Source: Actinomycetospora sp. TBRC 11914
Lineage (GTDB): Bacteria > Actinomycetota > Actinomycetes > Mycobacteriales > Pseudonocardiaceae
Length of the DNA stretch: 64,000 bases
Direction: 5' to 3'
NCBI RefSeq assembly: GCF_012933465.1
Contig: NZ_JABBND010000001.1
Location: 1,116,001 to 1,180,000, forward strand
Program-made: the position numbers and the translations under genes
The notes under the pieces: generated by a model
Seen by the model: the letters and a program-made list of their open reading frames with translations, nothing else
Told to the model about the DNA's origin: nothing
Databases searched by the model: none
Shown here: in pieces, positions 1 to 64,000 of the stretch
How positions within the stretch are numbered: position 1 is the stretch's first letter
Layout of the letters: every line of letters starts with the position of its first letter

Positions 1-1558
1 CCGCCAGGTAGTAGATGACCAGCGACCACACCGCGACGAGGGCCAGGTCCCACCACTCGGGGATGACCGTGACCCACGCGTCGTACTGCCCGAGCGCCGA
101 GATGACCCCGATCCCGACCAGCCACGGAAGGATCCAGGCGAGACTGCGGACCTGCAGGTCCTTGGCGGCCGCGGGGATGCTGTGCCGGGAGGCCTGCACC
201 GCGCGGTAGACGGCGAAGAGCACGAAGCCGATGACGATCGCGACGTAGAGCTTCCAGAGGGTCGTCCAGCCCGACCAGTAGATGATCTCGTTCGCGGCGA
301 TGAACGACAGCGGGGCGATGACGCCGGCCGCGGGCATCTTGTAGGGCCGGGTCCGGTCCGGGTCGGCCCGGCGCAGCGCCGCGAGCGTGAGCGGCGCGAA
401 CCCGTACATGATCACCGTCGCGGACGTGACGAGCGAGACCAGCGACTGCCAGCTCGGGAACGGCAGGAACGCGATGATCCCGACGACGAACGCCACCGCG
501 GTCGAGACCCACGGGATACCACGCTTCGAGATCTTCGACAGCCCCTTGGGCGCGAACCCGGACTGGCTGAGCGCGTACGACAGGCGCGCCGAGGTCGCGA
601 CGTAGACCAGGCCGGTACCGGCCGGCGAGATGAACGCGTCGACGTAGAGCAGGATCGACAGCCAGGTCAGACCGAGGGCGCCGGCGATCGTCACGTAGGG
701 CCCGAAGTCGCCCTTGCCGATCGGGTCGGCCCAGCCGCCCGCCAGGTTGGCCGGGTCGAGGGCACCGATGAACGCGACCTCGAGGGCCAGGTAGATCACG
801 ACACCGACCGCGACGGCCCCGATCAGGGCCCGCGGCATGTCCCGCTGCGGGTTGCGCGCCTCGCCACCCATCTGGGCAGCCTGCTCGAAGCCCTGCAGGG
901 CGAACACCACCCCCAGCGGCAGGGCGGCGAACACCCCGTGCGCACCGAACGGGGCGAAGCCGCCGCCCGCGGTGAAGTTCGACCCGTGGAAGGAGACGAA
1001 GACCAGCACGATCACCGTGAGCACCGGGATCGCGATCTTCCACAGCACCGTGATCCGGTTGGTCTCGGCGAGGAAGGCCACCCCGAGCAGGTTGATGCCG
1101 GTGAACAGCACCATCAGCGCCGCGGCGAGCAGGAAGCCGACGCCGGTGAGGTTGCCGTTGTCGTCGACCAGCCCGTGGACGAGGTGGTCGAGGTAGGACA
1201 GCGCCGCCTCCACCTCGATCGGGGCGATCGCCACCGCCTGGATCCAGCCGACCCACCCGGCCGCGAACCCGGCGATCGAGCCGAACGCCAGCCGGGGGTA
1301 GCGGGCCGTGCCGCCGGCCACCGGGTAGGTCGAGCCGAGCTCGGCGTGGACCAGGGCCAGCAGGATGACGATGACCCCGGCGAGCACCCAGGACAGGATG
1401 GACGCCCCGCCGGCCGACTTCGCGGCCGTGAGCGCGCCGAGCAGCCAGCCCGACCCGATGATCGAGCCGAGCGAGATGAACATCAGGGCGCTGAACCCGA
1501 CGGTGCGGCGCAGGCCGGTGCCCGTGGTGACCACGGGTCCTTCGGCGGTGGTGGACAT
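1..1558 (-). CDS. APC-superfamily amino-acid permease (3' end outside window)
   Basis: Read leftwards from an ATG at 1558 that follows GGGAG. About 519 residues are visible and the C-terminus runs off the window. The protein is strongly hydrophobic with about a dozen predicted membrane spans. It carries the N-terminal APC signature GSIIGSGW at residues 31-38, the unwound helix 1 that binds the amino-acid backbone in this family. Family knowledge makes it a proton- or cation-coupled amino-acid transporter of the plasma membrane. The substrate cannot be told from sequence. It stands alone, with a sigma-factor gene upstream on the same strand after a 271-base gap. Confidence 0.85.
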   Translation of the reverse strand, partial: MSTTAEGPVVTTGTGLRRTVGFSALMFISLGSIIGSGWLLGALTAAKSAGGASILSWVLAGVIVILLALVHAELGSTYPVAGGTARYPRLAFGSIAGFAAGWVGWIQAVAIAPIEVEAALSYLDHLVHGLVDDNGNLTGVGFLLAAALMVLFTGINLLGVAFLAETNRITVLWKIAIPVLTVIVLVFVSFHGSNFTAGGGFAPFGAHGVFAALPLGVVFALQGFEQAAQMGGEARNPQRDMPRALIGAVAVGVVIYLALEVAFIGALDPANLAGGWADPIGKGDFGPYVTIAGALGLTWLSILLYVDAFISPAGTGLVYVATSARLSYALSQSGFAPKGLSKISKRGIPWVSTAVAFVVGIIAFLPFPSWQSLVSLVTSATVIMYGFAPLTLAALRRADPDRTRPYKMPAAGVIAPLSFIAANEIIYWSGWTTLWKLYVAIVIGFVLFAVYRAVQASRHSIPAAAKDLQVRSLAWILPWLVGIGVISALGQYDAWVTVIPEWWDLALVAVWSLVIYYLA

Positions 1559-1671
1559 GGGTCTCCCGGGATCACGAGGTGGCCAGTCGGTGGGCGTGCT
1601 CGGTGGGCCGGGCACACCCGGTTGCGCGGAATGGTGCGCACCAGTGGGCCGCCGCGCGACTCGGACAAAGC

Positions 1672-1697
1672 ACGCGAAAACATGATCATCTTCGCGT
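1672..1697. promoter_or_regulatory. Putative operator dyad upstream of the permease
   Basis: Arms ACGCGAA and TTCGCGT flank a central ATGATCAT palindrome, roughly 114-139 bases before the permease start. The two sides are offset by two bases, so the dyad is imperfect. It is the only obvious structured site in the gap between the permease and the sigma-factor gene. A regulatory role is inferred from position only. Confidence 0.3.
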
Positions 1698-1829
1698 AAC
1701 GGTCGACAAACCCCCCGAAAACCGACACGTCGTAATCAGACCGTCACGTCCGGACGCGATTTCAGCGGTTGAGCCGCCCATCCGAGTGGGCACGCGCGCG
1801 CGTTGGGATACGAAGCGTCAGCCCGTGTC

Positions 1830-2759
1830 TCAGACGGCGAGCGGTGGTCCGTCCCCCTCGTCGGCCCGCACCTGGGCCTCCACCTGGGCGCGCAGCTGCG
1901 CCAGCGTCCGGGTCAGCAGCCGCGAGACGTGCATCTGCGAGATGCACAGCACCGCCGCGATCTCGGCCTGGGTCTGCTCGTGCACGAACCGCAGGGCCAG
2001 CATCGTGCGCTCGCGCGGCGGCAGGCTCGCCACGAGCGACCGGACCAGCGACCGGACCTCGACGCGGTCGAACTCGGGGTCGACCGAGCCGAGGATGTTC
2101 GCGAGCGAGGAGTCCTCGCCCTCGCCGAGGGTCTCGTCGAGCGAGGCCGGGTGGTAGGACCCGTGCGCGGCCACCGCCTCGGCCACCTCCTCGCGGGTGA
2201 GCCCGAGGTGGGTCGCGATCTCCGGCACCGTCGGCGCCCGGCCGAGCCGCTGCGACAGCGCCGACGTCGCCGTGCCGACGGCGAGGTAGCGGTCCTTGAC
2301 GCTGCGCGGGGTGCGCACCGACCAGGCGGAGTCCCGGAAGTAGCGCCGGACCTCACCCATGATCGTCGGGACCGCGTAGGACAGGAAGTCGCGCTCGCGT
2401 CCCGGGTCGAACCGGTCCACGGCGTGCATCAGGCCCACGGTGGCGACCTGCTCGAGGTCCTCGGTGGGCTCGCCGCGCCGCGCGAAGCGCCGGGCGATGT
2501 TGCGCGCGACCGGCAGGTAGGAGACGACGAGCCGGTCGCGCAGCGCGGCGCGGCGCGGGTCGTCGGCGTCGCACGCGGCGTGCTCGACGAAGAGCGGGAC
2601 GAGCGCGGCGAAGTCCTCGCCGCGGGGCTCGTCGTCCTTCGTGGTGGAGGCCCTCGTGGTGGAGCCCGTCGTGGTGGAGGCCGTCGGGGCGGCGGCCGGG
2701 GCCGCCCTGCCCTCGGTCGCGTCCCTGCCGTCCGGGGGGCGCGTTGCGGTGTGCGTCAT
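1830..2759 (-). CDS. SigB/SigF/SigG-family RNA polymerase sigma factor
   Basis: 309 residues from ATG 2759, preceded by GGGG about ten bases upstream; a GTG six codons earlier has no good ribosome site. Residues 1-45 are a disordered Ala/Thr-rich tail. Sigma region 2 lies near 75-150 with the core-binding segment DLEQVATVGL at 101-110. Region 3 is near 155-205. Region 4 has a helix-turn-helix at about 261-286 (EIAAVLCISQMHVSRLL). This is the stress and development group of sigma factors, usually held by anti-sigma factors. No anti-sigma or anti-anti-sigma gene sits beside it, so its control must come from elsewhere. Confidence 0.93.
   Translation of the reverse strand: MTHTATRPPDGRDATEGRAAPAAAPTASTTTGSTTRASTTKDDEPRGEDFAALVPLFVEHAACDADDPRRAALRDRLVVSYLPVARNIARRFARRGEPTEDLEQVATVGLMHAVDRFDPGRERDFLSYAVPTIMGEVRRYFRDSAWSVRTPRSVKDRYLAVGTATSALSQRLGRAPTVPEIATHLGLTREEVAEAVAAHGSYHPASLDETLGEGEDSSLANILGSVDPEFDRVEVRSLVRSLVASLPPRERTMLALRFVHEQTQAEIAAVLCISQMHVSRLLTRTLAQLRAQVEAQVRADEGDGPPLAV
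2640..2684. repeat. Three tandem 15-base repeats in the sigma-factor N-terminal tail
   Basis: Units at 2640, 2655 and 2670 each read CGTGGTGGAGSCCNT on the plus strand. They encode the Thr/Ser-rich tail (residues about 26-40, GSTT and ASTT units). The repeats keep the reading frame, so slippage would lengthen or shorten the tail by five residues without breaking the protein. Confidence 0.75.
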
Positions 2760-2897
2760 GAGCCGTACCCCAGACACCGCGCCGGGGAGATCCGGAACGG
2801 TATATGCGAGCCGTGTCGTCGCGGCTGGGGGCTCAACCGGAGAACAAGAGTGTCCCGGAGATTGTCAGCCGGGCCGTCGCGGGCGCAACTCCCGCGA

Positions 2898-3842
2898 TCA
2901 GGCGCCGTGTCCGACGGCACTGCGGGGCCGCACGCCGCGGACCAGGTCGAGCAGGGCCTCGTCGACGACCTCGTGGTGGGTGACGCTCACCGCGTGGGCG
3001 GCGTCGGGGACCTCGACGAGGCGCGCGGTGGGCCCGATCGCGTCGAGGATGCGGCGCCCGTGCGCGGCGGGGGTGAGGCGGTCGCGGGTGGCGACCACCA
3101 CGACGACCGGGATGCGCGCCAGGACGTGCACCGCCGCGGACTCGTCGTGGTCGAGCAGCGCGGCGCCGAAGGCCTGCCCCACGGGCAGGGGGAGCCGCTC
3201 GCTGACCGCCTGGGCGCCGCGGACGTCCTCGTCGGTCGCCTCGGCGGTGAACAGCAGCCGGCGGATCGTCCAGCGCCCCACCCAGGAGTCCCGCCACGGC
3301 AGCAGGTCGGCCAGCGGCGCGGCCGCCCTCGCCCCGGCCATGACGGCCGGGAGGACGCCGAGCCGGCGCGCCAGCCCGTGCGCGAGCCCGACCGGCCCCT
3401 GCCGGACCAGGTCACCCGCGGACGTCGCGACCAGGAACGCGCCGATGACCCGGGTGCCGAACCACTCCGGCCGCTGCCGGGCCAGCGCGAGGATGGTCAT
3501 GCCGCCCATCGAGTGCCCGACGAGCACGACGGGCGAGGACGGGGCGACGGCGTCGACGACGGCCGCGAGGTCGCGTCCGGTCTGGTCGACGGTGGCGTGG
3601 GAGGCCTCGCCCCACCCGGAGCGCCCGTGGCCGCGCTGGTCCCACGTCACCACGCGGGCGTGGCCGTCGAGGGCGGCGATCTGGGGTTCCCAGAACCCCG
3701 AGTCGACGGTGAAGCCGTGACAGAACACGACCGTCGGGCCGTGGCTGCCACGGATCGAGACGTCGAGCGGGACGCCGTCGTCGCCGACGACGCCGGGGAC
3801 CGGGCGTTCTCGCCGTCCGGGCCGGCGCAGGGCGGTGTCCAT
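2898..3842 (-). CDS. Alpha/beta-fold hydrolase
   Basis: 314 residues from ATG 3842, chosen because GGAGG lies six bases upstream. Oxyanion segment CHGF near residue 41; nucleophile elbow GHSMGG with Ser111; probable acid in the TRDR segment and base His in the VPDAAHA segment. These complete a Ser-Asp-His triad. Substrate unknown; the family covers esterases, lipases and C-C hydrolases. It resembles the hydrolase at 59708 in both the GHSMGGMT and TRDRL segments, so the two are probably paralogues. Cytoplasmic, as no signal peptide is visible. Confidence 0.85.
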   Translation of the reverse strand: MDTALRRPGRRERPVPGVVGDDGVPLDVSIRGSHGPTVVFCHGFTVDSGFWEPQIAALDGHARVVTWDQRGHGRSGWGEASHATVDQTGRDLAAVVDAVAPSSPVVLVGHSMGGMTILALARQRPEWFGTRVIGAFLVATSAGDLVRQGPVGLAHGLARRLGVLPAVMAGARAAAPLADLLPWRDSWVGRWTIRRLLFTAEATDEDVRGAQAVSERLPLPVGQAFGAALLDHDESAAVHVLARIPVVVVVATRDRLTPAAHGRRILDAIGPTARLVEVPDAAHAVSVTHHEVVDEALLDLVRGVRPRSAVGHGA

Positions 3843-3926
3843 CACGAACCTCCGGATGCCCGTCGGGAGAGGGCGGCTCACCCGGTGCCGGGACGAGCGG
3901 CCGGTCGGGGACGTCACAGGGTGACG

Positions 3927-4020
3927 GCGCTCCCCCTCGTCGGGGAGCGCGGGCGGGGAGCCGCACGCGGATCGCGTGCTCGGGGGGAGCGGACCGGTCG
4001 GGGGGACGACCGGTCCGCTC
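3927..4020. terminator. Two strong hairpins between hydrolase genes
   Basis: The 322-base gap between the two minus-strand hydrolases holds two perfect hairpins. One has 9-base arms at 3927-3935 and 3942-3950 (GCGCTCCCC stem, 6-base loop). The other has 13-base arms at 3987-3999 and 4008-4020 (GAGCGGACCGGTC stem, 8-base loop). No U-tract follows, as is usual in high-GC actinomycetes. They probably end the transcript of the CocE-like gene or fold the leader of the next hydrolase. I see nothing else in the gap. Confidence 0.6.
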
Positions 4021-4165
4021 GACGCTCCGGGCACCCGGGGGGATGGGGCCCGGGAGCGCCCCGCCGACCGAGCCGGCGGCGCGCAGGACTGTACCCGGGA
4101 GGGTTGTGTGAGCCGCGTCCCGTGGTGCGGATCGTGACGGCCTCGCCGCCGGCCGGGCGGGCCGG

Positions 4166-5818
4166 TCAGGGCTCGAGCGGGAGCACCACGTGGGACGGGT
4201 GGGCGGCGTCGTGGAGGATCTCCCGCTCCCGCGGCACGAGGACGTCGGCCTCGCCGAGCGCGGCCCCGGTACCGGGGTGGCGCGCGAAGCGCGGGTGCGC
4301 GCCGCCCGAGATCTGGACCCGCAGCCGGTGGCCCGCGGCGAACCGGTGCCCGACCGGCCAGAGCGCGACCTCGACGGCGACGGTGCCGTCGGCGGACGGG
4401 CCGGGGTCGGTCGGGGTGATCCGCCGGATCCCGTCGGTCACGTTCACCGAGCGCCCGGTCTCGTCGACGTCGCAGACCCGGACGAAGACGTCGAGGTGCT
4501 CGACCTCGGCGCGCACGTGCACCGTCGCCCGCACCGGCCCCAGGGCGACCACGTCGCGCGGGAGCACCGGACCGGTGAAGACCACGACGTCGGGGCGGGC
4601 CTCGAGGGCGGACTGGTCGCGCGGCCCCGACCGCCCGGAGAGGATGGCGCCGCCGACGGCGGGCGTCGGGTCGTGCGGGTCGTAGCGCTGCCGCGTGCCC
4701 GCCCAGTGCGCGCCGCCGCGCTCGGGCACCGTCGGGATCTCCTCGCCGAGCCCGTGGTCGGTGTGGAGGTAGAGGGTCCGCTCGGTCACGTGCGCGGGCG
4801 GCCAGTCCTCCAGGCGGCGCTCGCCGCCGCCGCCGGAGAGCTCGAGGTGGACCGGGCGCTCCCCGTCGGGACCGGTGACGTCACCGAGCGCGCGGTCGAA
4901 CAGTGCCAGCGCGTCGCGCAGGCCCGCGGCCATCCCCGCCGGGGTGGTGTGCACCCACGGGCCGATGCGCAGCACCGGACGGGCGCCGGCGGCGCGCAGC
5001 GCGGCGTAGTCCTCGAGCTGCCACGGCAGGAAGATGTCCTGCCAGCCCCCGGTCATGGACACGGCCACCCCGTGCCGGGCCACCTCGCTGACCCGGCCGG
5101 CGTAGGAGCGCTTGGCCCAGTACGCGGAATCGGGTGCCTGCTCGGAGAGCCAGTCCTGGAAGAAGTCGATCGGTGCGCCCGCGGCCACCGTGTCCGCCGT
5201 CGAGAGCGGCACCGCCCCGAACCCCGCCTGCACCCGGTGCTGCACGGCCTCCGCGAGCCGCTGCCGGATGCGGGGGCGGCGCATCATCGACGCCCAGGAC
5301 AGCCCGTTGTCGAGGGAGAACGAGCCACCCGGGTAGGTCTGGTCCCGGAACTGCGAGGCCGTGACCATCGTCCCCATCGCGCGCAGCGCGTCGCCCGCGT
5401 CCGCGGCCAGCGCCCACTGCGTGATCCCGAGGTAGCTCGGGCCGAGGGTGACCACCCGCCCGTCGCACCACGGCTGGGCGGTGACCCAGCGGACGGTGGC
5501 GACCCCGTCGTCCGCCTCGTCGAACGGCGAGAGCTCGCCCTCGGAGTCCCGCGTGCCGCGCACCGACTGGACGACGACCTGGCGGCCCCGCTCGGCGACG
5601 ACCCGCCCGAACAGCGCCCCGATCCAGCCGGCCCGGCCGTAGGGGCTGCGCACGAGCACCACCGGGCCCCGCGTGACGCCCGCCGGGACGTACCGGTCGT
5701 GGCGCAGCACCAGACCGTCGGGCATCGGCACGGCCACGTCCCGCACGACGCGGACGCGCGGCGTGCGCGGGGCGGGCAGGCCGGTGGCCCGGCGCAGCAG
5801 GCGGGTGACCGGGCTCAT
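4166..5818 (-). CDS. CocE/NonD-family serine hydrolase
   Basis: 550 residues from ATG 5818. N-terminal peptidase-S15 domain with the GPSYLG nucleophile motif (Ser128), an RSPYGR segment near 57-62, and a late VHTTPAG segment. The C-terminal third (about 330-550) looks like the jelly-roll X-Pro dipeptidyl-peptidase C domain, ending in the RVQISGGAHPRF stretch typical of this family. Known members are acyl esterases such as cocaine esterase, glutaryl-7-ACA acylases and X-Pro peptidases; the substrate cannot be assigned. Length and both domains are full for the family. Divergent from the metallophosphoesterase gene about 95 bases away. Confidence 0.88.
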   Translation of the reverse strand: MSPVTRLLRRATGLPAPRTPRVRVVRDVAVPMPDGLVLRHDRYVPAGVTRGPVVLVRSPYGRAGWIGALFGRVVAERGRQVVVQSVRGTRDSEGELSPFDEADDGVATVRWVTAQPWCDGRVVTLGPSYLGITQWALAADAGDALRAMGTMVTASQFRDQTYPGGSFSLDNGLSWASMMRRPRIRQRLAEAVQHRVQAGFGAVPLSTADTVAAGAPIDFFQDWLSEQAPDSAYWAKRSYAGRVSEVARHGVAVSMTGGWQDIFLPWQLEDYAALRAAGARPVLRIGPWVHTTPAGMAAGLRDALALFDRALGDVTGPDGERPVHLELSGGGGERRLEDWPPAHVTERTLYLHTDHGLGEEIPTVPERGGAHWAGTRQRYDPHDPTPAVGGAILSGRSGPRDQSALEARPDVVVFTGPVLPRDVVALGPVRATVHVRAEVEHLDVFVRVCDVDETGRSVNVTDGIRRITPTDPGPSADGTVAVEVALWPVGHRFAAGHRLRVQISGGAHPRFARHPGTGAALGEADVLVPREREILHDAAHPSHVVLPLEP

Positions 5819-5912
5819 GGCCCCATCATGACGTGACCCCCCGACAGCACCGCCCGGCCCGGCTGTTCATGTCGTGTTCAACGACCCACGGTCGCAGCCC
5901 GATCACCGACGG

Positions 5913-7635
5913 GTGACGCTGCGGCGCGTGACGCGTACCCCCCGTGGCGAGGCCCCCGACGTCGGCGTGCCCGCCGACCTCGCCGAGCACCTGACCATCG
6001 CGGAACAGCACGACTGGCTCTCGGGCTTCCTGCGGCGCCACCCGGTGAGCCGGCGCTCCGCCCTCAAGCAGGGCACGGGCGTCGTCGCCGCCCTGGGGCT
6101 CGCCGCCGCGCCGTGGACGCCGGCCGCGTGCGCGTCGGCCGCCGCCGCACCGGTCACCGTCGTCGGGCGCCACCTCGCGTTCGGCGACGACCCGATGAGC
6201 TCGATGTCGATCGCCGGGGAGCTCACCGCGCCCCCGCCGGCCGGCGCGATGGTGGTCGACCTCGGCCGGGACGGGGACTTCGGCGCCCGCCTCCCGGTCG
6301 AGGTGCGCCACCTGGTCTCCCAGGTCCCGCAGGCAGACGGGTCGATCCGTGCCAGTGACCAGTACTTCGTGCACGCGCTCGCCACCGGGCTGCAGCCCGG
6401 CCAGAGCTACACCTACCGCTTCCGCATGCCCGACGGCACGACCACCGAGCCCGCGAGCTTCCGGACGGCGCCGCGCACCGCTTCCGGGCCGTGGAGCTTC
6501 ACCGCGTTCGCCGACCAGGGCGTGGACCTGGTGCCGCCGAGCGGGCTGGCCGGGTTCACCAACGGCTACTACAAGCCCGACGACACCCGCCGGACGCCGA
6601 CCCCGTCCACCACGATGGTCGACCGGGTCGCCGCGACCCGCGCGGCCTTCCACCTGCTCGCCGGCGACATCTGCTACGCCGACCCCTCCGGCAACGGGCA
6701 GGTCGTGAAGAGCACCGGGACCTCGACGACGGCGGCGGGGTTCGACAGCTTCGACCCGACGGTGTGGACGACCTACTTCGGGCTGATCGAGCGCAGCGCC
6801 GCCACGACACCGTGGATGTTCGCGACCGGCAACCACGACATGGAGGCGCTCTACGACGACAACACCGCCCGCGGCGCGAGCCACGGCTACGGCGGGCACG
6901 CGGCGCGGCTGGACCTCCCCCGCACCGGGCCGAGCGCCTGCCCGAGCGTCTACGCGATGCGCTACGGCAACGTCGGGATCGTCAGCGTCGACGCCAACGA
7001 CCTCTCCACGGAGATCCCGACGAACGCCGGGTACTCGGGCGGCTCCCAGCTGGCGTGGCTGCGGCAGACGCTCACGCAGTGGCGCCGGGCCCGGCGTGGA
7101 CTTCGTCGTCGCGTTCTTCCACCACTGCGCCTTCGCGACGTCGTCCACCCACGGCTCCGACGCCGGGGTGCGGGCCGCGGTGGCGCCGCTGTTCGACGAG
7201 TTCTCCGTCGACCTCGCGCTGCAGGGCCACAACCACCAGTACGAGCGGTCCAATCCGATCCGCTTCGGTCGCTCCAGCGTGCAGGCCCCCGACGGGGCGA
7301 CGGTGCGTCCGGAGACCGACGGCACGACCTACGTGTGCGTGGGGTCGGGCGGGCGCCCCCGCTACGGCTGGCAGCCGAACGAGACCGACCGCTACCGCGG
7401 CAGCACCGGGCCGGACAGCGGGGTGGAGGTGGTGAGCTTCCAGGCGACCGGGGCGACGACGAAGATTCCCGACGCCGTCGACTGGTCCCAGGCGCGCTAC
7501 CTCGACTACGCCTACGTGACCGTGGACGTCGCGCCGCCGCCGGGGCCGGGGCAGACCACGACGATGACGCTGCGGACGATCACCGACACCGGCCGGGAGA
7601 TCGACCGGGTCGTCCTGGAGCGCCGCGCCCGCTGA
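5913..7635 (+). pseudogene. Tat-exported purple-acid-phosphatase-like metallophosphoesterase, frameshifted
   Basis: The first part runs in one frame from about 5913 (GTG; GTG 5928 is also possible) to near 7085; the rest continues in the +1 shifted frame to the stop at 7635. Part one has a twin-arginine motif SRRSALK before a hydrophobic Ala-rich segment, a fibronectin-like domain, and metal-binding GDICYAD and GNHD. Part two has VVAFFHH and GHNHQYER. Together these are the five metal-ligand blocks of purple acid phosphatases, so one gene has been split. Removing one base in GGCGCCGGGCCCGGCG at 7081-7096 restores WRGPGVDF across the join. Either a recent mutation or a sequencing error at a GC palindrome. 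Confidence 0.85.
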
Positions 7636-7667
7636 GCCGGGCCGTCGTCGTCGGGACCCGGGACGAC

Positions 7668-7710
7668 CGGAGGGCACCGTCCCCACGCGAGGTGGGGACG
7701 GTGCCCTCCG
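7668..7710. terminator. 19-base perfect stem terminator
   Basis: Arms CGGAGGGCACCGTCCCCAC and its exact complement at 7692-7710 enclose a 5-base loop (GCGAG), 33 bases after the phosphoesterase stop. One of the strongest hairpins in the window and placed as a factor-independent terminator. Confidence 0.85.
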
Positions 7711-8093
7711 ACCGGTTCACCGGCCGGTGGGCGGCGTCCGTGAAACGCCTCCGACGCATTTCCGGATCTCCCGACGACGGAGTGCTCGCGCGTCGACGGA
7801 ATCGCCGCACCACCGACCTCCGCACCACGACAGCCATGGCGCGGGATCTCTCGGACCGGGGTCCTCGGCGCGGAGACCTCCCTGCTCCATCGCCGTGGCG
7901 CCGGAATTCCGGCGCGACACCCGTCCGGGGGTGCAGGTGCGCGCGGCGGACACCGCGAGATGCCCGACGAATGCGTGACGGGAAACCGATCGTTCGTCCG
8001 CGGATTCACCCGGAACCGCGCGAGAGGACGTGTGAGCAGGGTGGGACGACCTCCGTGTCGCCCGGGAGCGTGTCGCCCGGAAGGATGCTCGCC
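7711..8093. other. Long non-coding leader before the patatin gene
   Basis: No convincing gene. It contains an 18-base perfect palindrome (GCGCCGGAATTCCGGCGC, 7908-7925) and, immediately before the patatin start, a tandem pair of 15-base units (8055-8069 and 8070-8084, GTGTCGCCCGGRAGS). The second unit carries the GGAAGG ribosome site. Promoter position not resolved. Confidence 0.5.
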
Positions 8094-9062
8094 GTGCCCC
8101 GGCTCCACCGCGTCCTCGAGGTGCTCGCCGCCCGCCGGGCGGAGGGCTCCGGTCCGCACGACCGCTCCGACGGCCACCGCGTCGTCCTCGCGATCGAGGG
8201 CGGCGGCAGCCGGGCGACCTACTCGTCGGGGATGGTGCTCGGGCTCGAGCGGCTCGGGCTGGCCGGGTGCTTCGACGCCGTGTACGGCGCCTCGGCGGGG
8301 GCGCTCGCCGGCAGCTGGCTGATCGCGAAGCAGGCCGAGGAGTGCTGCGCGGGGTGGTGGCGCCCCGGGCTCATGGAGCGGGTCACCAAGCCGACGCGCG
8401 GGCTGCGGGGGCGCCCGGTGGTCGACGTCGAGTACCTGATCCACACCGTCGGGGAGAAGGTCATCCCGGTCCGCTGGTCGGACATCGTCAGCTCCGAGGT
8501 GCCGCTGCACCCGGTCGCCACCGACGTCGACACCGGCGAGGCGGTGGACCTGCACGACACCATCCACGACGACGAGTCGCTCAAGCGGGCGCTGCAGGCC
8601 TCGGCGAACGTCCCGCTGCTCGCGGGCCTGCCGATCGAGATCGAGGGGCGGCGCCTCGTCGACGCCGCGGTGGCCGAGCCGCTGCCCTTCCACACCGCGC
8701 TCGACCAGGGCGCGACGCACGTGCTGATGCTGCGCACCCGCCGCGCCGACCAGGAGGCCATCGACGCGACGCGGCTGGAGAAGGCGCTCGTCGCGCGGCT
8801 GGGCGAGGCGCGGGTGCCGGGGCTCGTGCACGTCCTCGGGCGCCGCCTCGAGAACCGGCGCGCCGACGACGAGTGGCTGGCGAAGGCGAGCGCGATCACC
8901 GGCGACGAGGGTGTCGACGAGCCCCCGCACCTGCTCGAGGTCCGGCCCCCGGAGGGCGCGGACACGATCAACCCGCTGGAGACCGACCCCGACACCCTGC
9001 GCCGCGGCGTCGAGACCGGCTGCGACGCGCTGCGGGCCCTGGTGGAGCCGGCCCTGGGCTGA
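8094..9062 (+). CDS. Patatin-like phospholipase
   Basis: 322 residues from GTG 8094, chosen because GGAAGG sits nine bases upstream; ATG 8085 touches that ribosome site and is unlikely. Patatin hallmarks: oxyanion loop EGGGSR at residues 35-40, nucleophile motif GASAG (Ser68), and the catalytic Asp of the dyad at Asp190 in VDAAV, where the usual DGG/A is DAA. Lipid acyl hydrolases of this type act on membrane phospholipids or neutral lipids in the cytoplasm. No signal peptide. Transcribed alone and convergent with the diol dehydratase operon. Confidence 0.9.
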   Translation: MPRLHRVLEVLAARRAEGSGPHDRSDGHRVVLAIEGGGSRATYSSGMVLGLERLGLAGCFDAVYGASAGALAGSWLIAKQAEECCAGWWRPGLMERVTKPTRGLRGRPVVDVEYLIHTVGEKVIPVRWSDIVSSEVPLHPVATDVDTGEAVDLHDTIHDDESLKRALQASANVPLLAGLPIEIEGRRLVDAAVAEPLPFHTALDQGATHVLMLRTRRADQEAIDATRLEKALVARLGEARVPGLVHVLGRRLENRRADDEWLAKASAITGDEGVDEPPHLLEVRPPEGADTINPLETDPDTLRRGVETGCDALRALVEPALG

Positions 9063-9066
9063 CGCC

Positions 9067-9112
9067 CATGTGCACGGATGTGGTCGCCAGGACGACCACA
9101 TTCGTTCACGTG
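9067..9112. repeat. Palindromic repeat family A, copy 1 (bidirectional terminator)
   Basis: Left arm CATGTGCACGGATGTGGTCG, 6-base loop, right arm at 9093-9112, 17 of 20 pairs. It fills the gap between the convergent patatin and ddrB genes. The ddrB stop codon (9106-9108 on the minus strand) lies inside the right arm. Related copies are at 29295 and 56948 with the same arm and loop lengths. Confidence 0.8.
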
Positions 9113-9516
9113 GCGCGCAGCGCCAGCCCCGCGACGATCCGGGCCGCGTCCGCCCCCGCCCGCCGCGCCTGCGCCGCCGACGGCCCGCCGGCCAGCGCCA
9201 GCACGGCCTCGGGAACCAGTGCGTGCCGGACGACGACGGCGCCGTCGGCCCCGATGCCCACCCCGACCTCGAGCCGGGACTCCGTGGCCGCGTGCCGCCC
9301 GGCGTCGTCGGGACCCGCCACCGTCGAGCCCAGGATCGCCGTCGGGATGCCCTGCTCCTCGGCGCCCGCGCAGACCTCGCGCAGCACGGCGGGCGGGGCG
9401 TCGTCGTGGACCGCGACGAGCACGGCGGGAGGCAGCGCGGGGTCGTCGGCGCGGTCGATGCGCCCGTGACAGCCCGGTCCTCCCGACGCGGAGACCCCCG
9501 ACAGCGGGCTGGTCAC
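9106..9516 (-). CDS. Diol/glycerol dehydratase reactivase small subunit
   Basis: 136 residues from GTG 9516, overlapping the large reactivase stop by GTGA. It resembles DdrB/PduH/DhaG: a small Rossmann-like domain with PAVLVAVHDD near the start, GIPTAIL, and the late LAGGPSAAQARRAGADAARIV helix. In the family it pairs with the large subunit and swaps damaged cobalamin for intact coenzyme B12 on the dehydratase. Last gene of the operon; its stop lies in a palindromic repeat. Confidence 0.82.
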   Translation of the reverse strand: MTSPLSGVSASGGPGCHGRIDRADDPALPPAVLVAVHDDAPPAVLREVCAGAEEQGIPTAILGSTVAGPDDAGRHAATESRLEVGVGIGADGAVVVRHALVPEAVLALAGGPSAAQARRAGADAARIVAGLALRAT

Positions 9517-11372
9517 GAGGCGACCTGCCGCTGGAGACGCTCCGGTGCCGGACCGGCGGCGGTCCCCGCGTGGGCGTCCACCAGCCCGGCCGCGACCGCG
9601 TTGCGCGGGCCCTCGGTGCCGTGGACGTTCCCGATCCCGCAGACCACGCCGTGCGGCGCCAGCGCGTCCGCCACCATCGCCGGGATCTCGAAGTCCAGCG
9701 CCGACCCGCCGAGCAGCACCACCGACCCGAGCAGGCGCAGCGACCCCTGCGGCGCGACCTGGGCGAGCGCCCGCAGCGCGTTCACGACGAACACCCGCCG
9801 CTTGGCCTCGCGGCGCACCCGCCGGACCTCCTCGAGCGAGGAGCGCACCGGCACCGCCGCGAGCCCCTCGGGCGTCACGGTCACCACGCGCGCGAAGACG
9901 TGCGGCGGCAGCGGCGTGGTGAAGAACTGGACGGTGCCGTCCTCGTGGCGGACGTGGAAGAAGCTCTCCACCTTGGCCAGCGGGTGGCGCTTGACCGACT
10001 CGGCGGCCTCGCGGTCCTCCAGGCCCAGCTCGGAGTCGATGAGCTTGGTGACGAGCTCCCCGGCGCCGGCGACGTGCACGGCGGACACGCTGCCGTCCCG
10101 GTCGAGCAGCGCCGCGTCGGTCGAGCCGCCGCCCATGTCGATGATCGCGATCGGCACCGCCGAGCCCGGCGTCGTCAGCGCCCCCCGCACCGCCACCTCG
10201 CCCTCGACCCCGCCGATCACCGTCTCGCACCCGAGCTCGGCCGAGATCGCCCCGGCGACGGCCTGCATCCGGCTGCGGCTGGTGCGGACCATGGCCGCCA
10301 GCGCGACGGCGTTCTCCCGCGAGACCTCCCCCGCCAGCCCGCCGCGCACCGCGGCGGGCACGAGGGTGTCGACGGCGAGGACGTCCCGGATCCGGATCTC
10401 CGACGCGGGCTGCCCGGTCACGTCGGTCATCGTGTCGCGGACGGTCGCGAGCATGCCGCCGACGTGGGTGCCGGCCTCGCCGTGGACGTCGTCGAGCGGG
10501 GCCACCCGCCCGATCGCCTCCATGATCGCCTCGGCCCCGCCGTCGACCCCGACGTCCAGCGATCGTCCGGAGCCGGACAGGGTCAGCGTGCCGACCGGGA
10601 TGCGCCGGTCGGTGACGTCGCCGGCGGGGGTCCGCACGACGACGGCCGACCGGTTGCCCGAGAGCGCCCGCGCCACCGGTGACACCTGCCGGGTCTGCTC
10701 CGCGTCGAGGTCGAACGTCGAGGCCAGCCCGTAGGAGTCCGACAGCGTCCGGATCGTGCGTCCCGGCGGGGCGACCTCCACCGCCGCGAGCATCCCCAGC
10801 GGCACCCGGTCGACGGCCGCCACCTCGTCGACCACCGGCACCCGACGCCGCAGCCGGTTCACGACGAGCACCGCGTCGTCGCCGTGCATCACCGCGGCGA
10901 CGACGTCGACGCCGCGGTCGACCGCGCGGTTGAGCGCCTCGGCGACGTCGTCGAAGTCGGCGCCCGCGCCCACCACGACGACGACCGGCACGCCCGCCTC
11001 GACGTCGCCGACCTCGCCCAGCGCGACCGTCGTCCCGACGCCGAGGCCCTCGCCGCCGGGGGTGTCGGGGTTGTGGCCGATCATCGTGGACTCGGTGATG
11101 ATCGTCTCGGTGATCGTCTCCATCGCGAGGCCGCTGATCACCGGCGTCGCCTCGTTGAGGAGCACGGTCGCGAGGGCGTCAGAGGGCCGTCCGGCGGCGT
11201 CGAGGGCACGCCGGACGGCCGTGACGGCCCCGGCGGTGTTCGCCGGGGTGCCCTTCACCCCCGTCGTCGGGGTGAGCGAGGAGGCCAGCCGGTGCACGGC
11301 GCCCTGGGCGACCTCGGCGAGGCACGCCTCGGTGGTGGAGTTGCCGATGTCGACGCCGATGACCAGGGCCAC
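9513..11372 (-). CDS. Diol/glycerol dehydratase reactivase large subunit
   Basis: 619 residues from GTG 11372, preceded by AGGAAGG at ideal spacing. Actin/Hsp70-type ATPase signatures: the phosphate-1 motif VIGVDIGNSTTE at the N-terminus and IIDMGGGSTDAA in the second half, with GGSALDFEIPAM near the end as the adenosine motif. Length matches DdrA/PduG/DhaF (about 610). It uses ATP/ADP exchange to release inactive cobalamin from suicide-inactivated dehydratase. It lies 93 bases after the medium-subunit gene, with a hairpin in that gap. Confidence 0.92.
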   Translation of the reverse strand: MALVIGVDIGNSTTEACLAEVAQGAVHRLASSLTPTTGVKGTPANTAGAVTAVRRALDAAGRPSDALATVLLNEATPVISGLAMETITETIITESTMIGHNPDTPGGEGLGVGTTVALGEVGDVEAGVPVVVVVGAGADFDDVAEALNRAVDRGVDVVAAVMHGDDAVLVVNRLRRRVPVVDEVAAVDRVPLGMLAAVEVAPPGRTIRTLSDSYGLASTFDLDAEQTRQVSPVARALSGNRSAVVVRTPAGDVTDRRIPVGTLTLSGSGRSLDVGVDGGAEAIMEAIGRVAPLDDVHGEAGTHVGGMLATVRDTMTDVTGQPASEIRIRDVLAVDTLVPAAVRGGLAGEVSRENAVALAAMVRTSRSRMQAVAGAISAELGCETVIGGVEGEVAVRGALTTPGSAVPIAIIDMGGGSTDAALLDRDGSVSAVHVAGAGELVTKLIDSELGLEDREAAESVKRHPLAKVESFFHVRHEDGTVQFFTTPLPPHVFARVVTVTPEGLAAVPVRSSLEEVRRVRREAKRRVFVVNALRALAQVAPQGSLRLLGSVVLLGGSALDFEIPAMVADALAPHGVVCGIGNVHGTEGPRNAVAAGLVDAHAGTAAGPAPERLQRQVAS

Positions 11373-11410
11373 TGCCGACCTTCCTGTTCCCCGAGGTGGC
11401 CTCCGGCCTC

Positions 11411-11468
11411 GTGAGCACTCAGTGCCGGTATAGCGACACTTGGTGCTCACGAGCGCGGAGCGCACCTA
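11411..11468. repeat. Palindromic repeat family B, copy 1, inside the dehydratase operon
   Basis: Arms GTGAGCACTCAGTG (11411-11424) and CACTTGGTGCTCAC (11437-11450), 12 of 14 pairs, then an 18-base tail GAGCGCGGAGCGCACCTA whose final CTA is the medium-subunit stop codon on the minus strand. The tail matches 16 of 18 bases with the copy at 50182-50199. It probably lowers read-through into the reactivase genes. Confidence 0.75.
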
Positions 11469-12047
11469 ATCGACCCGCGTGATGACCGGCTCGACCTCGA
11501 CCGCGGCGCGGGCGTGGTCGATGCACTCGAACTCCTTGAGGTGCAGCAGCGCCGCCTTGGCCTGCCAGCGCGGGCGGGCCATCTGGTCGTTGCGCGTCGG
11601 CACCGGCCGGGGGGACTGCCCCTGCGCGTACTGCGCCGCGTTCGCGCCGATCATGCGGAAGACCTCGGCGTCGAGCAGCGGGGCCTGCGGGAAGAGCTCG
11701 AGGTTGGACAGCCGCGCCAGGTCGCGCTGGTGGAGCACCGTGGTGCCCCGCGACAGCACGCCCACCGCGATGCCCGACCCCGAGAGCTTCGCCCCGAAGT
11801 GCGCGATCGCCGCGAGGTCCGCGGTCCGGTAGACCTTGATGATCCGCGCCGACCCCCCGCGCTCCTCGATGCCCGCCAGCAGCTGACGGATCACCTCGGC
11901 GTGCGGCACGTCGACGATCGTCTTCGTGAACGGCTCCCCGAAGGCCGGCGAGAGCGCGATGACGACCTCGTCGGGCCGGGTGCCGCGCTCGGCGGGCCCC
12001 ACCTCGCGCAGGGTCAGCGTGCGGACCGACTCCACTGCCGCGGTCAT
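11466..12047 (-). CDS. Propanediol/glycerol dehydratase, medium subunit
   Basis: 193 residues from ATG 12047, overlapping the large-subunit stop as ATGA, with GAGGAGG upstream. Shows the medium-subunit pattern DEVVIALSPAFGEPF, then VPHAEVIRQLLAGIEERG and RIIKVYRTADLAAIAHFGAKLSGSGI (segment about 69-93), which contacts the cobalamin tail in PduD/DhaC. Shorter than PduD of enteric bacteria (about 224), lacking an N-terminal extension. In PduD that extension targets microcompartments, so its absence fits a free cytoplasmic enzyme. Confidence 0.9.
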   Translation of the reverse strand: MTAAVESVRTLTLREVGPAERGTRPDEVVIALSPAFGEPFTKTIVDVPHAEVIRQLLAGIEERGGSARIIKVYRTADLAAIAHFGAKLSGSGIAVGVLSRGTTVLHQRDLARLSNLELFPQAPLLDAEVFRMIGANAAQYAQGQSPRPVPTRNDQMARPRWQAKAALLHLKEFECIDHARAAVEVEPVITRVD

Positions 12048-13756
12048 ACGACCTCCTCCTCGGGGTTCTCGGCGGAGGTGACGTGGCGGAGCTTCTTGAG
12101 CTCCTCCCACCGTTCGCCGGACAGGCGGTAGCCGGTGCCGGGACCGGCGTAGTCGTTGGCGTCGTTGATGGCCGCCAGCGGGACGAAGTCGCCGGTGAAG
12201 ATCGCGGCGGTCTGGAGCAGGTCGCCCGACACGCGCTGGCGCAGCACCTGGAGGTAGTTCTCGGCGACGTCGCCGAAGCCGGTCCGCTCGAGGACCTTCA
12301 CCAGGTCCAGGCCGGTGATCCCGCGGTCCATGACGCTCTTGGCACCCTCGAGGTCGGCGAGCACGTCGCGGTCGGGGTAGTCGTCGCTGGAGTCGGCGTA
12401 GGTCGCCGCCTCCACCTCCTCGTCGGTGATCGCCGGGAGGTCGAGCTCGGCGAACACCGCCTGCATGGCCCGCGCGGCCTTGTTGCGGACCTGCAGGATC
12501 ACGTCCTCGCGGACGTGGCGCAGGCCGCCGTCGACCTGCATGTCGCGCTGGATGACGTTCCAGTCGTCGTAGTCCTCGGTGTCGAGGTTCGACCCGGCGA
12601 ACATGTTGTCCTTGTTGGGCACCCCGGAGTACCCGGAGCAGACGAAGTCCGTGCCGGGCAGCATCTGGGGCAGGAGCCGGCTGGTGCGTCGCATCGGCGA
12701 GTGCGAGAACGACTGGTCGTTCCCGGACGCGCACTCCAGGTCCATCCAGCTCGCGACGAGGTTCTCCGCCGCGACCGCCCGGATCCCGCCGGGCACCGCG
12801 CCGGGCACGCCGATGCAGGAGATCGAGCCGTTCTGCAGGCCCTGCACCCCGGCGCCCTTGGCCATGAGGATGCACCGGATCTCCAGGTACAGCATGGAGC
12901 GGCCCTCGGCGTTGCCCATCTGCACCTCGGAGCCGGTGCCCGAGGTGAACCGCATCTTGATGCCGCGGGAGGCGTACGCCGACGCGAGGAACGCCTTCGA
13001 CCAGGGCGTGTCGTCGCCGTCGACGAACACCGACTCGGTGCCGTAGATCGAGATCGTCTCGGCGTAGGCGGTGATGCCGCGCATGCCGAGGTCGAGCTCG
13101 GTGGCCTCCTCGAGCGCGCACTGGGTGAGCACCCCGCCACGGCCGGTCTGCCCGCCGACCTGCAGCCCGATCGCCACCAGCGGGGCGTAGCGCAGCACGC
13201 CGAGGGTGGTCTCCAGCTCGGCGAACCCGCGCACCGCGGCCTCGGCGGCGTCCGCCGCGACCTGGATCGGGTTGTCCTTCGCGCTGGTGGAGTGAGCCTG
13301 GTTGGCGGGCGTCCGCCGGGAGCGGGTCTTCTGGATCCCCATCATGATCTCGACGACGTTCATCAGCTTGACGACGTCGAGGATCTTGGCGGGGGTCAGG
13401 CCACGGCCGAGGGCGACGATCTCGTCGCGGGAGGTCCGCGGGTCGACCAGCATCCGCGCGATCTCCACCGACGGCGTCGCGACGGCGGCCTCGCAGGTCT
13501 CGACGTCGATCGCGTGGTCGGCGATGTAGGTGTCCATGAAGTCGAACGCGTCGCGCGTGCGGCCGTCGAGCTCGACGATCCGGCCGTCCTCGACGCGGAC
13601 GCTCGGCTGCGGGTCGTAGTCCGACTCCATCGCGACGAGGCCCTTCTCGGGCCACTCCTCGACGAAGCCGTCCAGGTTGACGGGGCGGTCCTCGAGGATC
13701 GCGGTGCGCTTGGAGGTGTGCACCGCCGACTCCGAGCGGGGGGCCACTGCGGTCAT
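12044..13756 (-). CDS. Propanediol/glycerol dehydratase, large catalytic subunit
   Basis: 570 residues from ATG 13756, overlapping the small-subunit stop. It matches PduC/DhaB along its length: RPVNLDGFVEEWPEKGL at the start, MNVVEIMMGIQKTRSRRTPANQAH, the MRFTSGTGSEVQMG and YLEIRCILMAKGAGVQGLQNG regions, and the ECASGNDQSFSHS motif. These belong to the TIM barrel that binds substrate, potassium/calcium and the adenosyl group. It catalyses radical dehydration of glycerol to 3-hydroxypropanal or 1,2-propanediol to propanal. Sequence alone does not settle the preferred diol. Confidence 0.95.
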   Translation of the reverse strand: MTAVAPRSESAVHTSKRTAILEDRPVNLDGFVEEWPEKGLVAMESDYDPQPSVRVEDGRIVELDGRTRDAFDFMDTYIADHAIDVETCEAAVATPSVEIARMLVDPRTSRDEIVALGRGLTPAKILDVVKLMNVVEIMMGIQKTRSRRTPANQAHSTSAKDNPIQVAADAAEAAVRGFAELETTLGVLRYAPLVAIGLQVGGQTGRGGVLTQCALEEATELDLGMRGITAYAETISIYGTESVFVDGDDTPWSKAFLASAYASRGIKMRFTSGTGSEVQMGNAEGRSMLYLEIRCILMAKGAGVQGLQNGSISCIGVPGAVPGGIRAVAAENLVASWMDLECASGNDQSFSHSPMRRTSRLLPQMLPGTDFVCSGYSGVPNKDNMFAGSNLDTEDYDDWNVIQRDMQVDGGLRHVREDVILQVRNKAARAMQAVFAELDLPAITDEEVEAATYADSSDDYPDRDVLADLEGAKSVMDRGITGLDLVKVLERTGFGDVAENYLQVLRQRVSGDLLQTAAIFTGDFVPLAAINDANDYAGPGTGYRLSGERWEELKKLRHVTSAENPEEEVV

Positions 13757-14187
13757 GAGTCCTCCTCGGCGAGCAGCGTGCGGGCGGCGTAGACCTGTGC
13801 GGCCTCGCGGACGAGCGCGGCGCACGTCGAGGCCGAGTAGGTGCCCTCCAGCCGGGAGGCGATCTCCTCGAGCTGCGCCGCGGTCGAGGCGTTGGGGCGC
13901 AGCGCGTTGTACATCGCGAGCACCTCCTCGTCGGGGATCGCGGTCATCTCGGCCGCGCGGCGGCAGTTCTCGCCGAGCTGGCGGCGACCCACCGACTCGG
14001 CGATCTGCCCCTGCATGACGAGGGTGTCGGGGGTGACGCGCAGGTCCTCGTTCGTCACCTCGCCGGACACGACGCCGGCCATGGTGATGTCGCCGAGGGC
14101 CTTGCCGGTCGGGGTGCGGAGCAGGTCGGGGCGGTTGATCGAGAGCGGGTAGTCCGCGGGGGTCAGCTCCGAGACGTCGCTGGTCAT
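13753..14187 (-). CDS. Propanediol/glycerol dehydratase, small subunit
   Basis: 144 residues from ATG 14187, coupled to the channel gene by an ATGA overlap. Contains the family pattern YPLSINRPDLLRTPTGKAL (residues 13-31), the conserved QGQIAESVGRRQLGENCRRAAEM helix and IPDEEVLAMYNALRP, as in PduE/DhaE. Slightly shorter than PduE (about 173) at the N-terminus, again lacking an extension. First of the three catalytic-subunit genes in order of transcription. Confidence 0.92.
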   Translation of the reverse strand: MTSDVSELTPADYPLSINRPDLLRTPTGKALGDITMAGVVSGEVTNEDLRVTPDTLVMQGQIAESVGRRQLGENCRRAAEMTAIPDEEVLAMYNALRPNASTAAQLEEIASRLEGTYSASTCAALVREAAQVYAARTLLAEEDS

Positions 14188-15065
14188 CGGGAGGCCTCCT
14201 TCGACTGGTCGGGCACCACCACGTCGGCGGCGTTCACGGGATGGCGCGGGTCGGCGTTGGCCCCCGCCTCGGCGGACTCCGGCGTCGGGGCCGGCACGGG
14301 CTCGTCCTGCGCGGCCGGGACCTCGAAGCGCTCGATGACGAGGACGTAGAGGCCGCCGCCGATCAGGGCACCGATCGCGGGGGCGACGATCGGCAGCCAC
14401 CAGTAGGGCGTGCCGTCCGGGGTCACCCACGCCGAGTGGTAGCCGGTGATCCACTCCGCGAGCCGGGGCCCGAAGTCACGGGCGGGGTTGATCGCGTAGC
14501 CGGCGTTGGTGCCCCACGCGAAGCCGATGCCGAGCAGCAGCAGGCCGACCATGAACGGCAGGAGCATCGAGGCGGCGCCCTGCAGCGTCGCGAGCAGCGC
14601 GAACAGCACGAAGACCAGCAGCGCGGTGCCGACGACCTGGTCGAAGAACGCCGTCGTGACGCCGTGGTTGGGCAGCGTCGAGAAGATCGTCTGGGACTTC
14701 GACGTGAGCCCGGGGTCGACGGCGACGATGCCCGCGTTGTAGACCCCCCGCGTCACCAGGGCGGCGACGAAGGCGCCGAGGGTCTGGGCGGCGGTGTAGG
14801 GCAGGACGTTGCGCCACGGCAGCTTGCGGTAGACCGCCATGGCGAGGGTGACGACGGGGTTGAGGTGGCCGGCGCCGAGCCGGCCGGCCACGTAGATGCC
14901 CATGATCAGGCCGGCGACCCAGCCCCAGGTCAGGGTGGCCCAGTCGCCGGCGTCGCCGCCGGAGACCACCATCTGCGCGACCGCGGCGGTACCGAAGATG
15001 ATCAGGATGAACGTGCCGGCGAACTCGCCGATCAGTTCCCTGGTGAGGGGGGAGGTGCGGGACAC
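14184..15065 (-). CDS. Aquaglyceroporin (MIP family)
   Basis: 293 residues from GTG 15065 with GAGGAG upstream. Six membrane spans with two half-helices. The first NPA box reads HLNPVVT (residues 68-74, NPV variant); the second is NPARDFGPR (193-201), whose Asp after NPAR marks glycerol-conducting GlpF-type channels. The C-terminal 45 residues are a cytoplasmic Pro/Ala/Glu tail. Lying in the dehydratase operon, it is probably the entry route for glycerol or small diols. Confidence 0.93.
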   Translation of the reverse strand: MSRTSPLTRELIGEFAGTFILIIFGTAAVAQMVVSGGDAGDWATLTWGWVAGLIMGIYVAGRLGAGHLNPVVTLAMAVYRKLPWRNVLPYTAAQTLGAFVAALVTRGVYNAGIVAVDPGLTSKSQTIFSTLPNHGVTTAFFDQVVGTALLVFVLFALLATLQGAASMLLPFMVGLLLLGIGFAWGTNAGYAINPARDFGPRLAEWITGYHSAWVTPDGTPYWWLPIVAPAIGALIGGGLYVLVIERFEVPAAQDEPVPAPTPESAEAGANADPRHPVNAADVVVPDQSKEASR

Positions 15066-15097
15066 GGGGGCTCCTCGGGCGACGGTGCCGGTGGCGC

Positions 15098-15514
15098 TCA
15101 GGCGGGGACGGGGGTGCTGATCGCGGCGACGGCGGCCGTGGCCACCTCGACGTCCTGCTCGGCGGAGCCCGCGCTCACGCCGACCGCGCCCACGAGCACG
15201 CCGTCGCGGTACACGGGGATGCCGCCGCCGAAGACGACGAGCCCGCCCGCGGTCTGCTCCAGGCCGTAGAGCTCGGCGCCCGGCTGCACCAGCGGCATGA
15301 GCGCCGCCGTGGGCGCCTCCATGAGGATCGAGGTCCTCGCCTTGCGCTGGGCGATGTCGATGCTCGCGCGGATGGCGCCCTCCTGGCGGGCGAACGCGAG
15401 CAGGTGGCCGCCGTCGTCGACGACCGCGACGTTCATCGGCTGGCCGATCGCGTCGGCCTTCGCGAGCCCGGCGTCGAGCGCGGCACGGGCGTCGGCCAGG
15501 GTCAGGCCCGGCAT
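15098..15514 (-). CDS. HbpS/GlcG-family (PduO C-terminal-like) protein
   Basis: 138 residues from ATG 15514 with GGAGG six bases upstream. Typical family blocks: MNVAVVDDGGHLLAFARQEGA, IDIAQRKARTSI, GGIPVYRDGVLVGAVGVSAG. The family includes haem-binding HbpS, GlcG, and the C-terminal domain of the PduO corrinoid adenosyltransferase. Here it is a stand-alone domain with no adenosyltransferase part. Probably first gene of the dehydratase operon; a role in cofactor or haem handling is inferred from this context. Confidence 0.8.
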   Translation of the reverse strand: MPGLTLADARAALDAGLAKADAIGQPMNVAVVDDGGHLLAFARQEGAIRASIDIAQRKARTSILMEAPTAALMPLVQPGAELYGLEQTAGGLVVFGGGIPVYRDGVLVGAVGVSAGSAEQDVEVATAAVAAISTPVPA

Positions 15515-15719
15515 GGGGTACCTCCACGGGTGCGGGGACGCCACGCCGGAGACCTCGGGTGGCCCGTCGGACGAGGGCCCGACGGATCACGACGCTAGGA
15601 GCGCACGACGCCCTCCGACCACGGGGAGTGTTCCTCCTCTGTCCCGTGGGGGATCTCCCGTAGCCCGGCCGGCGGCGGGGTCCGGCACCCGGACGGAGCC
15701 GGCCGCCGACCGTGGCCGG
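15515..15719. promoter_or_regulatory. Leader and probable promoter region of the diol dehydratase operon
   Basis: Holds a dyad CCACGGG-N17-CCCGTGG (15619-15649) and, closer to the first gene, a 7-base hairpin CCGTCGG/CCGACGG (15564-15585). The first could be an activator or GntR site, the second an attenuator. No cobalamin-riboswitch core is visible. Promoter boxes could not be assigned. Confidence 0.35.
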
Positions 15720-16370
15720 CTAGCGCCCCAGGACCGCCGTGCGGGTCGCGGTGAGGTGCTCGACGAGCCGGGCCTGGGCCTCGGTCGCGGCGTCGGGGCC
15801 GAGCGCATCGAGGATCGCCTCGTGCTGGGCGAGGATCGCCTCGGCGCGGGCCGGTCCGTGGCCGAGCAGGGAGCCGAGGTTCATCCGCAGCTGGCGGTCG
15901 CGCAGCGAGCCGTAGAGCTCGACGAGGATGGGGTTGCGGGCGCTCTCGACGAGGACGGTGTGGAACCGGCGGTCGCCCTCGGCGAAGCCGGTCTCGTCGC
16001 CCGCCGCGAAGGCGGCGCGCTGCACCGCGAGCTCCTCGCGCAGGCGGCCCACCACCGCCTCGCGGTCGGCGGCGCCGGCGGCACACAGCTTGGCGACCGC
16101 GTGCCCCTCCACCAGCTCGCGCGCCTCGAGCACCGCCTCCACCTCGACCGGCGAGACGGCGACGACGAGGGCGCCGCGCTTCGGGAAGAGCCGGAGCAGC
16201 CCCTCGGCCTCCAGGCGCAGGAACGCCTCGCGCACCGGCGTACGGCTCATCGCCAGCGCCTCGGCGACCTGGCCCTCACTGATGAGGTCGCCGCCCGGGA
16301 GGCTGCCGTCGAGGATGCCGGCCTTGGTGTGCCGGTACGCCCGTTCCTTCGCCGACAGTCCTCCGCCCAC
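15720..16370 (-). CDS. GntR-family regulator, FadR/FCD subfamily
   Basis: 216 residues from GTG 16370 with GAGG upstream. N-terminal winged helix-turn-helix at about residues 10-72 (EGQVAEALAMSRTPVREAFLRLEAEGLL). C-terminal all-helical FCD ligand domain with the metal-ligand pattern around DRRFHTVLVE. FCD regulators usually sense small organic acids or sugar acids. The same strand and position directly upstream of the dehydratase operon suggest it controls that operon, its own promoter, or the divergent regulator gene. Confidence 0.9.
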   Translation of the reverse strand: MGGGLSAKERAYRHTKAGILDGSLPGGDLISEGQVAEALAMSRTPVREAFLRLEAEGLLRLFPKRGALVVAVSPVEVEAVLEARELVEGHAVAKLCAAGAADREAVVGRLREELAVQRAAFAAGDETGFAEGDRRFHTVLVESARNPILVELYGSLRDRQLRMNLGSLLGHGPARAEAILAQHEAILDALGPDAATEAQARLVEHLTATRTAVLGR

Positions 16371-16421
16371 CGTGTCCTCACTCTTGCCGAGCCCGTCGGG
16401 GTGACCCTACTCTCACCGCAT

Positions 16422-16441
16422 TGATGCATCTTGTATGCATG
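16422..16441. promoter_or_regulatory. Candidate GntR operator in the divergent promoter
   Basis: TGATGCATCTTGTATGCATG holds the inverted repeat TGCAT-N5-ATGCA and two overlapping ATGCAT palindromes. It lies midway between the GntR gene and the GAF/LuxR gene. AT-rich against its surroundings, and the core resembles the TTGTAT-type half-sites of FCD regulators. Binding is inferred. Confidence 0.5.
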
Positions 16442-16467
16442 CGCCGTCGGGGGCGAGGAGGCCGTTC

Positions 16468-17982
16468 GTGAGCTCGACGATGCCGTCACGCCCCGAGCCG
16501 GACACCGACCCGGAGCCCGACGAGCATCCGCGCTCCGCCACCCGGCACTCCGCGGACCACCACACCGGCGCGCTGCTCGGCTCGGATCCGCTGCTCGGAC
16601 GGGTCGTCGCCCGGCTCCGCGCCCTCACCGGCGCCGACGCCGGCTGGGTGGTCCGGGTCGACGAGGCCGCGGGCAGCTGGGCGGTCGAGGCCGGCGACGG
16701 GCCGGGGCTGCCGCCCGCCGACGTCGTCGCCGAGGTGGTCGCGACCCGGCAGTCCGCGGTGGTCCCGGCCGGGCCCGGCGGTCGCTCGGTCCTTGCGGTC
16801 CCGGTGCGCCGCGGGCCGCGCCTGGTCGGGGTGTGCGTGGTCGCCGCCGCGGCCCCGCGCCGGACGTACACCGCCGCCGACCGGGGACTGGCCGAACTGG
16901 TCGCCGACTACGCCGCGCTCGCGCTCGCCGACCACGGCGCGCTCGCCGGGCGTGGGCTGATGGAGGGCCTGCGCCAGGAGCTGGCCTGGACCGAGGGCAC
17001 CGGCGTCCGGGCCGACCTCGTCGCCGTCGGCCAGCCCGCGCTCGACGGCCGGGTGGCCGACGAGGTGTTCCGGGTCGTGCAGGAGGCGCTCGCCAACGTG
17101 GTCGCGCACGCCCGGGCCCGTCGGGTCCAGGTGGGCGTCGTCCCCGGGCCGGGGACGCTGACGGTGCTGGTCGAGGACGACGGCCGCGGCTTCGACGTCG
17201 CCGCGCACGGCGGGCTCCACGAGGCCGCGTCCGGGACCCGCCGGGGGCTGGCCGCGATGACCGCCCGCGCCCGGCGTCTCGACGGCGAGCTGGAGATCGA
17301 GAGCGCGCCCGGCGACGGCACCGTGCTGCGGCTGACCGTCCCGTGCGGAGCGGAGCCGGCGTCCCCCGGCCGGACCCGGCCGTCGGTGCTGGTGGCCGCC
17401 GCGCGCCCCGTCGTGCGGGCCGGCGTCGTCCGCCTCCTGCAGCTCGGCGCCCCGGACCTCGGGATGGTCTCGGAGGTCGACGGGTCGGAGGACCTCGCCG
17501 CGACCTGCCGGCTCCTCGACCCGGACGTGCTCGTCGTGGAGCCCGACGTGCTCTCCCCCGACGGCGACCTCGCCGTCGCCCTCGGCCGGGTCGCGGACCT
17601 GCCCGCACCGCCCGCCGTCGTGCTGCTCGCGTCGTCGTGCCCCGACCACCGCCTGCGCACCGCCGTGGCCGCCGGGGTCAAGGGGTGCGTGGGTCCTGAC
17701 GACGGCGGCCGGCTCGCCGCCGTGGTCACCGCGGCCGGGCGCGGGGAGACGTCGTTCGCGCCGGACCAGCTCGGGGTGCTCGCCGCCGCGCCCGAGCGCC
17801 ACCGTGGCGTGACCGCCCGGGAGCAGGAGGTCCGGGGCCTCGTCGCGCAGGGCTTCACCGACCGGCAGATCGCCTCCGCGCTGTCGATCTCGGCGAAGAC
17901 CGTCGAGAAGCACGTCGGCTCGTTGCTGCGCAAGACCGGCGCCCGCAACCGCACGATGCTGGTCCACCTCGGCGGCCGCTGA
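16468..17982 (+). CDS. GAF-HATPase-pseudoreceiver-LuxR hybrid regulator
   Basis: 504 residues from GTG 16468, chosen for GAGGAGG six bases upstream. Domains in order: GAF-like sensor (about 35-155); a histidine-kinase-type ATPase (about 190-292) with N-box EVFRVVQEALAN, G1 box VEDDGRGFD and a G2-like GTRRGLAAM; a receiver-like domain (about 305-415); a LuxR helix-turn-helix (about 446-500, ending VEKHVGSLLRKTGARNR). The dimerisation/phosphotransfer helices with their His are missing. In the receiver the acidic pair is Ala311-Ala312 and the phospho-Asp position is Glu358. It may be an ATP-responsive one-component regulator. Cytoplasmic, with no membrane span. Confidence 0.85.
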   Translation: MSSTMPSRPEPDTDPEPDEHPRSATRHSADHHTGALLGSDPLLGRVVARLRALTGADAGWVVRVDEAAGSWAVEAGDGPGLPPADVVAEVVATRQSAVVPAGPGGRSVLAVPVRRGPRLVGVCVVAAAAPRRTYTAADRGLAELVADYAALALADHGALAGRGLMEGLRQELAWTEGTGVRADLVAVGQPALDGRVADEVFRVVQEALANVVAHARARRVQVGVVPGPGTLTVLVEDDGRGFDVAAHGGLHEAASGTRRGLAAMTARARRLDGELEIESAPGDGTVLRLTVPCGAEPASPGRTRPSVLVAAARPVVRAGVVRLLQLGAPDLGMVSEVDGSEDLAATCRLLDPDVLVVEPDVLSPDGDLAVALGRVADLPAPPAVVLLASSCPDHRLRTAVAAGVKGCVGPDDGGRLAAVVTAAGRGETSFAPDQLGVLAAAPERHRGVTAREQEVRGLVAQGFTDRQIASALSISAKTVEKHVGSLLRKTGARNRTMLVHLGGR

Positions 17983-18040
17983 CGCCGTGTGTGCGTGCGT
18001 TCCCGTGTCCTGACACGGGAACGCACGCACGAGGCGTCAG
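17979..18040. terminator. 62-base bidirectional palindrome spanning both stop codons
   Basis: Core arms GTGCGTGCGTTCCCGTGTC (17991-18009) and complement (18012-18030), perfect over 19 bases; outer arms CTGACGCC (17979-17986) and GGCGTCAG (18033-18040). The TGA of the LuxR hybrid and the TGA of the convergent aldo/keto reductase both lie in the outer arms. Works as a terminator in either direction. Confidence 0.85.
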
Positions 18041-19026
18041 CCGAACGGCAGCAGCTCCCGCGCCACCCCGACCGTCGCCGACAGCCCGCTCACCGGGGTG
18101 AAGCGGTCCGAGGCGTCGTTCAGCGCCCGCCACTCGTCGGGCGTCAGCACGATCTCCGCGGCCGCGCAGTTGCTCTCCAGCTGCGCGACGCTCGACGCGC
18201 CGGGGATGGCCACGACCTCCGGCCGGTGGATCGTCCAGGCCAGCGCGACCTGCGAGGGCGTCGCGTCGTGGGCGTCGGCGACCTCGCGCAGCGTCGAGAT
18301 CAGCGGCCGGGCGCGGCGCAGCGACTCGGGGAGGAAGAGCGGGTTGAGCTGGCGGACCCGGTTGGACGGGCGGTGCTCGGCGTCGAACTTGCCCGAGAGG
18401 AGGCCCTGCGCGAGCGGGCTGTACGCGATGACCGCCCGGCCCGCCTCGGCCGCGTACGGGAGGAGCTCGCGTTCGGTGTCGCGCGCGACGAGGCTGTACT
18501 GGACCTGGTTGGAGATCACCCGGGAGCCCAGGGCGGTCTCGGCCTCCTGCCAGCGGTCGAGCGAGTAGTTGGAGACGCCGACCTCGTCGACGACCCCCGC
18601 GGCCTGCAGCGTCCGCATCCCCGGCATCGTGCGCCGGTCGCCGACGACGGGGTTGGGCTGGTGGACCTGGTAGAGGTCCAGCGGGCGGCGCAGCCGGGCG
18701 GCGCTCGCGACCCCGCGCTGCTCCACGACCGGACCCACCGGGAGCAGCGGGAAGATCTTCGACGCGACGACGGTGGTCGACGGGTCGGCGTCGGCCTGGT
18801 CCAGGGCCTCGCCGAGGATGCGCTCGCTGCGCCCGAAGCCGTAGGCCTCGGCGGTGTCGAACACCGTGATGCCCAGCTCGAGCGCCCGTGTCACGATCCG
18901 CGCGGCCTCCGAGTCCGGGCCGGAGGCGTAGTCGCCGCCGTAGCCCCACTCGGACGACCCGAACTGCCAGGTCCCCAGTCCGATCGCCGACCAGCGCTTC
19001 GCGGTCGGCAGCTCGAGATAGCGCAT
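18037..19026 (-). CDS. Aldo/keto reductase
   Basis: 329 residues from ATG 19026. TIM-barrel NADPH oxidoreductase with the catalytic pattern FDTAEAYG (Asp, Tyr), Lys in VASKIFP and His in LYQVHQPN. Late segments IPGASSVAQLESN and NSQVQYSL-like ISNQVQYSL are the nucleotide-binding and conserved core blocks. Closest to the YajO/Tas-like group acting on carbonyl compounds; substrate unknown. Ends inside a palindromic terminator shared with the LuxR-hybrid gene. Confidence 0.9.
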   Translation of the reverse strand: MRYLELPTAKRWSAIGLGTWQFGSSEWGYGGDYASGPDSEAARIVTRALELGITVFDTAEAYGFGRSERILGEALDQADADPSTTVVASKIFPLLPVGPVVEQRGVASAARLRRPLDLYQVHQPNPVVGDRRTMPGMRTLQAAGVVDEVGVSNYSLDRWQEAETALGSRVISNQVQYSLVARDTERELLPYAAEAGRAVIAYSPLAQGLLSGKFDAEHRPSNRVRQLNPLFLPESLRRARPLISTLREVADAHDATPSQVALAWTIHRPEVVAIPGASSVAQLESNCAAAEIVLTPDEWRALNDASDRFTPVSGLSATVGVARELLPFG

Positions 19027-19035
19027 GTCTCCTTG

Positions 19036-20016
19036 CTACCCGATCACGGCGCCGGCCGTCGCGGCCGCGGCCCGGACCGCGGTGAGCACCTCGGCCACCG
19101 GGAGGTCCTCGAGGCAGGCGGGCCCGGCGTCCGAGAGCGGGCACCCGGCGTCCCACCAGCACACCTGCTCGGTGATCGCGGTCGGGCGGCGGTGCGGGCA
19201 GCCCGGGAAGCCCTGCAGGTCGCGTCCCTCCTCGAGCCCGTAGCGGGTGGCGAGCGTCGGGCCGAAGAGCGCGACGGTGGGGGCACCCACGGCCGCGGCG
19301 ACGCGGACCGGGCCGGTGTCCCCGCCGACGACGACCCCGCCGCGCTCGCCGACCGCGGCGACGCGGGCCGCGAGACCGCGCAGGTCGGTGGGCGGCAGCG
19401 TCGGGACGCCGTCGACGTCCTCCCCCACGGCGGCGACCCCGCGCCCCGCGTCGCGCAGCGCCCGGGCCAGCGCCACCCACCGCGGGGCCGGCCAGCGCTT
19501 GACCGCCATGCCCGCCGCGGGCACGAGGAGCACGGTGCCGTCGGGCAGCGCGGCGGTGGCCTGCCGGCCGGCGGCGCGTTCGTCGTCGCCGAGGACGACC
19601 CGCGGCGGGCGGACCCGGTCGGCGATGACGCCCTCGGCGGCGAGGATCCGCTGGTAGCGCTCGCCGACGAGCTCGTCGGGCGGCGGGGACCGCCACAGGT
19701 TGGACACCGCGCGGGTGCCGCGGGCGGCCGCGTCGTCGTCGACGAGGTCGCCGATGCCGTCGAAGCGGGTGGTGGTGACGACGAGGTCCGGCGCGAGGTC
19801 GGCGAGCGCGCTCCCGACGGCGGCCCGCTCGGCGTGCGGCGCGGAGACCCGCACCGCGGACACCGCCGGGTCGCGCTCCAGCAGCACGGCGCCGGGGGCG
19901 TGGGTGAGCACGACGAGCTCGCCGCCGGGGTCGGCGTCGCGCAGGGCGTGCACCGAGGGCAGCACCATGACGAGGTCCCCGAGGCCCCCGAGCAGGTCGA
20001 CGACGAGCGTCCTCAC
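19036..20016 (-). CDS. Glycosyltransferase family 9 (heptosyltransferase-like)
   Basis: 326 residues from GTG 20016, overlapping the upstream glycosyltransferase by GTGA. GT-B fold: N-terminal LLGGLGDLVMVLPSVHALR (the G-x-GD loop) and C-terminal GGDTGPVRVAAAVGAPTVALFGPT donor-binding block. The last 50 residues carry four cysteines (GCPH, VCWW, GCPL, ACLED), as in many actinobacterial GT9 proteins. Actinomycetes lack LPS, so it probably builds an extracellular glycan or glycolipid. Forms an operon with the GT4-like gene. Confidence 0.87.
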   Translation of the reverse strand: MRTLVVDLLGGLGDLVMVLPSVHALRDADPGGELVVLTHAPGAVLLERDPAVSAVRVSAPHAERAAVGSALADLAPDLVVTTTRFDGIGDLVDDDAAARGTRAVSNLWRSPPPDELVGERYQRILAAEGVIADRVRPPRVVLGDDERAAGRQATAALPDGTVLLVPAAGMAVKRWPAPRWVALARALRDAGRGVAAVGEDVDGVPTLPPTDLRGLAARVAAVGERGGVVVGGDTGPVRVAAAVGAPTVALFGPTLATRYGLEEGRDLQGFPGCPHRRPTAITEQVCWWDAGCPLSDAGPACLEDLPVAEVLTAVRAAAATAGAVIG

Positions 20017-21164
20017 CGGCCGACCTCCGCGTAGACGTCGCGGTGGCGGGCGGCGAGCGTGTCCCAGTCGCGTCCGGCGAGCAGCTCGCGGCCGCCCGCG
20101 GCCACGGCGGCGGCGAGCTCCCGGTCGTCGAGGAGCCGGCGCAGCGCGGTGACGAGGACCCCCGCGTCGCGGACCGCGGGCGCCACCACGACCGTCTTCC
20201 CGTCCACGAGCTCGCCGTCGGGCTCCTGGTCGGGGCGGCGGGTCACGATCGTGGGCAGGCCGTGGTCGAGCGTGGCGAGCAGGGCGCCGGACTTGGTGGT
20301 GGCCCCGGCGGTGAACGGGAGCGCGGCGAGGTCGGCCGCCGACAGCGCGGCGGACACCTCCTCGGCCGGGACGTGGCCGGTGATGACGACGCGGTCGGTC
20401 ATCCCCGCGGCCTCGACGTGCGCGGTGAGCTCGTCGCGGAACGCGGCCGCCTCGTCGGCGGGCAGCGCCAGCGAGGTGAACCCGCCGAGGACCAGCAGCC
20501 GCAGCCGCGGGTGGTCGGCGGCGAGCTCGGCGAGCGCGTCGACGAGGTAGCGCACGCCCTTGACCGGGTGCACGAACCCGAAGAAGGCGACCACCTCGGC
20601 GTCGTCGGGCAGCGACCACCGGGCGCGGGTGGCCGCCCGGTCGGTCCCGGGCACGACGGTGACGTTGGGCGGGATCGGCAGGCGGTGCCGCCGCGCCGCG
20701 GGGAAGCGGTCGCGCAGCGCGGCCTCGTGCTCCGCGTTGGTGGTGACCACGGCGGCGCTGCGCGGCACGAGGCGCCCGGTCTCGCGGTCGAGCAGCCGGC
20801 GACGCTCGAGCGGCGCCCAGATCGTGCCCGGCAACCGCGGCGCCCAGGACCACCAGCCGTACTCGTGCACGGTGGTCACGAGCGGAAGCGACCCGACCCC
20901 GTCGGCGACGAGCAGGCCCGGCCAGCCGGAGAAGCCGAACGCCGAGGGCGCGAACTGCAGGTGGACGACGTCGACGTCCGCGCCCCGCACCTCCCGGACG
21001 GCGCGCCACGCCCCACGCGGCCCGGGGTCGACGGGCACGTCGAGGACCTCGGTGCCCGCGTCGCGCAGCGCCTCGACCAGCCGGCGGGTGTAGTCGGCCA
21101 CGCCGTCCTGGGCGGGGTCGGCGCGGCCGTGCAGCATCGCGACACGGGCGGCGGGTACGGGCAC
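20013..21164 (-). CDS. Glycosyltransferase (GT4-like, GT-B fold)
   Basis: About 383 residues from GTG 21164; the start is uncertain because no clear ribosome site is visible. N-terminal VAMLHGRADPAQDGVADYTRRLVEAL is the acceptor-side loop of family-4 enzymes, and PPNVTVVPGTDRAA precedes the C-terminal donor domain with FFGFVHPVKGVRYLVDAL and TKSGALLATLDHGLPTIV. The usual E-x7-E motif is weakened. Coupled to the GT9 gene, so the two probably act on one glycan. Confidence 0.83.
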   Translation of the reverse strand: MPVPAARVAMLHGRADPAQDGVADYTRRLVEALRDAGTEVLDVPVDPGPRGAWRAVREVRGADVDVVHLQFAPSAFGFSGWPGLLVADGVGSLPLVTTVHEYGWWSWAPRLPGTIWAPLERRRLLDRETGRLVPRSAAVVTTNAEHEAALRDRFPAARRHRLPIPPNVTVVPGTDRAATRARWSLPDDAEVVAFFGFVHPVKGVRYLVDALAELAADHPRLRLLVLGGFTSLALPADEAAAFRDELTAHVEAAGMTDRVVITGHVPAEEVSAALSAADLAALPFTAGATTKSGALLATLDHGLPTIVTRRPDQEPDGELVDGKTVVVAPAVRDAGVLVTALRRLLDDRELAAAVAAGGRELLAGRDWDTLAARHRDVYAEVGR

Positions 21165-21481
21165 GACAGCGGCGCTACCCCGCCCGGGCCCCTCGCCACA
21201 CCTGCTCCGGCGGGACGGTGCGCGGGTCACTCGTTCCGCTGAACGGGCGACATGATCCGTGACGGTGGAGGGGACCGGGCAGTTTGTCCCCATGTCGCCC
21301 GGCTGCACCGCCCGGTGATCCACGAGCCAGCAGCCGATCGAGCTCGTCGCCCCGCGGGGCGGCGGTCCGGGTCCGAGGGCCCGGTCACCGGTGCTCCCAG
21401 GTCACCGGTGGCCGGGCCTTCGGCGTGCGGGTCCCCGGCCCGGTCCGGTGCGATCCCGCGGCCGGCGGGTACCTGCTCGCC
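21165..21481. promoter_or_regulatory. Divergent promoter region of the glycosyltransferases with a leader hairpin
   Basis: 317 bases without a gene. Direct repeats GGTCACCGGTG form part of a hairpin: arms 21378-21392 and 21404-21418, 14 of 15 Watson-Crick pairs plus one G-U, 11-base loop, followed by TT. It lies 64 bases before the rightward GT9 start and could attenuate that gene. No promoter boxes assigned. Confidence 0.5.
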
Positions 21482-22588
21482 GTGACCGCCCCCGCCGCCA
21501 CCGACCTGCCCGGCCTCCCCGTCCACCCCGCGGCCCACCGGCCCGGCGTCGGGGACCCGGACTGGGCGGCGATGGCCCGCATCCTCGTCGTGCGCCCGGA
21601 CAACGTCGGCGACGTGATCATGACGGTGCCCGCGCTGCGCGCCCTGCGGGCCGCGGCGCCCGCCGCGCGCATCGACCTGCTCGCCTCGCCCGCCGGCGCG
21701 GCCGTCGCCCCGCTGATCGACGAGATCGACGGGGTCGTCACCGCCTCGGTGTCCTGGCAGCGGCTCCCCGGCGCCCCGGAGCCCGGGGCCGACGGCGACC
21801 CCGACGGTGCCCTGGTCACCGAGCTCGCCGCCCGCGGCTACGACGCGGCCGTCGTCCTCACCTCGTTCTCCCAGTCACCATGGCCCGCGGCCGCGATCTG
21901 CCGGCGCGCCGGGATCGGCGTCCGCGTCGGGACCAGCAAGGAGTTCGGCGGCGACGCGCTCACGCACTGGGTGCCCGCGCCGCCCGACCACGGGCACCAG
22001 GTCGACCGGGCCCTCGAGGTCCTCGGCGCGGTCGGGGTCCCGGCGCGCGGGACGGGGCTCGCCGTCCGGGTGCCCGCCGACGCCGACGTGCCGGCGCCCG
22101 CCGGGCGCTACGTCGTCGTCGCCCCGGGCGCCAGCTGCCCGTCCCGGCGCTGGCCGCCCGAGCGGTTCGCCGAGGTCGGGCGGGCGCTCGCCGAGCGGGG
22201 CTGGACGGTGGTGGTAACCGGCACGGCGAAGGAGGCCGAGCTCGTCGACCGGGCCGCGGCGGGCGTGCCCGGAGCGCACCGCCTCGTCGGCACCCTCGAC
22301 CTCGGGGGGCTGGCGGCGCTCGTCGCCGGCGCGGACGCCGTCGTCGTGAACAACTCCGGCGGGGCTCACCTCGCCGACGCGCTGGGCACCCCGATCGTCG
22401 AGCTGTTCGCCGGGACCGAGGAGGTCGGGCAGTACGCGCCGCGCACCGCGCCGGCGCGGGTCCTGACGCGGCCGGTGTCCTGCGCCCCCTGCCGCCAGCT
22501 GGTGTGCCCGTTCGGGCAGGAGTGCCTCGACGTCGCGCCCGCGGAGGTCGTGGCGGCCGTCGACGCCCTCACACACATACCGGACTGA
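21482..22588 (+). CDS. Glycosyltransferase family 9
   Basis: 368 residues from GTG 21482; ATG 21572 near MARILVVRPDNVGD is a possible later start, since neither has a strong ribosome site. GT9 pattern: RPDNVGDVIMTVPALRALR at the start, VVAPGASCPSRRWPPERFAEV in the middle, VVVNNSGGAHLADALGTPIVELFAGT as donor block, and a four-cysteine tail (SCAPC, VCPFGQEC). Paralogue of the minus-strand GT9 gene across the divergent promoter. Confidence 0.87.
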   Translation: MTAPAATDLPGLPVHPAAHRPGVGDPDWAAMARILVVRPDNVGDVIMTVPALRALRAAAPAARIDLLASPAGAAVAPLIDEIDGVVTASVSWQRLPGAPEPGADGDPDGALVTELAARGYDAAVVLTSFSQSPWPAAAICRRAGIGVRVGTSKEFGGDALTHWVPAPPDHGHQVDRALEVLGAVGVPARGTGLAVRVPADADVPAPAGRYVVVAPGASCPSRRWPPERFAEVGRALAERGWTVVVTGTAKEAELVDRAAAGVPGAHRLVGTLDLGGLAALVAGADAVVVNNSGGAHLADALGTPIVELFAGTEEVGQYAPRTAPARVLTRPVSCAPCRQLVCPFGQECLDVAPAEVVAAVDALTHIPD

Positions 22589-22608
22589 TCAGCTGGGCAC
22601 CCCCGCCC

Positions 22609-22914
22609 GTGCCTGAGACCACCGCCGACGGTCACTGGATCGTCGTCGACGGCCGACGGTGGCGCGCGACCGATCCGGCGATCCCGGAGAGCGACGCGTC
22701 CCGGTTGCGGCGCTGGCTGATGGCCGCCCGGCGGGACGTCGGGACGGCCACCCGGGCCGGCGACCAGGACGCCGAGCGGTCGGCGCGCCGCCGCGTCCAC
22801 GCGGCGAAGACCGCGCTGGGCGAACGCGGCCCGCGGTGGTGGGAGCAGTCCGACGACGAGCGCCGCGCGCGCTGGTCGGACGGGCTGGAGCAGGCCGGGA
22901 CCGAGGGCTACTGA
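22609..22914 (+). CDS. Small conserved actinobacterial protein
   Basis: 101 residues from GTG 22609. Pattern: WIVVDGRRWRATDPAIPE at residues 10-27, then an arginine-rich helix and RRVHAAKTALGERGPRWWE. I recognise this layout as a small protein family common in actinobacteria, sometimes mislabelled as a biopolymer transporter; no function is known to me. High charge and two Trp-rich ends suggest a soluble, possibly nucleic-acid-binding protein, but that is a guess. Lies 20 bases after the GT9 gene. Confidence 0.7.
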   Translation: MPETTADGHWIVVDGRRWRATDPAIPESDASRLRRWLMAARRDVGTATRAGDQDAERSARRRVHAAKTALGERGPRWWEQSDDERRARWSDGLEQAGTEGY

Positions 22915-22956
22915 GCCCCGGGGCCCGTGGACATCCCCGAACAGCAGGAGAGCACC

Positions 22957-23397
22957 GTGACCACCCCGAACACCGAGCGCGACCACAACGACCCGGACCC
23001 GGCCCGCTCCAGCGCGACGCTGTCCGCCTTCACCGGCCAGGTGCAGCGCCGGCTCGGCCTGGAGACCGAGAGCGAGGCCGAGCTCCTCACGCGGGCGACG
23101 CTGAACGAGTTCGGCAAGGCGGTCAGCTCCGGCATCGCGCAGGACCTCACCGTGACCCTGCCGCCCGAGCTGTCCGCCGAACTGCGCGCCCAGCACCAGT
23201 CCGACGACCAGGCCCGCGCGGTCGACAAGGCGGCGTTCGTCGACGCCGTCAGCGGCGCGGTGCACTCGGTCGACGCCGACGAGGTGGAGCGCCAGGTCGA
23301 GCAGGTGCTCCGGCTGCTGCGCGAGTGGCTGCCCGAGGACCAGGTCGACCGCACCCTCGAGCAGCTGCCCGGCGGGCTCGCCGAGCTGATGCGCTGA
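22957..23397 (+). CDS. DUF2267 protein
   Basis: 146 residues from GTG 22957, chosen for AGGAG seven bases upstream. All-helical acidic protein with the DUF2267 pattern: LLTRATLNEFGKAVSSGIAQDLTVTLPPEL, VDKAAFVDAVSGAV, and LREWLPEDQVDRTLEQLP. The family often has two such repeats; here one full unit. Often found near stress genes; the biochemical role is unknown. Followed directly by a strong terminator. Confidence 0.83.
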   Translation: MTTPNTERDHNDPDPARSSATLSAFTGQVQRRLGLETESEAELLTRATLNEFGKAVSSGIAQDLTVTLPPELSAELRAQHQSDDQARAVDKAAFVDAVSGAVHSVDADEVERQVEQVLRLLREWLPEDQVDRTLEQLPGGLAELMR

Positions 23398-23407
23398 CCC
23401 GACCGCC

Positions 23408-23444
23408 GGGCACCGTCGGCCACCCCCGATGGCCGACGGTGCCC
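23408..23444. terminator. 15-base perfect bidirectional hairpin
   Basis: Arms GGGCACCGTCGGCCA and its complement at 23430-23444 with a 7-base loop, in the gap between two convergent genes, so it can serve both. Confidence 0.85.
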
Positions 23445-23457
23445 GTGGTCGCCGCGG

Positions 23458-24090
23458 TCAGCGCCGCGGGTTCGTGGCGCCCGGGTCGGTGATCGGGGCC
23501 GGGTCGCCGGCCGGCGGGGTCGGCTCCTTCGTCCTCGTGGGCCGGGTGGGCCTGGTCGGCTCCGCCGGGTCCGAGGGCTCGGCCGGCTTCGTGGGCTGCG
23601 TGGCCGGCGGGTCCTGCGTGGCCGGCGGTGCCGCGGGGGGCGCGGCGACCGGCGGGGCGGCCGGGGCCGCCGCGACCGGCGCGGGCACGACCGGGGCGGC
23701 GGTCCGCACGACGCGCGCCGCGGTCCGGGTCGCGGTGTCGGTGGGGGCGTCGGACGTGGTCGGATCGGTGGTCGGCGCCGGGTCGCCGGTGGCCTCGTCG
23801 GTGCTCGGGGCGGGCCCGAGCGCCGGCAGCACGGGCGCGGCCGGCACCGAGGCGGCGGCGCCGGTCGGGACCGTCGCCACCCCCGCCATGGCCGCGAGGC
23901 TCGTCACCGGGGCCACGCCGGTGGCCACGACCAGGCCCAGGGCGGCGGTCGCGGCGACGACGAAGCCCAGCAGGGAGTGCGCGGCCCCCGGCACGCCCGG
24001 CCGTCGGCCCGGGGAGCGGACCTCGGCCTCGATCAGCGAGGTCTCCGGCTCGGGCACCTGCGGCTCCGGAGGCGGCGGCGGGGGTGTCAC
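23458..24090 (-). CDS. Proline/alanine/threonine-rich single-span membrane protein
   Basis: 210 residues from GTG 24090; no ribosome site, so the message may be leaderless. A short cytoplasmic N-terminus starting MTPPPPPPEP is followed by one membrane helix (about 38-62, HSLLGFVVAATAALGLVV). The rest is low-complexity Pro, Ala and Thr, which would face outside. No recognisable domain. Such proteins are often wall-spanning or decorated by O-mannosylation, which is inference. Convergent with the DUF2267 gene. Confidence 0.55.
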   Translation of the reverse strand: MTPPPPPPEPQVPEPETSLIEAEVRSPGRRPGVPGAAHSLLGFVVAATAALGLVVATGVAPVTSLAAMAGVATVPTGAAASVPAAPVLPALGPAPSTDEATGDPAPTTDPTTSDAPTDTATRTAARVVRTAAPVVPAPVAAAPAAPPVAAPPAAPPATQDPPATQPTKPAEPSDPAEPTRPTRPTRTKEPTPPAGDPAPITDPGATNPRR

Positions 24091-24188
24091 GCGAGGATCA
24101 ACGACGTCACCCGTTCAGGGGTGACGCTTCTGAGTGGACCGACCACGGCGGGTGAGCATCGTCCCCGCCGTGGTCGCCCACAGTGATC

Positions 24189-25583
24189 TCAGCGGCGCGG
24201 CGGGGCCGCCTCCAGGTGGACCACCTTCGTCGTCGTCATCTCGTCGAGCAGCTCCGGCCCGTACCCGAAGCCCGAGCCCGAGAGCCCCCGGGGCTGTGCC
24301 GCGCCGCCCGGCGCGCCCCCGAACACCGCGTTGACCTTGACGGTGCCGACGGGCAGCGCCCGCCAGGCCTCCTGCGCGTGCGCCATGTCCGGGGTGAGGA
24401 CGGTGGCGGCGAGGCCGTGCGGGTCGTCGACAGACTCGGCGAGTCCCTGCTCGAAGGACTCCACCACCCGCACCGGTGCCACCGGCCCGAACGTCTCCTC
24501 GCGCAGGATGCGCATCTCCGGGGTGCACCCGGACAGCACCGTCGCGGGGTAGAACGCGCCGGGGCCGGTCGGCAGCTCGCCGCCCGCGTGGGCCACCGCG
24601 CCGCCCGCCAGGGCCTCGGCGACGTGGGAGTGCACGTGCTCGCGCTGCCGCCGGTCGACCAGCGGGCCGAGCGCCTTCTGCCCCGGGGTCGAGGGCCGGT
24701 ACACCCACCGCCCGGCCTCCTCGGCGAGCGCGGCGAGGAACTCGTCGGCCACCCCGCGGTGGCAGTAGATCCGCTCCACCGACACGCACACCTGGCCGCC
24801 GTTCGCGTACGACCCGAGCGCCGCCTGCTCGGCCGCCCACCGCGGGTCCACCCCGTCGTCGACGATCAGCGGGTCGTTGCCGCCGTTCTCCAGCAGCACC
24901 TTCGCCCCGGTGCCGACCGCGGCTTCGGCGATCGCGCGGCCCGCCGCGACCGAGCCGACGTGGGCGATGAGGTCGACGGCCTCGTGGGCGCACAGCAGTG
25001 CGCCGGTGGGCCCGGCGCCGTCGACGACGGTGAGCACGCCCTCGGGGAGGAAGGAGGCGAGCAGGTCGGCGACCCGGCGGCCCAGGTGGGGGCAGCGCTC
25101 GCTCGGCTTGTGCACGACGGTGTTGCCGGTGACCAGCGCCGCCCCGATCAGCCCGGCGGCGACGGCGACCGGGTCGTTCCACGGCGTGATCGCCGCGACC
25201 ACCCCGCGGGGGCCCGGGACCATGAGGTCGGTGGCCGACCAGGAGCCCTGCAGCGACCGCCCGCGGTGCACCGGGCCGAGCTCGGCGTACTGCTCGAGGG
25301 TCCCGGCGGCGGCCAGCACCCCGCCCAGGCCGTCGTCGTACGGCCGGCCGGTCTCGGTCTCGTTGAGCCGGGCCAGGTCCTCGGCCTCGGCCCGCAGCGC
25401 GGACGCCGCCTCGCGCACCCGCCCGGCGCGCTCGGCGGGGTCGGTGCGGGCCCAGTCCGGTGCCGCGCCGGCCGCGCGGCCGACGGCGTCGTCGACCTCG
25501 TCCGGCCCGGCGGGCGCCACCCGTCCGACGACCTCGTCGGTCGCCGGGTCGCGGATCTCGATGTCGGCGGCCGCTGTGGTCAC
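24189..25583 (-). CDS. NAD(P)-dependent aldehyde dehydrogenase
   Basis: 464 residues from GTG 25583 with GAGGAGGAG upstream. Full-length ALDH: cofactor segment ITPWNDPVAVAAG near 132, PSERCPHLG, Glu232 in LLENGGND, catalytic Cys266 in NGGQVC, and REETFGPVAPVR near 361. It oxidises aldehydes to acids; the substrate is not clear. LENGGND replaces the more common LELGGK, so specificity may differ from classic betaine or phenylacetaldehyde enzymes. No partner gene beside it. Its ribosome site lies in a hairpin (25589-25622). Confidence 0.9.
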   Translation of the reverse strand: MTTAAADIEIRDPATDEVVGRVAPAGPDEVDDAVGRAAGAAPDWARTDPAERAGRVREAASALRAEAEDLARLNETETGRPYDDGLGGVLAAAGTLEQYAELGPVHRGRSLQGSWSATDLMVPGPRGVVAAITPWNDPVAVAAGLIGAALVTGNTVVHKPSERCPHLGRRVADLLASFLPEGVLTVVDGAGPTGALLCAHEAVDLIAHVGSVAAGRAIAEAAVGTGAKVLLENGGNDPLIVDDGVDPRWAAEQAALGSYANGGQVCVSVERIYCHRGVADEFLAALAEEAGRWVYRPSTPGQKALGPLVDRRQREHVHSHVAEALAGGAVAHAGGELPTGPGAFYPATVLSGCTPEMRILREETFGPVAPVRVVESFEQGLAESVDDPHGLAATVLTPDMAHAQEAWRALPVGTVKVNAVFGGAPGGAAQPRGLSGSGFGYGPELLDEMTTTKVVHLEAAPPRR

Positions 25584-25588
25584 CTGCT

Positions 25589-25622
25589 CCTCCTCGCACG
25601 AAGACGTGTGTCCTCGAGGAGG
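25589..25622 (-). promoter_or_regulatory. Hairpin masking the ribosome site of the aldehyde dehydrogenase gene
   Basis: On the minus strand CCTCCTCG pairs with CGAGGAGG, with an inner CACG-TCTT-CGTG stem. The right arm is the Shine-Dalgarno sequence five bases before the GTG start. Such a fold would block initiation until opened by heat, a protein or a ribosome. Seen in sequence; the function is inferred. Confidence 0.5.
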
Positions 25623-25681
25623 TGCCCTCCACCACGGGCGATCACGCGTGCCGTCGGTCGCGGGCGGTGTCGGGGCGTCGA

Positions 25682-26479
25682 TCAGGTCAGCGCGAGCAGG
25701 ACGACGAACGAGCACAGGTTGAACGAGGCGTGCGTGACGAAGCACGGCCAGATCGACCGGGTGCGCTCGTAGAGCACGGCGTTGAGCACCGCGAGCACCA
25801 GCACCGCCAGGAACACGACGTTGAGCCCGTGGGCGATCGCGAAGACGAGGCTCGACACGATCGTCGCCACGACCGGCCCGTAGCGGCGCATCGCGCCGTA
25901 GCCGACGCCGCGGAACAGCAGTTCCTCCCCCAGCGGGACCACCAGCCCGCCGAGCAGCACCACCCAGAACGCGGCGGCGACGCCGGAGAACTGGGTGAGG
26001 TCCTGCTGGGGATCGCTGTGGTCGCCGGTGAGCGAGACGTAGACGATGATGATCACCCGGGACAGCAACCAGACCCCGATGCCGAGGCCGACCGCGAGGG
26101 CGATCATCCGCGGCGGGACCGCCCGGATCCCGACGGCGGCCGGCCGTCTGACGCGCAGCGCGACCGCCACGGCCACCGCGGCGAACGCCGACACGGCGGA
26201 CACGGCGAGCAGCAGCGCCGACGAGGGCAGGCGCCCGTAGGCCGTGATGACCACGACGCCGAGGCCGAGCTGGACCGCGACGTAGACGACCGCGCCGGTG
26301 AGGAACTCGATCCATCCCAGGCGGCGTCCGTCCCGACCGACGCCGATGGGGGGTCGCTCGGGCAGCGCGGCGCCGCCGAGGCCGGCGGGTGCGTCGGTCA
26401 CCCCGGCAGTATCCGTCCCGACGACGGCGGGCTCCGCGTCCGCGGGCTCGGGCTCCTCGCCGTCACCGGGCCGGGTCAC
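25682..26479 (-). CDS. CPBP-family intramembrane metalloprotease
   Basis: 265 residues from GTG 26479, overlapping the upstream stop by GTGA. A 50-residue Pro/Gly-rich cytoplasmic tail precedes about seven membrane helices. The CPBP (CAAX protease/bacteriocin-processing, Abi) motifs are complete: GEELLFRG (EExxxR), FAIAHG (FxxxH) and THASFN (HxxxN). These are glutamate-type proteases or chaperone-like membrane proteins, linked to prenyl-protein processing or self-immunity in other bacteria. Substrate unknown. Confidence 0.88.
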   Translation of the reverse strand: MTRPGDGEEPEPADAEPAVVGTDTAGVTDAPAGLGGAALPERPPIGVGRDGRRLGWIEFLTGAVVYVAVQLGLGVVVITAYGRLPSSALLLAVSAVSAFAAVAVAVALRVRRPAAVGIRAVPPRMIALAVGLGIGVWLLSRVIIIVYVSLTGDHSDPQQDLTQFSGVAAAFWVVLLGGLVVPLGEELLFRGVGYGAMRRYGPVVATIVSSLVFAIAHGLNVVFLAVLVLAVLNAVLYERTRSIWPCFVTHASFNLCSFVVLLALT

Positions 26480-26883
26480 GAGCCGTCCCGGGCCTTCCGG
26501 GTGGCGCGGTCGTTGGCCTTCTCGAGGGCGTCGACGAGCTCGTCCTTGTCCATCGTGGAGCGCCCCTCGACGCCGAGCTGCTGGGCCCGCTCGTAGAGGT
26601 GTTCCTTGCTGGCGTTGGCGTCGACGCCGCCCGCGGGCTTCCCGTCCGGGTCGCGGCCGCCGCTCTCGGCACGCGAGTCCGAGGGCCCCTTCTCCTCCTT
26701 GGGCTCCCAGTGGTCGCCGACCTTCTCGTAGCTGTGCTTCAGCGCCGAGTACGCCGTGCGGCTCGCCCGCTCGCCCTTGCCGTACGTCTCCTCCGCCGAC
26801 TCCTTCGCCTTCGCGTAGGTGTCCCGCGCGCCCTTCTCGGAGCGCTGCAGCGTCGACGGCAGGTCGTCGAAGTCCTCAGGCAT
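26476..26883 (-). CDS. ChaB-like protein with C-terminal Rho-N/SAP-like domain
   Basis: 135 residues from ATG 26883. The N-terminal 60 residues match ChaB: MPEDFDDLPSTLQRSEKGARDTYAKAKESAEETY, then SRTAYSALKHSYEK. After an acidic linker, residues 93-126 (EHLYERAQQLGVEGRSTMDKDELVDALEK) look like the short helical Rho N-terminal/SAP fold that binds nucleic acid. ChaB was linked to cation regulation in E. coli. Stop overlaps the CPBP start, so the two are co-translated. Confidence 0.8.
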   Translation of the reverse strand: MPEDFDDLPSTLQRSEKGARDTYAKAKESAEETYGKGERASRTAYSALKHSYEKVGDHWEPKEEKGPSDSRAESGGRDPDGKPAGGVDANASKEHLYERAQQLGVEGRSTMDKDELVDALEKANDRATRKARDGS

Positions 26884-26900
26884 GACGGCGGGTTACCCGC

Positions 26901-27695
26901 TCACCCCCGGGAGCCCACCGACAGGTGCGCCACGCTCTCCACCACCTGGTTGGGGCGGTAGGGGTAGCGGTCGAGCTCCGCGACGCCGGTCACCCCCGAG
27001 AGCACGAGGATCGTGTGCAGGCCCGCCTCCATGCCCGCGACCATGTCGGTGTCCATGCGGTCGCCGATCATCGCGGTCGTCTCGGAGTGCGCGCCGATGG
27101 TGTTCAGCCCGGCCCTGATCATCAGCGGGTTCGGCTTGCCGACGAAGTAGGGCTGCTTGCGGGTCGCGTGGGTGATGAGCGCGGCCACCGAGCCGGTGGC
27201 GGGCAGCGTGCCCTCGGCCGACGGGCCGGTCGCGTCGGGGTTGGTGCAGATGTAGCGCGCGCCGGCCTCGATGAGCCGGATCGCCCGGGTGATCGCCTCG
27301 AAGGAGTAGGTCCGGGTCTCGCCGATGATCACGTAGTCCGGCTCGCGCTCGGTGAGCACGTACCCGGCCTCGTGCAGCGCCGTCGTCAGGCCCGCCTCCC
27401 CGACGACGAAGGCGGTGCCGCCGGGTCGCTGGTCGGTGAGGAACTGCGCGGTCGCGAGCGCCGAGGTCCAGAGGTTCTCCACCGGGATGTCGATGCCGCT
27501 CGCGCGGAGCCGGGCCTGGAGGTCGCGCGGGGTGTAGATGGAGTTGTTGGTGAGGACGAGGAAGTGCTTGCCGGCCTCGCCGAGACGGCGGATGAACTCG
27601 TCGGCCCCCGGGAGCGCGTTCTCCTCGTGGACGAGCACGCCGTCCATGTCGATGAGGTAGTGCTCCAGGTCGGGGAGATCCTCGGGCGTCGTCAT
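26901..27695 (-). CDS. HAD-IIA sugar-phosphatase-like hydrolase (NagD type)
   Basis: 264 residues from ATG 27695. Class IIA HAD: nucleophile DMDGVL (Asp16, Asp18), LTNNS at 48-52, cap domain in the middle, Lys in GKPNPLM and the metal-binding GDRMDTD at 211-217. NagD-type enzymes remove phosphate from nucleotides or sugars in the cytoplasm. ATGA overlap with the dienelactone hydrolase stop gives an operon. Confidence 0.92.
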   Translation of the reverse strand: MTTPEDLPDLEHYLIDMDGVLVHEENALPGADEFIRRLGEAGKHFLVLTNNSIYTPRDLQARLRASGIDIPVENLWTSALATAQFLTDQRPGGTAFVVGEAGLTTALHEAGYVLTEREPDYVIIGETRTYSFEAITRAIRLIEAGARYICTNPDATGPSAEGTLPATGSVAALITHATRKQPYFVGKPNPLMIRAGLNTIGAHSETTAMIGDRMDTDMVAGMEAGLHTILVLSGVTGVAELDRYPYRPNQVVESVAHLSVGSRG

Positions 27696-28399
27696 GCGGC
27701 CCTCAGGTGGGTCTCGAAGAACCGCAGGATGCGGCCCCAGGCGTCCTCGGCGGCGTCGTGGTCGTGGTGCAGGCCGAGCCGGCGCACGACGGTCTGCGCG
27801 GGGAAGCGCTCCAGGAACGAGTGGCCCGCCGTCGGGTAGGTCGTCACGTCCTTCTCCACGCCCAGCGCGTCCAGCGCCGCCTCCAGCCGCTCGGGGTGCC
27901 CCTTGAGGGACACGTCGCGCGCGCCGAAGCTCGCCACCACCGGGCAGATGCCCTCGAGCTCGCGCTCGGCGTCGGTGGGGACGTGGCCGTAGTTGGGCGC
28001 CGCGGCGGCGAAGTCCTGCCGGGCGGCCGCGAGGAGCGCGAACCCCCCGCCCTGGCAGAAGCCGATGACCCCGAGCCGCCCGGTGCAGTCGTCGCGACCG
28101 GCGAGCCAACCGCGCGCGGCGTCGATGTCGTCGAACACCGGGCCGGTGCCGCTGGTCATCGAGCGGAACACCGCCGCGACGCAGCGCGGCCCGCCGCCGC
28201 GCGGCGAGTAGAGCCGGGGCGCGACCGCGACGTAGCCCGCCGTCGCCAGCCGGTCGGTGTGCTCGCGGAGGTCGTCGGTCATGCCCAGGGCGTCCTGGAG
28301 GACGACGACGCCGGGCCAGGGCCCGTCGCCGACCGGGGGCGTCGCGAGGTAGGCCTCCTGGTGCGAACCGGCGCCGGCGGGGATGTGCAGATCGGGCAC
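27692..28399 (-). CDS. Dienelactone hydrolase-family protein
   Basis: 235 residues from GTG 28399 with GGAAGGA upstream. Alpha/beta fold with a cysteine nucleophile elbow GFCQGGG, an Asp in FGARDVSLKG and His in PTAGHSFLERF, matching the Cys-Asp-His triad of dienelactone hydrolases. The family acts on lactones of aromatic breakdown, but actinobacterial paralogues are broad esterases. The N-terminal GSHQEAYLATPPVGDGPWPGVVVLQDALG is typical. Divergent from the enoyl-CoA hydratase gene. Confidence 0.9.
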   Translation of the reverse strand: MPDLHIPAGAGSHQEAYLATPPVGDGPWPGVVVLQDALGMTDDLREHTDRLATAGYVAVAPRLYSPRGGGPRCVAAVFRSMTSGTGPVFDDIDAARGWLAGRDDCTGRLGVIGFCQGGGFALLAAARQDFAAAAPNYGHVPTDAERELEGICPVVASFGARDVSLKGHPERLEAALDALGVEKDVTTYPTAGHSFLERFPAQTVVRRLGLHHDHDAAEDAWGRILRFFETHLRAA

Positions 28400-28500
28400 C
28401 TCGGGGTCCTTCCTGCGACGGGGCGGTGCTGCGCGGGGCGGGTGACAGCGTGGCAGGCTCGCGGCGCCCCGCGCAGCGTGACCACCGGCCGGGGTGGGTG

Positions 28501-29301
28501 ATGAGGGACGGGAGGGCCGTGGTGGCCGAGGAACGGGTGCGGGTGTCCGAGGAGACGCCGGGCGTGGTGCGCGTCGCGCTCACCAACGGACCGGGCAACA
28601 ACGTCGTCGACTTCGAGCTCGGCCGCCAGCTCCGCGAGGCCCTCGCCGGGCCCGCCCGGTCCGCGCGGGTGGTCGAGATCGTCGCCGAGGGACCCAACTT
28701 CTGCGTCGGCGGCGACGTGCGCGGCTTCGCGGCGGACCCGGACGCCAGCCTCACCGCGCTCGCCGACGACTTCCACTCCTGCCAGCGGCTCGTCTGGGGC
28801 CTCGCGCAGCCCGTCGTCGTCGGCGTCCAGGGGTGGGCCGCGGGCATCGGCCTGTCGTTCGCGCTGACCGGGGACGTCATCGTGCTCGCCGCCGGCGCGA
28901 AGCTGCGCCCGGCCTACACCGCGATCGGGCTGACCCCCGACGGCGGCATGACCGCGACGCTGCCCGCGGCGGTCGGGCGCGCGAAGGCGCTGGACATGTT
29001 CCTGACCAACCGGCCCATGGGTGCCGAGGAGGCGCTCGCGTCCGGGCTGGCGAGCCGCGTCGTGCCCGACGCCGACCTGCACTCCGAGACCGCCGCGATC
29101 GCGGCGACCATCGCGGCCGGGCCCGCGCAGGCCCTGGCGGCGACGAAGAAGCTGGTGCGCACCGCCGACGGCGTGCTCACCGACGCCCACCTCGAGGTGG
29201 AGGCGAAGTCGATCGGCGACCGCGGGCTCTCGGCCGAGGGGCGGGAGGGCGTGGCGTCGTTCGTGGAGAAGCGGTCGCCGAGGTGGCCTTCGGCCATGTG
29301 A
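28501..29301 (+). CDS. Enoyl-CoA hydratase/isomerase
   Basis: 266 residues from ATG 28501; GTG 28522 has a better GGAGGG ribosome site and may be the true start. Crotonase fold: oxyanion loops NFCVGGDVRGF and VVVGVQGWAAGIGLSFALTGD, then LTPDGGMTATLPAAVGRAKALDMFL. One acidic residue of the usual glutamate pair is not obvious, so it could be an isomerase or another CoA-acting crotonase. Stop codon lies in palindromic repeat family A. Confidence 0.87.
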   Translation: MRDGRAVVAEERVRVSEETPGVVRVALTNGPGNNVVDFELGRQLREALAGPARSARVVEIVAEGPNFCVGGDVRGFAADPDASLTALADDFHSCQRLVWGLAQPVVVGVQGWAAGIGLSFALTGDVIVLAAGAKLRPAYTAIGLTPDGGMTATLPAAVGRAKALDMFLTNRPMGAEEALASGLASRVVPDADLHSETAAIAATIAAGPAQALAATKKLVRTADGVLTDAHLEVEAKSIGDRGLSAEGREGVASFVEKRSPRWPSAM

Positions 29302-29340
29302 ACGAATGTGGTCGCCGGGGCGACCACATCCGTTCACGTG
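29295..29340. repeat. Palindromic repeat family A, copy 2
   Basis: Left arm CATGTGAACGAATGTGGTCG (29295-29314), loop CCGGGG, right arm CGACCACATCCGTTCACGTG (29321-29340), 18 of 20 pairs. The TGA of the enoyl-CoA hydratase gene is inside the left arm. Here both flanking genes point right, so it acts as a simple terminator. Confidence 0.85.
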
Positions 29341-29353
29341 CGAAGCTCGACCC

Positions 29354-30391
29354 GTGCGTCTCCCCCTGCGCGCCCGGGTCGTCGGCGCCCTCCGCACTCG
29401 CCTCAGCGGCTCCGTCGCCCACCTGCCGCCCGAGGAGGTCCCGGCCGCGCGCGAGCGGTCGGGGCGCGTCCAGGCCGGGCCCGCGGGCCGGTTCATCGTC
29501 GGCAGCCACGACCGCGGCGTGGTCACCCAGGACACGGTGGTCACGACGCCGGACGTGGTCCTGCCGGTGCGCGTCTACCGGCCCCCGGAGACCGCGACGG
29601 TGCCCGCGCCGCTCGTCGTGAACTTCCACGGCGGCGGCTACGTCCAGGGCGACCTCGACCAGTCCGACTGGTTCTGCGGGCAGGTCGCGCTGCTCTCCGG
29701 GGCGGTCGTCGTGTCGGTCGACTACCGGCTGGCGCCCGAGCACCCCTTCCCGGTCCCCGCGCAGGACGCCTACGCCGCCACCTCGGCCCTCGCGGCCGAG
29801 CCGGGCCGCTGGGGCATCGACGCCGGCCGGATCGGCGTCATGGGCGACAGCGCCGGCGGCAACCTCGCGACCGTCGTGTGCCTCATGGCCCGGGACGCGC
29901 GCCGCCGCGGCGAGGACGCCCCGGCGATCGGGGTCCAGGGCCTCGTCTATCCGGGCACCGAGATGGTCGAGGTGCTGCCGTCCGAGCGGGCCATCCCGCA
30001 CGCGCCGATCCTCGACGCCGCCGACATCCGCGGGTTCGCCTCGCTCTACCTGGCCGGCGCCGACGGGACGGTGCCCTACGCGTCCCCGCTGCGCGCGGAC
30101 CTCACCGACCTCCCGCCCGCCGTCGTGCAGACCGCGGAGCACGACCCGCTGCGCGACCACGGCCGGTTCTACGTCGACGCACTGCGCCGGGCCGGCGTGG
30201 CCGTGCGGCACACCGAGTACCAGGGCGCGCCGCACGGCTACATCTCGATGCCGCGCCTGCTGCCCACCGTCGCGCACCAGTCGGCGTGGGAGATCGCCGA
30301 CGCGGTGCGCCGCGAGCTGGTGGACGCCCCTGACGGCGGGCCCGCCGCGTCCGCCGTCAGGGAACGATCTGCACCCGGTCGTTCGGGTTGA
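29354..30391 (+). CDS. Alpha/beta hydrolase of the hormone-sensitive lipase family
   Basis: 345 residues from GTG 29354 (weak ribosome site). Family IV marks: oxyanion NFHGGGYVQGD, DYRLAPEHPFP, nucleophile GDSAGGN, acid in EHDPLRD and base His in GAPHGY. Carboxylesterase/lipase for short to medium acyl esters or lactones. Cytoplasmic. Its last 35 bases overlap the convergent transpeptidase gene, giving a C-terminal tail outside the fold. Confidence 0.88.
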   Translation: MRLPLRARVVGALRTRLSGSVAHLPPEEVPAARERSGRVQAGPAGRFIVGSHDRGVVTQDTVVTTPDVVLPVRVYRPPETATVPAPLVVNFHGGGYVQGDLDQSDWFCGQVALLSGAVVVSVDYRLAPEHPFPVPAQDAYAATSALAAEPGRWGIDAGRIGVMGDSAGGNLATVVCLMARDARRRGEDAPAIGVQGLVYPGTEMVEVLPSERAIPHAPILDAADIRGFASLYLAGADGTVPYASPLRADLTDLPPAVVQTAEHDPLRDHGRFYVDALRRAGVAVRHTEYQGAPHGYISMPRLLPTVAHQSAWEIADAVRRELVDAPDGGPAASAVRERSAPGRSG

Positions 30392-30854
30392 GGTGCTCGA
30401 AGAACCGCTTCGCGTCGGCCTCCTCGAGGCGCACGCACCCGGCGGACTGCCGGTCGAGGGTCCCCTGGTGGAAGGCCCGGCCGTTGCCGTCGAAGAACAC
30501 CGCGTAGGGCATCTTCGCGCCCTCGAACTCCTGGCTGACGTGGTAGCGGTCCTTGCGCTGGACGACGAAGTCGCCGACGGGCGTCTCGTGCCCCTTGCCG
30601 CCGTGGGAGTTGGCCACCGGTCCGTGCACGACGCGGCCCTGCCCGTCGAGCAGCCACGCCCGGTTCTCCGACAGGTCGACGCACGCCTTGATCGTCGGCG
30701 TCGTGCACGGGGTCCCGCCGACCCCCGGCGCGGTGGCCGGGGCCGCGGCCGCGACCCCGGAGCACTGCACCACGCCCATCCCCACCGCCGCCACCGACAG
30801 CGCGGCGCGCCCCACGCGCCCGTCCCGCTGCCTGCGGTGCCTGCCCTGCGCCAC
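30357..30854 (-). CDS. L,D-transpeptidase (YkuD domain), exported
   Basis: 165 residues from GTG 30854 with GAGG upstream. Arg-rich N-terminus and a hydrophobic segment (about 17-40) ending in Ala-rich AAAAPA form a signal peptide or membrane anchor. YkuD catalytic pattern: FHQGTLDRQSAGCVRL with His129 and Cys140. It would cross-link peptidoglycan stem peptides (3-3 links) or attach proteins outside the membrane. Short for the family: a minimal catalytic domain without Ig-like or LysM modules. Confidence 0.85.
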   Translation of the reverse strand: MAQGRHRRQRDGRVGRAALSVAAVGMGVVQCSGVAAAAPATAPGVGGTPCTTPTIKACVDLSENRAWLLDGQGRVVHGPVANSHGGKGHETPVGDFVVQRKDRYHVSQEFEGAKMPYAVFFDGNGRAFHQGTLDRQSAGCVRLEEADAKRFFEHLNPNDRVQIVP

Positions 30855-31114
30855 TGAAGACCTCGCTCGAGAAGTTCCGCCCCGCCGCACGCTGTCCCGC
30901 GCCGGCATGCGCGCACAGCTGCCCGCGAGCGCGCACGAACCGGACAACGACGCGGAATCGGGACGGTGACGACCGGGATGAGCGAGGCGAGATCGGTCGT
31001 CGTGGGGCAACCCGGACAGGGGTCGCGCGTCGTGGGCCGAGCGAGGGGCACACCGGGCAGGTCACGGGCGGCCGGGGCCTGCGTCACGTGCCCCTGATCA
31101 GCGGGTTCGGCGGC
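30855..31114. other. Gap with no recognised gene
   Basis: About 260 bases upstream of the transpeptidase start. It should hold that gene's promoter, as the macrodomain gene on its far side ends here. I see no clear hairpin or promoter boxes. Confidence 0.4.
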
Positions 31115-31636
31115 TCAGTCCAGGGCGTCGACCGCGCGGCGGAACGCGTCGTAGGCCTCGTCGCCGAACAGCACGAAGCGGGCCTCCTCGACGTCGGTCG
31201 GCGTGGCGGCGACCGTCCCGACCGCGATCCGCGCCGCGTCGTCCATCGGCCAGCCGTAGATCCCGGCCGACACCGCGGGGAACGCCACGGTCCGGGCGCC
31301 GATCTCGTCGGCGACCCGCAGCGACTCCCGGTAGGCCGAGGCCAGCAGCTCGGAGCGGTCCTCGCGCTTCGCGTGGACCGGCCCGACGGTGTGGATGACG
31401 TGGGCCGCGGGGAGGTTCCCGCCGGTCGTCGCGACCGCCTGCCCCGTCGGGAGCCCGTCGGGCAGCGTCGTCGCCCGCAGCTCCCGGCAGGCCGCGAGGA
31501 TCGCCGGGCCGCCCGCGCGGTGGATGGCGCCGTCGACCCCGCCGCCGCCCAGCAGGCCGGAGTTCGCGGCGTTGACGACCGCGTCCACGTCCTGGGTGGT
31601 GATGTCGCCCCGGGCGAGCGTGATGCGTGCTCCCAC
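31115..31636 (-). CDS. Macrodomain protein (O-acetyl-ADP-ribose deacetylase type)
   Basis: 173 residues from GTG 31636. Stand-alone macrodomain: GDITTQDVDAVVNAANSGLLGGGGVDGAIHRAGG (the ADP-ribose loop with catalytic Asn and Asp), THTVGP-like IHTVGPVH, and AFPAVSAGIYGWP. YmdB-type enzymes hydrolyse O-acetyl-ADP-ribose or remove ADP-ribose from proteins. No sirtuin or DarT toxin lies beside it, so it is probably a housekeeping enzyme. Divergent from the SRPBCC gene. Confidence 0.93.
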   Translation of the reverse strand: MGARITLARGDITTQDVDAVVNAANSGLLGGGGVDGAIHRAGGPAILAACRELRATTLPDGLPTGQAVATTGGNLPAAHVIHTVGPVHAKREDRSELLASAYRESLRVADEIGARTVAFPAVSAGIYGWPMDDAARIAVGTVAATPTDVEEARFVLFGDEAYDAFRRAVDALD

Positions 31637-31702
31637 GGCGGCACGTCTACCCCTCGGCGCCGGGTGGCATGCGCCGGGCCGGGGCGTGCCACGATGCGCG
31701 CC

Positions 31703-32167
31703 ATGACGTCCGTGGAGACGACCGACCGCAGCATCCAGGTGTCCCGGACGATCGACGCGCCGCCCGAGCGCACGTTCGCGCTGATCGCCGACCCGGACCG
31801 CCACCCCGACCTCGACGCCTCCGGGATGATCCGGGCCTCGCGCACCCACCTCGCGATCGAGGAGCTCGGGGACGTGTTCGTGATGGACATGCACAGCGAG
31901 CTGTTCGGCGACTACACGACCGAGAACCACGTGATCGTCTACGAGCCCGACACCGCCCTCGGCTGGGCGCCCGCCGCTCCGGGCGAGGAGCCCGCCGGGC
32001 ACACGTGGATCTACCGGCTCGACCCGGTGGGCGACGACGGCACGCGGGTGACGCTGACCTACGACTGGTCCGGCATCACCGACACGGAGATGCTCCGGTA
32101 CTTCCCGGTGGTCGACGCGGACGGGGTCGCGGCGTCGCTGGACCTGCTGGCGGAGGCGCTCGCGTAG
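31703..32167 (+). CDS. SRPBCC/START-like protein
   Basis: 154 residues from ATG 31703. Pattern of a polyketide-cyclase-like lipid-binding fold: IQVSRTIDAPPERTFALIADPDRHPDLDASG at the start, TENHVIVYEPDTALGW, HTWIYRLDPVGDDGTRVTLTYDWSG. It binds a hydrophobic ligand in a cavity; no catalytic role can be read. Common in actinobacteria as single genes. Confidence 0.85.
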   Translation: MTSVETTDRSIQVSRTIDAPPERTFALIADPDRHPDLDASGMIRASRTHLAIEELGDVFVMDMHSELFGDYTTENHVIVYEPDTALGWAPAAPGEEPAGHTWIYRLDPVGDDGTRVTLTYDWSGITDTEMLRYFPVVDADGVAASLDLLAEALA

Positions 32168-32199
32168 GTGGCCGGCCGCCCTGCCCGCCGAGTGGACCC

Positions 32200-32946
32200 T
32201 CAGGGCTCCGCCGCCGACCATGGGCGCCCACTCGGTGCCGAGAAGCCACCGAGGGCCGCGAACTCCTCGTCCGGCTCGGCCGTGACCGTCAGCCGGCGGC
32301 CGTCGGGCGCGTCGAAGGTCAACGAGTAGGCGTGCAGCCCGGTCCGGCTCGTCGCGTGCTTGTCGAACAGCGGGTCGCCGACCAGCGCGTGCCCGATCCA
32401 CGCCAGGTGCACCCGGATCTGGTGGCGCCGGCCGGTGAGCGGGTGGACGGCGAGGAGCGTGCCGCCGGGGGATTCCTCGAGACGCTCGAACGTCGTCGTG
32501 CTCGGGTAGGTGCTGACGCCGTCGAGGACCGCGTCGTCGGGCACCGACCAGACGTCGTCGTGCCGCTCGATCGCCTCGCGCGGCGCCGCGATCCGCACCC
32601 GGTTCTTCCGCCCGACCGACAGCGGCAGCTCGATGCGCCCCCGCGCGGGCAGCCCGGACGTCGCGGTGATCGCCAGGTAGGTCTTCTCGACGGTGCGCTG
32701 GTTGAACTGGCGGGTGAGGTCGCCGTGGGACACGAGGTCCTTGGCGAAGAGCACGACGCCGCTGGTCACCTTGTCGATGCGGTGCGCCGGCCAGAGCTTC
32801 TCCCCGCCGTCGGCGGCGAGCCGGACCAGGTCGGTGTCGTGCCGCTCCCCCATCACCGACCAGCCCGCGGGCTTGTCGAGCACGAGGAGCGCGTCGTCCT
32901 CGTACAATGTCCGGCCCGCCCGCAGCTGCGCCCACTCCACGGTCAC
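32200..32946 (-). CDS. RluA-family pseudouridine synthase
   Basis: 248 residues from GTG 32946. Catalytic block AHRIDKVTSGVVLFAKD contains the HRxDxxTSG signature with the essential Asp at about residue 58. Then RTVEKTYLAI and HPLTGRRHQIRVHLAWIGHALVGDPLF, both diagnostic for RluA enzymes. No S4 domain. It converts uridine to pseudouridine in rRNA or tRNA; the target site is unknown. Thirteen bases downstream of the isochorismate synthase gene. Confidence 0.92.
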   Translation of the reverse strand: MTVEWAQLRAGRTLYEDDALLVLDKPAGWSVMGERHDTDLVRLAADGGEKLWPAHRIDKVTSGVVLFAKDLVSHGDLTRQFNQRTVEKTYLAITATSGLPARGRIELPLSVGRKNRVRIAAPREAIERHDDVWSVPDDAVLDGVSTYPSTTTFERLEESPGGTLLAVHPLTGRRHQIRVHLAWIGHALVGDPLFDKHATSRTGLHAYSLTFDAPDGRRLTVTAEPDEEFAALGGFSAPSGRPWSAAEP

Positions 32947-32959
32947 CAGTGTGACCGCG

Positions 32960-34138
32960 TCACATCGACGCGAGCATCGTCTCCAGCTTCGCCGTCGTCT
33001 CCGCCAGCTCGGCCGCGGGCACCGACGCCGGCACCAGCCCGGCTCCCGCGTAGAGCCGCGCCGACCGGCCGCAGACCTCGCCGCAGCGCAGGGCGACGAC
33101 CCACTCGCCGTCCCCGGACGCGTCGGTCCACCCGACCATCCCGGTGTAGAAGCCGCGGTCGAACGGCTCGAGCTCGGTGATCGCGCGCGCCGCGGCCTCC
33201 CGCGGCACCCCGCCGACGGCGGGCGTCGGGTGCAGGGCCCGCGCGAGGTCCAGGGCCGAGCGCGGCGACCGGCCCCGGATCGTCGTCGACAGGTGCCACA
33301 TCGCGTCGGTGCGGATCAGGGTCGGCTCGTCCGGGACGTCGAGGTCGTCGCACACCCCGCCCAGCGCGGCGGCGACGTCGGTGACGACCAGCGCGTGCTC
33401 GTGCCGGTCCTTGGCCGAGGCGAGCAGGGCCGCGCCGGTGGCCTCGTCGTCGGCGGGGTCGCTGCGGCGCGGGGCCGAGCCCGCGAGCGGGTTGGCCACC
33501 ACCTCGCCGTCGCGGCGGGAGATCAGCAGCTCGGGGCTCGCGCCGAGCAGCGTGCGGGGCGGGCCACCGACGGCCGGCGGGAGGTCGACGGCGAACACGT
33601 AGCCGGCCGGGTCGCGCGCGGCGAGCCCGGTGAGCATCGAGCCCTGGTCGATCGGGGCGTCCGCGTCGAGGTCGAGCACGCGGGCGAGCACGACCTTCTG
33701 CAGCTCACCGGCCCCCATGCGCCGGAGCGCCTCGGCGACCATCGCCTCGTACCCGGCCGGCTCCGGTACGGACCGCGACCCCCACCGCGGGCCGGGCCCG
33801 CCGGCCGCGGGCACCGGGACCGACCGGCCGAGCGCGGGGCACCAGGTCGCCTGCCGGGGCACGACGAGCGCGGCCTTGCCGGCGGGGTCGAAGGGCAGGG
33901 TCCCGACGACGAGGGCCGGTCCCCGGCCGGCGGCCGCGGCCTCGGCCAGCGCGTCGCCGACGCCGTCGGGATCGTCGAGACGCCGCGCCGCGCCGCGCGC
34001 CAGCAGACCGCCCCGCGGACCGGAGAACCAGGTCCCGCGGCCGGCCCGCCAGCGGGCGAGCAGCGCCGCGGGGTCACCGGACGGTGCGCCCCCCGAGGCA
34101 GGCCCGCCCAGCAGATCGACCGCGCCCTCGCTGGTCAC
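32960..34138 (-). CDS. Isochorismate synthase
   Basis: 392 residues from GTG 34138, chosen for GGGAGGGAG seven bases upstream; ATG 34192 is possible but lacks a ribosome site. Chorismate-binding family: ELQKVVLARVLDL, LLGASPELL, NPLAGSAPR, the KDRHEHALVV segment, ALHPTPAVGGVP and the Mg-binding FYTGMVGW followed by VALRC. It turns chorismate into isochorismate for menaquinone or siderophore precursors. No men or siderophore genes are near, so the pathway is open. Slightly odd FYTGMVGW in place of YAGPVGW. Confidence 0.9.
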   Translation of the reverse strand: MTSEGAVDLLGGPASGGAPSGDPAALLARWRAGRGTWFSGPRGGLLARGAARRLDDPDGVGDALAEAAAAGRGPALVVGTLPFDPAGKAALVVPRQATWCPALGRSVPVPAAGGPGPRWGSRSVPEPAGYEAMVAEALRRMGAGELQKVVLARVLDLDADAPIDQGSMLTGLAARDPAGYVFAVDLPPAVGGPPRTLLGASPELLISRRDGEVVANPLAGSAPRRSDPADDEATGAALLASAKDRHEHALVVTDVAAALGGVCDDLDVPDEPTLIRTDAMWHLSTTIRGRSPRSALDLARALHPTPAVGGVPREAAARAITELEPFDRGFYTGMVGWTDASGDGEWVVALRCGEVCGRSARLYAGAGLVPASVPAAELAETTAKLETMLASM

Positions 34139-34257
34139 CTGGCGACTCCCTCCCGGTCCCACTGGCATCGTGGACCACGACTCCATGCCCACTGTCGCCC
34201 GGTCTGCCCGGACCGGCCACGTGAGCCGTACCGCACCCCCGAGAGGTGTCGCCCTCC

Positions 34258-35538
34258 ATGGCCCTGCGCTCCGCGAGCTCCCTGCGTGCCGACCTCGCGC
34301 TCGGCGGGCGCATCACCGCGATGCGGCTCGGGGGCCTGGCGCTGGCCCTGCGGGGCGACCCCGTCGCCCGGCTGATGCACAAGCCGTGGCGCCTCGACCC
34401 GTACCCGACCTACGCCGCCGTCCGGGGCGAGGGGCTGGCGCGCAGCCGGGTCGGGCTCTCCGCCGTCGGGACGCACGCGCTGTGCGAGCAGGTCCTGCGC
34501 GACCGCCGGTTCGGGGTGCGGCTCGCGGACGGTCGGCCACCGTTCGCGCCCGAGGACGCCGAGACCTCGCTGCTGGAACCGGTCGACCTCTCGCTGCTCG
34601 GGCTCGACCCGCCCGACCACACCCGGCTGCGCCGCCTCGCGCAGCCCACGTTCGCGCCCCGTCGTCTCCAGCAGTACCGCGCCGTGGCGGAGGAGGTGAC
34701 GGCCGGGCTGCTCGACGACGCCGTCGCCCGCGGCCGGTTCGACCTGGTCTCCGACCTCGCCGCGCCGCTGCCGATCACCGTGATCGCGCGGCTGCTCGCC
34801 ATCCCCTCCGTCGACGCCGACCGGTTCGCGCGCTGGGGACGCGCGCTGGGCACCGCGCTCGACGGGGTCCGCTCCGTGTCGCACGCCCACGAGCTCGCGC
34901 GCACCACCGCCGAGGCCCGCGACCTGTTCACCGACCTCGTCGACCGGCGGCGCGCGGAGCCCGGCGACGACGTGGTGTCCGGCCTGGTCGGCGCCCTCGA
35001 CGCGGGCCAGATGTCGCTGGACGAGCTGGTGTCGCTGGCCCAGCTGCTGCTCGTCGCGGGCTTCGAGACCACGACCAACCTCATCGGCAACGCCGTGCGC
35101 GCGATGCACACCACCCCCGGGCAGTGGGAGGCGCTGGTCGCCGACCCGTCCCTCGCCCCGGGCGCGGTGGAGGAGACACTGCGCTACGACCCGCCGGTGC
35201 AGCTGACGGCGCGGATCGCCCACGAGGACCTCGACCTCGCCGGGGTGCGGTTCCGCAGGAACTGGGGCGTGCTGGTCCTGATCGCCGCCGCCGGCCGTGA
35301 CCCGGAGGCCCACCCCGACCCCGACCGCTTCGACCTGCGCCGCGAGCAGACGACCCCGCACCTGGCGTTCTCGGGCGGGGCGCACTACTGCCTCGGCGCG
35401 GCGCTCGCCCGGCTGGAGGGCGAGGTGGCGCTGCGGATGCTCGCCGAGCGGCTGCCGCGGCTGCGGCCGGCCGGGCGGCTGGTGCCGAAGACGGCGACGA
35501 TCCTGCGGGGGCCGCGGACGTTCCCGGTGGCGGTCTGA
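34258..35538 (+). CDS. Cytochrome P450
   Basis: 426 residues from ATG 34258 with GAGAGG upstream. All P450 marks are present: I-helix AGFETT (267-272), ExxR at Glu306-Arg309, and the haem loop FSGGAHYCLGA with Cys378 as iron ligand. Soluble actinobacterial type, using ferredoxin and a reductase; the FprA-like gene at 55596 could serve it. Substrate unknown. It stands alone, divergent from isochorismate synthase. Confidence 0.95.
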   Translation: MALRSASSLRADLALGGRITAMRLGGLALALRGDPVARLMHKPWRLDPYPTYAAVRGEGLARSRVGLSAVGTHALCEQVLRDRRFGVRLADGRPPFAPEDAETSLLEPVDLSLLGLDPPDHTRLRRLAQPTFAPRRLQQYRAVAEEVTAGLLDDAVARGRFDLVSDLAAPLPITVIARLLAIPSVDADRFARWGRALGTALDGVRSVSHAHELARTTAEARDLFTDLVDRRRAEPGDDVVSGLVGALDAGQMSLDELVSLAQLLLVAGFETTTNLIGNAVRAMHTTPGQWEALVADPSLAPGAVEETLRYDPPVQLTARIAHEDLDLAGVRFRRNWGVLVLIAAAGRDPEAHPDPDRFDLRREQTTPHLAFSGGAHYCLGAALARLEGEVALRMLAERLPRLRPAGRLVPKTATILRGPRTFPVAV

Positions 35539-35669
35539 GGAGGTGTCAGGAACGACTCGTTCCAGACGCTGGACGTCAGGAAACCGGCGTTCACGAGCGC
35601 GCCCGGCGACCTGGTCGAACGGACGGGCCGCCGGTGTCGGCACCCCCGCCGCGGGGCAGGAGGACCGGC

Positions 35670-36065
35670 ATGCCCGCCATCCCCGCCATCCACCACGTCG
35701 CCATGTCGGTGAGCGACCTCGCCGTCAGCGAGCCCTTCTACGCGAAGCTCTTCGGCGCCGAGCCCGCCATGACGCTCGCCGACGGCCCGTTCCGCCGCCG
35801 CGTCTTCGCGCTCGCCGACGGCCAGCTCTTCGGCCTCACCCAGCACGAGGCCGCGTCGGGTGACGACCGCTTCGACCCGGTGCGGGTCGGGCTCGACCAC
35901 GTCGGGTTCGGCTGCGCCGACGCCGACGCGGTGGCCGCCTGGCGCGACCACCTCGACAGCGTCGGCATCGCCCACAGCGGGATCGTCGAGGCCGACTACG
36001 GGCTCGCGCTGTCGGTCAAGGACCCCGACGGCAACGCGCTCGAGTTCTTCATGCTCGCGGGCTGA
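35670..36065 (+). CDS. VOC-family metal-dependent protein (glyoxalase/dioxygenase fold)
   Basis: 131 residues from ATG 35670 after GGAGGAC. HHVAMSVSDLAVSEPFYAKLFG is the first beta-alpha-beta unit with a ligand His; DHVGFGCAD the second; DPDGNALEFF supplies the terminal metal Glu. A single VOC module, so it should dimerise. The reaction cannot be assigned. Its 3' end overlaps the convergent monooxygenase by 17 bases. Confidence 0.88.
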   Translation: MPAIPAIHHVAMSVSDLAVSEPFYAKLFGAEPAMTLADGPFRRRVFALADGQLFGLTQHEAASGDDRFDPVRVGLDHVGFGCADADAVAAWRDHLDSVGIAHSGIVEADYGLALSVKDPDGNALEFFMLAG

Positions 36066-37395
36066 CCGGGCCCGACGACGGGGCTTTCCTGCCACTGGAT
36101 GCCAGCGACGACGCTCCGCTTGCGTCCACCACCGGCATCGGCGCCCGCCGTGCCCACGCCGGAGCGTGCTCGGGCAGCGCCCCGACCCCGACGAGCCGCG
36201 CCGGCAGCCACTGCAGCACCGGGAAGCGCTCGATCATCCGGATCGGCCACGGCACCCGGGTGTCCACCTGGTCGGTCGCCTCCGCCGAGAGCAGCGGCGC
36301 GACGACGCGGCGGTGGGCCAGGTCCTGCAGCGTCTGCGTCAGCACCGTCGGGACGGTCCGCCGGCGCTGCACCGACGCGGCCGCCCGGTCGGTCGCGGCG
36401 TCGTCCCCGGCGCGCAGCGGCCCGGCGAGCACCCGCCCGGCCGCGACCGCGTCCTGGATGGCGAGGTTGATGCCCACCCCGCCGACCGGCGACATGGCGT
36501 GCGCGGCGTCGCCGAGGCACAGCAGGCCGGGCACCGACCAGCGCTTGAGCCGGTCGAGCGTGACCTCGAGCAGCTTCACCTCGTCCCACGAGCCGATCGC
36601 GTCGAGGCGGTCCGCCATCCACGGGTTCATCCCGGCGACGAGGTCGCGCAGGCCCTGCACGTCGCCGGAGCGCAGCCGCGCGTCCGTGCCCTTCCCGATG
36701 ATCAGCGCGCACTGGTAGTAGTCGCCGCGGTCGAGGAACACCAGGAACCGGCCGCGCCCGACGCGACCCAGCCCGCCCTCCGGGTCGCCCTCGCGCCGCG
36801 GGACCCGGAACCACTCGACGTCGAGGGGCACGTGGTAGCGGTAGAGCGGCAGCCCGGAGTCGGCGCTCAGCCGGGAGTCGCGGCCGTCGCACGCGACGAC
36901 GAGGTCGGCGGCGAGCTCCGACTCCGGGCCGAGCGACCCGTCCTCGGCGCGGTCGGCCAGCCGGACCCCGGCCACCCGGTCCCCGTCGCGCACCAGGCCG
37001 GTCACCTCGGTGCTCATCCGCAGCGTGAACGTGGGCTCCTCGGCGGCCGCCGTCGCGAGCATGTCCAGCAGGTGCCACTGCGGGACCATGGCGACCATCG
37101 GGTGCGGCTGGCGGAGCCGCGTCATGTCGGCGAAGTCGACGTCGCCGCTGTCGAGCCGGATCCGCGCCTTGGTCAGCGCCCGGTAGGGCAGCTGTTCGAA
37201 CCGCGGCCACAGCCCGAGCTCGTCGAGCAGCGTCAACGTCGACGTGTGGACGGTGTCGCCGCGGAAGTCCCGGAGGAAGTCCGCGTGCTTCTCCAGCACC
37301 GTGACCTCGACGCCGCCCCGCGCCAGCAGCAGGCCGAGGATCATCCCGGCGGGTCCGCCCCCGACGACGCAGCAGGTGGTCCGCTCCTGTGCCAT
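36049..37395 (-). CDS. FAD-dependent aromatic-ring monooxygenase (UbiH/PHBH-like)
   Basis: 448 residues from ATG 37395, nine bases after GAGGAG. FAD-binding GGGPAG at 12-17 with Glu at the end of the second strand (VTVLEKH), CDGRDSRL in the middle and the second FAD motif CLGDAAHAMSPVGGVGINLAIQD. Group A flavoprotein hydroxylases use NADPH and oxygen to hydroxylate phenolic rings or polyketides; the substrate is unknown. Divergent from its probable TetR regulator. Confidence 0.9.
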   Translation of the reverse strand: MAQERTTCCVVGGGPAGMILGLLLARGGVEVTVLEKHADFLRDFRGDTVHTSTLTLLDELGLWPRFEQLPYRALTKARIRLDSGDVDFADMTRLRQPHPMVAMVPQWHLLDMLATAAAEEPTFTLRMSTEVTGLVRDGDRVAGVRLADRAEDGSLGPESELAADLVVACDGRDSRLSADSGLPLYRYHVPLDVEWFRVPRREGDPEGGLGRVGRGRFLVFLDRGDYYQCALIIGKGTDARLRSGDVQGLRDLVAGMNPWMADRLDAIGSWDEVKLLEVTLDRLKRWSVPGLLCLGDAAHAMSPVGGVGINLAIQDAVAAGRVLAGPLRAGDDAATDRAAASVQRRRTVPTVLTQTLQDLAHRRVVAPLLSAEATDQVDTRVPWPIRMIERFPVLQWLPARLVGVGALPEHAPAWARRAPMPVVDASGASSLASSGRKAPSSGPVSPRA

Positions 37396-37411
37396 CCCGA
37401 CCATCTCCTCG

Positions 37412-37483
37412 TTCCGTGAACGCTCTTTCACTATGATGGGTCCCGTGCCCGCCGCCCGTCAAGGCGAATGCACGTTCACGGAA
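37412..37483. promoter_or_regulatory. Divergent promoter with TetR-type operators
   Basis: A palindromic site GTGAACGCTCTTTCAC (37416-37431) and a longer inverted pair TTCCGTGAACG (37412-37422) and CGTTCACGGAA (37473-37483), perfect over 11 bases, sit between the monooxygenase and TetR genes. The second half-site ends 11 bases before the TetR start. Autorepression plus control of the monooxygenase is the simplest reading. Confidence 0.6.
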
Positions 37484-37494
37484 GAGAGGTGGCC

Positions 37495-38133
37495 GTGCCC
37501 CGCATCACCGAGGAGCGTCGCGAGGCCCGCCGGCGCGAGATCGTCGCCGCCGCGCGGCGCTGCTTCGCCCGGGACGGCTTCCACCAGACCTCGATGCCGG
37601 ACATCGCCCGGGAGGCAGGGATGTCCGCGGGGGCCTTCTACCGGTACTTCCCGAGCAAGGAGGACGTGATCCTCGAGATCGCGGGCCAGGCGTTCGGGGT
37701 GATGGCGGGCCGCATCGAGGCCAGCGGCGACGGGCGCCCACCCAGCGTGGGCGACATCGTGGCCGCCGTCGTCGGGCCGATGGGCGGCGAGACGATCACG
37801 CTGCCGTCCGGCGAGGTGGTGCCCACCGACGAGCTGGCGCGCTGCGGGGTGCAGGCCTGGAGCGAGCTGCTGCGCCACGAGTCGCTGCGCGAGCGGGCGA
37901 CGGCCGGGTTCGACGCCGTCCGGGTCCGCATGGCCGACGTGCTCCGGCGCGGGCGCGAGGGCGGGGCCGTGCCCGCCGACCTCGATCCCGACGACGGCGC
38001 GCGGGTCGTGATGGCCCTCCTGCCGGGCTTCATCCTGCAGCGCCAGGCGTTCGGGCTCGACGACGTCCCGGGCTTCGTGCGGGCCGTCCACACGCTGCTG
38101 AGCCGGACGCCACTCGCCGAGGCGCCGGCGTGA
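37495..38133 (+). CDS. TetR-family regulator
   Basis: 212 residues from GTG 37495 with GAGAGGTGG upstream. N-terminal helix-turn-helix at about 8-55: REARRREIVAAARRCFARDGFHQTSMPDIAREAGMSAGAFYRYFPSKEDV. The C-terminal helical ligand domain is variable; TetR_C family unassigned. Shared promoter suggests that it represses the FAD monooxygenase, with an aromatic inducer likely. Confidence 0.92.
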   Translation: MPRITEERREARRREIVAAARRCFARDGFHQTSMPDIAREAGMSAGAFYRYFPSKEDVILEIAGQAFGVMAGRIEASGDGRPPSVGDIVAAVVGPMGGETITLPSGEVVPTDELARCGVQAWSELLRHESLRERATAGFDAVRVRMADVLRRGREGGAVPADLDPDDGARVVMALLPGFILQRQAFGLDDVPGFVRAVHTLLSRTPLAEAPA

Positions 38134-38161
38134 CCCGGCCGCGGTGCCAGGATCGGGACCC

Positions 38162-38956
38162 GTGAAGAACCCGCTGCGGCGCCTGCGACGGCTGCGCCGT
38201 GAGGCCCACCTGGTCCGCGACCTCGCCGCCCACGTCCCCCCGGGCCCGCCCTGGACCAACATCCGGGACGTCGCGGGCCTCCCGACCATCGATGGGCGCC
38301 GCACCCGGCCCGGCGTCCTGCTGCGCGGCGACGCGCCCTTCGCCGACGACGGCCCGGGCTCGCCGGGCTGGCCCGAGGGGCTCGCCTGGCCGCCGGCGAT
38401 CGCGATCGACCTGCGCAGCGACCGCGAGCTCGACCACCCCTATCCGCTGCCCGCCACCTCGACGAACTGGATCCACCTCCCCCTCGTCGACGCGCTGGCC
38501 CCCGACCTGCTCGCCCGCGGGCGCGACGACCGCCTCGCCCCCGGCGAGCTCTACCTCGGGCTGCTCGACGCGGCCCACGCCTGGCTCCCGACGATGCTCG
38601 ACGCCGTCGTCGACGGGCCCCACCCGGTGCTCGTGCACTGCGCCGCCGGCAAGGACCGCACCGGCGTCGCGATCGCGCTCCTGCTCCGCCTCGCCGGCGT
38701 GACCCGCGCCGCCGTCGACGCCGACTTCTCCCGCACCAACGCCCGCCGCGTCGGGCTGCAGCGCCGCCTCGAGCGGCGCGGGGCGCTGCGCCCCGGGGTC
38801 GTCCCGGCCGGCGACGTCGGCGTGCGCCGGGAGCAGATCGTCGGGGTCCTCGACCGGCTCGACGGGGACGGCCCGGAGCGCGTCGCGGCGGCCGCGGGGG
38901 TCGCGGACGAGCGGGTGGAGCAGTGGCGGAAGGTCCTCGTGACCCAACCGGACTAG
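38162..38956 (+). CDS. Protein tyrosine/lipid phosphatase (MptpB-like)
   Basis: 264 residues from GTG 38162. P-loop HCAAGKDRTG with Cys160 is the tyrosine-phosphatase 3 signature, which in Mycobacterium MptpB removes phosphate from both phosphotyrosine and phosphoinositides. NIRDVAGLPTIDGRRTRPGVLLRGDAPF and IDLRSDREL are conserved outer blocks. No signal peptide. Placed 28 bases after the TetR gene, so may be co-transcribed. Confidence 0.92.
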   Translation: MKNPLRRLRRLRREAHLVRDLAAHVPPGPPWTNIRDVAGLPTIDGRRTRPGVLLRGDAPFADDGPGSPGWPEGLAWPPAIAIDLRSDRELDHPYPLPATSTNWIHLPLVDALAPDLLARGRDDRLAPGELYLGLLDAAHAWLPTMLDAVVDGPHPVLVHCAAGKDRTGVAIALLLRLAGVTRAAVDADFSRTNARRVGLQRRLERRGALRPGVVPAGDVGVRREQIVGVLDRLDGDGPERVAAAAGVADERVEQWRKVLVTQPD

Positions 38957-39105
38957 CGGGCCCGGGCGGCTGTGCCGGACCACAACGCGGAGGTCACGAA
39001 CGCTGTCGCGCGGGACAGTGCCGGGCCCGGGGCACGTCGGGAAACTGGAGATCGGGCGGACCGCATCCGCTCGACCCCCGAGGACGACCGGAGAAGGTGG
39101 ACCCG

Positions 39106-39303
39106 ATGACGACGCCCGCGACCTGCCCCTGCTGTGGGGTCGTGGTCATGCCCGAGGAGCTGTCCTACGACTTCGCGGGCGAGACGGTCGCGTCGCTGAC
39201 CCGCGAGGTCACCTACCTGCGCGAGACGGTCGCCCACCTCCGGGCCGCGGTGCGCGCCACCGCCGCCTCCCGCCCGGCGTCGAACGCGCCCGTCGCCGTC
39301 TGA
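39106..39303 (+). CDS. Small protein with CPCCG metal-knuckle and coiled coil
   Basis: 65 residues from ATG 39106 with a strong GGAGAAGGTGG. Residues 7-11 are CPCCG, a half zinc ribbon that could bind metal in a dimer; residues 25-50 form an amphipathic, coiled-coil-prone helix (ASLTREVTYLRETVAHLRAAV). Family unknown to me. Good ribosome site and codon use support a real gene. Convergent with the methyltransferase gene, only three bases apart. Confidence 0.7.
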   Translation: MTTPATCPCCGVVVMPEELSYDFAGETVASLTREVTYLRETVAHLRAAVRATAASRPASNAPVAV

Positions 39304-39306
39304 CCC

Positions 39307-41232
39307 TCAGGTCCCCAGCGCGGCGCCGAGCCGCGCCACCGCCTCCGCGAGCCGCTCGGGGCTCCCGGCCCGGCGCACGACGACGCCGTCGACGAGCCCC
39401 TCGCCGACCGCCTCGGCCACCAGGTCGGCGGCGAGGTCGAGCCCGACCGCGGGGTCCTCGCCCGCGTCCCGGGCCCGGGCCAGGACCGGCTCGGGCAGCA
39501 CGACGTCGGGCACCTCGTGGCGCAGCTGCTCGGCCTCCGCGAAGCCCGACAGCGGAGCCACCGTCATCAGCACCGGCGTCCGCCGGTCGTCCAGCCCGGC
39601 CCGGATGCGGCGCAGCCGGTCGAGCTCGTAGACCGGGCGGGTCACGAGGTACTCCGCCCCGGCCCGGATCTTCGCGCGGGTGCGGGCGAGCTCGCGGTCG
39701 AGGTCGTCGGCGCCGGGCGTCACGCGCACCCCGACGCGGAACGGGCACGCCAGCGGCAGCGTCGACCCGTCGGGGTCGACACCGCGCGCGAGCGACGCCG
39801 CGAGCTCCACCAGGCCGAGGGCGTCGACCTCCCACACCCCGTCGCGCACCGGCCGGTCGGCGTGCACGGGCGGGTTGCCGGTCTCGCACACCAGCGCGTG
39901 GATGCCGAGCGCGTCGAGCCCGAGCAGGTCGGCCTGCAACGCCATCCGGCTGGTGTTCCAGCTGGTCACGGTGAGCATGACGTCGGCCGCCGCGGCCTCG
40001 TGCAGCCCGGCGGCGACGGCGGCCGCGGTGGTCCGGGGCCGCCGGGAGCGCTCGCGGCCCGACCACAGCACCCGGGCACCCGCCTCGAGCGCCGCCCGGC
40101 CCCGGGCGAGGCCCGCCCCGAGGTCGTCCGTGCCGTTCCCGCCCGCCTCGGCGACGAGCAGCGGCGTCCGGTGGTCCGCGTCCAGCCAGCGACCCAGCGC
40201 GCCGCGCCCCGGGCCGGGGACGGTGCCGGGCTCCCCGTCGGGCGCCGCCGGGTCGGGGAGGGCGGCGGTGCCGAGCCCGACGGTGACGACGGGCCGCGCC
40301 GGCGCCGCCGCCGGTTCGCGGGTGAGCGGCTCCGGGGCGCCCGCGAGCGCGGCCGCGGCGGCGGCCACGTGGGCGGGCGTCGTGCCGCAGCACCCGCCGA
40401 CCAGGCGGGCCCCCGCGGCGACGTAGTGCGCGACGTAGCGCCCGAAGTGCGCGGTGTCCGAGGCGAAGCGCACCGAGCGGTCGGAGACCACGTGCGGCAG
40501 GCCGGCGTTGGGGAGCCCGCTGACCAGCACCCCCTCGGGCACCGACGCGGCCATCCGGCGCACCACCGCGAGCAGGCCCTGCGGGCCGAGGGTGCAGTTC
40601 GAGCCGACCGCGAGGGGCCGCAGCGCCCCGACCACGTGGGCCACCTGCTCCGGCGTCTCCCCGTGGGTGGTCACCGGCGCGCCGTCCTCGTCGACGAACG
40701 TGGCCTGGGCGACCACGGGCAGGTCGCTGGCCTCCCGGGCCACCTCGACCGCCTCGGCCAGCTCCTCGGCGTGCGCGAACGTCTCGAGCACGAGCAGGTC
40801 GACCCCGCCCTCGTCGAGCGCGGCGACCTGCTCGCGCAGGGCGGCCCGGACCGCGGCGGGGTCGACGGGGCCCGGCGCGCGGGGGGAGGTCGCGGGGGAC
40901 ACCGACCCGGCGACGAACACCGCCCGGCCCGGGGCCGCGTCGTCGACGACCTCGCGGGCCAGCCGGGCGGCGGCGAGGTTGATGTCCCGCACCCGCGGGC
41001 CGAGACCGTGGCGGGCCAGCCGCAACCGGCTCGCGCCGTAGGTGTGGGTCTGCAGCACCTCGGCGCCGGCGTCGAGGTAGCGGCGGTGCAGCGCGGTGAC
41101 CAGCTCGGGGGCGACCAGGGCGAGCTCGCTGCCCGCGCCCTCCAGGCGGGCCCCGGTGGCCTGGGCGAGCGTGCCCATGGCGCCGTCGCCGAGCAGTGGG
41201 CGGGCGGCGAGCGCCTCGGCGACCGCGGTCAC
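39307..41232 (-). CDS. Bifunctional homocysteine S-methyltransferase / methylenetetrahydrofolate reductase
   Basis: 641 residues from GTG 41232, overlapping the regulator stop by GTGA. N-terminal homocysteine methyltransferase barrel (about 5-295) with zinc cysteines Cys213 (SNCTLGP) and Cys281-Cys282 (GGCCGTTP). C-terminal MetF-like flavin barrel (about 335-640), with PACPFRVGVRVTPG-like PLACPFRVGVRV and the RTRAKIRAGAEYLVTRPVYELD block. The fusion resembles Bacillus YitJ: one part makes 5-methyl-THF, the other passes a methyl group to homocysteine, giving methionine. Confidence 0.92.
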   Translation of the reverse strand: MTAVAEALAARPLLGDGAMGTLAQATGARLEGAGSELALVAPELVTALHRRYLDAGAEVLQTHTYGASRLRLARHGLGPRVRDINLAAARLAREVVDDAAPGRAVFVAGSVSPATSPRAPGPVDPAAVRAALREQVAALDEGGVDLLVLETFAHAEELAEAVEVAREASDLPVVAQATFVDEDGAPVTTHGETPEQVAHVVGALRPLAVGSNCTLGPQGLLAVVRRMAASVPEGVLVSGLPNAGLPHVVSDRSVRFASDTAHFGRYVAHYVAAGARLVGGCCGTTPAHVAAAAAALAGAPEPLTREPAAAPARPVVTVGLGTAALPDPAAPDGEPGTVPGPGRGALGRWLDADHRTPLLVAEAGGNGTDDLGAGLARGRAALEAGARVLWSGRERSRRPRTTAAAVAAGLHEAAAADVMLTVTSWNTSRMALQADLLGLDALGIHALVCETGNPPVHADRPVRDGVWEVDALGLVELAASLARGVDPDGSTLPLACPFRVGVRVTPGADDLDRELARTRAKIRAGAEYLVTRPVYELDRLRRIRAGLDDRRTPVLMTVAPLSGFAEAEQLRHEVPDVVLPEPVLARARDAGEDPAVGLDLAADLVAEAVGEGLVDGVVVRRAGSPERLAEAVARLGAALGT

Positions 41233-42608
41233 TCCATCCACCCGAGGATCTCCAGGGCGACCTGCGCGGCCAGCCGGTCCTGGTAGTGGTCGAGGCTCAG
41301 CCCGGAGAGCTCCTCGGCGCGCCGCAGCCGGTACCCGACGGTGTTGGGGTGCACCGAGAGCGCCTTGGCGGTGCGCTGCGGGCTGCCGTCCTCCCGGAAG
41401 TAGCGGGCCAGGGTGCGGACGAGCTCGACGGTGCGCTCCGAGGAGTCGTCGGCGAGCCGCCCGAGCACCTCGCGGGCGAACGCGCGGGCGTCCTCGGGGT
41501 CGGGCACCTGGAGGAGCAGGCGGTGCACCCCGAGATCGTCGAAGCGCAGCAGCCGACCCTCGCGCCCCAGGCGGCGGGCGGCCTCCAGGGTGCGGCGGGC
41601 CTGCTCGTAGGAGCGGGTGAGCCCGGCGACGTCGTCGACCTCGCGACCCAGCGCCACCGTCACCGGCCAGTCCGCGCCACGCCCGCGGGCGAGCGCGGCG
41701 GCGGTGGCGGTCCCGACGGCGACCGGGTCGGCGGAGGCCGGGACCAGCGCGACGACCTCGCGGTCGCGGACCACGGCGAGGACGCCGGGCACGAGCCGGG
41801 CCAGCCGGTCGCGGGCCTCGGCCGGCAGCGGCGGCCGGGTCCCCGCCGGGTCGGCGACCTCCGGCTCGCCCGTGCGGGGCACGACGACGAGCACGCGGTG
41901 CGGCACCCCGGCGGCGAACCCGACGTGCTCGGCCCACTGCGCCGCCTCGGCGGCCGAGCGTGCCCGGCCGAGGAGCAGCCCGGAGAGCAGGTCGTCGCGG
42001 ATGGTCCCGGCGGCGACCGCGAGCACCCGCTCCCGCCCCAGGAGCACCCCGACGATCGTGGCCGCGTGCTCGGCGGCGAGCAGCAGGACGTCGTCGCCGT
42101 CGAGGGCGGCGGGCCGCTCGCGGCGCGCCGGGTCCTCCTCGGCGAGCAGGAACCCGGCGGTCTCCCCGCCGACCACGACCGGCACCACCACGCGCACCCA
42201 CGTGCCGGTGCCCGGCACCCGCAGCGCCCGGCCGCCCCGGTCGGCCGCGGCGAGGACCCGCGCGCCGCGCGCGCCGGCCACCTCGGCGCGCAGCACGGCC
42301 GCCGCCCGGCCCTCGTCGATCCCCGGCGCGCCCGCGGCGAGCACCGCGTGCTCCGGCCCCGGACCGACCACGCCGGCGACGGCACCGAGCTCGTCGGTGA
42401 GCAGCCGGACGACCGCGGCGGGCCCGGCGTCGTGCGCGGTCGCGAGCGCGGAGAGCCGCCGGTGGAGGACGACGAGGCCGCGCAGCGCCTCCGTGCCCCC
42501 GGACCCGCCCGGGGGCCGGACCTCGGCGGCGCCGGCGTCGGTCGACGGGGGGACGGCCCGGACGCGACCCGCCGGGCGTCCCGAGGGGAACCGACCCGCC
42601 GTCGCCAC
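41229..42608 (-). CDS. PucR-family transcriptional regulator
   Basis: 459 residues from GTG 42608 (weak ribosome site). GAF-like N-terminal half (about 40-200) and PucR C-terminal helix-turn-helix (about 405-455): LVRTLARYFREDGSPQRTAKALSVHPNTVGYRLRRAEELSGL. PucR proteins usually respond to purines or other nitrogen metabolites. It is co-translated with the methionine enzyme, an unusual pairing that suggests it senses one-carbon or sulfur status. Divergent from wrbA. Confidence 0.9.
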   Translation of the reverse strand: MATAGRFPSGRPAGRVRAVPPSTDAGAAEVRPPGGSGGTEALRGLVVLHRRLSALATAHDAGPAAVVRLLTDELGAVAGVVGPGPEHAVLAAGAPGIDEGRAAAVLRAEVAGARGARVLAAADRGGRALRVPGTGTWVRVVVPVVVGGETAGFLLAEEDPARRERPAALDGDDVLLLAAEHAATIVGVLLGRERVLAVAAGTIRDDLLSGLLLGRARSAAEAAQWAEHVGFAAGVPHRVLVVVPRTGEPEVADPAGTRPPLPAEARDRLARLVPGVLAVVRDREVVALVPASADPVAVGTATAAALARGRGADWPVTVALGREVDDVAGLTRSYEQARRTLEAARRLGREGRLLRFDDLGVHRLLLQVPDPEDARAFAREVLGRLADDSSERTVELVRTLARYFREDGSPQRTAKALSVHPNTVGYRLRRAEELSGLSLDHYQDRLAAQVALEILGWME

Positions 42609-42709
42609 CCGTCCAGTGTGCCCAACCGCACCCGCCGGGTCCTGCGCACGCGCACCGTCGGTCGCGAGAGGGTGGGCGGGACACACCCCCGCTCCCCGGA
42701 GGATCCCCC

Positions 42710-43306
42710 GTGGCCCGCATCGCCGTCGTCTTCTACTCCGCCACCGGCAACGTCGCCGCGCTCGCCGAGGCGCTCGCCGACGGGGCCCGCGGGGCGGGCG
42801 CCGAGGTCCGGGTGCGCCCGGTCGCCGAGCGCGCGCCGAAGGAGGCCATCGAGGGCAACCGGCGCTGGAAGGAGTGGGTGGAGAACAACCCCTACGACAC
42901 CGTCGCCTCCCTCGACGACCTGGAGTGGGCGGACGGGATCGCGCTCGGCAGCCCGACCCGCTTCGGCGCCGCCGCCGAGCAGCTCAAGGCGTTCCTCGAC
43001 ACCACCGGCGGGCTCTGGGCGCAGGGCAAGCTCGCTTCGAAGGTCGGGACGTCGTTCACGTCGGCCTCGACCGGGCACGGCGGGCTGGAGGCGACGATCG
43101 TCGCGATGAACATGGTCTTCTACCACTGGGGGACGATCATCATGCCGCTCGGCTACGCCGCCGACCCGTCGCTGATGGAGTCCGGCAACCCCTACGGCGC
43201 GTCGTGGGTGTCGCGGAAGTCGGCGGCGCCGGGCGACGAGGCGCTGGGCGCGGCGCGGGTGCAGGGGACGCGGCTGGCGGAGGTGGCCGCGAAGCTCGCG
43301 GCCTGA
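42710..43306 (+). CDS. wrbA: NAD(P)H:quinone oxidoreductase, WrbA type
   Basis: 198 residues from GTG 42710 after GGAGGATC. Flavodoxin-like: FMN loop YSATGNVAALAEAL, GSPTRFGAAAEQLKAFLDTTGGLWAQGKLASKVGTSFTSA and the WGTIIMPLGY block. These are the WrbA signatures. It reduces quinones by two electrons in the cytoplasm, against oxidative stress. Single gene. Confidence 0.95.
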   Translation: MARIAVVFYSATGNVAALAEALADGARGAGAEVRVRPVAERAPKEAIEGNRRWKEWVENNPYDTVASLDDLEWADGIALGSPTRFGAAAEQLKAFLDTTGGLWAQGKLASKVGTSFTSASTGHGGLEATIVAMNMVFYHWGTIIMPLGYAADPSLMESGNPYGASWVSRKSAAPGDEALGAARVQGTRLAEVAAKLAA

Positions 43307-43330
43307 GCGCCGCGGGCGTCGCGGTCCGGG

Positions 43331-44137
43331 TCAGTCCAGCGCCCGCCGGACGAACCCCTGGATCCCGATCGCCCCGAACAGCAGGCACGCCAGCACCAGC
43401 GCCCCGAAGCACACCCACCCCGGGAGGTGGGGGATCTGCGGGGTGAGCGCCCCGCGCAGGCCCTCGGCGACGTAGGTGATCGGGTTGAGCGCGCAGATCA
43501 CCTGGAACCACCGCAACGAGGAGATCTGCAGGAACGGGAACTGCGTCGAGCCGGTGAACAGCAGCGGCGTGATGACCACCGCGAACACGATGTTGATCCG
43601 CCGCGGCGAGACGGCCGTACCGATCACCAGGCCGGCGGCGCCGCCGGCGAGCGCCCCGAGCACCAGCAGCAGCGCGGACTCCGGTAGCCCGCCGAGGTGC
43701 CAGGTGACCTGGTCGAGCACGAGGTAGCCGACCGGGATCATCACCAGCGAGCCGATCATGCCCCGCACCGCCCCGAACACGATCTTCTCGACCGCCACCA
43801 TGCGCGTCGACAGCGGCGCGAGCAGGCGGTCCTCGATCTCCTTCGTGTAGCTGAAGTCGATCACCAGGGGCAGCGCGACGGCCTGCACCGCGACGAGGAA
43901 CGCGTTGAGGGCGAGCAGGCCGGGCAGGAGCAGCTGCGCGTAACCGGGCGCGATGTAGCCGAGCTGGCTCAGCACCTTGCCGAACACGAACAGCAGGAAG
44001 AACGGCTGGACGAGCACCTGGGAAAGGAAGCTGCCGAACTCGCGGCCGGTCACCGCGACGTCGCGGCCGAGGACGCCGAGGAACGCCCGCGTGGTGGAGA
44101 CGCGCCGGTCGGCCGCCGTCGTCGGGAGCGTGGTCAT
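43331..44137 (-). CDS. ABC-2 type exporter permease
   Basis: 268 residues from ATG 44137, ATGA-coupled to the ATPase. Six membrane helices; the family block INIVFAVVITPLLFTGSTQFPF and LNPITYVAEGLRG mark ABC-2 permeases of the DrrB/NodJ type. A dimer with two copies of the ATPase would move drug, polysaccharide or lipid substrates outwards. Confidence 0.9.
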   Translation of the reverse strand: MTTLPTTAADRRVSTTRAFLGVLGRDVAVTGREFGSFLSQVLVQPFFLLFVFGKVLSQLGYIAPGYAQLLLPGLLALNAFLVAVQAVALPLVIDFSYTKEIEDRLLAPLSTRMVAVEKIVFGAVRGMIGSLVMIPVGYLVLDQVTWHLGGLPESALLLVLGALAGGAAGLVIGTAVSPRRINIVFAVVITPLLFTGSTQFPFLQISSLRWFQVICALNPITYVAEGLRGALTPQIPHLPGWVCFGALVLACLLFGAIGIQGFVRRALD

Positions 44138-45210
44138 CGCAGCCCCCGCCCGGTCAGGTCGATGAAGACGTCCTCGAGGGTCGGCTCGCCGAGCGCGACG
44201 TCGAGGACCCGGCCGCCCGCGGCGGCGACCTCGTCGAGCAGGCCCGGCAGGGCCGCGCCCGCCTCGCCGTCCACCCGGGCGCGCAGCCGCGCCGTGCCCG
44301 CGCCGTCCTCGAGCACCTCGGCGCCCGCGGTGCCGCGCACGGCCGCGAGCCGGTCGCGCAGGACGGTGGCGTCGGCGCCGGTCACGGCGAGGTCCACCGT
44401 CGCGGACCCGGACAGCCCCGCGACCAGCGCGGCCGGCGTGTCGAGCGCGAGCAGCCGGCCGTGGTCGACGATCCCGACCCGGTCGGCGAGCTTCGCGGCC
44501 TCGTCCATGTCGTGGGTGGTGAGCACGATCGTCACCCCGCCCGCGGCCAGCTCGGCGACGCGGTCGTGGACGAACAGCCGGGCCTGCGGGTCGAGGCCGG
44601 TGGAGGGCTCGTCGAGGAAGAGCACGCGCGGGTCGTGCATGAGGCCGCGGGCGATGATCAGCCGCTGCGCCTGGCCGCCGGAGAGCTCGTCGGGGTTCGT
44701 CCCCGCCTTGTCCGCCAGGCCCATCCGCTCGAGGAGCTCGTCGGCCAGCGGACCGCGCCGGGCCCGCGGCACCCCGTGGTAGGCGGCGTGCCAGACGAGG
44801 TTGGCGCGGGCGTCGAGGGAGCGGTCGAGGTTGGGGCGCTGGGGGACGACGCCGAGCACCGCGCGGGCGCCCACCGGGTCGGCGGCGACGTCGATGCCCG
44901 CGACCGTCGCCCGCCCCGCGGTCTTGCGGACACGGGTGGTGAGGACGCCGATCGTCGTGGTCTTCCCGGCGCCGTTGGGCCCGAGGAGCCCGAACACCTC
45001 ACCGGGCGCGACGGCGAACGAGATGCCGTCGACGGCGTTGCCCTTCGCCTTGGGGTAGCGCTTGACGAGGTCGGCCACCTCGACGGCCGGCGGCGCGGCC
45101 TGGGGAGCGGAACGGTCCGGGCGCGCCGCCCGGGTCTCGATGGACACGTGCCGCGACGCTACCGGCGGGTCCGGTGGCAGGGCACGTCGATTGCTGACGG
45201 GGGCGGCCAT
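44134..45210 (-). CDS. ABC exporter ATPase (DrrA-like)
   Basis: 358 residues from ATG 45210; GTG 45147 is also possible as no ribosome site is clear. Walker A GPNGAGKTT, Q-loop VVPQRPNLD, signature LSGGQAQR, Walker B VLFLDEPSTGLD and switch His in LTTHDMDEA are intact. The C-terminal ~90 residues match the DrrA/NodI extension that contacts the permease. Upstream lies the nested repeat structure at 45261. Confidence 0.92.
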   Translation of the reverse strand: MAAPVSNRRALPPDPPVASRHVSIETRAARPDRSAPQAAPPAVEVADLVKRYPKAKGNAVDGISFAVAPGEVFGLLGPNGAGKTTTIGVLTTRVRKTAGRATVAGIDVAADPVGARAVLGVVPQRPNLDRSLDARANLVWHAAYHGVPRARRGPLADELLERMGLADKAGTNPDELSGGQAQRLIIARGLMHDPRVLFLDEPSTGLDPQARLFVHDRVAELAAGGVTIVLTTHDMDEAAKLADRVGIVDHGRLLALDTPAALVAGLSGSATVDLAVTGADATVLRDRLAAVRGTAGAEVLEDGAGTARLRARVDGEAGAALPGLLDEVAAAGGRVLDVALGEPTLEDVFIDLTGRGLR

Positions 45211-45260
45211 GCGGACCAGCGTCGGACCTGAAGCGTCGTCGAGGTCAAGCCCCCGTCCCC

Positions 45261-45375
45261 GCGCGAGGGGAACCCTCGGCCTACTAGAGCGGCCGGATGT
45301 TCCCCTCGCGTCCGGGAGCGGGCGCCGCGAGGGGAGGATCGAGTCGCTCTAGCCGGCCGAGGGTTCCCCTCGCGC
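45261..45375. repeat. Nested palindromic element with four copies of one motif
   Basis: Outer inverted repeats at 45261-45281 and 45355-45375 are perfect over 21 bases. Inside lie CTAGAGCG (45284-45291) and CGCTCTAG (45345-45352), then TCCCCTCGCG (45301-45310) and CGCGAGGGGA (45327-45336). The 10-base motif CGCGAGGGGA thus occurs four times in alternating orientation. It lies between the ABC operon and the upstream gene's stop. It could act as a terminator, or be a MITE- or BIME-like element. Confidence 0.75.
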
Positions 45376-45389
45376 AGAACGGTGGGAGG

Positions 45390-45788
45390 TCAGCAGTCGC
45401 GGAGCTCCGGACTCTGGTTGAGCAGCTGTCCCCGCGGCGAGACGAACGCGTCGAAGGTGTCGGCGTCGGCACCCTCGATCCCGGCGGGCGAGAAGGCCGC
45501 CACCCGGTGGCAGTTCTGGAAGGCGAGCACCACGCCGAAGTGGCGCTCCAGCCCGCCGCGGATCGCGTCCGAGGCCAGCGCGCGCAGCAGCTCGCCGCGC
45601 GCGGCCTCCGAGGGCGGCGGGACCTCGTGGACGGTGGGCGAGCCGGGTACCGGGGCCGCCCCGGCGACCGAGGACACCACGTCCCAGGCGTAGGGCAGGG
45701 ACTCGCGGACGCAGGCGACGAACGCGTCGTCGTCGACCTCGCCGCGCTGGGCGGCGGCGAGCAGGTCGGGAGAGACGTCGAGGGACAC
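45390..45788 (-). CDS. SCO5389-like conserved protein
   Basis: 132 residues from GTG 45788. Strong match from memory to the SCO5389 family of actinobacteria: MSLDVSPDLLAAAQRGEVDDDAFVACVRESLPYAWDVVS, PPPSEAARGELLRALASDAIRGGLERHFGV, FQNCHRVAAF and the terminal QLLNQSPELRDC. The final Cys and the NCH segment suggest metal or redox chemistry, but no function is known to me. Gene order with a CooC-like ATPase, 15 bases apart, suggests joint work. Confidence 0.8.
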   Translation of the reverse strand: MSLDVSPDLLAAAQRGEVDDDAFVACVRESLPYAWDVVSSVAGAAPVPGSPTVHEVPPPSEAARGELLRALASDAIRGGLERHFGVVLAFQNCHRVAAFSPAGIEGADADTFDAFVSPRGQLLNQSPELRDC

Positions 45789-45803
45789 GGGGACCTCCAG
45801 CAG

Positions 45804-46754
45804 TCAGGGAACGGGGACGAACTCGGGGTCGATCTGGTCGAGCAGGTGCGCGCCGGCCCAGGCCTGCGCGTTGCGGCGGTGCAGGGCGACGGTGTCGGCC
45901 TGGAAGCGCACCCAGTCCTGCGGGACGGCGTCGAGCGCGTCGCGGACGGCGTCGACGGCGGCGGCGTTCTCCGGCTCCAGGCCGTCGACCGCCCGGTCGG
46001 CGCCCCGGTCGCCGGCGCGCACGTGGCGTGACGAGCCGACGCAGGCGAGCAGCTCCACGCCGGCGTCGGCGAGCCCGGCGCGCAGGAAGGCCTCGTCGTC
46101 GGGGTCGGCGACCTTGTTCCCGACGACGCCGAGGCGCACCCCGAACTCCCGCGCGTAGCCCGCGTACTGGCGCACGACGCCGAGGGCGCGCTCGGTGGGC
46201 TCGCACACGAGGACGGTGAGGTCGAAGCGGGTGAACAGGCCGGAGGCGAACGCGTCGGCGCCGGCGGTCATGTCGACGACGACGTACTCGTCGGGGCCGT
46301 CCACGAGGTGCCCGAGCAGCAGCTCCACGGCGCCGGTCTTGGCGTGGAAGCACGCGACGCCGAGGTCGGCGTCGTCGAACGCGCCCGCGAGGCCCAGCCG
46401 CAGACCCGGGACGACCTCGCGCACGGCCGCGTCGTAGACCGGGTTGTCCTCGACGACGCGCAGCAACCGCGACCCGCGCCCGGGCGGCGTCGTCTTGATC
46501 ATCTGTTCGGCCGCGGGCAGCCGGGGGTTGTCCCCGCGCAGCCACTCCTTGAGGACGTCGACGTGGCCGGAGAGCGTGGGCAGGGTCGCCGTGACGGCAG
46601 GTGGAGCACCGAGGGCGACCGCGAGGTCCTGGTTGATGTCGGCGTCGAGCGCGAGCACCGGTGCCCCGGTCCCGGCCGCGCGCAGGGCGAACAGCGAGGC
46701 GAGGGTGGTCTTGCCGCTGCCGCCCTTGCCGACGAAGGCGATCTTCACGAGCAC
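45804..46754 (-). CDS. CooC/MinD-like metal-insertion type ATPase
   Basis: 316 residues from GTG 46754. Deviant Walker A with signature lysine VGKGGSGKTTL at residues 8-18, DADINQDLAVALG (Walker A-prime), and VVVDMTAGADAF. This is the SIMIBI class that includes CooC (nickel insertion into CO dehydrogenase) and MinD/ParA. No CO dehydrogenase, hydrogenase or chromosome-partition genes lie nearby, so the client is unknown; the SCO5389-like partner is the best candidate. A palindromic site overlaps its promoter. Confidence 0.85.
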   Translation of the reverse strand: MLVKIAFVGKGGSGKTTLASLFALRAAGTGAPVLALDADINQDLAVALGAPPAVTATLPTLSGHVDVLKEWLRGDNPRLPAAEQMIKTTPPGRGSRLLRVVEDNPVYDAAVREVVPGLRLGLAGAFDDADLGVACFHAKTGAVELLLGHLVDGPDEYVVVDMTAGADAFASGLFTRFDLTVLVCEPTERALGVVRQYAGYAREFGVRLGVVGNKVADPDDEAFLRAGLADAGVELLACVGSSRHVRAGDRGADRAVDGLEPENAAAVDAVRDALDAVPQDWVRFQADTVALHRRNAQAWAGAHLLDQIDPEFVPVP

Positions 46755-46764
46755 GGACCCTAAC

Positions 46765-46779
46765 CGACAACGGTTGTCG
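46765..46779. promoter_or_regulatory. Palindromic operator candidate upstream of the CooC-like ATPase
   Basis: CGACAACGGTTGTCG, a perfect 15-base palindrome, centred 18 bases before the GTG start. TAAC and TTA flanks extend the symmetry with one extra base. Placement over the ribosome site and start of transcription suits a repressor site. Confidence 0.5.
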
Positions 46780-46807
46780 TTATCGATCGGGCGACATCAG
46801 TGCGCGC

Positions 46808-46855
46808 ACGAACGGCCGGCTCGTCACCGAAGAAGGTGACGAACCGGCCGTTCGT
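46808..46855. terminator. 21-base stem terminator after the decarboxylase gene
   Basis: Arms at 46808-46828 and 46835-46855, 20 of 21 pairs, loop GAAGAA, starting ten bases beyond the stop codon of the TPP enzyme (minus strand). Confidence 0.85.
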
Positions 46856-46864
46856 CCCGGCGGA

Positions 46865-48502
46865 TCAGCTCCCGGACCGCCCGATCGGCACCGACACCAG
46901 CAGCGGGCCGTCGCCGTCGCGTCCCCGCTCGAGCGCGGCCCGCAGCTCGTCGGCCGTCGTCGCGACCTCGGCCGGTACGCCGTAGCCCGCCGCCAGCGCG
47001 GTGAAGTCGACGGTCGGCAGGTCGAGCCCGGGAGCTTTCGGGGTGTTCTCCCGGGCGGCGAACCACTTGAGGATCGCGTACTCGCGGTTCTCCAGGACCA
47101 GCACCGTGACCGGGACGCCGAGCGCCGACGCCGTCGCCAGCGCCTGGATCGAGTACTGCATCGAGCCGTCCCCGATCGCGGCCAGCACCGGCCGCGACCG
47201 GTCGGCCAGCGCCACCCCCACCGCCGCCGGCAGCCCGAAGCCGAGGCCACCCGACGTCGTGAAGAACGAGCTCCCAGGGCGGCGCACCGGACGGCGGGCG
47301 TGCAGCGCGGCCCGGTTGGACGGCGACTCGTCGACCACCACCCCGTCGACCGGCCACACCACGTCGACGGTGTCGAAGACCTCCTCGGGGCTCAGGGTCC
47401 CCGGCGTCGCCGAGGGCTGGGCCTTCCCGACGGCGGGCGCCTCGCCCGGCACCGCCCGCGACGACGCGGCGACCCGCTCGCGCAGCGCCCGCACCACCGC
47501 CGTCGGGTCGGCGACGAGCGCGTCGCCCATCGGGGCGCGGGCGGCCTGGTCGGGGTCGGCGGTGACGTGGTGCAGCGTCGTCCCCTCGGGCAGGAACCGG
47601 CCCGGCACGTAGGGGTAGTAGCGGAAGACCGCCGTGCCGAGCACGACGACGACGTCGTGCGGCTCGAGGGTGTCCGCGAGCGGCGCGATCGCCATCGGCA
47701 GGCTGCCGCGGAAGAGCGGGTGGTCCTCCGGGAAGCCGACGCGCCCGTCGGCGGGCGGCCCGTAGACCGCGGCCGAGCAGCGCTCGGCGAGGGCAACGGC
47801 GTCGTCGAACCCGCCGCCGGCGTCGACGTCGCCGCCGAAGACGAGGGCCGGCGCCGCGGCACCGTCGAGGGCGGCGGCCAGCCGGTCGACGTCGGCCGGG
47901 TCGGGCCGCAGCGGCGCGCGCACGGTGCGCTCCACGGCGCGCCGCGCGACCTCGAGGTCGCCGCCGCTGAGCTCGACGCCCCAGTCGTCCATCGGGATCG
48001 AGACGAACACCGGGCCGGTCGGCGGGGTCAGCGCCACGTGGATCGCCCGCGCCAGCGTCGCCGGGACGTCCTCCGGCCGGGGCGGCTCGGCGGCGAACTT
48101 CACCGTCGGGGCCGGGAGCTCGGTGGCGCGCGGGTTGGTCAGCAGCGCCTCGAGCGTCATCATCGGACGGACCTGCTGGCCGGCGGTGACCACCAACGGG
48201 GTCTTGTTGGCAGCCGCGTTGACCAGCGCCCCGACCGCGTTCCCGACGCCGGGTGCGGTGTGGAGGTTGACCAGCGTCGCGCGGCCGGTGGCCTGGGCGT
48301 ACCCGTCGGCCATCCCGACGACCGCCGCCTCCTGCAGCCCGAGGACGTAGGTGAAGTCGTCGGGGAACTGCTGGAGCATCGGGAGCTCCGTGGAGCCCGG
48401 GTTCCCGAAGACCGTCGTCATGCCGTGCGCCCGGAACAGCTCGAGCGCCATCTCCCGCACGGTGGTGGAGCCGGCTCCGCTGCGCTGCGCGTCCGTCGTC
48501 AC
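46865..48502 (-). CDS. Thiamine-diphosphate enzyme, benzoylformate decarboxylase-like
   Basis: 545 residues from GTG 48502. Three ThDP domains: pyrimidine-binding part with NPGSTELPML and LQEAAVVGMADGYAQ (cofactor Glu), NLHTAPGVGNA; central GTAVFRYYPYVPG and ARAPMGDALVAD; and pyrophosphate motif GDGSMQYSIQAL with NREY near 480. It closely follows MdlC of Pseudomonas. MdlC's Ser and the NLH His are present, but from memory its third catalytic His (RYHQY) is Tyr here. It would decarboxylate an aromatic or branched 2-keto acid to an aldehyde. Confidence 0.88.
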   Translation of the reverse strand: MTTDAQRSGAGSTTVREMALELFRAHGMTTVFGNPGSTELPMLQQFPDDFTYVLGLQEAAVVGMADGYAQATGRATLVNLHTAPGVGNAVGALVNAAANKTPLVVTAGQQVRPMMTLEALLTNPRATELPAPTVKFAAEPPRPEDVPATLARAIHVALTPPTGPVFVSIPMDDWGVELSGGDLEVARRAVERTVRAPLRPDPADVDRLAAALDGAAAPALVFGGDVDAGGGFDDAVALAERCSAAVYGPPADGRVGFPEDHPLFRGSLPMAIAPLADTLEPHDVVVVLGTAVFRYYPYVPGRFLPEGTTLHHVTADPDQAARAPMGDALVADPTAVVRALRERVAASSRAVPGEAPAVGKAQPSATPGTLSPEEVFDTVDVVWPVDGVVVDESPSNRAALHARRPVRRPGSSFFTTSGGLGFGLPAAVGVALADRSRPVLAAIGDGSMQYSIQALATASALGVPVTVLVLENREYAILKWFAARENTPKAPGLDLPTVDFTALAAGYGVPAEVATTADELRAALERGRDGDGPLLVSVPIGRSGS

Positions 48503-48542
48503 GCCCGAGGTCTACCCCCTCGGGCCGGCGCTCACCAGGTGA

Positions 48543-48815
48543 TCACCAGGCCTGCTGGGGCACCGCGGCCGGCAGGTGCAGCCGGCTGACGCGCACGACC
48601 ACGTCGGGCAGCTCGTCGCGGTCGAAGGTCCGGCGCAGCTCCTCCGCCCGGAGCGTGGCGGCGACCCCCTCGTAGGGGCCGTGGGCGTCCATCTCGCCGG
48701 TCTCCGGGTCGAAGACCAGGACCACGTAGCCGTCGCACTCGTCGAGATCCGCCGCTGCCGCCAGCAACGCCGCGGGTCGTTCGTTCAGCACGATGATCAC
48801 CTCCGCTCCGTTCAT
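48543..48815 (-). CDS. Hypothetical acidic protein
   Basis: 90 residues from ATG 48815, no clear ribosome site. Compact alternating hydrophobic strands (GAEVIIVL, DGYVVLVFDPETG, DVVVRVSRLH) suggest a small alpha/beta fold. FDPETGEMDAHGPYEG resembles a turn-rich surface loop. No family recognised. Lies 40 bases downstream of nothing on its own strand and just before the decarboxylase, so it could share that transcript. Confidence 0.5.
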   Translation of the reverse strand: MNGAEVIIVLNERPAALLAAAADLDECDGYVVLVFDPETGEMDAHGPYEGVAATLRAEELRRTFDRDELPDVVVRVSRLHLPAAVPQQAW

Positions 48816-48957
48816 CGCCACGATGACGGCCCGTGTGACCTCGCGGGCGGAAGTTGCCACCTTCGGGGTACCGGGTTCCGACGACGGCGGGTGGGGGTGA
48901 CACCCCATCCGGTGGCCGGTACGGCAGCGTGACCGGCGCCCGTCTAGCGTTCCGGCC

Positions 48958-50145
48958 ATGTCCCGCGACGCCGCCGTGGACCGTGACGCCTCCGCCGCCG
49001 CCGCACCCCTCGGCGCGACGCGCGACGTGGTGCCCTTCGAGCTCGACATCCCCGACGCCCAGGTCGCTGACCTGCACGAACGGCTTCGCCGGGTGCGGCT
49101 GCCGGAGCCGGAGCCGGTCGACGACTGGTCCCAGGGCATCCCGGCCGCCGTCGTCGCGGAACTGTGTCGCGCCTGGCTCGAGGAGCACGACGTGCACGCC
49201 CTGGCCGCCGAGCTCAACGGCCGGGGCCAGTACCGCACCGTCATCGACGGGCTCGGCATCCACTTCCTGCACGTAGAGTCACCGCGGCACGACGCACAGC
49301 CATTGCTCATCACCCACGGGTGGCCGGGCTCGGTGGTCGAGTTCCTGGACGTCCTGGACGCCCTGACCACGCCGTCGGACCCGTCGGCCCCGGCATTCCA
49401 CGTGGTCGCGCCGTCGTTGCCGGGCTTCGGGTTCTCCGACAAGCCGACCACGACCGGCTGGGGCGTCGACCACATCGCCGACGCGTGGGTCGAGCTGATG
49501 GACCGTCTGGGCTACGACCGCTTCCTCGCCCAGGGCGGCGACTGGGGTGCGATGGTGACGACGGCGCTCGGGGCGCGCCACCCCGACCGCGTCGCCGGCC
49601 TCCACACGACGATGCCGCTGGCGGCGCGCCCGGAGGGCGCGCGGACCGAGGACCTCCCCGAGCTCGAGCAGCGGTGGCTGGCGCAGGCGCGGGAGTTCCG
49701 CGAGGTCGGCAGCGGCTACTCCGGCCAGCAGCGGACGCGCCCGCAGACCCTCGGTTACGCGCTGGTCGACTCGCCGGCCGGCCAGCTCGCGTGGATCGCC
49801 GAGAAGTTCGCGGTGTGGACCGACGGCGGGGCGACGCTCGAACCGTCGGTGCCGCGGAAGCGCCTGCTGGACAACGTGGCCGTCTACTGGTTCGGCGCGT
49901 CGGGGGCGTCCTCGGCGCGGCTGTACTGGGAGAGCTTCGGCGGGGTCGACCGGTCGGCCCCGGTGACCGTCCCCTCGGCCGTGTCGATCTTCCCCGCCGA
50001 GATGGCGAAGATGCCGCGCTCGTGGGTCGAGGCGCGCTACACCGACCTCCGGTACTGGAACGTCCTCGACCGCGGCGGGCACTTCGCCTCGCTGGAGGTG
50101 CCGGAGCTGTTCGTGGCCGAGCTGCGAGGTGCCTTCGGCTCGTGA
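48958..50145 (+). CDS. Epoxide hydrolase (EHN + alpha/beta hydrolase)
   Basis: 395 residues from ATG 48958. N-terminal EHN domain (about 20-110, FELDIPDAQVADLHERLRRVRLPEP), then an alpha/beta hydrolase: oxyanion HGWPGSVVEF (120-129), nucleophile Asp195 in QGGDWGA, PGFGFSD, and terminal His in GGHFASLE. This is the microsomal-type epoxide hydrolase group, which adds water to epoxides to give diols. Its stop codon sits in palindromic repeat family B. Confidence 0.93.
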   Translation: MSRDAAVDRDASAAAAPLGATRDVVPFELDIPDAQVADLHERLRRVRLPEPEPVDDWSQGIPAAVVAELCRAWLEEHDVHALAAELNGRGQYRTVIDGLGIHFLHVESPRHDAQPLLITHGWPGSVVEFLDVLDALTTPSDPSAPAFHVVAPSLPGFGFSDKPTTTGWGVDHIADAWVELMDRLGYDRFLAQGGDWGAMVTTALGARHPDRVAGLHTTMPLAARPEGARTEDLPELEQRWLAQAREFREVGSGYSGQQRTRPQTLGYALVDSPAGQLAWIAEKFAVWTDGGATLEPSVPRKRLLDNVAVYWFGASGASSARLYWESFGGVDRSAPVTVPSAVSIFPAEMAKMPRSWVEARYTDLRYWNVLDRGGHFASLEVPELFVAELRGAFGS

Positions 50146-50199
50146 GCACTTTCTGGTGCTATGGCACCAGAAAGTGCTCACGGGCGCGAAGCGCACCTA
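50142..50199. repeat. Palindromic repeat family B, copy 2
   Basis: Perfect 18-base arms GTGAGCACTTTCTGGTGC (50142-50159) and complement (50164-50181), 4-base loop, then tail GGGCGCGAAGCGCACCTA. The epoxide hydrolase TGA is in the left arm, and the CTA at the end of the tail is the stop codon of the convergent nitronate monooxygenase. Tail matches 16 of 18 bases with 11451-11468. Confidence 0.85.
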
Positions 50200-51243
50200 C
50201 CGGAGCGCCTGCGCCGACTCCCACAACGATCGCGTGATCACCGACGCCGGCTCCGCGGTGGCCAGCCGGGCGGCCTGGCCGGCCCACTGGTTGACCCGGT
50301 CGACGTCGGCCTCCCCGCGGCGCCACTGCCCGATCAGCGCCCGCTGGACCGGGTAGCGCGCCGCCGGGGGCGCGTCGTCGGCCGCCCACGCCCGCACGAA
50401 GTCCGTCGGGAGGGCCCGCCCCGGACGGCCCGAGTACGCCCGGGTGAGGACCGAGGTCTCCGGGGCGGCCGCCGCGAGCTCCTCCGACCAGGCCGCCGCG
50501 ATCCCGGCCTCCGGGGAGCGCAGGAAGGCCGTCCCGACCTGCACGGCGGACGCGCCCAGCGTCAGCGCCGCCGCCACCCCGCGCCCGTCGGCGATCCCGC
50601 CGGTGGCCACCACCGGCACGGACAGCGCGTCCGCGAGCTGGGGCACCAGCGCGAGCAGCCCGACCCCGGTCCGCCCGGCCGCGTCGGGATCGAAGGTGCC
50701 GCGGTGCCCGCCGGCCTCGATGCCCTGGGCGACCACGGCGTCGGCCCCGGCCCGCTCGGCGGCGAGGGCCTCCTCGAGCGTCGTCGCGCAGGCGAACCAC
50801 GCGATCCCGGCGGCGTGAATGCGCTCGACCATCGCCGGCTCGAAGAGCCCCATGATCGACGAGATCACCGTCGGGCGGGCCGCCAGGAGCGCGTCGCACT
50901 GCTCGGCGAACACCGGCGCCGCTCCCCCGGCGTCGCCCGGGCCGCCGAAGCGCGCGAGGAACCGTCGGGCGGGCTCCTCGCCGGAGTCCGCGGCCGTCGG
51001 CTCGTCGGGGATCCAGAGGTTCATCTGGAACGCCCCCGACGACCCCTCCCGGAACCGCCGCGCCCAGTCCTCGATCTGCGCCGGGCCGTCGAGGACGGCG
51101 CCGTCGGCCCCCATCCCGCCCGCCTCGGCGACCGCCACGGCCAGCGCCGGTGGGCATGCGCCCGCCATGGGCGCCTGCACGATCGGCACCTCGAGCCCGT
51201 AGCGCTCGCAGAACGCCGCGACCCGTCGCGACACCGTCGTCAT
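50197..51243 (-). CDS. Nitronate monooxygenase (2-nitropropane dioxygenase family)
   Basis: 348 residues from ATG 51243 with GGAGGAGG. FMN TIM barrel: PIVQAPMAGA near 20-29, QGIEAGGHRGTF (phosphate and catalytic His), VVATGGIADGRGVAAALTLGASAVQVGTAFL. These are the family's FMN-binding blocks. It oxidises alkyl nitronates to carbonyls and nitrite, protecting against propionate-3-nitronate-type toxins. Alone in its transcript or with dinB 27 bases upstream. Confidence 0.92.
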   Translation of the reverse strand: MTTVSRRVAAFCERYGLEVPIVQAPMAGACPPALAVAVAEAGGMGADGAVLDGPAQIEDWARRFREGSSGAFQMNLWIPDEPTAADSGEEPARRFLARFGGPGDAGGAAPVFAEQCDALLAARPTVISSIMGLFEPAMVERIHAAGIAWFACATTLEEALAAERAGADAVVAQGIEAGGHRGTFDPDAAGRTGVGLLALVPQLADALSVPVVATGGIADGRGVAAALTLGASAVQVGTAFLRSPEAGIAAAWSEELAAAAPETSVLTRAYSGRPGRALPTDFVRAWAADDAPPAARYPVQRALIGQWRRGEADVDRVNQWAGQAARLATAEPASVITRSLWESAQALR

Positions 51244-51269
51244 CTCCGGTCCTCCTCCGTGTGGTCGTG

Positions 51270-52646
51270 CTACGCCAGCGAACCCAGCGGGTCGGCCCGG
51301 GACAGGGTCGGGTCGTCGCTCGCGACCGTCACCGCCCGCCCCGGCCCCGTCGAGCGGGTCTCGAACCGCACCGTGACCCGCCCGTGCCCGGCGCCCTGGA
51401 CCCACCCGTGCCCGTGCTCGGGATGGGTCACGTCGTCGCCGGTGCGCCACTCCCGGGCCGGGTCGGGGGCGGGCTCCTCGTCGGCCAGGCGGTCGTCGTC
51501 GGGCAGGCTCGCGACGGTGCCGGGGCGCAGCGTGCCCGTGTCCGGGTCCTCGACGACGGCGTCCTCGGCCGCGGCGGCCAGGGCCTCCTCGCCGTCGAAC
51601 AGCGAGCCCTGCACCGCCGTCGTGAGCCCCGCGTAGGACACGCCGACGAGGCGCACCCCCGCGTCCGGCAGCGCGGCCACCGCGAGCCGCTGGGCGGTCT
51701 CGGTGAGCCCGGGCAGGTCGGTGCTCGCCACCGCCGTCGTCTCCGAGCGGGTGTGCGTGGCGAAGTCCCCGCCGCGGACCTTCACCGTCACCGTCCGCGC
51801 GGCGCGGCCGGAGGCCACCAGGCGCCGGTGGGCCGACCCGGCGAGCTCGGCGACCGCCCGCCGGACCGCGACGACGTCGGAGAGGTCGGTGTCGAAGGTG
51901 GTCTCCGCGCTGACCTGCTTGGCCTCGCCCCGCTCGGTGACCGCCCGGTCGTCGATCCCCCGCGCCAGCCGGTGCAGCCCCGTCCCGACCGCCGAGCCGA
52001 GCAGCGCGGTCACCTCGCCGAGCTCGAGCGCGGCCAGCGCGGCGACGGAGGTCACCCCGGCCCGGGCCAGCGTCGTCTCGGCGACCGGCCCGATCCCCCA
52101 CAGGGCGCGGACCGGCAGCGGGTCGAGCAGGGCGCGCTCGCCGCCGTGGGGGACGACGTGCACCCCGTCCGGCTTCGCGAGCCCGGACGCGATCTTCGCG
52201 ACCTGCTTGCCCGACCCCGCCCCCACCGACACCGCCAGCCCGGTCGCCGCGCGGACGTCGGCCCGCACCGACTCGGCCCACGCGCGCACTCCGTCCTCGG
52301 TGACGCCCGCGAGCGCGGCCGGCTCGGCGAAGGTCTCGTCGTACGCGATCTGCTCCAGCACCGGGGCCGCCGAGCGGACCACGCCGAAGAACGCCTCCGA
52401 CAGCGTCCGGTACACCGCCGTGCGGGGCGGCAGGGCGACCGCCTGCGGGCACCGTCGCCGGGCCTGGGCCATCGGCATCGCCGACCGCGCGCCGAACGCC
52501 TTGGCCTCCCCCGACGCCCCGGCGACGATCCCCCGCGGACCCAGGCCGCCGACGAGGACCGGCCGCCCCCGCAGCGTCGGACGGGTCAGCTGCTCGGCGG
52601 AGGCGAAGAACGAGTCGAGGTCGAGGTGGACCACCCACCGGCTCAC
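51270..52646 (-). CDS. dinB: DNA polymerase IV (Y family)
   Basis: 458 residues from GTG 52646, overlapping the HAD stop by GTGA. Palm motifs VHLDLDSFFASAEQ (metal Asp) and AYDETFAEP, where the usual SxDE(A)F(L)D reads YDETFAE; the DE pair is kept. VSVGAGSGKQVAKIASGLAKPDG and ALWGIGPVAETTLARAGV are the helix-hairpin-helix part; then the little finger. A C-terminal 60 residues (HPEHGHGWVQGAGHGRVTVRFETR) form an SH3-like tail of the actinobacterial DinB type. Error-prone lesion bypass. Confidence 0.93.
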   Translation of the reverse strand: MSRWVVHLDLDSFFASAEQLTRPTLRGRPVLVGGLGPRGIVAGASGEAKAFGARSAMPMAQARRRCPQAVALPPRTAVYRTLSEAFFGVVRSAAPVLEQIAYDETFAEPAALAGVTEDGVRAWAESVRADVRAATGLAVSVGAGSGKQVAKIASGLAKPDGVHVVPHGGERALLDPLPVRALWGIGPVAETTLARAGVTSVAALAALELGEVTALLGSAVGTGLHRLARGIDDRAVTERGEAKQVSAETTFDTDLSDVVAVRRAVAELAGSAHRRLVASGRAARTVTVKVRGGDFATHTRSETTAVASTDLPGLTETAQRLAVAALPDAGVRLVGVSYAGLTTAVQGSLFDGEEALAAAAEDAVVEDPDTGTLRPGTVASLPDDDRLADEEPAPDPAREWRTGDDVTHPEHGHGWVQGAGHGRVTVRFETRSTGPGRAVTVASDDPTLSRADPLGSLA

Positions 52647-53101
52647 GACGGCGGGTGCCAGGGAGCGTCGGGCGCGGACCAGAGCAGGTCGGCGTCGGCC
52701 AGGACGGCGGCGGGGGTGCCGCTCCAGGTGACCCCGACCGCGGTGAGCCCGGCCGCGTGGGCCGCCCACACGTCGGTCGCCGAGTCGCCCACCATCGCCG
52801 CGTCGCGCCCGCCCTCGGGCAGCACCCGGCCGAGCCCCAGCAGCGCCTCGACGAGGACCGCGTCCTTGCCGTGCACCCCCGGCCCGGTCCCGGCGACGTG
52901 CCCGAAGTACCCCGACCACCCGAGCCGCTCGACGGCCCGGCGTGCCTGCGGGGTCGCGGCCGAGGTCGCGACGGCCATCTCGACGCCGGCCCGGGACCAG
53001 CGGGCGAGGACGGCGTCGATCCCGTCCACCGGACACAGACCGCCCCGCCGCACCAGCGTGCCGTCGAGGTCCCACACGACACAGGGCCACGGCGCGTCCA
53101 C
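52643..53101 (-). CDS. HAD-superfamily phosphatase
   Basis: 152 residues from GTG 53101. VVWDLDGTLV is the nucleophile motif (Asp11, Asp13), SAATPQARRAVERLG the second, GKDAVL the lysine motif and MVGDSATD the metal motif. Small cap inserted near 20-45. PGPase-like phosphatases take phosphoglycolate or nucleotides; the substrate is open. The overlap with dinB suggests joint expression, perhaps nucleotide-pool cleaning during DNA damage. Confidence 0.85.
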   Translation of the reverse strand: MDAPWPCVVWDLDGTLVRRGGLCPVDGIDAVLARWSRAGVEMAVATSAATPQARRAVERLGWSGYFGHVAGTGPGVHGKDAVLVEALLGLGRVLPEGGRDAAMVGDSATDVWAAHAAGLTAVGVTWSGTPAAVLADADLLWSAPDAPWHPPS

Positions 53102-53170
53102 GTCGCGAGGATCCCACTCCTTCCCCGGGCCGGGGCGGTTGCGCACCGCCGACGATGGCAACCCGCGCCC

Positions 53171-53377
53171 ATGGGTTACGACGTCACGCAGGTCCAGAAG
53201 TCGCTCGGGGGATTCCAGTACCCGGGCAGCCCCGAGCAGCTCGCCGACCACGCCAAGGAGAAGGGCGCCGACGACCAGCTCGTCGACACCCTCCGCGGTC
53301 TCGACAAGGACCAGTTCGACGGCCCGAACGCCGTCATGGAGAAGCTGAGCAAGGCCGGCGTCCTCGGGGGTTCCTGA
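53171..53377 (+). CDS. DUF2795 protein
   Basis: 68 residues from ATG 53171. VTQVQKSLGGFQYPGSPEQLADHAKEKGADDQLVDTLRGLDKDQFDGPNAVMEKLSKAG is the DUF2795 pattern, a small helical protein widespread in actinobacteria and sometimes phage. Function unknown. Followed by a strong hairpin. Confidence 0.83.
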   Translation: MGYDVTQVQKSLGGFQYPGSPEQLADHAKEKGADDQLVDTLRGLDKDQFDGPNAVMEKLSKAGVLGGS

Positions 53378-53384
53378 GCCGGAC

Positions 53385-53415
53385 CCGCGGCCCGGGTCGT
53401 GCACCCGGGCCGCGG
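53385..53415. terminator. 13-base perfect bidirectional hairpin
   Basis: Arms CCGCGGCCCGGGT and complement (53403-53415), 5-base loop, between convergent genes. Confidence 0.85.
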
Positions 53416-53427
53416 CCCCTCCGTCGC

Positions 53428-53694
53428 TCAGCGGGGCATCGACGGCATCCGGCGCTCCACGACCTCGCGGGCCCCTTCGAGGGTGCCGTCGTTCGTCCAC
53501 ACCGACGGGTCGAGCGTGCTGACGCTCCAGCCTCCGGGCCGCACCCGGCTGCCGTAGAGGAAGATGTCCTTCTCCTCGACCCACTCGATCTCGTACTCGA
53601 TGGGCTGCTCGCTGTCGGACTGCCACGTCCAGACCGCGCCCGACCGGCGGCTCACCTCACGGACCTGCCGACCGTCGACGTCCCACGTCCCCAC
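53428..53694 (-). CDS. Hypothetical protein
   Basis: 88 residues from GTG 53694 after GAGAGGA. Trp- and Glu-rich, beta-strand-like text (IEYEIEWVEEKDIFLYGSRVRPGGWSVSTLDPSVWTNDG) suggests a small beta-sandwich. No family recognised. Convergent with the DUF2795 gene. Confidence 0.6.
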   Translation of the reverse strand: MGTWDVDGRQVREVSRRSGAVWTWQSDSEQPIEYEIEWVEEKDIFLYGSRVRPGGWSVSTLDPSVWTNDGTLEGAREVVERRMPSMPR

Positions 53695-53806
53695 GACGAA
53701 TCCTCTCCGCCGGTCGGTGCGTCGGCACCACCGGACCGCGTCCGACCCTGCGCCGATCGGCGCATGATCCTAACGGGATTCGTCTCAGGGCGAGGCAATC
53801 CGCGGG

Positions 53807-54106
53807 TCAGGCCACCTGCCCGGGGTCGGCCTCCGACCGCGGCGACCAGCCCTCACGGCACAGGGCCCCGACGATGCGGCGGGCGTCGGCACGGTGCGCG
53901 TCCGGCTGGTGGGACGTCCAGCTCCACTCCGCGCAGTCGCGGTGGAGCAGGTGCGCGACGACCGCCGCGGCGTGCTCCCGCTCCTCGGTCGAGACGTGGG
54001 CGGCGCGCGGCGAGGCGCCGGGTCGCAGCAGGGCCGCGACCGCGTCGCTGGGGCGGCGGGACCGGACGGGAGCCTCGGTGGTCTCACCGGGGGACGGAGC
54101 ACTCAC
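53807..54106 (-). CDS. Hypothetical protein
   Basis: 99 residues from GTG 54106 with AGGAGG five bases upstream. Disordered start, then a helical C-terminal half (TEEREHAAAVVAHLLHRDCAEWSW and RRIVGALCREGWSPR) with several His, Cys and Trp. No family recognised. The good ribosome site argues for a real gene. Confidence 0.6.
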   Translation of the reverse strand: MSAPSPGETTEAPVRSRRPSDAVAALLRPGASPRAAHVSTEEREHAAAVVAHLLHRDCAEWSWTSHQPDAHRADARRIVGALCREGWSPRSEADPGQVA

Positions 54107-54371
54107 GAGCGCCTCCTGGGAGTCGGGACCGCCCGCGTGCCTTCGGGGTGTGGCACGCGACCGGCCGGACCGGCGTGCGCGGCGGCCTCGGCGACGCTCG
54201 ACGCACTCCACCGAGGGTGACCGGCCGAGCTCGACGAGGAAACGAGCGCGGGAGCAACGACACATCACCTGTCCGATGGGAGGTTGCGCCCGCGACGATG
54301 GCCACCGCCCCGGAGGTGACGGCAGTCTCCGGCCGGGCCACGTCCGCCGACCCCGCTCGCCGAGGAGCCCG

Positions 54372-55094
54372 ATGACCGCCCCGTTCACCGTGGAGCTCGA
54401 CCCCACCCCCGGTCGCCGCCAGGGCGAGGAACGCTTCGTCCTGCACCGCGACGGCGGGAGCCGCGAGGTCGTCCTGCACGACTACGCCACCGTGTACTCG
54501 GTCCCCGGGCTCTACGAGGAGGTGGTGCAGCAGCGGCTGCAGTGCGCCTCGCCCGCCACCGTCGCCGACGCCGCGGTCGAGGCGGGCGCGACGATCGGGG
54601 TGACGCCGGCCGACCTGCGGGCCTTCGACCTCGGGGCCGGCAACGGCGTCGTCGGGGAGGAGCTGACCGCCCGGGGCGTGACCGTGGTGGTCGGTGCGGA
54701 CGGCATCCCGGAGGCCCGCGACGCCGCCCACCGCGACCGCCCGGGGATGTACGCGCACTACCTCGTCGGCGAGCGCCTCGAGGGGGAGGAGGTCGCGCGG
54801 CTGGTGCGCGAGGAGCGGCTGAACGCGCTCGTCGCGGCCGGCGCGGTCGGCGAGGGCCACGTGCCGGTGGACGCGCTGGCCGAGCTGTGGTCGGCCTTCC
54901 CGCCGGGCTCGGTGATCGCGCTGACGCTCAAGGACGGCGGGCCCGGGACCGGCGACCACGACGTCCCCGACGTCGAGGGCATGCTCGCGGGGTTCGACGA
55001 CACCTCCGTCGTGGTCCGGCGCCGCTTCCGGCACCGGCTCTCGATGGCCGGCACCGAGCTGTTCTACGTCGTGCTGGCGGCCGTGAAGCGCTGA
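54372..55094 (+). CDS. Class I SAM-dependent methyltransferase-like protein
   Basis: 240 residues from ATG 54372 after GAGGAG. SAM-binding motif I LRAFDLGAGNGVVGEEL near residues 86-101, followed by GADGIPEARDAA (the acidic end of strand 2). VIALTLKDGGPGTGDHD supplies a later motif. The substrate is unknown and no family-specific motif is visible; the target may be a small molecule. Single gene. Confidence 0.8.
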   Translation: MTAPFTVELDPTPGRRQGEERFVLHRDGGSREVVLHDYATVYSVPGLYEEVVQQRLQCASPATVADAAVEAGATIGVTPADLRAFDLGAGNGVVGEELTARGVTVVVGADGIPEARDAAHRDRPGMYAHYLVGERLEGEEVARLVREERLNALVAAGAVGEGHVPVDALAELWSAFPPGSVIALTLKDGGPGTGDHDVPDVEGMLAGFDDTSVVVRRRFRHRLSMAGTELFYVVLAAVKR

Positions 55095-55112
55095 GGGGCT
55101 AGCAGGAAGGAC

Positions 55113-55427
55113 TCACCCCTCCCGGCCGCCCGGCACGAGGGAGAGGTGCGGCCGGCGCCGGCGCCGCCCCCGGCCCTCGACGCCGGAGCCGGCGAGCATC
55201 CCGGGCCGCCAGGGCCGGTCGGCGTCGGCGCGGCGGCGCGAGCCGAGGGCCCGGCCGGCGAGCTCGTTGACGAGATCGTCGGCGAGCTCCTCGGACAGCA
55301 CGCGGTCGTCGTCGTAGGCGTCGAGGACATCCCGTCCCCGGCGCCAGGCGTCGACGTGCCACGGCTCCGTGTCCCAGCACTCGTCGCCGTCGTGGGCGAG
55401 GCGTCCCGTCTCGATCATCACGGTCAT
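55113..55427 (-). CDS. Hypothetical protein
   Basis: 104 residues from ATG 55427 (start uncertain). Acidic centre (DVLDAYDDDRVLSEELADDLVNELAG) and a basic Arg-rich C-terminus (GRGRRRRRPHLSLVPGG), as in small DNA- or RNA-associated proteins. WDTEPWHVDAWRRGRD is distinctive. No family recognised. Convergent with the methyltransferase gene. Confidence 0.5.
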   Translation of the reverse strand: MTVMIETGRLAHDGDECWDTEPWHVDAWRRGRDVLDAYDDDRVLSEELADDLVNELAGRALGSRRRADADRPWRPGMLAGSGVEGRGRRRRRPHLSLVPGGREG

Positions 55428-55595
55428 CGTCGGCGCAGGTCGGGGGCCTCCACAGCCCGGATGCCGCATGGAGTGATGACTCGATCGAGGGCCCTTTTCC
55501 GACGCGCCGTCCCCGGGGGTCCCCCCGATCGTCGGCGTGGCGCGCCGCGGGACGGGCGGGGTGCGGCGGATCCCCCCGTCCGACAGGATCGGGTC

Positions 55596-56954
55596 ATGCG
55601 CACGCACGCGGTGGCGATCGTCGGTTCCGGGCCCTCCGGCTTCTACGCCGCCGGGGCGCTGCTCGACTCGACCGACCCGCCGGTGCGCGTGGACATGTAC
55701 GACCGGCTCGCGACGCCGTGGGGTCTCGTCCGCGCCGGCGTCGCCCCCGACCACCCGAAGATCAAGTCGGTGAGCGGGCAGTACGAGAAGATCGCGGCCC
55801 AGCCCGGGTTCCGGTTCTTCGGCCACGTCTGCCTGGGCGAGGACGTGACCACCGAGGAGCTGCTCGAGCGCTACGACGCGGTGGTCTACGCCGTCGGCTC
55901 GCAGACCGAGCGCCGCCTCGGGATCGAGGGCGAGGACCGCGCGGGCAGCCACGCCTCGGTGGACTTCGTCGGCTGGTACAACGGCCACCCCGACTACGTC
56001 GGCCTCGCGCCCGACCTCGGCGCCGAGCGCGCGGTGGTGATCGGGGCGGGGAACGTGGCGCTCGACGTCGCGCGCATGCTCCTGCTGCCCGAGGACGACC
56101 TGCGCCCCACCGACACCGCCGACCACGCCATCGAGGCCCTCGCGGGCTCGAGCGTGCGGGAGGTCGTGGTGTGCGGGCGCCGCGGGCCGGTGCAGGCCGC
56201 GTTCACCACCACCGAGCTCCGCGAGCTCGACGACATCGACGGCCTGGGGATCGTGGTCGATCCGGCGCAGTTCCCGGACGCGGCCGGCGACGAGGACCTC
56301 CCCAAGGCGACCCGCCGCAACGTCGAGAGCTTCCGCCGCTGGGCCGAGGCGGGGCCCGCGGAGGGCGCCGAGCGGCGGCTGGAGTTCCGGTTCCTGCGCT
56401 CGCCGGTGCAGATCCTCGGCGAGGACGCCGACGGGCCGGTGACCGGCGTCGAGCTCGCGGTCAACCGGCTCGAGACCGACGACGACGGCCGGGTCCGCCC
56501 GGTGGACACCGGCGAGCGCGAGACCGTGGAGTGCGGGCTGGTGCTGCGCGCCGTGGGCTACCGCGGGGTGGCCCTGCCCGGCGTGCCCTTCGACGAGGGC
56601 TCGGGGACGATCCCGCACACCGAGGGGCGCATCGAGGGCCGCGAGCGGGAGTACGTCGTCGGGTGGATCAAGCGGGGCCCCACCGGGATCATCGGGACCA
56701 ACCGCAAGGACGCCAACGAGACGGTGCGCGCCCTGCTGGCCGACCTCACGTCGGGGCAGCGCGAGGACGCCGTGATCGCCTCCGCCGAGGAGGTCGAGGA
56801 GTGGCTCTCGGAGCGGGTCCCCGACCTCGTGGACCTCGACGGCTGGGAGGCGATCGACGCCCACGAGCGCGCCGCCGGAGAGGGCGGCGGGCGCCCGCGG
56901 GTCAAGGTCGTCGACCGGGGCGACTTCATGTCCCTGGTGCGCGAGCGCATGTGA
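55596..56954 (+). CDS. fprA: Ferredoxin-NADP+ reductase (FprA/adrenodoxin-reductase type)
   Basis: 452 residues from ATG 55596 after AGGATCGGG. FAD motif IVGSGPSGFYAAGALL, then PWGLVRAGVAPDHPKIKSV, the second dinucleotide motif VIGAGNVALDVARMLL, RRGPVQAAFTT and terminal GWIKRGPTGIIGTNRKDANETV. All are characteristic of mycobacterial FprA. It moves electrons from NADPH to ferredoxin for P450s and other oxygenases; the P450 and diiron genes in this window are possible clients. Its stop lies in repeat family A. Confidence 0.95.
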   Translation: MRTHAVAIVGSGPSGFYAAGALLDSTDPPVRVDMYDRLATPWGLVRAGVAPDHPKIKSVSGQYEKIAAQPGFRFFGHVCLGEDVTTEELLERYDAVVYAVGSQTERRLGIEGEDRAGSHASVDFVGWYNGHPDYVGLAPDLGAERAVVIGAGNVALDVARMLLLPEDDLRPTDTADHAIEALAGSSVREVVVCGRRGPVQAAFTTTELRELDDIDGLGIVVDPAQFPDAAGDEDLPKATRRNVESFRRWAEAGPAEGAERRLEFRFLRSPVQILGEDADGPVTGVELAVNRLETDDDGRVRPVDTGERETVECGLVLRAVGYRGVALPGVPFDEGSGTIPHTEGRIEGREREYVVGWIKRGPTGIIGTNRKDANETVRALLADLTSGQREDAVIASAEEVEEWLSERVPDLVDLDGWEAIDAHERAAGEGGGRPRVKVVDRGDFMSLVRERM

Positions 56955-56993
56955 ACGCTTGTGGTCGCGTGGACGACCACAAGCGTTCACATG
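56948..56993. repeat. Palindromic repeat family A, copy 3, with stop codons of both flanking genes
   Basis: Perfect 20-base arms CATGTGAACGCTTGTGGTCG and complement (56974-56993), 6-base loop. The fprA TGA is in the left arm and the TGA of the convergent gene in the right arm. Best-formed copy of the family. Confidence 0.9.
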
Positions 56994-57511
56994 GCGTCAG
57001 CCTCCTCGTCCAGGGCGATGTGGCGCAGGTCCCGGGCCTCGGGGGTCTCGAGGAGGTCGGTGACGTAGGCGATCACGTGGTGGCGGATCTCGGCGTCGAG
57101 GTTGCCGAGACGCCGGACGAACACGCCGCCGATGCCCCGCGTCCTCGTCTCCAGGGCGATGTCGGCGGGCCCGAGCTCGTCGACCTCGACGACCACGTGG
57201 TCGGCCCCGGGCGCGAAGCAGGCCTCGAGCCCGATCCGCACGGTCATCGTCGCCTCGACCGGCACCGTCTGCGCGCCGATCTGCACGGTGACGTCGAGGT
57301 CCACCGGCACGTGGACCTCGGTCCGCCCGACCCGCGAGCCGCGTCGCCCGCGCAGCCGCCCGACGATCCCGGTCGCGTGGGCGGTCGCCATCCCGCCCGG
57401 CCCGGCGGCGACCGGCCCGAAGGCCACCCGGTCCCCGATGAGCGCCCCGATGTCCCGCACGGCCCGCTCCGGCGTCGCGATCGCCGACACCACCGCGTCG
57501 TGGTCGCTCAC
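56987..57511 (-). CDS. Conserved hypothetical protein
   Basis: 174 residues from GTG 57511, GTGA-coupled to the DUF4873 gene. Beta-rich core: ATAHATGIVGRLRGRRG, RTEVHVPVDLDVTVQIGAQTVPVEATMTVRIGLEACFAPGADHVVVEVDELGPADI. It resembles proteins that accompany TetR/oxygenase clusters in actinomycetes, but I do not recognise the family. Third gene of the TetR-DUF4873 operon, so it may share the function of the divergent oxidative operon. Confidence 0.7.
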   Translation of the reverse strand: MSDHDAVVSAIATPERAVRDIGALIGDRVAFGPVAAGPGGMATAHATGIVGRLRGRRGSRVGRTEVHVPVDLDVTVQIGAQTVPVEATMTVRIGLEACFAPGADHVVVEVDELGPADIALETRTRGIGGVFVRRLGNLDAEIRHHVIAYVTDLLETPEARDLRHIALDEEADAM

Positions 57512-57885
57512 CGGGACGACTCCTCGGCGAGCAGGTCACCGGCGCCGACCGCGAACGGCGGGGTGCTGGTCCCGACGATGCGGTAGCGGCCCCAGGGATC
57601 GACGTCGGAGAGCTCCCCGACGGCCTCCCCGTGCGGCGTCGTCAGCAGCCCGGTGCCCTTCCGGCCCCCGAGCGCGGCCTCCAGTCCGGGGTGGACCGCG
57701 ACGCGGCCGTACCAGTGGTAGCGGCCGTCGAGCGGCTCGAAGTGCCCGCGCAGCGTCACCTCGACCTCGAGGGGCTCCGCGTCCGCGCTCTCCAGCCGCA
57801 ACGAGGCCGGGCCGCGGTAGCCGTCCTCGTCGTCGTGGTCGTCGTGGGCGTCGTGGTCGTGGGCGTCGGTCGGTGGCGTCGTCAC
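57508..57885 (-). CDS. DUF4873 protein
   Basis: 125 residues from GTG 57885, coupled to TetR by GTGA. His/Asp-rich N-terminus (HDHDAHDDHDDEDGY), then the DUF4873 pattern LEVEVTLRGHFEPLDGRYHWYGRVAV and RYRIVGTSTPPF. DUF4873 is often fused to flavin monooxygenases of the BVMO type; here it is separate, yet only 3 kb from a BVMO gene. The His-rich tail could bind metal. Confidence 0.82.
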   Translation of the reverse strand: MTTPPTDAHDHDAHDDHDDEDGYRGPASLRLESADAEPLEVEVTLRGHFEPLDGRYHWYGRVAVHPGLEAALGGRKGTGLLTTPHGEAVGELSDVDPWGRYRIVGTSTPPFAVGAGDLLAEESSR

Positions 57886-58667
57886 TGGGCGCTCCCTGGC
57901 TCGGCGTCGGTCCCCGTCGGGTCCTCGGTGTCGGACTGCTCGGATCGTGCGCCGGAGACCGGGCCGGGCGACATCTGGATCACCCGGTTGATCTCGAGCG
58001 GCACGTTCGGGTCGATGACGACGTCGCGCTGGCGGGCGAAGCCGTCGATGGCCGCCCACACCAGCGTCGTGAGGTACTCGGTGACGGAGTCCCGGCTCAT
58101 CGACCGGCGCTCGAGCCACCACTCCGCGGTGTTCTGGACCAGGCCGACCACGCCGTAGGCCCAGGGCTCGGCCGCGCCGGAGTCCAGCCCGAAGGCGCGC
58201 AGGTAGTCGCCGAGCAGCGCCGAGAGCGCCGTCGCGATGATCTCCTTGTCGGCCCGGACGACGGCGTCGCCGCCGTGGCCGTGCCGGGCGAGGACCCAGT
58301 AGAGGTTCGGGTACTCCTCGAGCGTCCCGAGCACCGCGTCGATCGACTTGCGGATCCGCGGGACCGGCGCCTCCTCGGAGTTCAGCGCCGGGATCAGCCG
58401 GTCGAGCAGAATCTGCGTCGCCCGCTCGCCCATGGCCTCCACGAGGTCGGCCTTGTCGGAGAAGTGGCGGTAGAGCACCGGCTTGGTGACGCCCGCCTCG
58501 ACCGCGACCTGCTCGATCCCGAACTCGGGCCCCACCTCCGCGAGCACGCGCATCGCCGCCTCGACGAACTCCGCGCGGCGCTCCTCGCGGTGCTTCGTCC
58601 AGCGGGTGCGACGTCCGTCACGCGACGGGGGCTTACCCCCCGAGTTCGGCTTGACACCCTCCGCCAT
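57882..58667 (-). CDS. TetR-family regulator
   Basis: 261 residues from ATG 58667. Helix-turn-helix at about 30-78: REERRAEFVEAAMRVLAEVGPEFGIEQVAVEAGVTKPVLYRHFSDKADLVEAM. Larger than most TetR proteins because of a 25-residue basic start and an acidic disordered end. It probably represses the divergent diiron/hydrolase/BVMO operon through the dyads at 58684-58738. Confidence 0.92.
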   Translation of the reverse strand: MAEGVKPNSGGKPPSRDGRRTRWTKHREERRAEFVEAAMRVLAEVGPEFGIEQVAVEAGVTKPVLYRHFSDKADLVEAMGERATQILLDRLIPALNSEEAPVPRIRKSIDAVLGTLEEYPNLYWVLARHGHGGDAVVRADKEIIATALSALLGDYLRAFGLDSGAAEPWAYGVVGLVQNTAEWWLERRSMSRDSVTEYLTTLVWAAIDGFARQRDVVIDPNVPLEINRVIQMSPGPVSGARSEQSDTEDPTGTDAEPGSAQ

Positions 58668-58683
58668 GACGCTGACGCTACCA

Positions 58684-58738
58684 CTGGTTACAGTTACCAG
58701 CGGTAAGACGTACACCTCGTTTTGGGTACGAGATGTAC
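58684..58738. promoter_or_regulatory. Divergent promoter with overlapping dyads
   Basis: Three symmetric sites: CTGGTTACAGTTACCAG (58684-58700, one mismatched pair), TTACCAGCGGTAA (58694-58706, perfect) and GTACACCTCGT/ACGAGATGTAC (58710-58720 and 58728-58738, 10 of 11). The first two overlap and begin 16 bases upstream of the TetR start. They are candidate TetR operators. Confidence 0.6.
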
Positions 58739-58790
58739 GACGAACACGCTGTCACCCGTCGTCGTCGCAGGAACGGGAAGGACGATCGCC

Positions 58791-59708
58791 ATGTCGGCGC
58801 CTGCCGCGAGCCCCACCAGGACCTCCCCGGACCCGGACGCGACCGCCGCGCGGCTGCTCCGTTCCGCGGCGAAGAAGTCCTACGACCCGGACGTCGACAT
58901 CGACTGGGACGCCCCGCTGGTCGACGGGGCGCTGTGGATGCCCGAGCACCGGGTGTCGCTCTACGGCACCGCGCTGTGGGAGCGGATGACCCCGGAGCAG
59001 CGCGTCGAGCTCGGCAAGCACGAGGCGTGCAGCGTCGCGAGCGTCGGGCTCTGGTTCGAGACGCTGCTCATGCAGCGCCTGCTCAAGGACTTCTACGCCG
59101 ACGACCCGACCACCGAGCGCGCGCAGTGGGCGCTCACCGAGGTCGCCGACGAGTGCCGGCACTCGCAGATGTTCGCCCGGATGGTCACCCGCGCGGGCGT
59201 GCAGCCCTACGGGGCGGTGCCGGCCGTCCACCAGCTCGGGAAGCTCTTCTCGGTCCTCAACTGGGGCCCGGCGGCCTACGCGTCGATCCTGGTGGCCGAG
59301 GAGGTGCTCGACCGCCTCCAGCGGGAGCAGGCGAACGACGACGCGATCCAGCCGCTCATGCGCCAGGTGAACCGCATCCACATCGTGGAGGAGGCCCGCC
59401 ACGTCGCGTTCGCCCGCGACGAGGTGACCCGGGGCCTGGCGGACCTGTCCCGCGCCGAGCTCGCCTACCAGCGGTTCACCTGCGCGCTGACGTCCTTCTT
59501 CGTGGTGCGCAGCCTCATCAACCCGAAGGTGTACGCCGCCGTCGGGATCGACCCGCGTGAGGGACACCGCACCGCGCTCGCGAACCCCCACCACCGCGAG
59601 ATGATCCGGTACGGCGGCGAGAAGATCATGGGCTTCCTCGACGAGGCCGGGATGGTGGCGGGCCCCGGCCGGGCGCTGTGGAAGAAGTCGTTCCTGCTGG
59701 AGAAGTGA
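58791..59708 (+). CDS. AurF-like non-haem diiron oxygenase
   Basis: 305 residues from ATG 58791, eight bases after GGAAGGA. Ferritin-like helices carry iron ligands: Glu90 (WFE), Glu121 and His124 (ADECRHS), and EEARH with the following acidic and His residues. This is the p-aminobenzoate N-oxygenase (AurF) family, which oxidises amines or hydroxylates substrates using oxygen and ferredoxin. First gene of a three-gene operon with a hydrolase and a BVMO. Substrate unknown. Confidence 0.85.
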   Translation: MSAPAASPTRTSPDPDATAARLLRSAAKKSYDPDVDIDWDAPLVDGALWMPEHRVSLYGTALWERMTPEQRVELGKHEACSVASVGLWFETLLMQRLLKDFYADDPTTERAQWALTEVADECRHSQMFARMVTRAGVQPYGAVPAVHQLGKLFSVLNWGPAAYASILVAEEVLDRLQREQANDDAIQPLMRQVNRIHIVEEARHVAFARDEVTRGLADLSRAELAYQRFTCALTSFFVVRSLINPKVYAAVGIDPREGHRTALANPHHREMIRYGGEKIMGFLDEAGMVAGPGRALWKKSFLLEK

Positions 59709-60679
59709 TGACGACGAACGAGACCGTCGGCCCGCTGGGGCTGTCGACGGGGATCAGCCTCCGGGTCGCCCGCTCGGGCACCGCCCGGCCGGGCGAGCCG
59801 ACCCTCGTCCTCGCGCACGGCTGGTCGCAGGACCTCCGGACGTGGGACCGGGTCCTCGGCGACCTGCGCCGGGCCGGGGTGACCGCCCCGGTGCTGCGCT
59901 ACGACCACCGCGGCCACGGCGGCTCGGAGTCCCCGGGCCGCGGCGGCGCCACCATCGGGCGCGCCGCCGACGACCTCGCGGCGATGCTCACCGATCACGT
60001 CGAGGGCCCGGTCGTGCTGGCCGGGCACTCGATGGGCGGCATGACCCTCATGGCCCTCGCCGAGCGCCACCCCGACCTCGTGCGCGCACGCGTCCGCGGC
60101 GCGGGCTTCGTCGCGACGGCGAGCGACGACATGGCCGAGATGCGGCTCGGGATCCCCGGCCGCCGCGGCGCCTTCGTCGCCCGCGGGGAGCGGGTGATCA
60201 TGCCGTTCCTGGCCTCGGTCGGCGACCGGGCGCCGGTCCACCGGGCCGATCCCGAGGGCAGCGGCCTGCACTCCCGCGCCGTCGCCCTCGCCCCGCTGGT
60301 CCGCGGCCTCGTCTTCGGCCGGCACCCGCGGCGCGCGGACGTCCTCTCGGTCGCCGAGCAGACCTTCGCCGCCGACCCGGTCGCCGTCGCGGCCTTCCGC
60401 GCGTCGATCGGCGAGCACCAGCGGACGTCGTCGTTGGCGGCGCTGCGCGGGCTCCCGACGGTCGTGCTGGTCGGCACCCGCGACCGCCTCTGCCCGCCCG
60501 ACCACGCCCGCACGATCGCGGCGTCCCTGCCCGACGCCGAGATCGTCGTGCTCCCCGGCGCCGGCCACATGATCACCTTCGAGCGCTCGCAGGAGGTGGC
60601 CGCGCACCTGCAGGGACTGCTCGAGGCGGCCACCGCCCCCGAGCTCGTCCCGACGTCGAGAGAGGTCAGCGGTGTCTGA
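59708..60679 (+). CDS. Alpha/beta hydrolase
   Basis: 323 residues from ATG 59708, TGATG overlap with the diiron gene. Nucleophile elbow GHSMGG (Ser108), oxyanion LAHGWSQD, acid in GTRDRLCPPD and base in PGAGHM. In this operon it could cleave the ester produced by the Baeyer-Villiger enzyme next in line. Paralogue of the hydrolase at 2898-3842. Ends in an 8-base overlap with the monooxygenase gene. Confidence 0.9.
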   Translation: MTTNETVGPLGLSTGISLRVARSGTARPGEPTLVLAHGWSQDLRTWDRVLGDLRRAGVTAPVLRYDHRGHGGSESPGRGGATIGRAADDLAAMLTDHVEGPVVLAGHSMGGMTLMALAERHPDLVRARVRGAGFVATASDDMAEMRLGIPGRRGAFVARGERVIMPFLASVGDRAPVHRADPEGSGLHSRAVALAPLVRGLVFGRHPRRADVLSVAEQTFAADPVAVAAFRASIGEHQRTSSLAALRGLPTVVLVGTRDRLCPPDHARTIAASLPDAEIVVLPGAGHMITFERSQEVAAHLQGLLEAATAPELVPTSREVSGV

Positions 60680-62249
60680 GCCCGCGCCGGAGTTCCACGA
60701 GGTCGTCGTCGTCGGGACCGGGTTCGCCGGGCTCGGCCAGGCCCTGGCGCTCGAGCGCTCCGGCGTCCGGGACGTCGTGCTGCTCGAGAAGGCCCCGGCG
60801 TCGGCCGGCGTCGGCGGCACCTGGCGCGACAACACCTACCCCGGCTGCGCCTGCGACATCCCGTCGCACATGTACTCCCTGTCGACCGACCTCAACCCGG
60901 ACTGGTCGCGCTCCTACTCGCCGCAGCCGGAGATCCGCGCCTACCTCGAGCGGGTCGCGGACGCACACGACCTGCGCCGCCGCGTCCGGTTCGCCACCGA
61001 GATGACCGGCGCGACCTGGGACGAGGAGACCCGGACGTGGACGGTGCACACCACCCGGGGCGACTACCGGTGCCGGTTCCTCGTCTCCGGGGTGGGCGCC
61101 CTGCACCTGCCCTCGACCCCGGCGCTGCCGGGCGCCGAGCGCTTCCGCGGCGAGGCGTTCCACTCCGCGCAGTGGCGTCACGACGTCGACCTGCGCGGCA
61201 AGCGGGTCGCGGTGGTCGGCACCGGGGCGAGCGCGATCCAGTTCGTGCCGCAGATCGCGCCGGTCGCGGCCGGGGTGACGCTCTTCCAGCGCACGCCCGC
61301 CTGGGTGCTGCCCAAGGGCGACCACCCCATCGGCCCGCTGCGCCGGAAGGTCTTCGGGACGGTGCCCGCCCTCCAGCGGGCCTACCGGGCCGCGCTCTAC
61401 GCCGGCCTCGAGTCGCGCGCCCTCGGGTTCATGAGCCGCCCGGAGCTGCTGCGCCCGGCGGAGTGGCTCGCCCGCAAGCACATCGAACACGCCATCTCCG
61501 ACCCCGAGCTCGTCGAGAAGCTCACCCCGCGCTACTCGCTCGGCTGCAAGCGCGTGCTGGTGTCCAACGACTACTACCCCGCGCTCGCACGGCCGACGGT
61601 CGACGTCGTGACCTCCGGCATCGCCGAGGTGACCGAGACCGGCGTCGTCGACCGCGACGGCGTCGAGCACCCGGCCGACGTCATCGTCTACGGCACCGGG
61701 TTCCACGTCACCGACGCCTTCGACGGCATCGCGATCACCGGCCGCGACGGGCGCACCCTCCGGGAGACGTGGGCGGAGCACGGCATGCAGACCCACTACG
61801 GCATCACCGTGACCGACTTCCCCAACCTGTTCTTCCTGCTCGGGCCGAACACCGGGCTGGGGCACAACTCGGTCGTGTTCATGATCGAGTGCCAGACCCG
61901 GTACGTCGCCCAGGCGATCGCGGCGGTCCACGACGCCGGCTGCAGCGGCCTCGACGTCCGCTCCGAGGCCCAGACCCGCTCGAACGCGGCGGTCCAGCAC
62001 CGGCTGCGCAAAGGCATCTGGACCCGTGGCGGGTGCACCAGCTGGTACCTCGACGCCGCCGGGGTGAACCGGACCATCTGGCCCGGCTTCACCGTCCGGT
62101 ACTGGGCCGAGACCCGGCGGTTCCGGGCCGAGGACTACGAGTTCTTCGGCCGCGCGTCGGACTTCGGGGTCCCGGGGATGGAGCACGGCACACCGGCGGG
62201 GGGCGCGGTCACCTCGTCCCCGGAGCGCGCGGCACTCTCGAGCGCCTAG
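60672..62249 (+). CDS. Baeyer-Villiger-type flavin monooxygenase
   Basis: 525 residues from GTG 60672. First dinucleotide motif VVVVGTGFAGLGQAL at 11-25, the fingerprint FRGEAFHSAQW (Phe158-Trp168, FxGxxxHxxxW) and second dinucleotide motif VAVVGTGASAIQFVP at 179-193. Type I BVMO: FAD plus NADPH insert oxygen beside a ketone. Specificity unknown; acyl chain or cyclic ketones are likely. No DUF4873 domain at its C-terminus; that domain is a separate gene in the divergent operon. Confidence 0.93.
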   Translation: MSEPAPEFHEVVVVGTGFAGLGQALALERSGVRDVVLLEKAPASAGVGGTWRDNTYPGCACDIPSHMYSLSTDLNPDWSRSYSPQPEIRAYLERVADAHDLRRRVRFATEMTGATWDEETRTWTVHTTRGDYRCRFLVSGVGALHLPSTPALPGAERFRGEAFHSAQWRHDVDLRGKRVAVVGTGASAIQFVPQIAPVAAGVTLFQRTPAWVLPKGDHPIGPLRRKVFGTVPALQRAYRAALYAGLESRALGFMSRPELLRPAEWLARKHIEHAISDPELVEKLTPRYSLGCKRVLVSNDYYPALARPTVDVVTSGIAEVTETGVVDRDGVEHPADVIVYGTGFHVTDAFDGIAITGRDGRTLRETWAEHGMQTHYGITVTDFPNLFFLLGPNTGLGHNSVVFMIECQTRYVAQAIAAVHDAGCSGLDVRSEAQTRSNAAVQHRLRKGIWTRGGCTSWYLDAAGVNRTIWPGFTVRYWAETRRFRAEDYEFFGRASDFGVPGMEHGTPAGGAVTSSPERAALSSA

Positions 62250-62266
62250 CCGCCGGACGGGCGGCT
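62247..62266. terminator. Short hairpin with embedded stop codon
   Basis: Arms AGCCGCC (62248-62254) and GGCGGCT (62260-62266) around a 5-base loop. The TAG of the BVMO gene starts one base before the left arm and overlaps it. A weak terminator between convergent genes. Confidence 0.55.
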
Positions 62267-62273
62267 CGACCGG

Positions 62274-63272
62274 TCAGGACGCACTCCCGAAGACGTCCAC
62301 CACACCCTCGGGTCGGAAGGCCGCGAGCGCGGCGTCGACCCGGGCGAGCTCGTCGTCGCCGAGGCGCACCCGGGCGGCGTCGAGGTTCTCGACGATGTGG
62401 GCGGGGGTGCGGCTGCCGGGGATCGGGACGACGTGCGGGTGCTGGTGGAGCAGCCAGGCCAGCGCGAGCTGGGCGGGGGTCAGGCCCAGCTCGTCTGCGA
62501 TCGAGCGCACCGGGGCGTAGCGGTCGTTGTTGGCGGCGAGGTGGGCGAACCGGTCGATGTTGCGGCGGAAGTCGCCCTCGCCCAGGTCGGCCACCTGCCC
62601 CGTCAGGAACCCGCTGCCCAGCGGGCTCCAGGCGACGAGCCCGACGCCGAGCTCGTCGGCGGCCTCGAGCAGGTCATGGTCGGGCCGGTGCCACATCGCC
62701 CACTGGGCCTGCACCGCGCTGACCGGGTACACCGCGTGGGCGCGGCGCAGGGTGGCGGCGTCGACGTTGGAGAGCCCGAGGTGGCGCACCGTGCCCGCCG
62801 CGACGAGCTCGGCGACGGCGCCGACGGTGTCCTCGATCGGCACCTCGGGGTCGGGGAAGTGCGGGTAGTACAGGTCGATGCGGTCGGTGCCGAGCTCGCG
62901 CAGCGACCGCTCGGCGTAGCCGCGGACGAGGCGCGGGTCGGCGTTGACGGCGAGCTCGCCGAACTCGAGGCCGACCTCGAAGCGGTGGCCGGGCTCGCCG
63001 TCGGGAATCCGCATCCCGAACTTGGTGGCGATCGCGACCTCGTCCCGCACGGGTGCGAGGGCCCGGCCGACCAGGCGTTCGTTGTGGCCGTCGGCGCCGT
63101 AGCCGTCGGAGGTGTCGACGAGGGTCGCGCCGGCGTCGACGGCGGCGCGCAGGGCGGCCTCGCCGGTCGCGTCGTCGATCTCGCCGTACATGCCGGGCGA
63201 GAGCACCATCGCGCCGACACCGAGGGCGGACACGGTGAGGTCGCCGAGGGTGCGGGTGGGCAGGCCGGTCAT
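62274..63272 (-). CDS. Aldo/keto reductase
   Basis: 332 residues from ATG 63272. Catalytic Asp and Tyr in VDTSDGYG, Lys in IATKFGMR, His in LYYPHFPDP; the NADPH site PIPGSRTPAHIVENLDAA near the C-terminus. More like the YdbC/PerR-type group than the reductase at 18037. Substrate unknown. Divergent from the LysR gene, a classic regulator/target pair. Confidence 0.9.
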   Translation of the reverse strand: MTGLPTRTLGDLTVSALGVGAMVLSPGMYGEIDDATGEAALRAAVDAGATLVDTSDGYGADGHNERLVGRALAPVRDEVAIATKFGMRIPDGEPGHRFEVGLEFGELAVNADPRLVRGYAERSLRELGTDRIDLYYPHFPDPEVPIEDTVGAVAELVAAGTVRHLGLSNVDAATLRRAHAVYPVSAVQAQWAMWHRPDHDLLEAADELGVGLVAWSPLGSGFLTGQVADLGEGDFRRNIDRFAHLAANNDRYAPVRSIADELGLTPAQLALAWLLHQHPHVVPIPGSRTPAHIVENLDAARVRLGDDELARVDAALAAFRPEGVVDVFGSAS

Positions 63273-63321
63273 GACGTCCAGCGTCGACCGCTCGGCGGGG
63301 GCGCGTCCAAGACCTGCCGTG

Positions 63322-63336
63322 ATAACCATCGGTCAT
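63322..63336. promoter_or_regulatory. LysR-type dyad at the divergent promoter
   Basis: ATAACC-N3-GGTCAT, 5 of 6 symmetric bases, overlaps the LysR start. LysR sites often have the T-N11-A form; this fits only in part. Confidence 0.35.
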
Positions 63337-64000
63337 GAGCTCTCCGGCCGGTGATGTCCACCTCCGCGACCTGCGCTACTTCGTCGCGGTCGCCGACGCG
63401 GGGAGCTTCACCCGCGCCGCCGAGGCGCTCTTCGTCTCGCAGCCGGCGCTCTCCAAGCAGGTGCGGGCGCTGGAGACCCGGCTCGGGGCCCGGCTGCTCG
63501 ACCGCGGGCCCGCGGGCCTCGCGCTGACCCCGGAGGGCGAGGCGCTGCTGCCGCACGCGCGGCGGCTGGTCGACGACTGGACGGCCGCCCGGGCCGACGT
63601 GCGCCGGGCCGGGTCGGCGCCGACCCTGCTCGTCGGGCTGCAGACGGCCGTCGGCCGCGACCTCACCCGCCGGCTGCTGGAGGCGACCCGCGAGCGCGGC
63701 GCCCGCATGCAGGTGCGGTTGATCAGCTGGTCGGACGCGAGCACGGGGCTCGCCGACGGCACCGTCGACGTCGCCTTCGTGTGGCTGCCGCTGGTCGCGC
63801 CCGACGTCGAGGCCCGGGTGCTGCTGCGCGAGCCGCGGTGGGTGGCGCTGGCCGCGGACCACCCGTTGGCGGCGCGGGCGGCGGTGACGCTGGCCGACCT
63901 GGCCGACGAGCCGTTCGTGGCCCTGCCCCGCGCCGCGGGCGCGCTGCGGGAGTTCTGGTTGGCGTCGGCGCAGCGGTCCGCGCCGGCCACGGTGGCGGTG
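63335..64000 (+). CDS. LysR-family regulator (3' end outside window)
   Basis: 222 residues visible from ATG 63335. N-terminal winged helix-turn-helix: LRDLRYFVAVADAGSFTRAAEALFVSQPALSKQVRALETRLGARLLDRGPAGLALTPEGEALL (about 10-72), then the start of the substrate-binding domain (TLLVGLQTAV, DGTVDVAFVWLP). It probably controls the divergent aldo/keto reductase in response to a small molecule. Confidence 0.93.
   Translation, partial: MSSPAGDVHLRDLRYFVAVADAGSFTRAAEALFVSQPALSKQVRALETRLGARLLDRGPAGLALTPEGEALLPHARRLVDDWTAARADVRRAGSAPTLLVGLQTAVGRDLTRRLLEATRERGARMQVRLISWSDASTGLADGTVDVAFVWLPLVAPDVEARVLLREPRWVALAADHPLAARAAVTLADLADEPFVALPRAAGALREFWLASAQRSAPATVAV

Follow-up and report, generated by a model that had tools for sequence, protein, structure and literature searches.

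A dispersed 40-nt palindromic repeat at gene 3′ ends of Actinomycetospora that supplies stop codons to flanking genes

Results

Palindromes and modules of the window

The window studied here is the whole 64,000-nt stretch of Actinomycetospora sp. TBRC 11914 (contig NZ_JABBND010000001.1, positions 1,116,001 to 1,180,000), and its gene calls are those of a simple caller that learned codon usage from the window, with no annotation used. It contains three palindromes with 20-nt arms around a 6-nt loop (family A, table 1), and their geometry, as given in the initial annotation, is borne out by the window sequence, as is the agreement of the arms (17, 18 and 20 of 20 positions). The arm sequence that they were said to share, CATGTGAACGNNTGTGGTCG, finds six matches in the window at up to three mismatches, which are exactly the six arms, against 0.03 matches expected from shuffles. 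A TGA of a flanking gene lies inside an arm at all three copies, which the gene calls confirm, and at 56948 both convergent genes do terminate in the arms of the palindrome. At 9067 the in-arm stop serves the minus-strand gene only, the plus-strand gene stopping 4 nt ahead of the palindrome. Folding energies of the three copies are -28.9, -32.5 and -36.3 kcal/mol, with z scores against shuffles of -5.9, -6.4 and -9.4, so all three are far more stable than shuffled sequence.

Table 1. Positions of palindromes, modules, stop codons and in-gene copies (window coordinates unless residues are given)
Feature	Position	Strand	Basis or remark
Family A palindrome, 17/20 pairs, convergent gene pair	9067..9112	.	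arms read
Stop of plus-strand gene left of the 9067 palindrome	9062	+	outside palindrome
TGA stop of minus-strand gene 9106-9423 (Dehydratase_MU), right arm	9106..9108	-	gene call, Pfam
GGCGC-GCA-GCGCC mini-hairpin beginning with the last base of the 9067 palindrome	9112-9124		by eye
Full subfamily C module: AGGTG, mini-hairpin, hairpin 11408-11453, mini-hairpin, CACCT	11394..11467	.
AGGTG and GGCC-TTC-GGCC mini-hairpin ahead of the 29295 palindrome	29281-29294; last base of mini-hairpin 29295		by eye
Family A palindrome, 18/20 pairs, tandem gene pair	29295..29340	.	arms read
TGA stop of plus-strand gene 28519-29301 (enoyl-CoA hydratase family), left arm	29299..29301	+	gene call, Pfam
Full subfamily B module, 46-nt hairpin at 50139-50184	50127..50198	.
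Family A palindrome, 20/20 pairs, convergent gene pair	56948..56993	.	arms read, fold computed
TGA stop of plus-strand gene 55596-56954 (Pyr_redox_2 protein), left arm	56952..56954	+	gene call, Pfam
TGA stop (TCA on the plus strand) of minus-strand gene 56987-57511, right arm	56987..56989	-	gene call
In-gene copy, HrpB helicase	near residue 490 of 809		in-frame
In-gene copy, acyl-CoA carboxylase alpha	near residue 545 of 685		in-frame
In-gene copy, ABC transporter	near residue 310 of 1076		in-frame

Two sister-subfamily modules of the same 40-nt frame, which are absent from the initial annotation, also lie in the window, with hairpins at 11408-11453 and 50139-50184. In the former, the TAG of minus-strand gene 11466-12035 consists of the module edge plus one base; in the latter, TGA 50143-50145 ends the plus-strand gene and the module edge contributes two bases to the TAG that ends the minus-strand gene. 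Seven of the eight window genes flanking modules belong to enzyme families in a Pfam scan, and only gene 56987-57511 has no Pfam match. No Rfam family reaches its gathering score in the window; four matches of miRNA/sRNA models on the palindrome (E 0.03-0.6), far below gathering scores, were taken as chance.

These modules extend beyond the long hairpin. At 26 subfamily B and C sites of the genome, 43 of 52 hairpin flanks have AGGTG at a distance of no more than 16 nt, against only 3 of 216 in family A, and the AGGTG..CACCT edges are at most candidates for the terminal inverted repeats of a MITE. AGGTG and the long hairpin are separated by a mini-hairpin with a 4-bp stem and a loop of 3 nt (GGCC-TCC-GGCC, GCGC-TTC-GCGC and the like). 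Self-pairing of the mini-hairpins (167 of 208 stem positions) exceeds both left-with-right pairing (123 of 208) and that of random sequence (32%), so each of them seems to be conserved as a hairpin in its own right. In family A, under a permissive rule (3-5 bp stem, 3-4 nt loop), mini-hairpins occur in 164 of 216 flanks, compared with 21% of random window positions.

The window holds other inverted repeats as well. A further perfect 19-nt palindrome, GTGCGTGCGTTCCCGTGTC, at 17991-18030 fills a 54-nt convergent gap (17982-18037) that measures 3-5 nt in three congeners; this seems to be a distinct hairpin that was acquired recently. A near-perfect 21-nt palindrome, ACGAACGGCCGGCTCGTCACC, at 46808-46855 lacks the GTGA frame and is kept, with changes, in the same gap of A. 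endophytica. The intergenic stretch 45249-45375 holds long nested inverted repeats, one of them with 50-nt arms of 86% complementarity.

Distribution of the repeat

The initial annotation had proposed a dispersed family from three copies, and further copies do exist. The inner arm GTGAACGNNTGTGGTCG, at no more than one mismatch, has 96 matches in the 6.5-Mb genome of the window (G000), 48 on each strand, with none for the reversed control. Family A comprises 54 places there, mostly complete 20-6-20 hairpins. Double hairpins stand at four of these places (L031, L036, L044 and L067); their members are 34-37 nt apart and have loops that are mutual reverse complements or nearly so, and the A. endophytica ortholog is a single hairpin for L031 and L067. 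Among 41 genomes including G000, the family A arm is otherwise frequent only in A. endophytica (G015, 63 matches) and in G013 (17 matches in a genome only 59% complete), and each remaining genome has 0-2. An exact degenerate hairpin pattern searched in the contigs of 84,980 species, one genome each, where the record of the window itself is possibly missing, found only A. endophytica TBRC 5722 and one Actinomycetospora MAG.

A wider frame, GTGARYR-N26-YRYTCAC, occurs at 200 exact places in G000 and 128 in G010, and the reversed control gives none in either genome. The hairpin frame is 40 nt long, or 46 nt including outer pairs. Ten shorter spacings (N16-N25), pooled, give 16 places in G000 against 200 for N26, and one of the 16 is plainly a member one base shorter; judged against these shorter spacings, the 40-nt length of the hairpin is locked at the level of sequence. 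The constant GTGA..TCAC ends are imposed by the search pattern itself. Among the matches listed for G000 (about 50 of 200), the places sort into discrete subfamilies: A, B (GTGAGCACTTTCTGG.., loop near CTATAG) and C (GTGAGCAC/G..AANTGTCG, loop near TATA). About 50 of the 128 matches in G010 were listed, and they comprise an A-like set, GTGAGTGATCTGGGTCG, with loop YCNNGR and several sets with a CTATAG loop. The initially described family is therefore real and dispersed but too narrow, family A being one subfamily of a longer module. In G010, one and the same tandem pair of hairpins from two different subfamilies, with starts 58 nt apart, is found at C2:307686-307783 and 638389-638486, as if the two had been copied together.

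A covariance model built from 108 hairpins of two species (G000 and A. endophytica) matches all 18 Actinomycetospora genomes, with 2 to 147 matches each when both strands are counted and at most 150 candidates are scored per genome. In the best matches of the other species the middles differ and the frame is the same in nearly all cases read, L201 being unreadable in this way. A scan of 160 genomes of the order for the frame singles out G000 and six genomes that belong to one other genus. The latter, which we take as Amycolatopsis from one G093 protein 92% identical to a cluster named after A. alba, have 39-205 copies, against at most 7 in the rest of the order scan and at most 2 in the control. 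In a scan of the class (98 genomes), a further genus contributes two genomes with 14 and 9 similar hairpins; three other genomes of that genus have 0-2 copies and the rest of the class scan, except G000, at most 4. The hairpins of these two genomes, G226 (14) and G236 (9), which come from another family of the class, are of GTGAGCGTCTACTGGCGCTATAGCC type in the same 40-nt frame. In the Amycolatopsis-type genome G093 (L228-L242), many listed copies belong to a second subfamily with unequal arms, AAGTGTCG versus AAAGAGCG type, which tends to be more distant from gene ends in the 15 loci read; the recurring arm mismatch suggests a different role.

Position relative to genes

Placement was read from 108 hairpins, 57 from G000 and 51 from A. 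endophytica, collected under a relaxed rule (at least 12 of 17 arm positions matching). Two of the 54 family A places of G000 (L055 and L057) fell below this rule, and one intermediate copy among the 108 (L188:3574) leans to subfamily B. Convergent gaps hold 62 hairpins, tandem gaps 35 and divergent gaps 2; of the other nine, 7 are in-gene and 2 at in-gene edges. The 65 gene pairs of the window include 13 convergent, 14 divergent and 38 tandem ones. The repeat is concentrated at gene 3′ ends, and copies equally common inside genes, which would have spoken against the initial annotation, are not what is seen: only 7 of 108 hairpins (and the 2 edge cases) lie in genes, against 73% of random 46-mers of the window.

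That the repeat supplies stop codons is likewise upheld, the in-arm TGA being used by 87 of 159 facing gene ends, some of which are counted twice where the hairpins of a doublet are counted separately. This TGA occupies arm positions 5-7 and usually reads ATG TGA, so that the last residue of the protein is Met. Other registers among the 159 ends include 19 stops at -9 and 11 at -2. At the 26 B and C sites, with 42 gene ends, 19 stops lie at -12, where a T and the adjoining AG of the module edge (AGGTG) make up the TAG, and 9 at +7, which is the in-arm TGA. At the two sites compared with orthologs lacking the module, the module rewrites the C-terminus and carries the stop: in peptides read from DNA, AELRGAFGS* compares with AELRESFRGVVC* at 50145 and KRSPRWPSAM* with KRRPAW* at 29301.

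Three of the in-gene copies of G000 (table 1) share a reading frame and give HVN(G/E)xGRxDDHIRSxA-like peptides, and A. endophytica has copies at places matching the in-gene copies of G000. Of 33 aligned carboxylase homologs, 11 have the peptide, intact or decayed, and in the remaining 22 the same loop is three residues shorter and made of unrelated residues. HrpB homologs without the peptide have an unrelated linker of varying length. The in-gene copies have somewhat fewer Watson-Crick pairs than the others (17.1 versus 18.1 of 20; p 0.049, n = 7 in-gene). The three copies read in frame cannot be full terminators, because full termination in mid-gene would destroy these long genes.

Inheritance and base pairing

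At least 24 of the 54 family A places of G000 have an orthologous copy in A. endophytica, a fraction biased upwards because many A. endophytica loci were chosen for holding family A. Six places have no intact copy there (L042, L048, L049, L057, L072 and L078:7898), so the element is dispensable at these sites, and at L078:7898 A. endophytica retains a clear remnant of the repeat. As for the others, L035 and L061 are rearranged, L075 and L076 have one flank only, L055 corresponds to a different gap, and 19 have no ortholog within the A. endophytica stretches examined; L045:3993 is counted in the 19, although L147 has a copy at a matching place.

Of 18 congeners, 12 have a hairpin of exactly the 40-nt frame at the site orthologous to 56948, and six or more different middles occur among them. 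The carriers are G000, G013 with a B-type hairpin, A. endophytica with a diverged A copy, and nine genomes at greater distance whose hairpin has a GTGAGC base. Since these congeners share the frame and differ in the middle, the frame must be old at this site and the middle must have turned over. Five closer congeners have longer gaps with no hairpin of the 40-nt frame in the 760 bases searched, and G006 has a different hairpin that is not of this frame.

In the 24 orthologous copies of G000 and A. endophytica, 20 base pairs have changed on both sides with Watson-Crick pairing kept, and these paired changes occur at 13 of the 24 copies. The same pairs show 67 one-sided changes (16 to or from G-U and 51 breaks) and 10 other changes. 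The alignment of all 108 hairpins contains 98 double-change cells against 44.2 in shuffled alignments and 13-22 in slid controls; its paired percentage is inflated, because the hairpins were selected at 12 or more of 17 matching arm positions. Mean similarity is 0.884 for orthologs (22 of the 24 pairs, with doublet sites L036 and L067 dropped), 0.871 for copies within G000 and 0.848 between species. Orthologs are barely more alike than paralogs, and therefore the copies, while inherited, are either homogenised or tightly constrained. Judging from these similarities, gene conversion between copies could be a partial source of the double changes, mimicking compensation.

Terminator features and copying machinery

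A U-tract (at least 5 T in 8) follows none of the 216 hairpin ends and no terminator-like site was detected between 48000 and 60000 of the window, which rules out a canonical intrinsic terminator despite the GC-rich hairpin. The features of a U-less terminator are present, namely a stable hairpin about 50 nt or less from the stop codon without a U-tract. At tandem sites, G-U and A-C pairs in the sense orientation number 22 and 16, too near equal to tell whether selection acts on RNA or on DNA.

No Y1 transposase (PF01797, E ≤ 0.001) was found in the 18 Actinomycetospora or the 6 Amycolatopsis genomes, while the same search was positive in 5 of 14 control genomes. GTAG or its complement occurs in 26 of 216 flanks (12%) against 195 of 5000 control positions (4%), an excess that neighbouring TAG stops may explain, and CGTC or its complement in 36 of 216 (17%) against 1448 of 5000 (29%); neither forms a constant tag. 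A REP mobilised by a RAYT is rejected on these grounds, there being no Y1 transposase in the 18 and 6 genomes and no constant one-sided tag. The genes between closely spaced copies at four loci likewise include nothing pointing to a transposase, and with this a composite transposon or parent IS was set aside. Among the sites compared, no target-site duplication was recognised and no clean empty site with a duplication was seen.

Discussion

The family, its locked length, its placement at gene ends, its supply of stop codons, the in-frame copies in genes and the paired changes are all features that can be read from the sequences themselves. What these features mean is best captured, in our opinion, by a REP-like repeat that is kept at gene ends as a stop-supplying and probably bidirectional 3′-end hairpin, a reading that we consider rather probable. 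It would start from a dispersed non-coding palindromic repeat of Actinomycetospora, a length-locked 40-nt hairpin often flanked by mini-hairpins, whose copies would have accumulated in the genome with time and lasted mainly at the 3′ ends of genes. In these positions, the in-arm TGA, or a TAG formed at the module edge, would have become the stop codon of the gene, and the transcribed hairpin would most likely end or protect mRNAs arriving from both directions, acting as a U-less ('I-shaped') bidirectional terminator or as a 3′-end barrier. A hairpin working on transcripts from both sides fits the placement, the strand symmetry, the stability and the paired changes, and because no U-tract follows any of the 216 ends, a terminator would have to be U-less or a 3′-end barrier. 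We infer such RNA termination or 3′-end protection, as we infer past mobility and a copying machinery. Weighing against this reading are the missing U-tracts, the near-equal G-U and A-C counts at tandem sites, the copies within long genes, the six places of G000 with no intact copy in A. endophytica, a possible share of gene conversion in the double changes, and the lack of a recognised target-site duplication at the sites compared. The origin as a repeat is the better supported of the two parts, because the locked length, the subfamilies, the in-frame copies, the presence and absence of copies between species and the remnant at L078:7898 all speak for it, whereas termination is suggested by placement and pairing.

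How much of the gene-end association reflects function is the point on which other explanations differ. A purely selfish REP-like repeat would insert widely, be purged from genes and be tolerated at gene ends, with the stop codon as a by-product; the in-frame copies in variable loops of long proteins, the presence and absence differences with a decayed remnant between species, the dominant arm type in G000 and the doublets at four sites of that genome all agree with such behaviour. We regard this as possible though doubtful, given that divergent gaps hold hardly any copies (2 of 99 intergenic hairpins, compared with 14 of 65 window pairs, although promoters there may be intolerant), that A. 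endophytica retains a copy at 24 or more of the 54 places, 13 of 24 compared showing paired changes, and that in-gene copies are slightly less paired than the rest. It is improbable, at the opposite end, that the hairpins are host terminators that never moved, kept in place at convergent genes and made alike through gene conversion or a preferred stem sequence. The 56948 site, where 12 of 18 congeners have the same frame as if only the middle had turned over, and the small difference between orthologs and paralogs would suit this, but neither a locked 40-nt length nor conserved flanking mini-hairpins would be expected of hairpins evolved in place. Nor would in-frame copies within genes, modules that extend or replace C-termini, or the absence of a hairpin of the 40-nt frame from the 56948 site in five closer congeners and G006.

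The fixed length and the two-fold symmetry could also be set by a sequence-specific protein (nucleoid, replication or roadblock) that determines half-sites and spacing at a DNA site, its specificity shifting by species. The constant GTGA..TCAC ends, although set by the search pattern, the subfamily-specific middles and the wobble pairs without clear strand bias could be accommodated in this way, but several middles co-exist in one genome, all of which a single protein would need to recognise, and the strict tie of the repeat to stop codons and to the 3′ ends of genes would be left unexplained, which makes this an unlikely account. If the hairpin acted at the stop codon on the ending of translation or the recycling of ribosomes, and not on transcription, this would explain why stops stand at preferred registers relative to it. 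Such an action holds little promise in our view, as 72 of 159 facing ends use other registers and the two-way symmetry at convergent pairs suits RNA 3′ ends at least as well. In a stronger form of the preferred reading, which is put forward tentatively and with more doubt than conviction, the repeat could be a new class: a symmetric, length-locked palindrome between mini-hairpins, copied by non-RAYT means, with a constant 40-nt GTGA..TCAC frame and a middle replaced genome-wide in each species, and adopted as a dual-strand terminator and supplier of stop codons.

If true, the preferred reading would mean that repeats set a considerable fraction of the gene ends of these actinobacteria, a copied element providing the stop codon, the last protein residues and probably the 3′ end of the RNA. 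The many near-identical natural hairpins at convergent genes make U-less transcript ending in high-GC actinobacteria directly testable. The species-specific middles in one rigid frame encourage us to ask what copies or homogenises them without a REP transposase.

Comparison with known systems

Among the best matches in the open-licence literature there was no description of such a repeat in Actinomycetospora or Amycolatopsis, and one may exist in print. The TRIT motif of Mycobacterium tuberculosis, from the RNIE paper of Gardner et al. of 2011, is mentioned in PMC3526491. It is reportedly a conserved hairpin motif enriched at the gene termini of this actinobacterium, and in that description it resembles the present repeat.

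The I-shaped terminators of mycobacteria, as passages of PMC12288462, a review of mycobacterial transcription, present them, share with our hairpins the position soon after the stop codon, the lack of a poly-U stretch and the setting of a GC-rich actinobacterium; in our understanding of these passages, they are defined by structure with no repeated sequence family, whereas here one sequence family is involved. The titles among the references of that paper disagree on whether a U-tract is needed. Rickettsia palindromic elements (RPEs) also form in-frame palindromes in unrelated genes and yield a recurring peptide, according to parts of PMC10969869 and PMC3733652. They are described in these parts as about 150 bp long and unusually frequent in genes, against 7 of 108 hairpins in genes here. 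In this comparison by description, the recurrent peptide of our repeat is, unlike that of the RPEs, a minor by-product of a minority of copies.

The closest comparison is with REPs, as the initial annotation had proposed, and it holds for behaviour (high-copy, short, extragenic, near 3′ ends) but not for the definition of a REP by its tag and Y1 transposase. In the sections of PMC3733652 devoted to them, REPs are, as here, short high-copy palindromes occurring as singletons and dimers, mostly in convergent or co-directional gaps near 3′ ends. GTAG REPs are reported in the same sections often to supply a TAG stop, to favour convergent and co-directional gaps and to be able to lie in ORFs (PMC3733652); hence stop supply and in-gene copies are known REP behaviours. 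The main text of that paper makes no mention of actinobacteria, Amycolatopsis or Pseudonocardia. Set against the REPs of that account (PMC3733652), ours is a symmetric repeat without a constant one-sided GTAG or CGTC tag. It further differs in its 40-nt locked length, species-varying middle and flanking mini-hairpins, with no Y1 transposase found. What sets it apart from REPs is the frame, the symmetry, the mini-hairpins and the lack of a RAYT.
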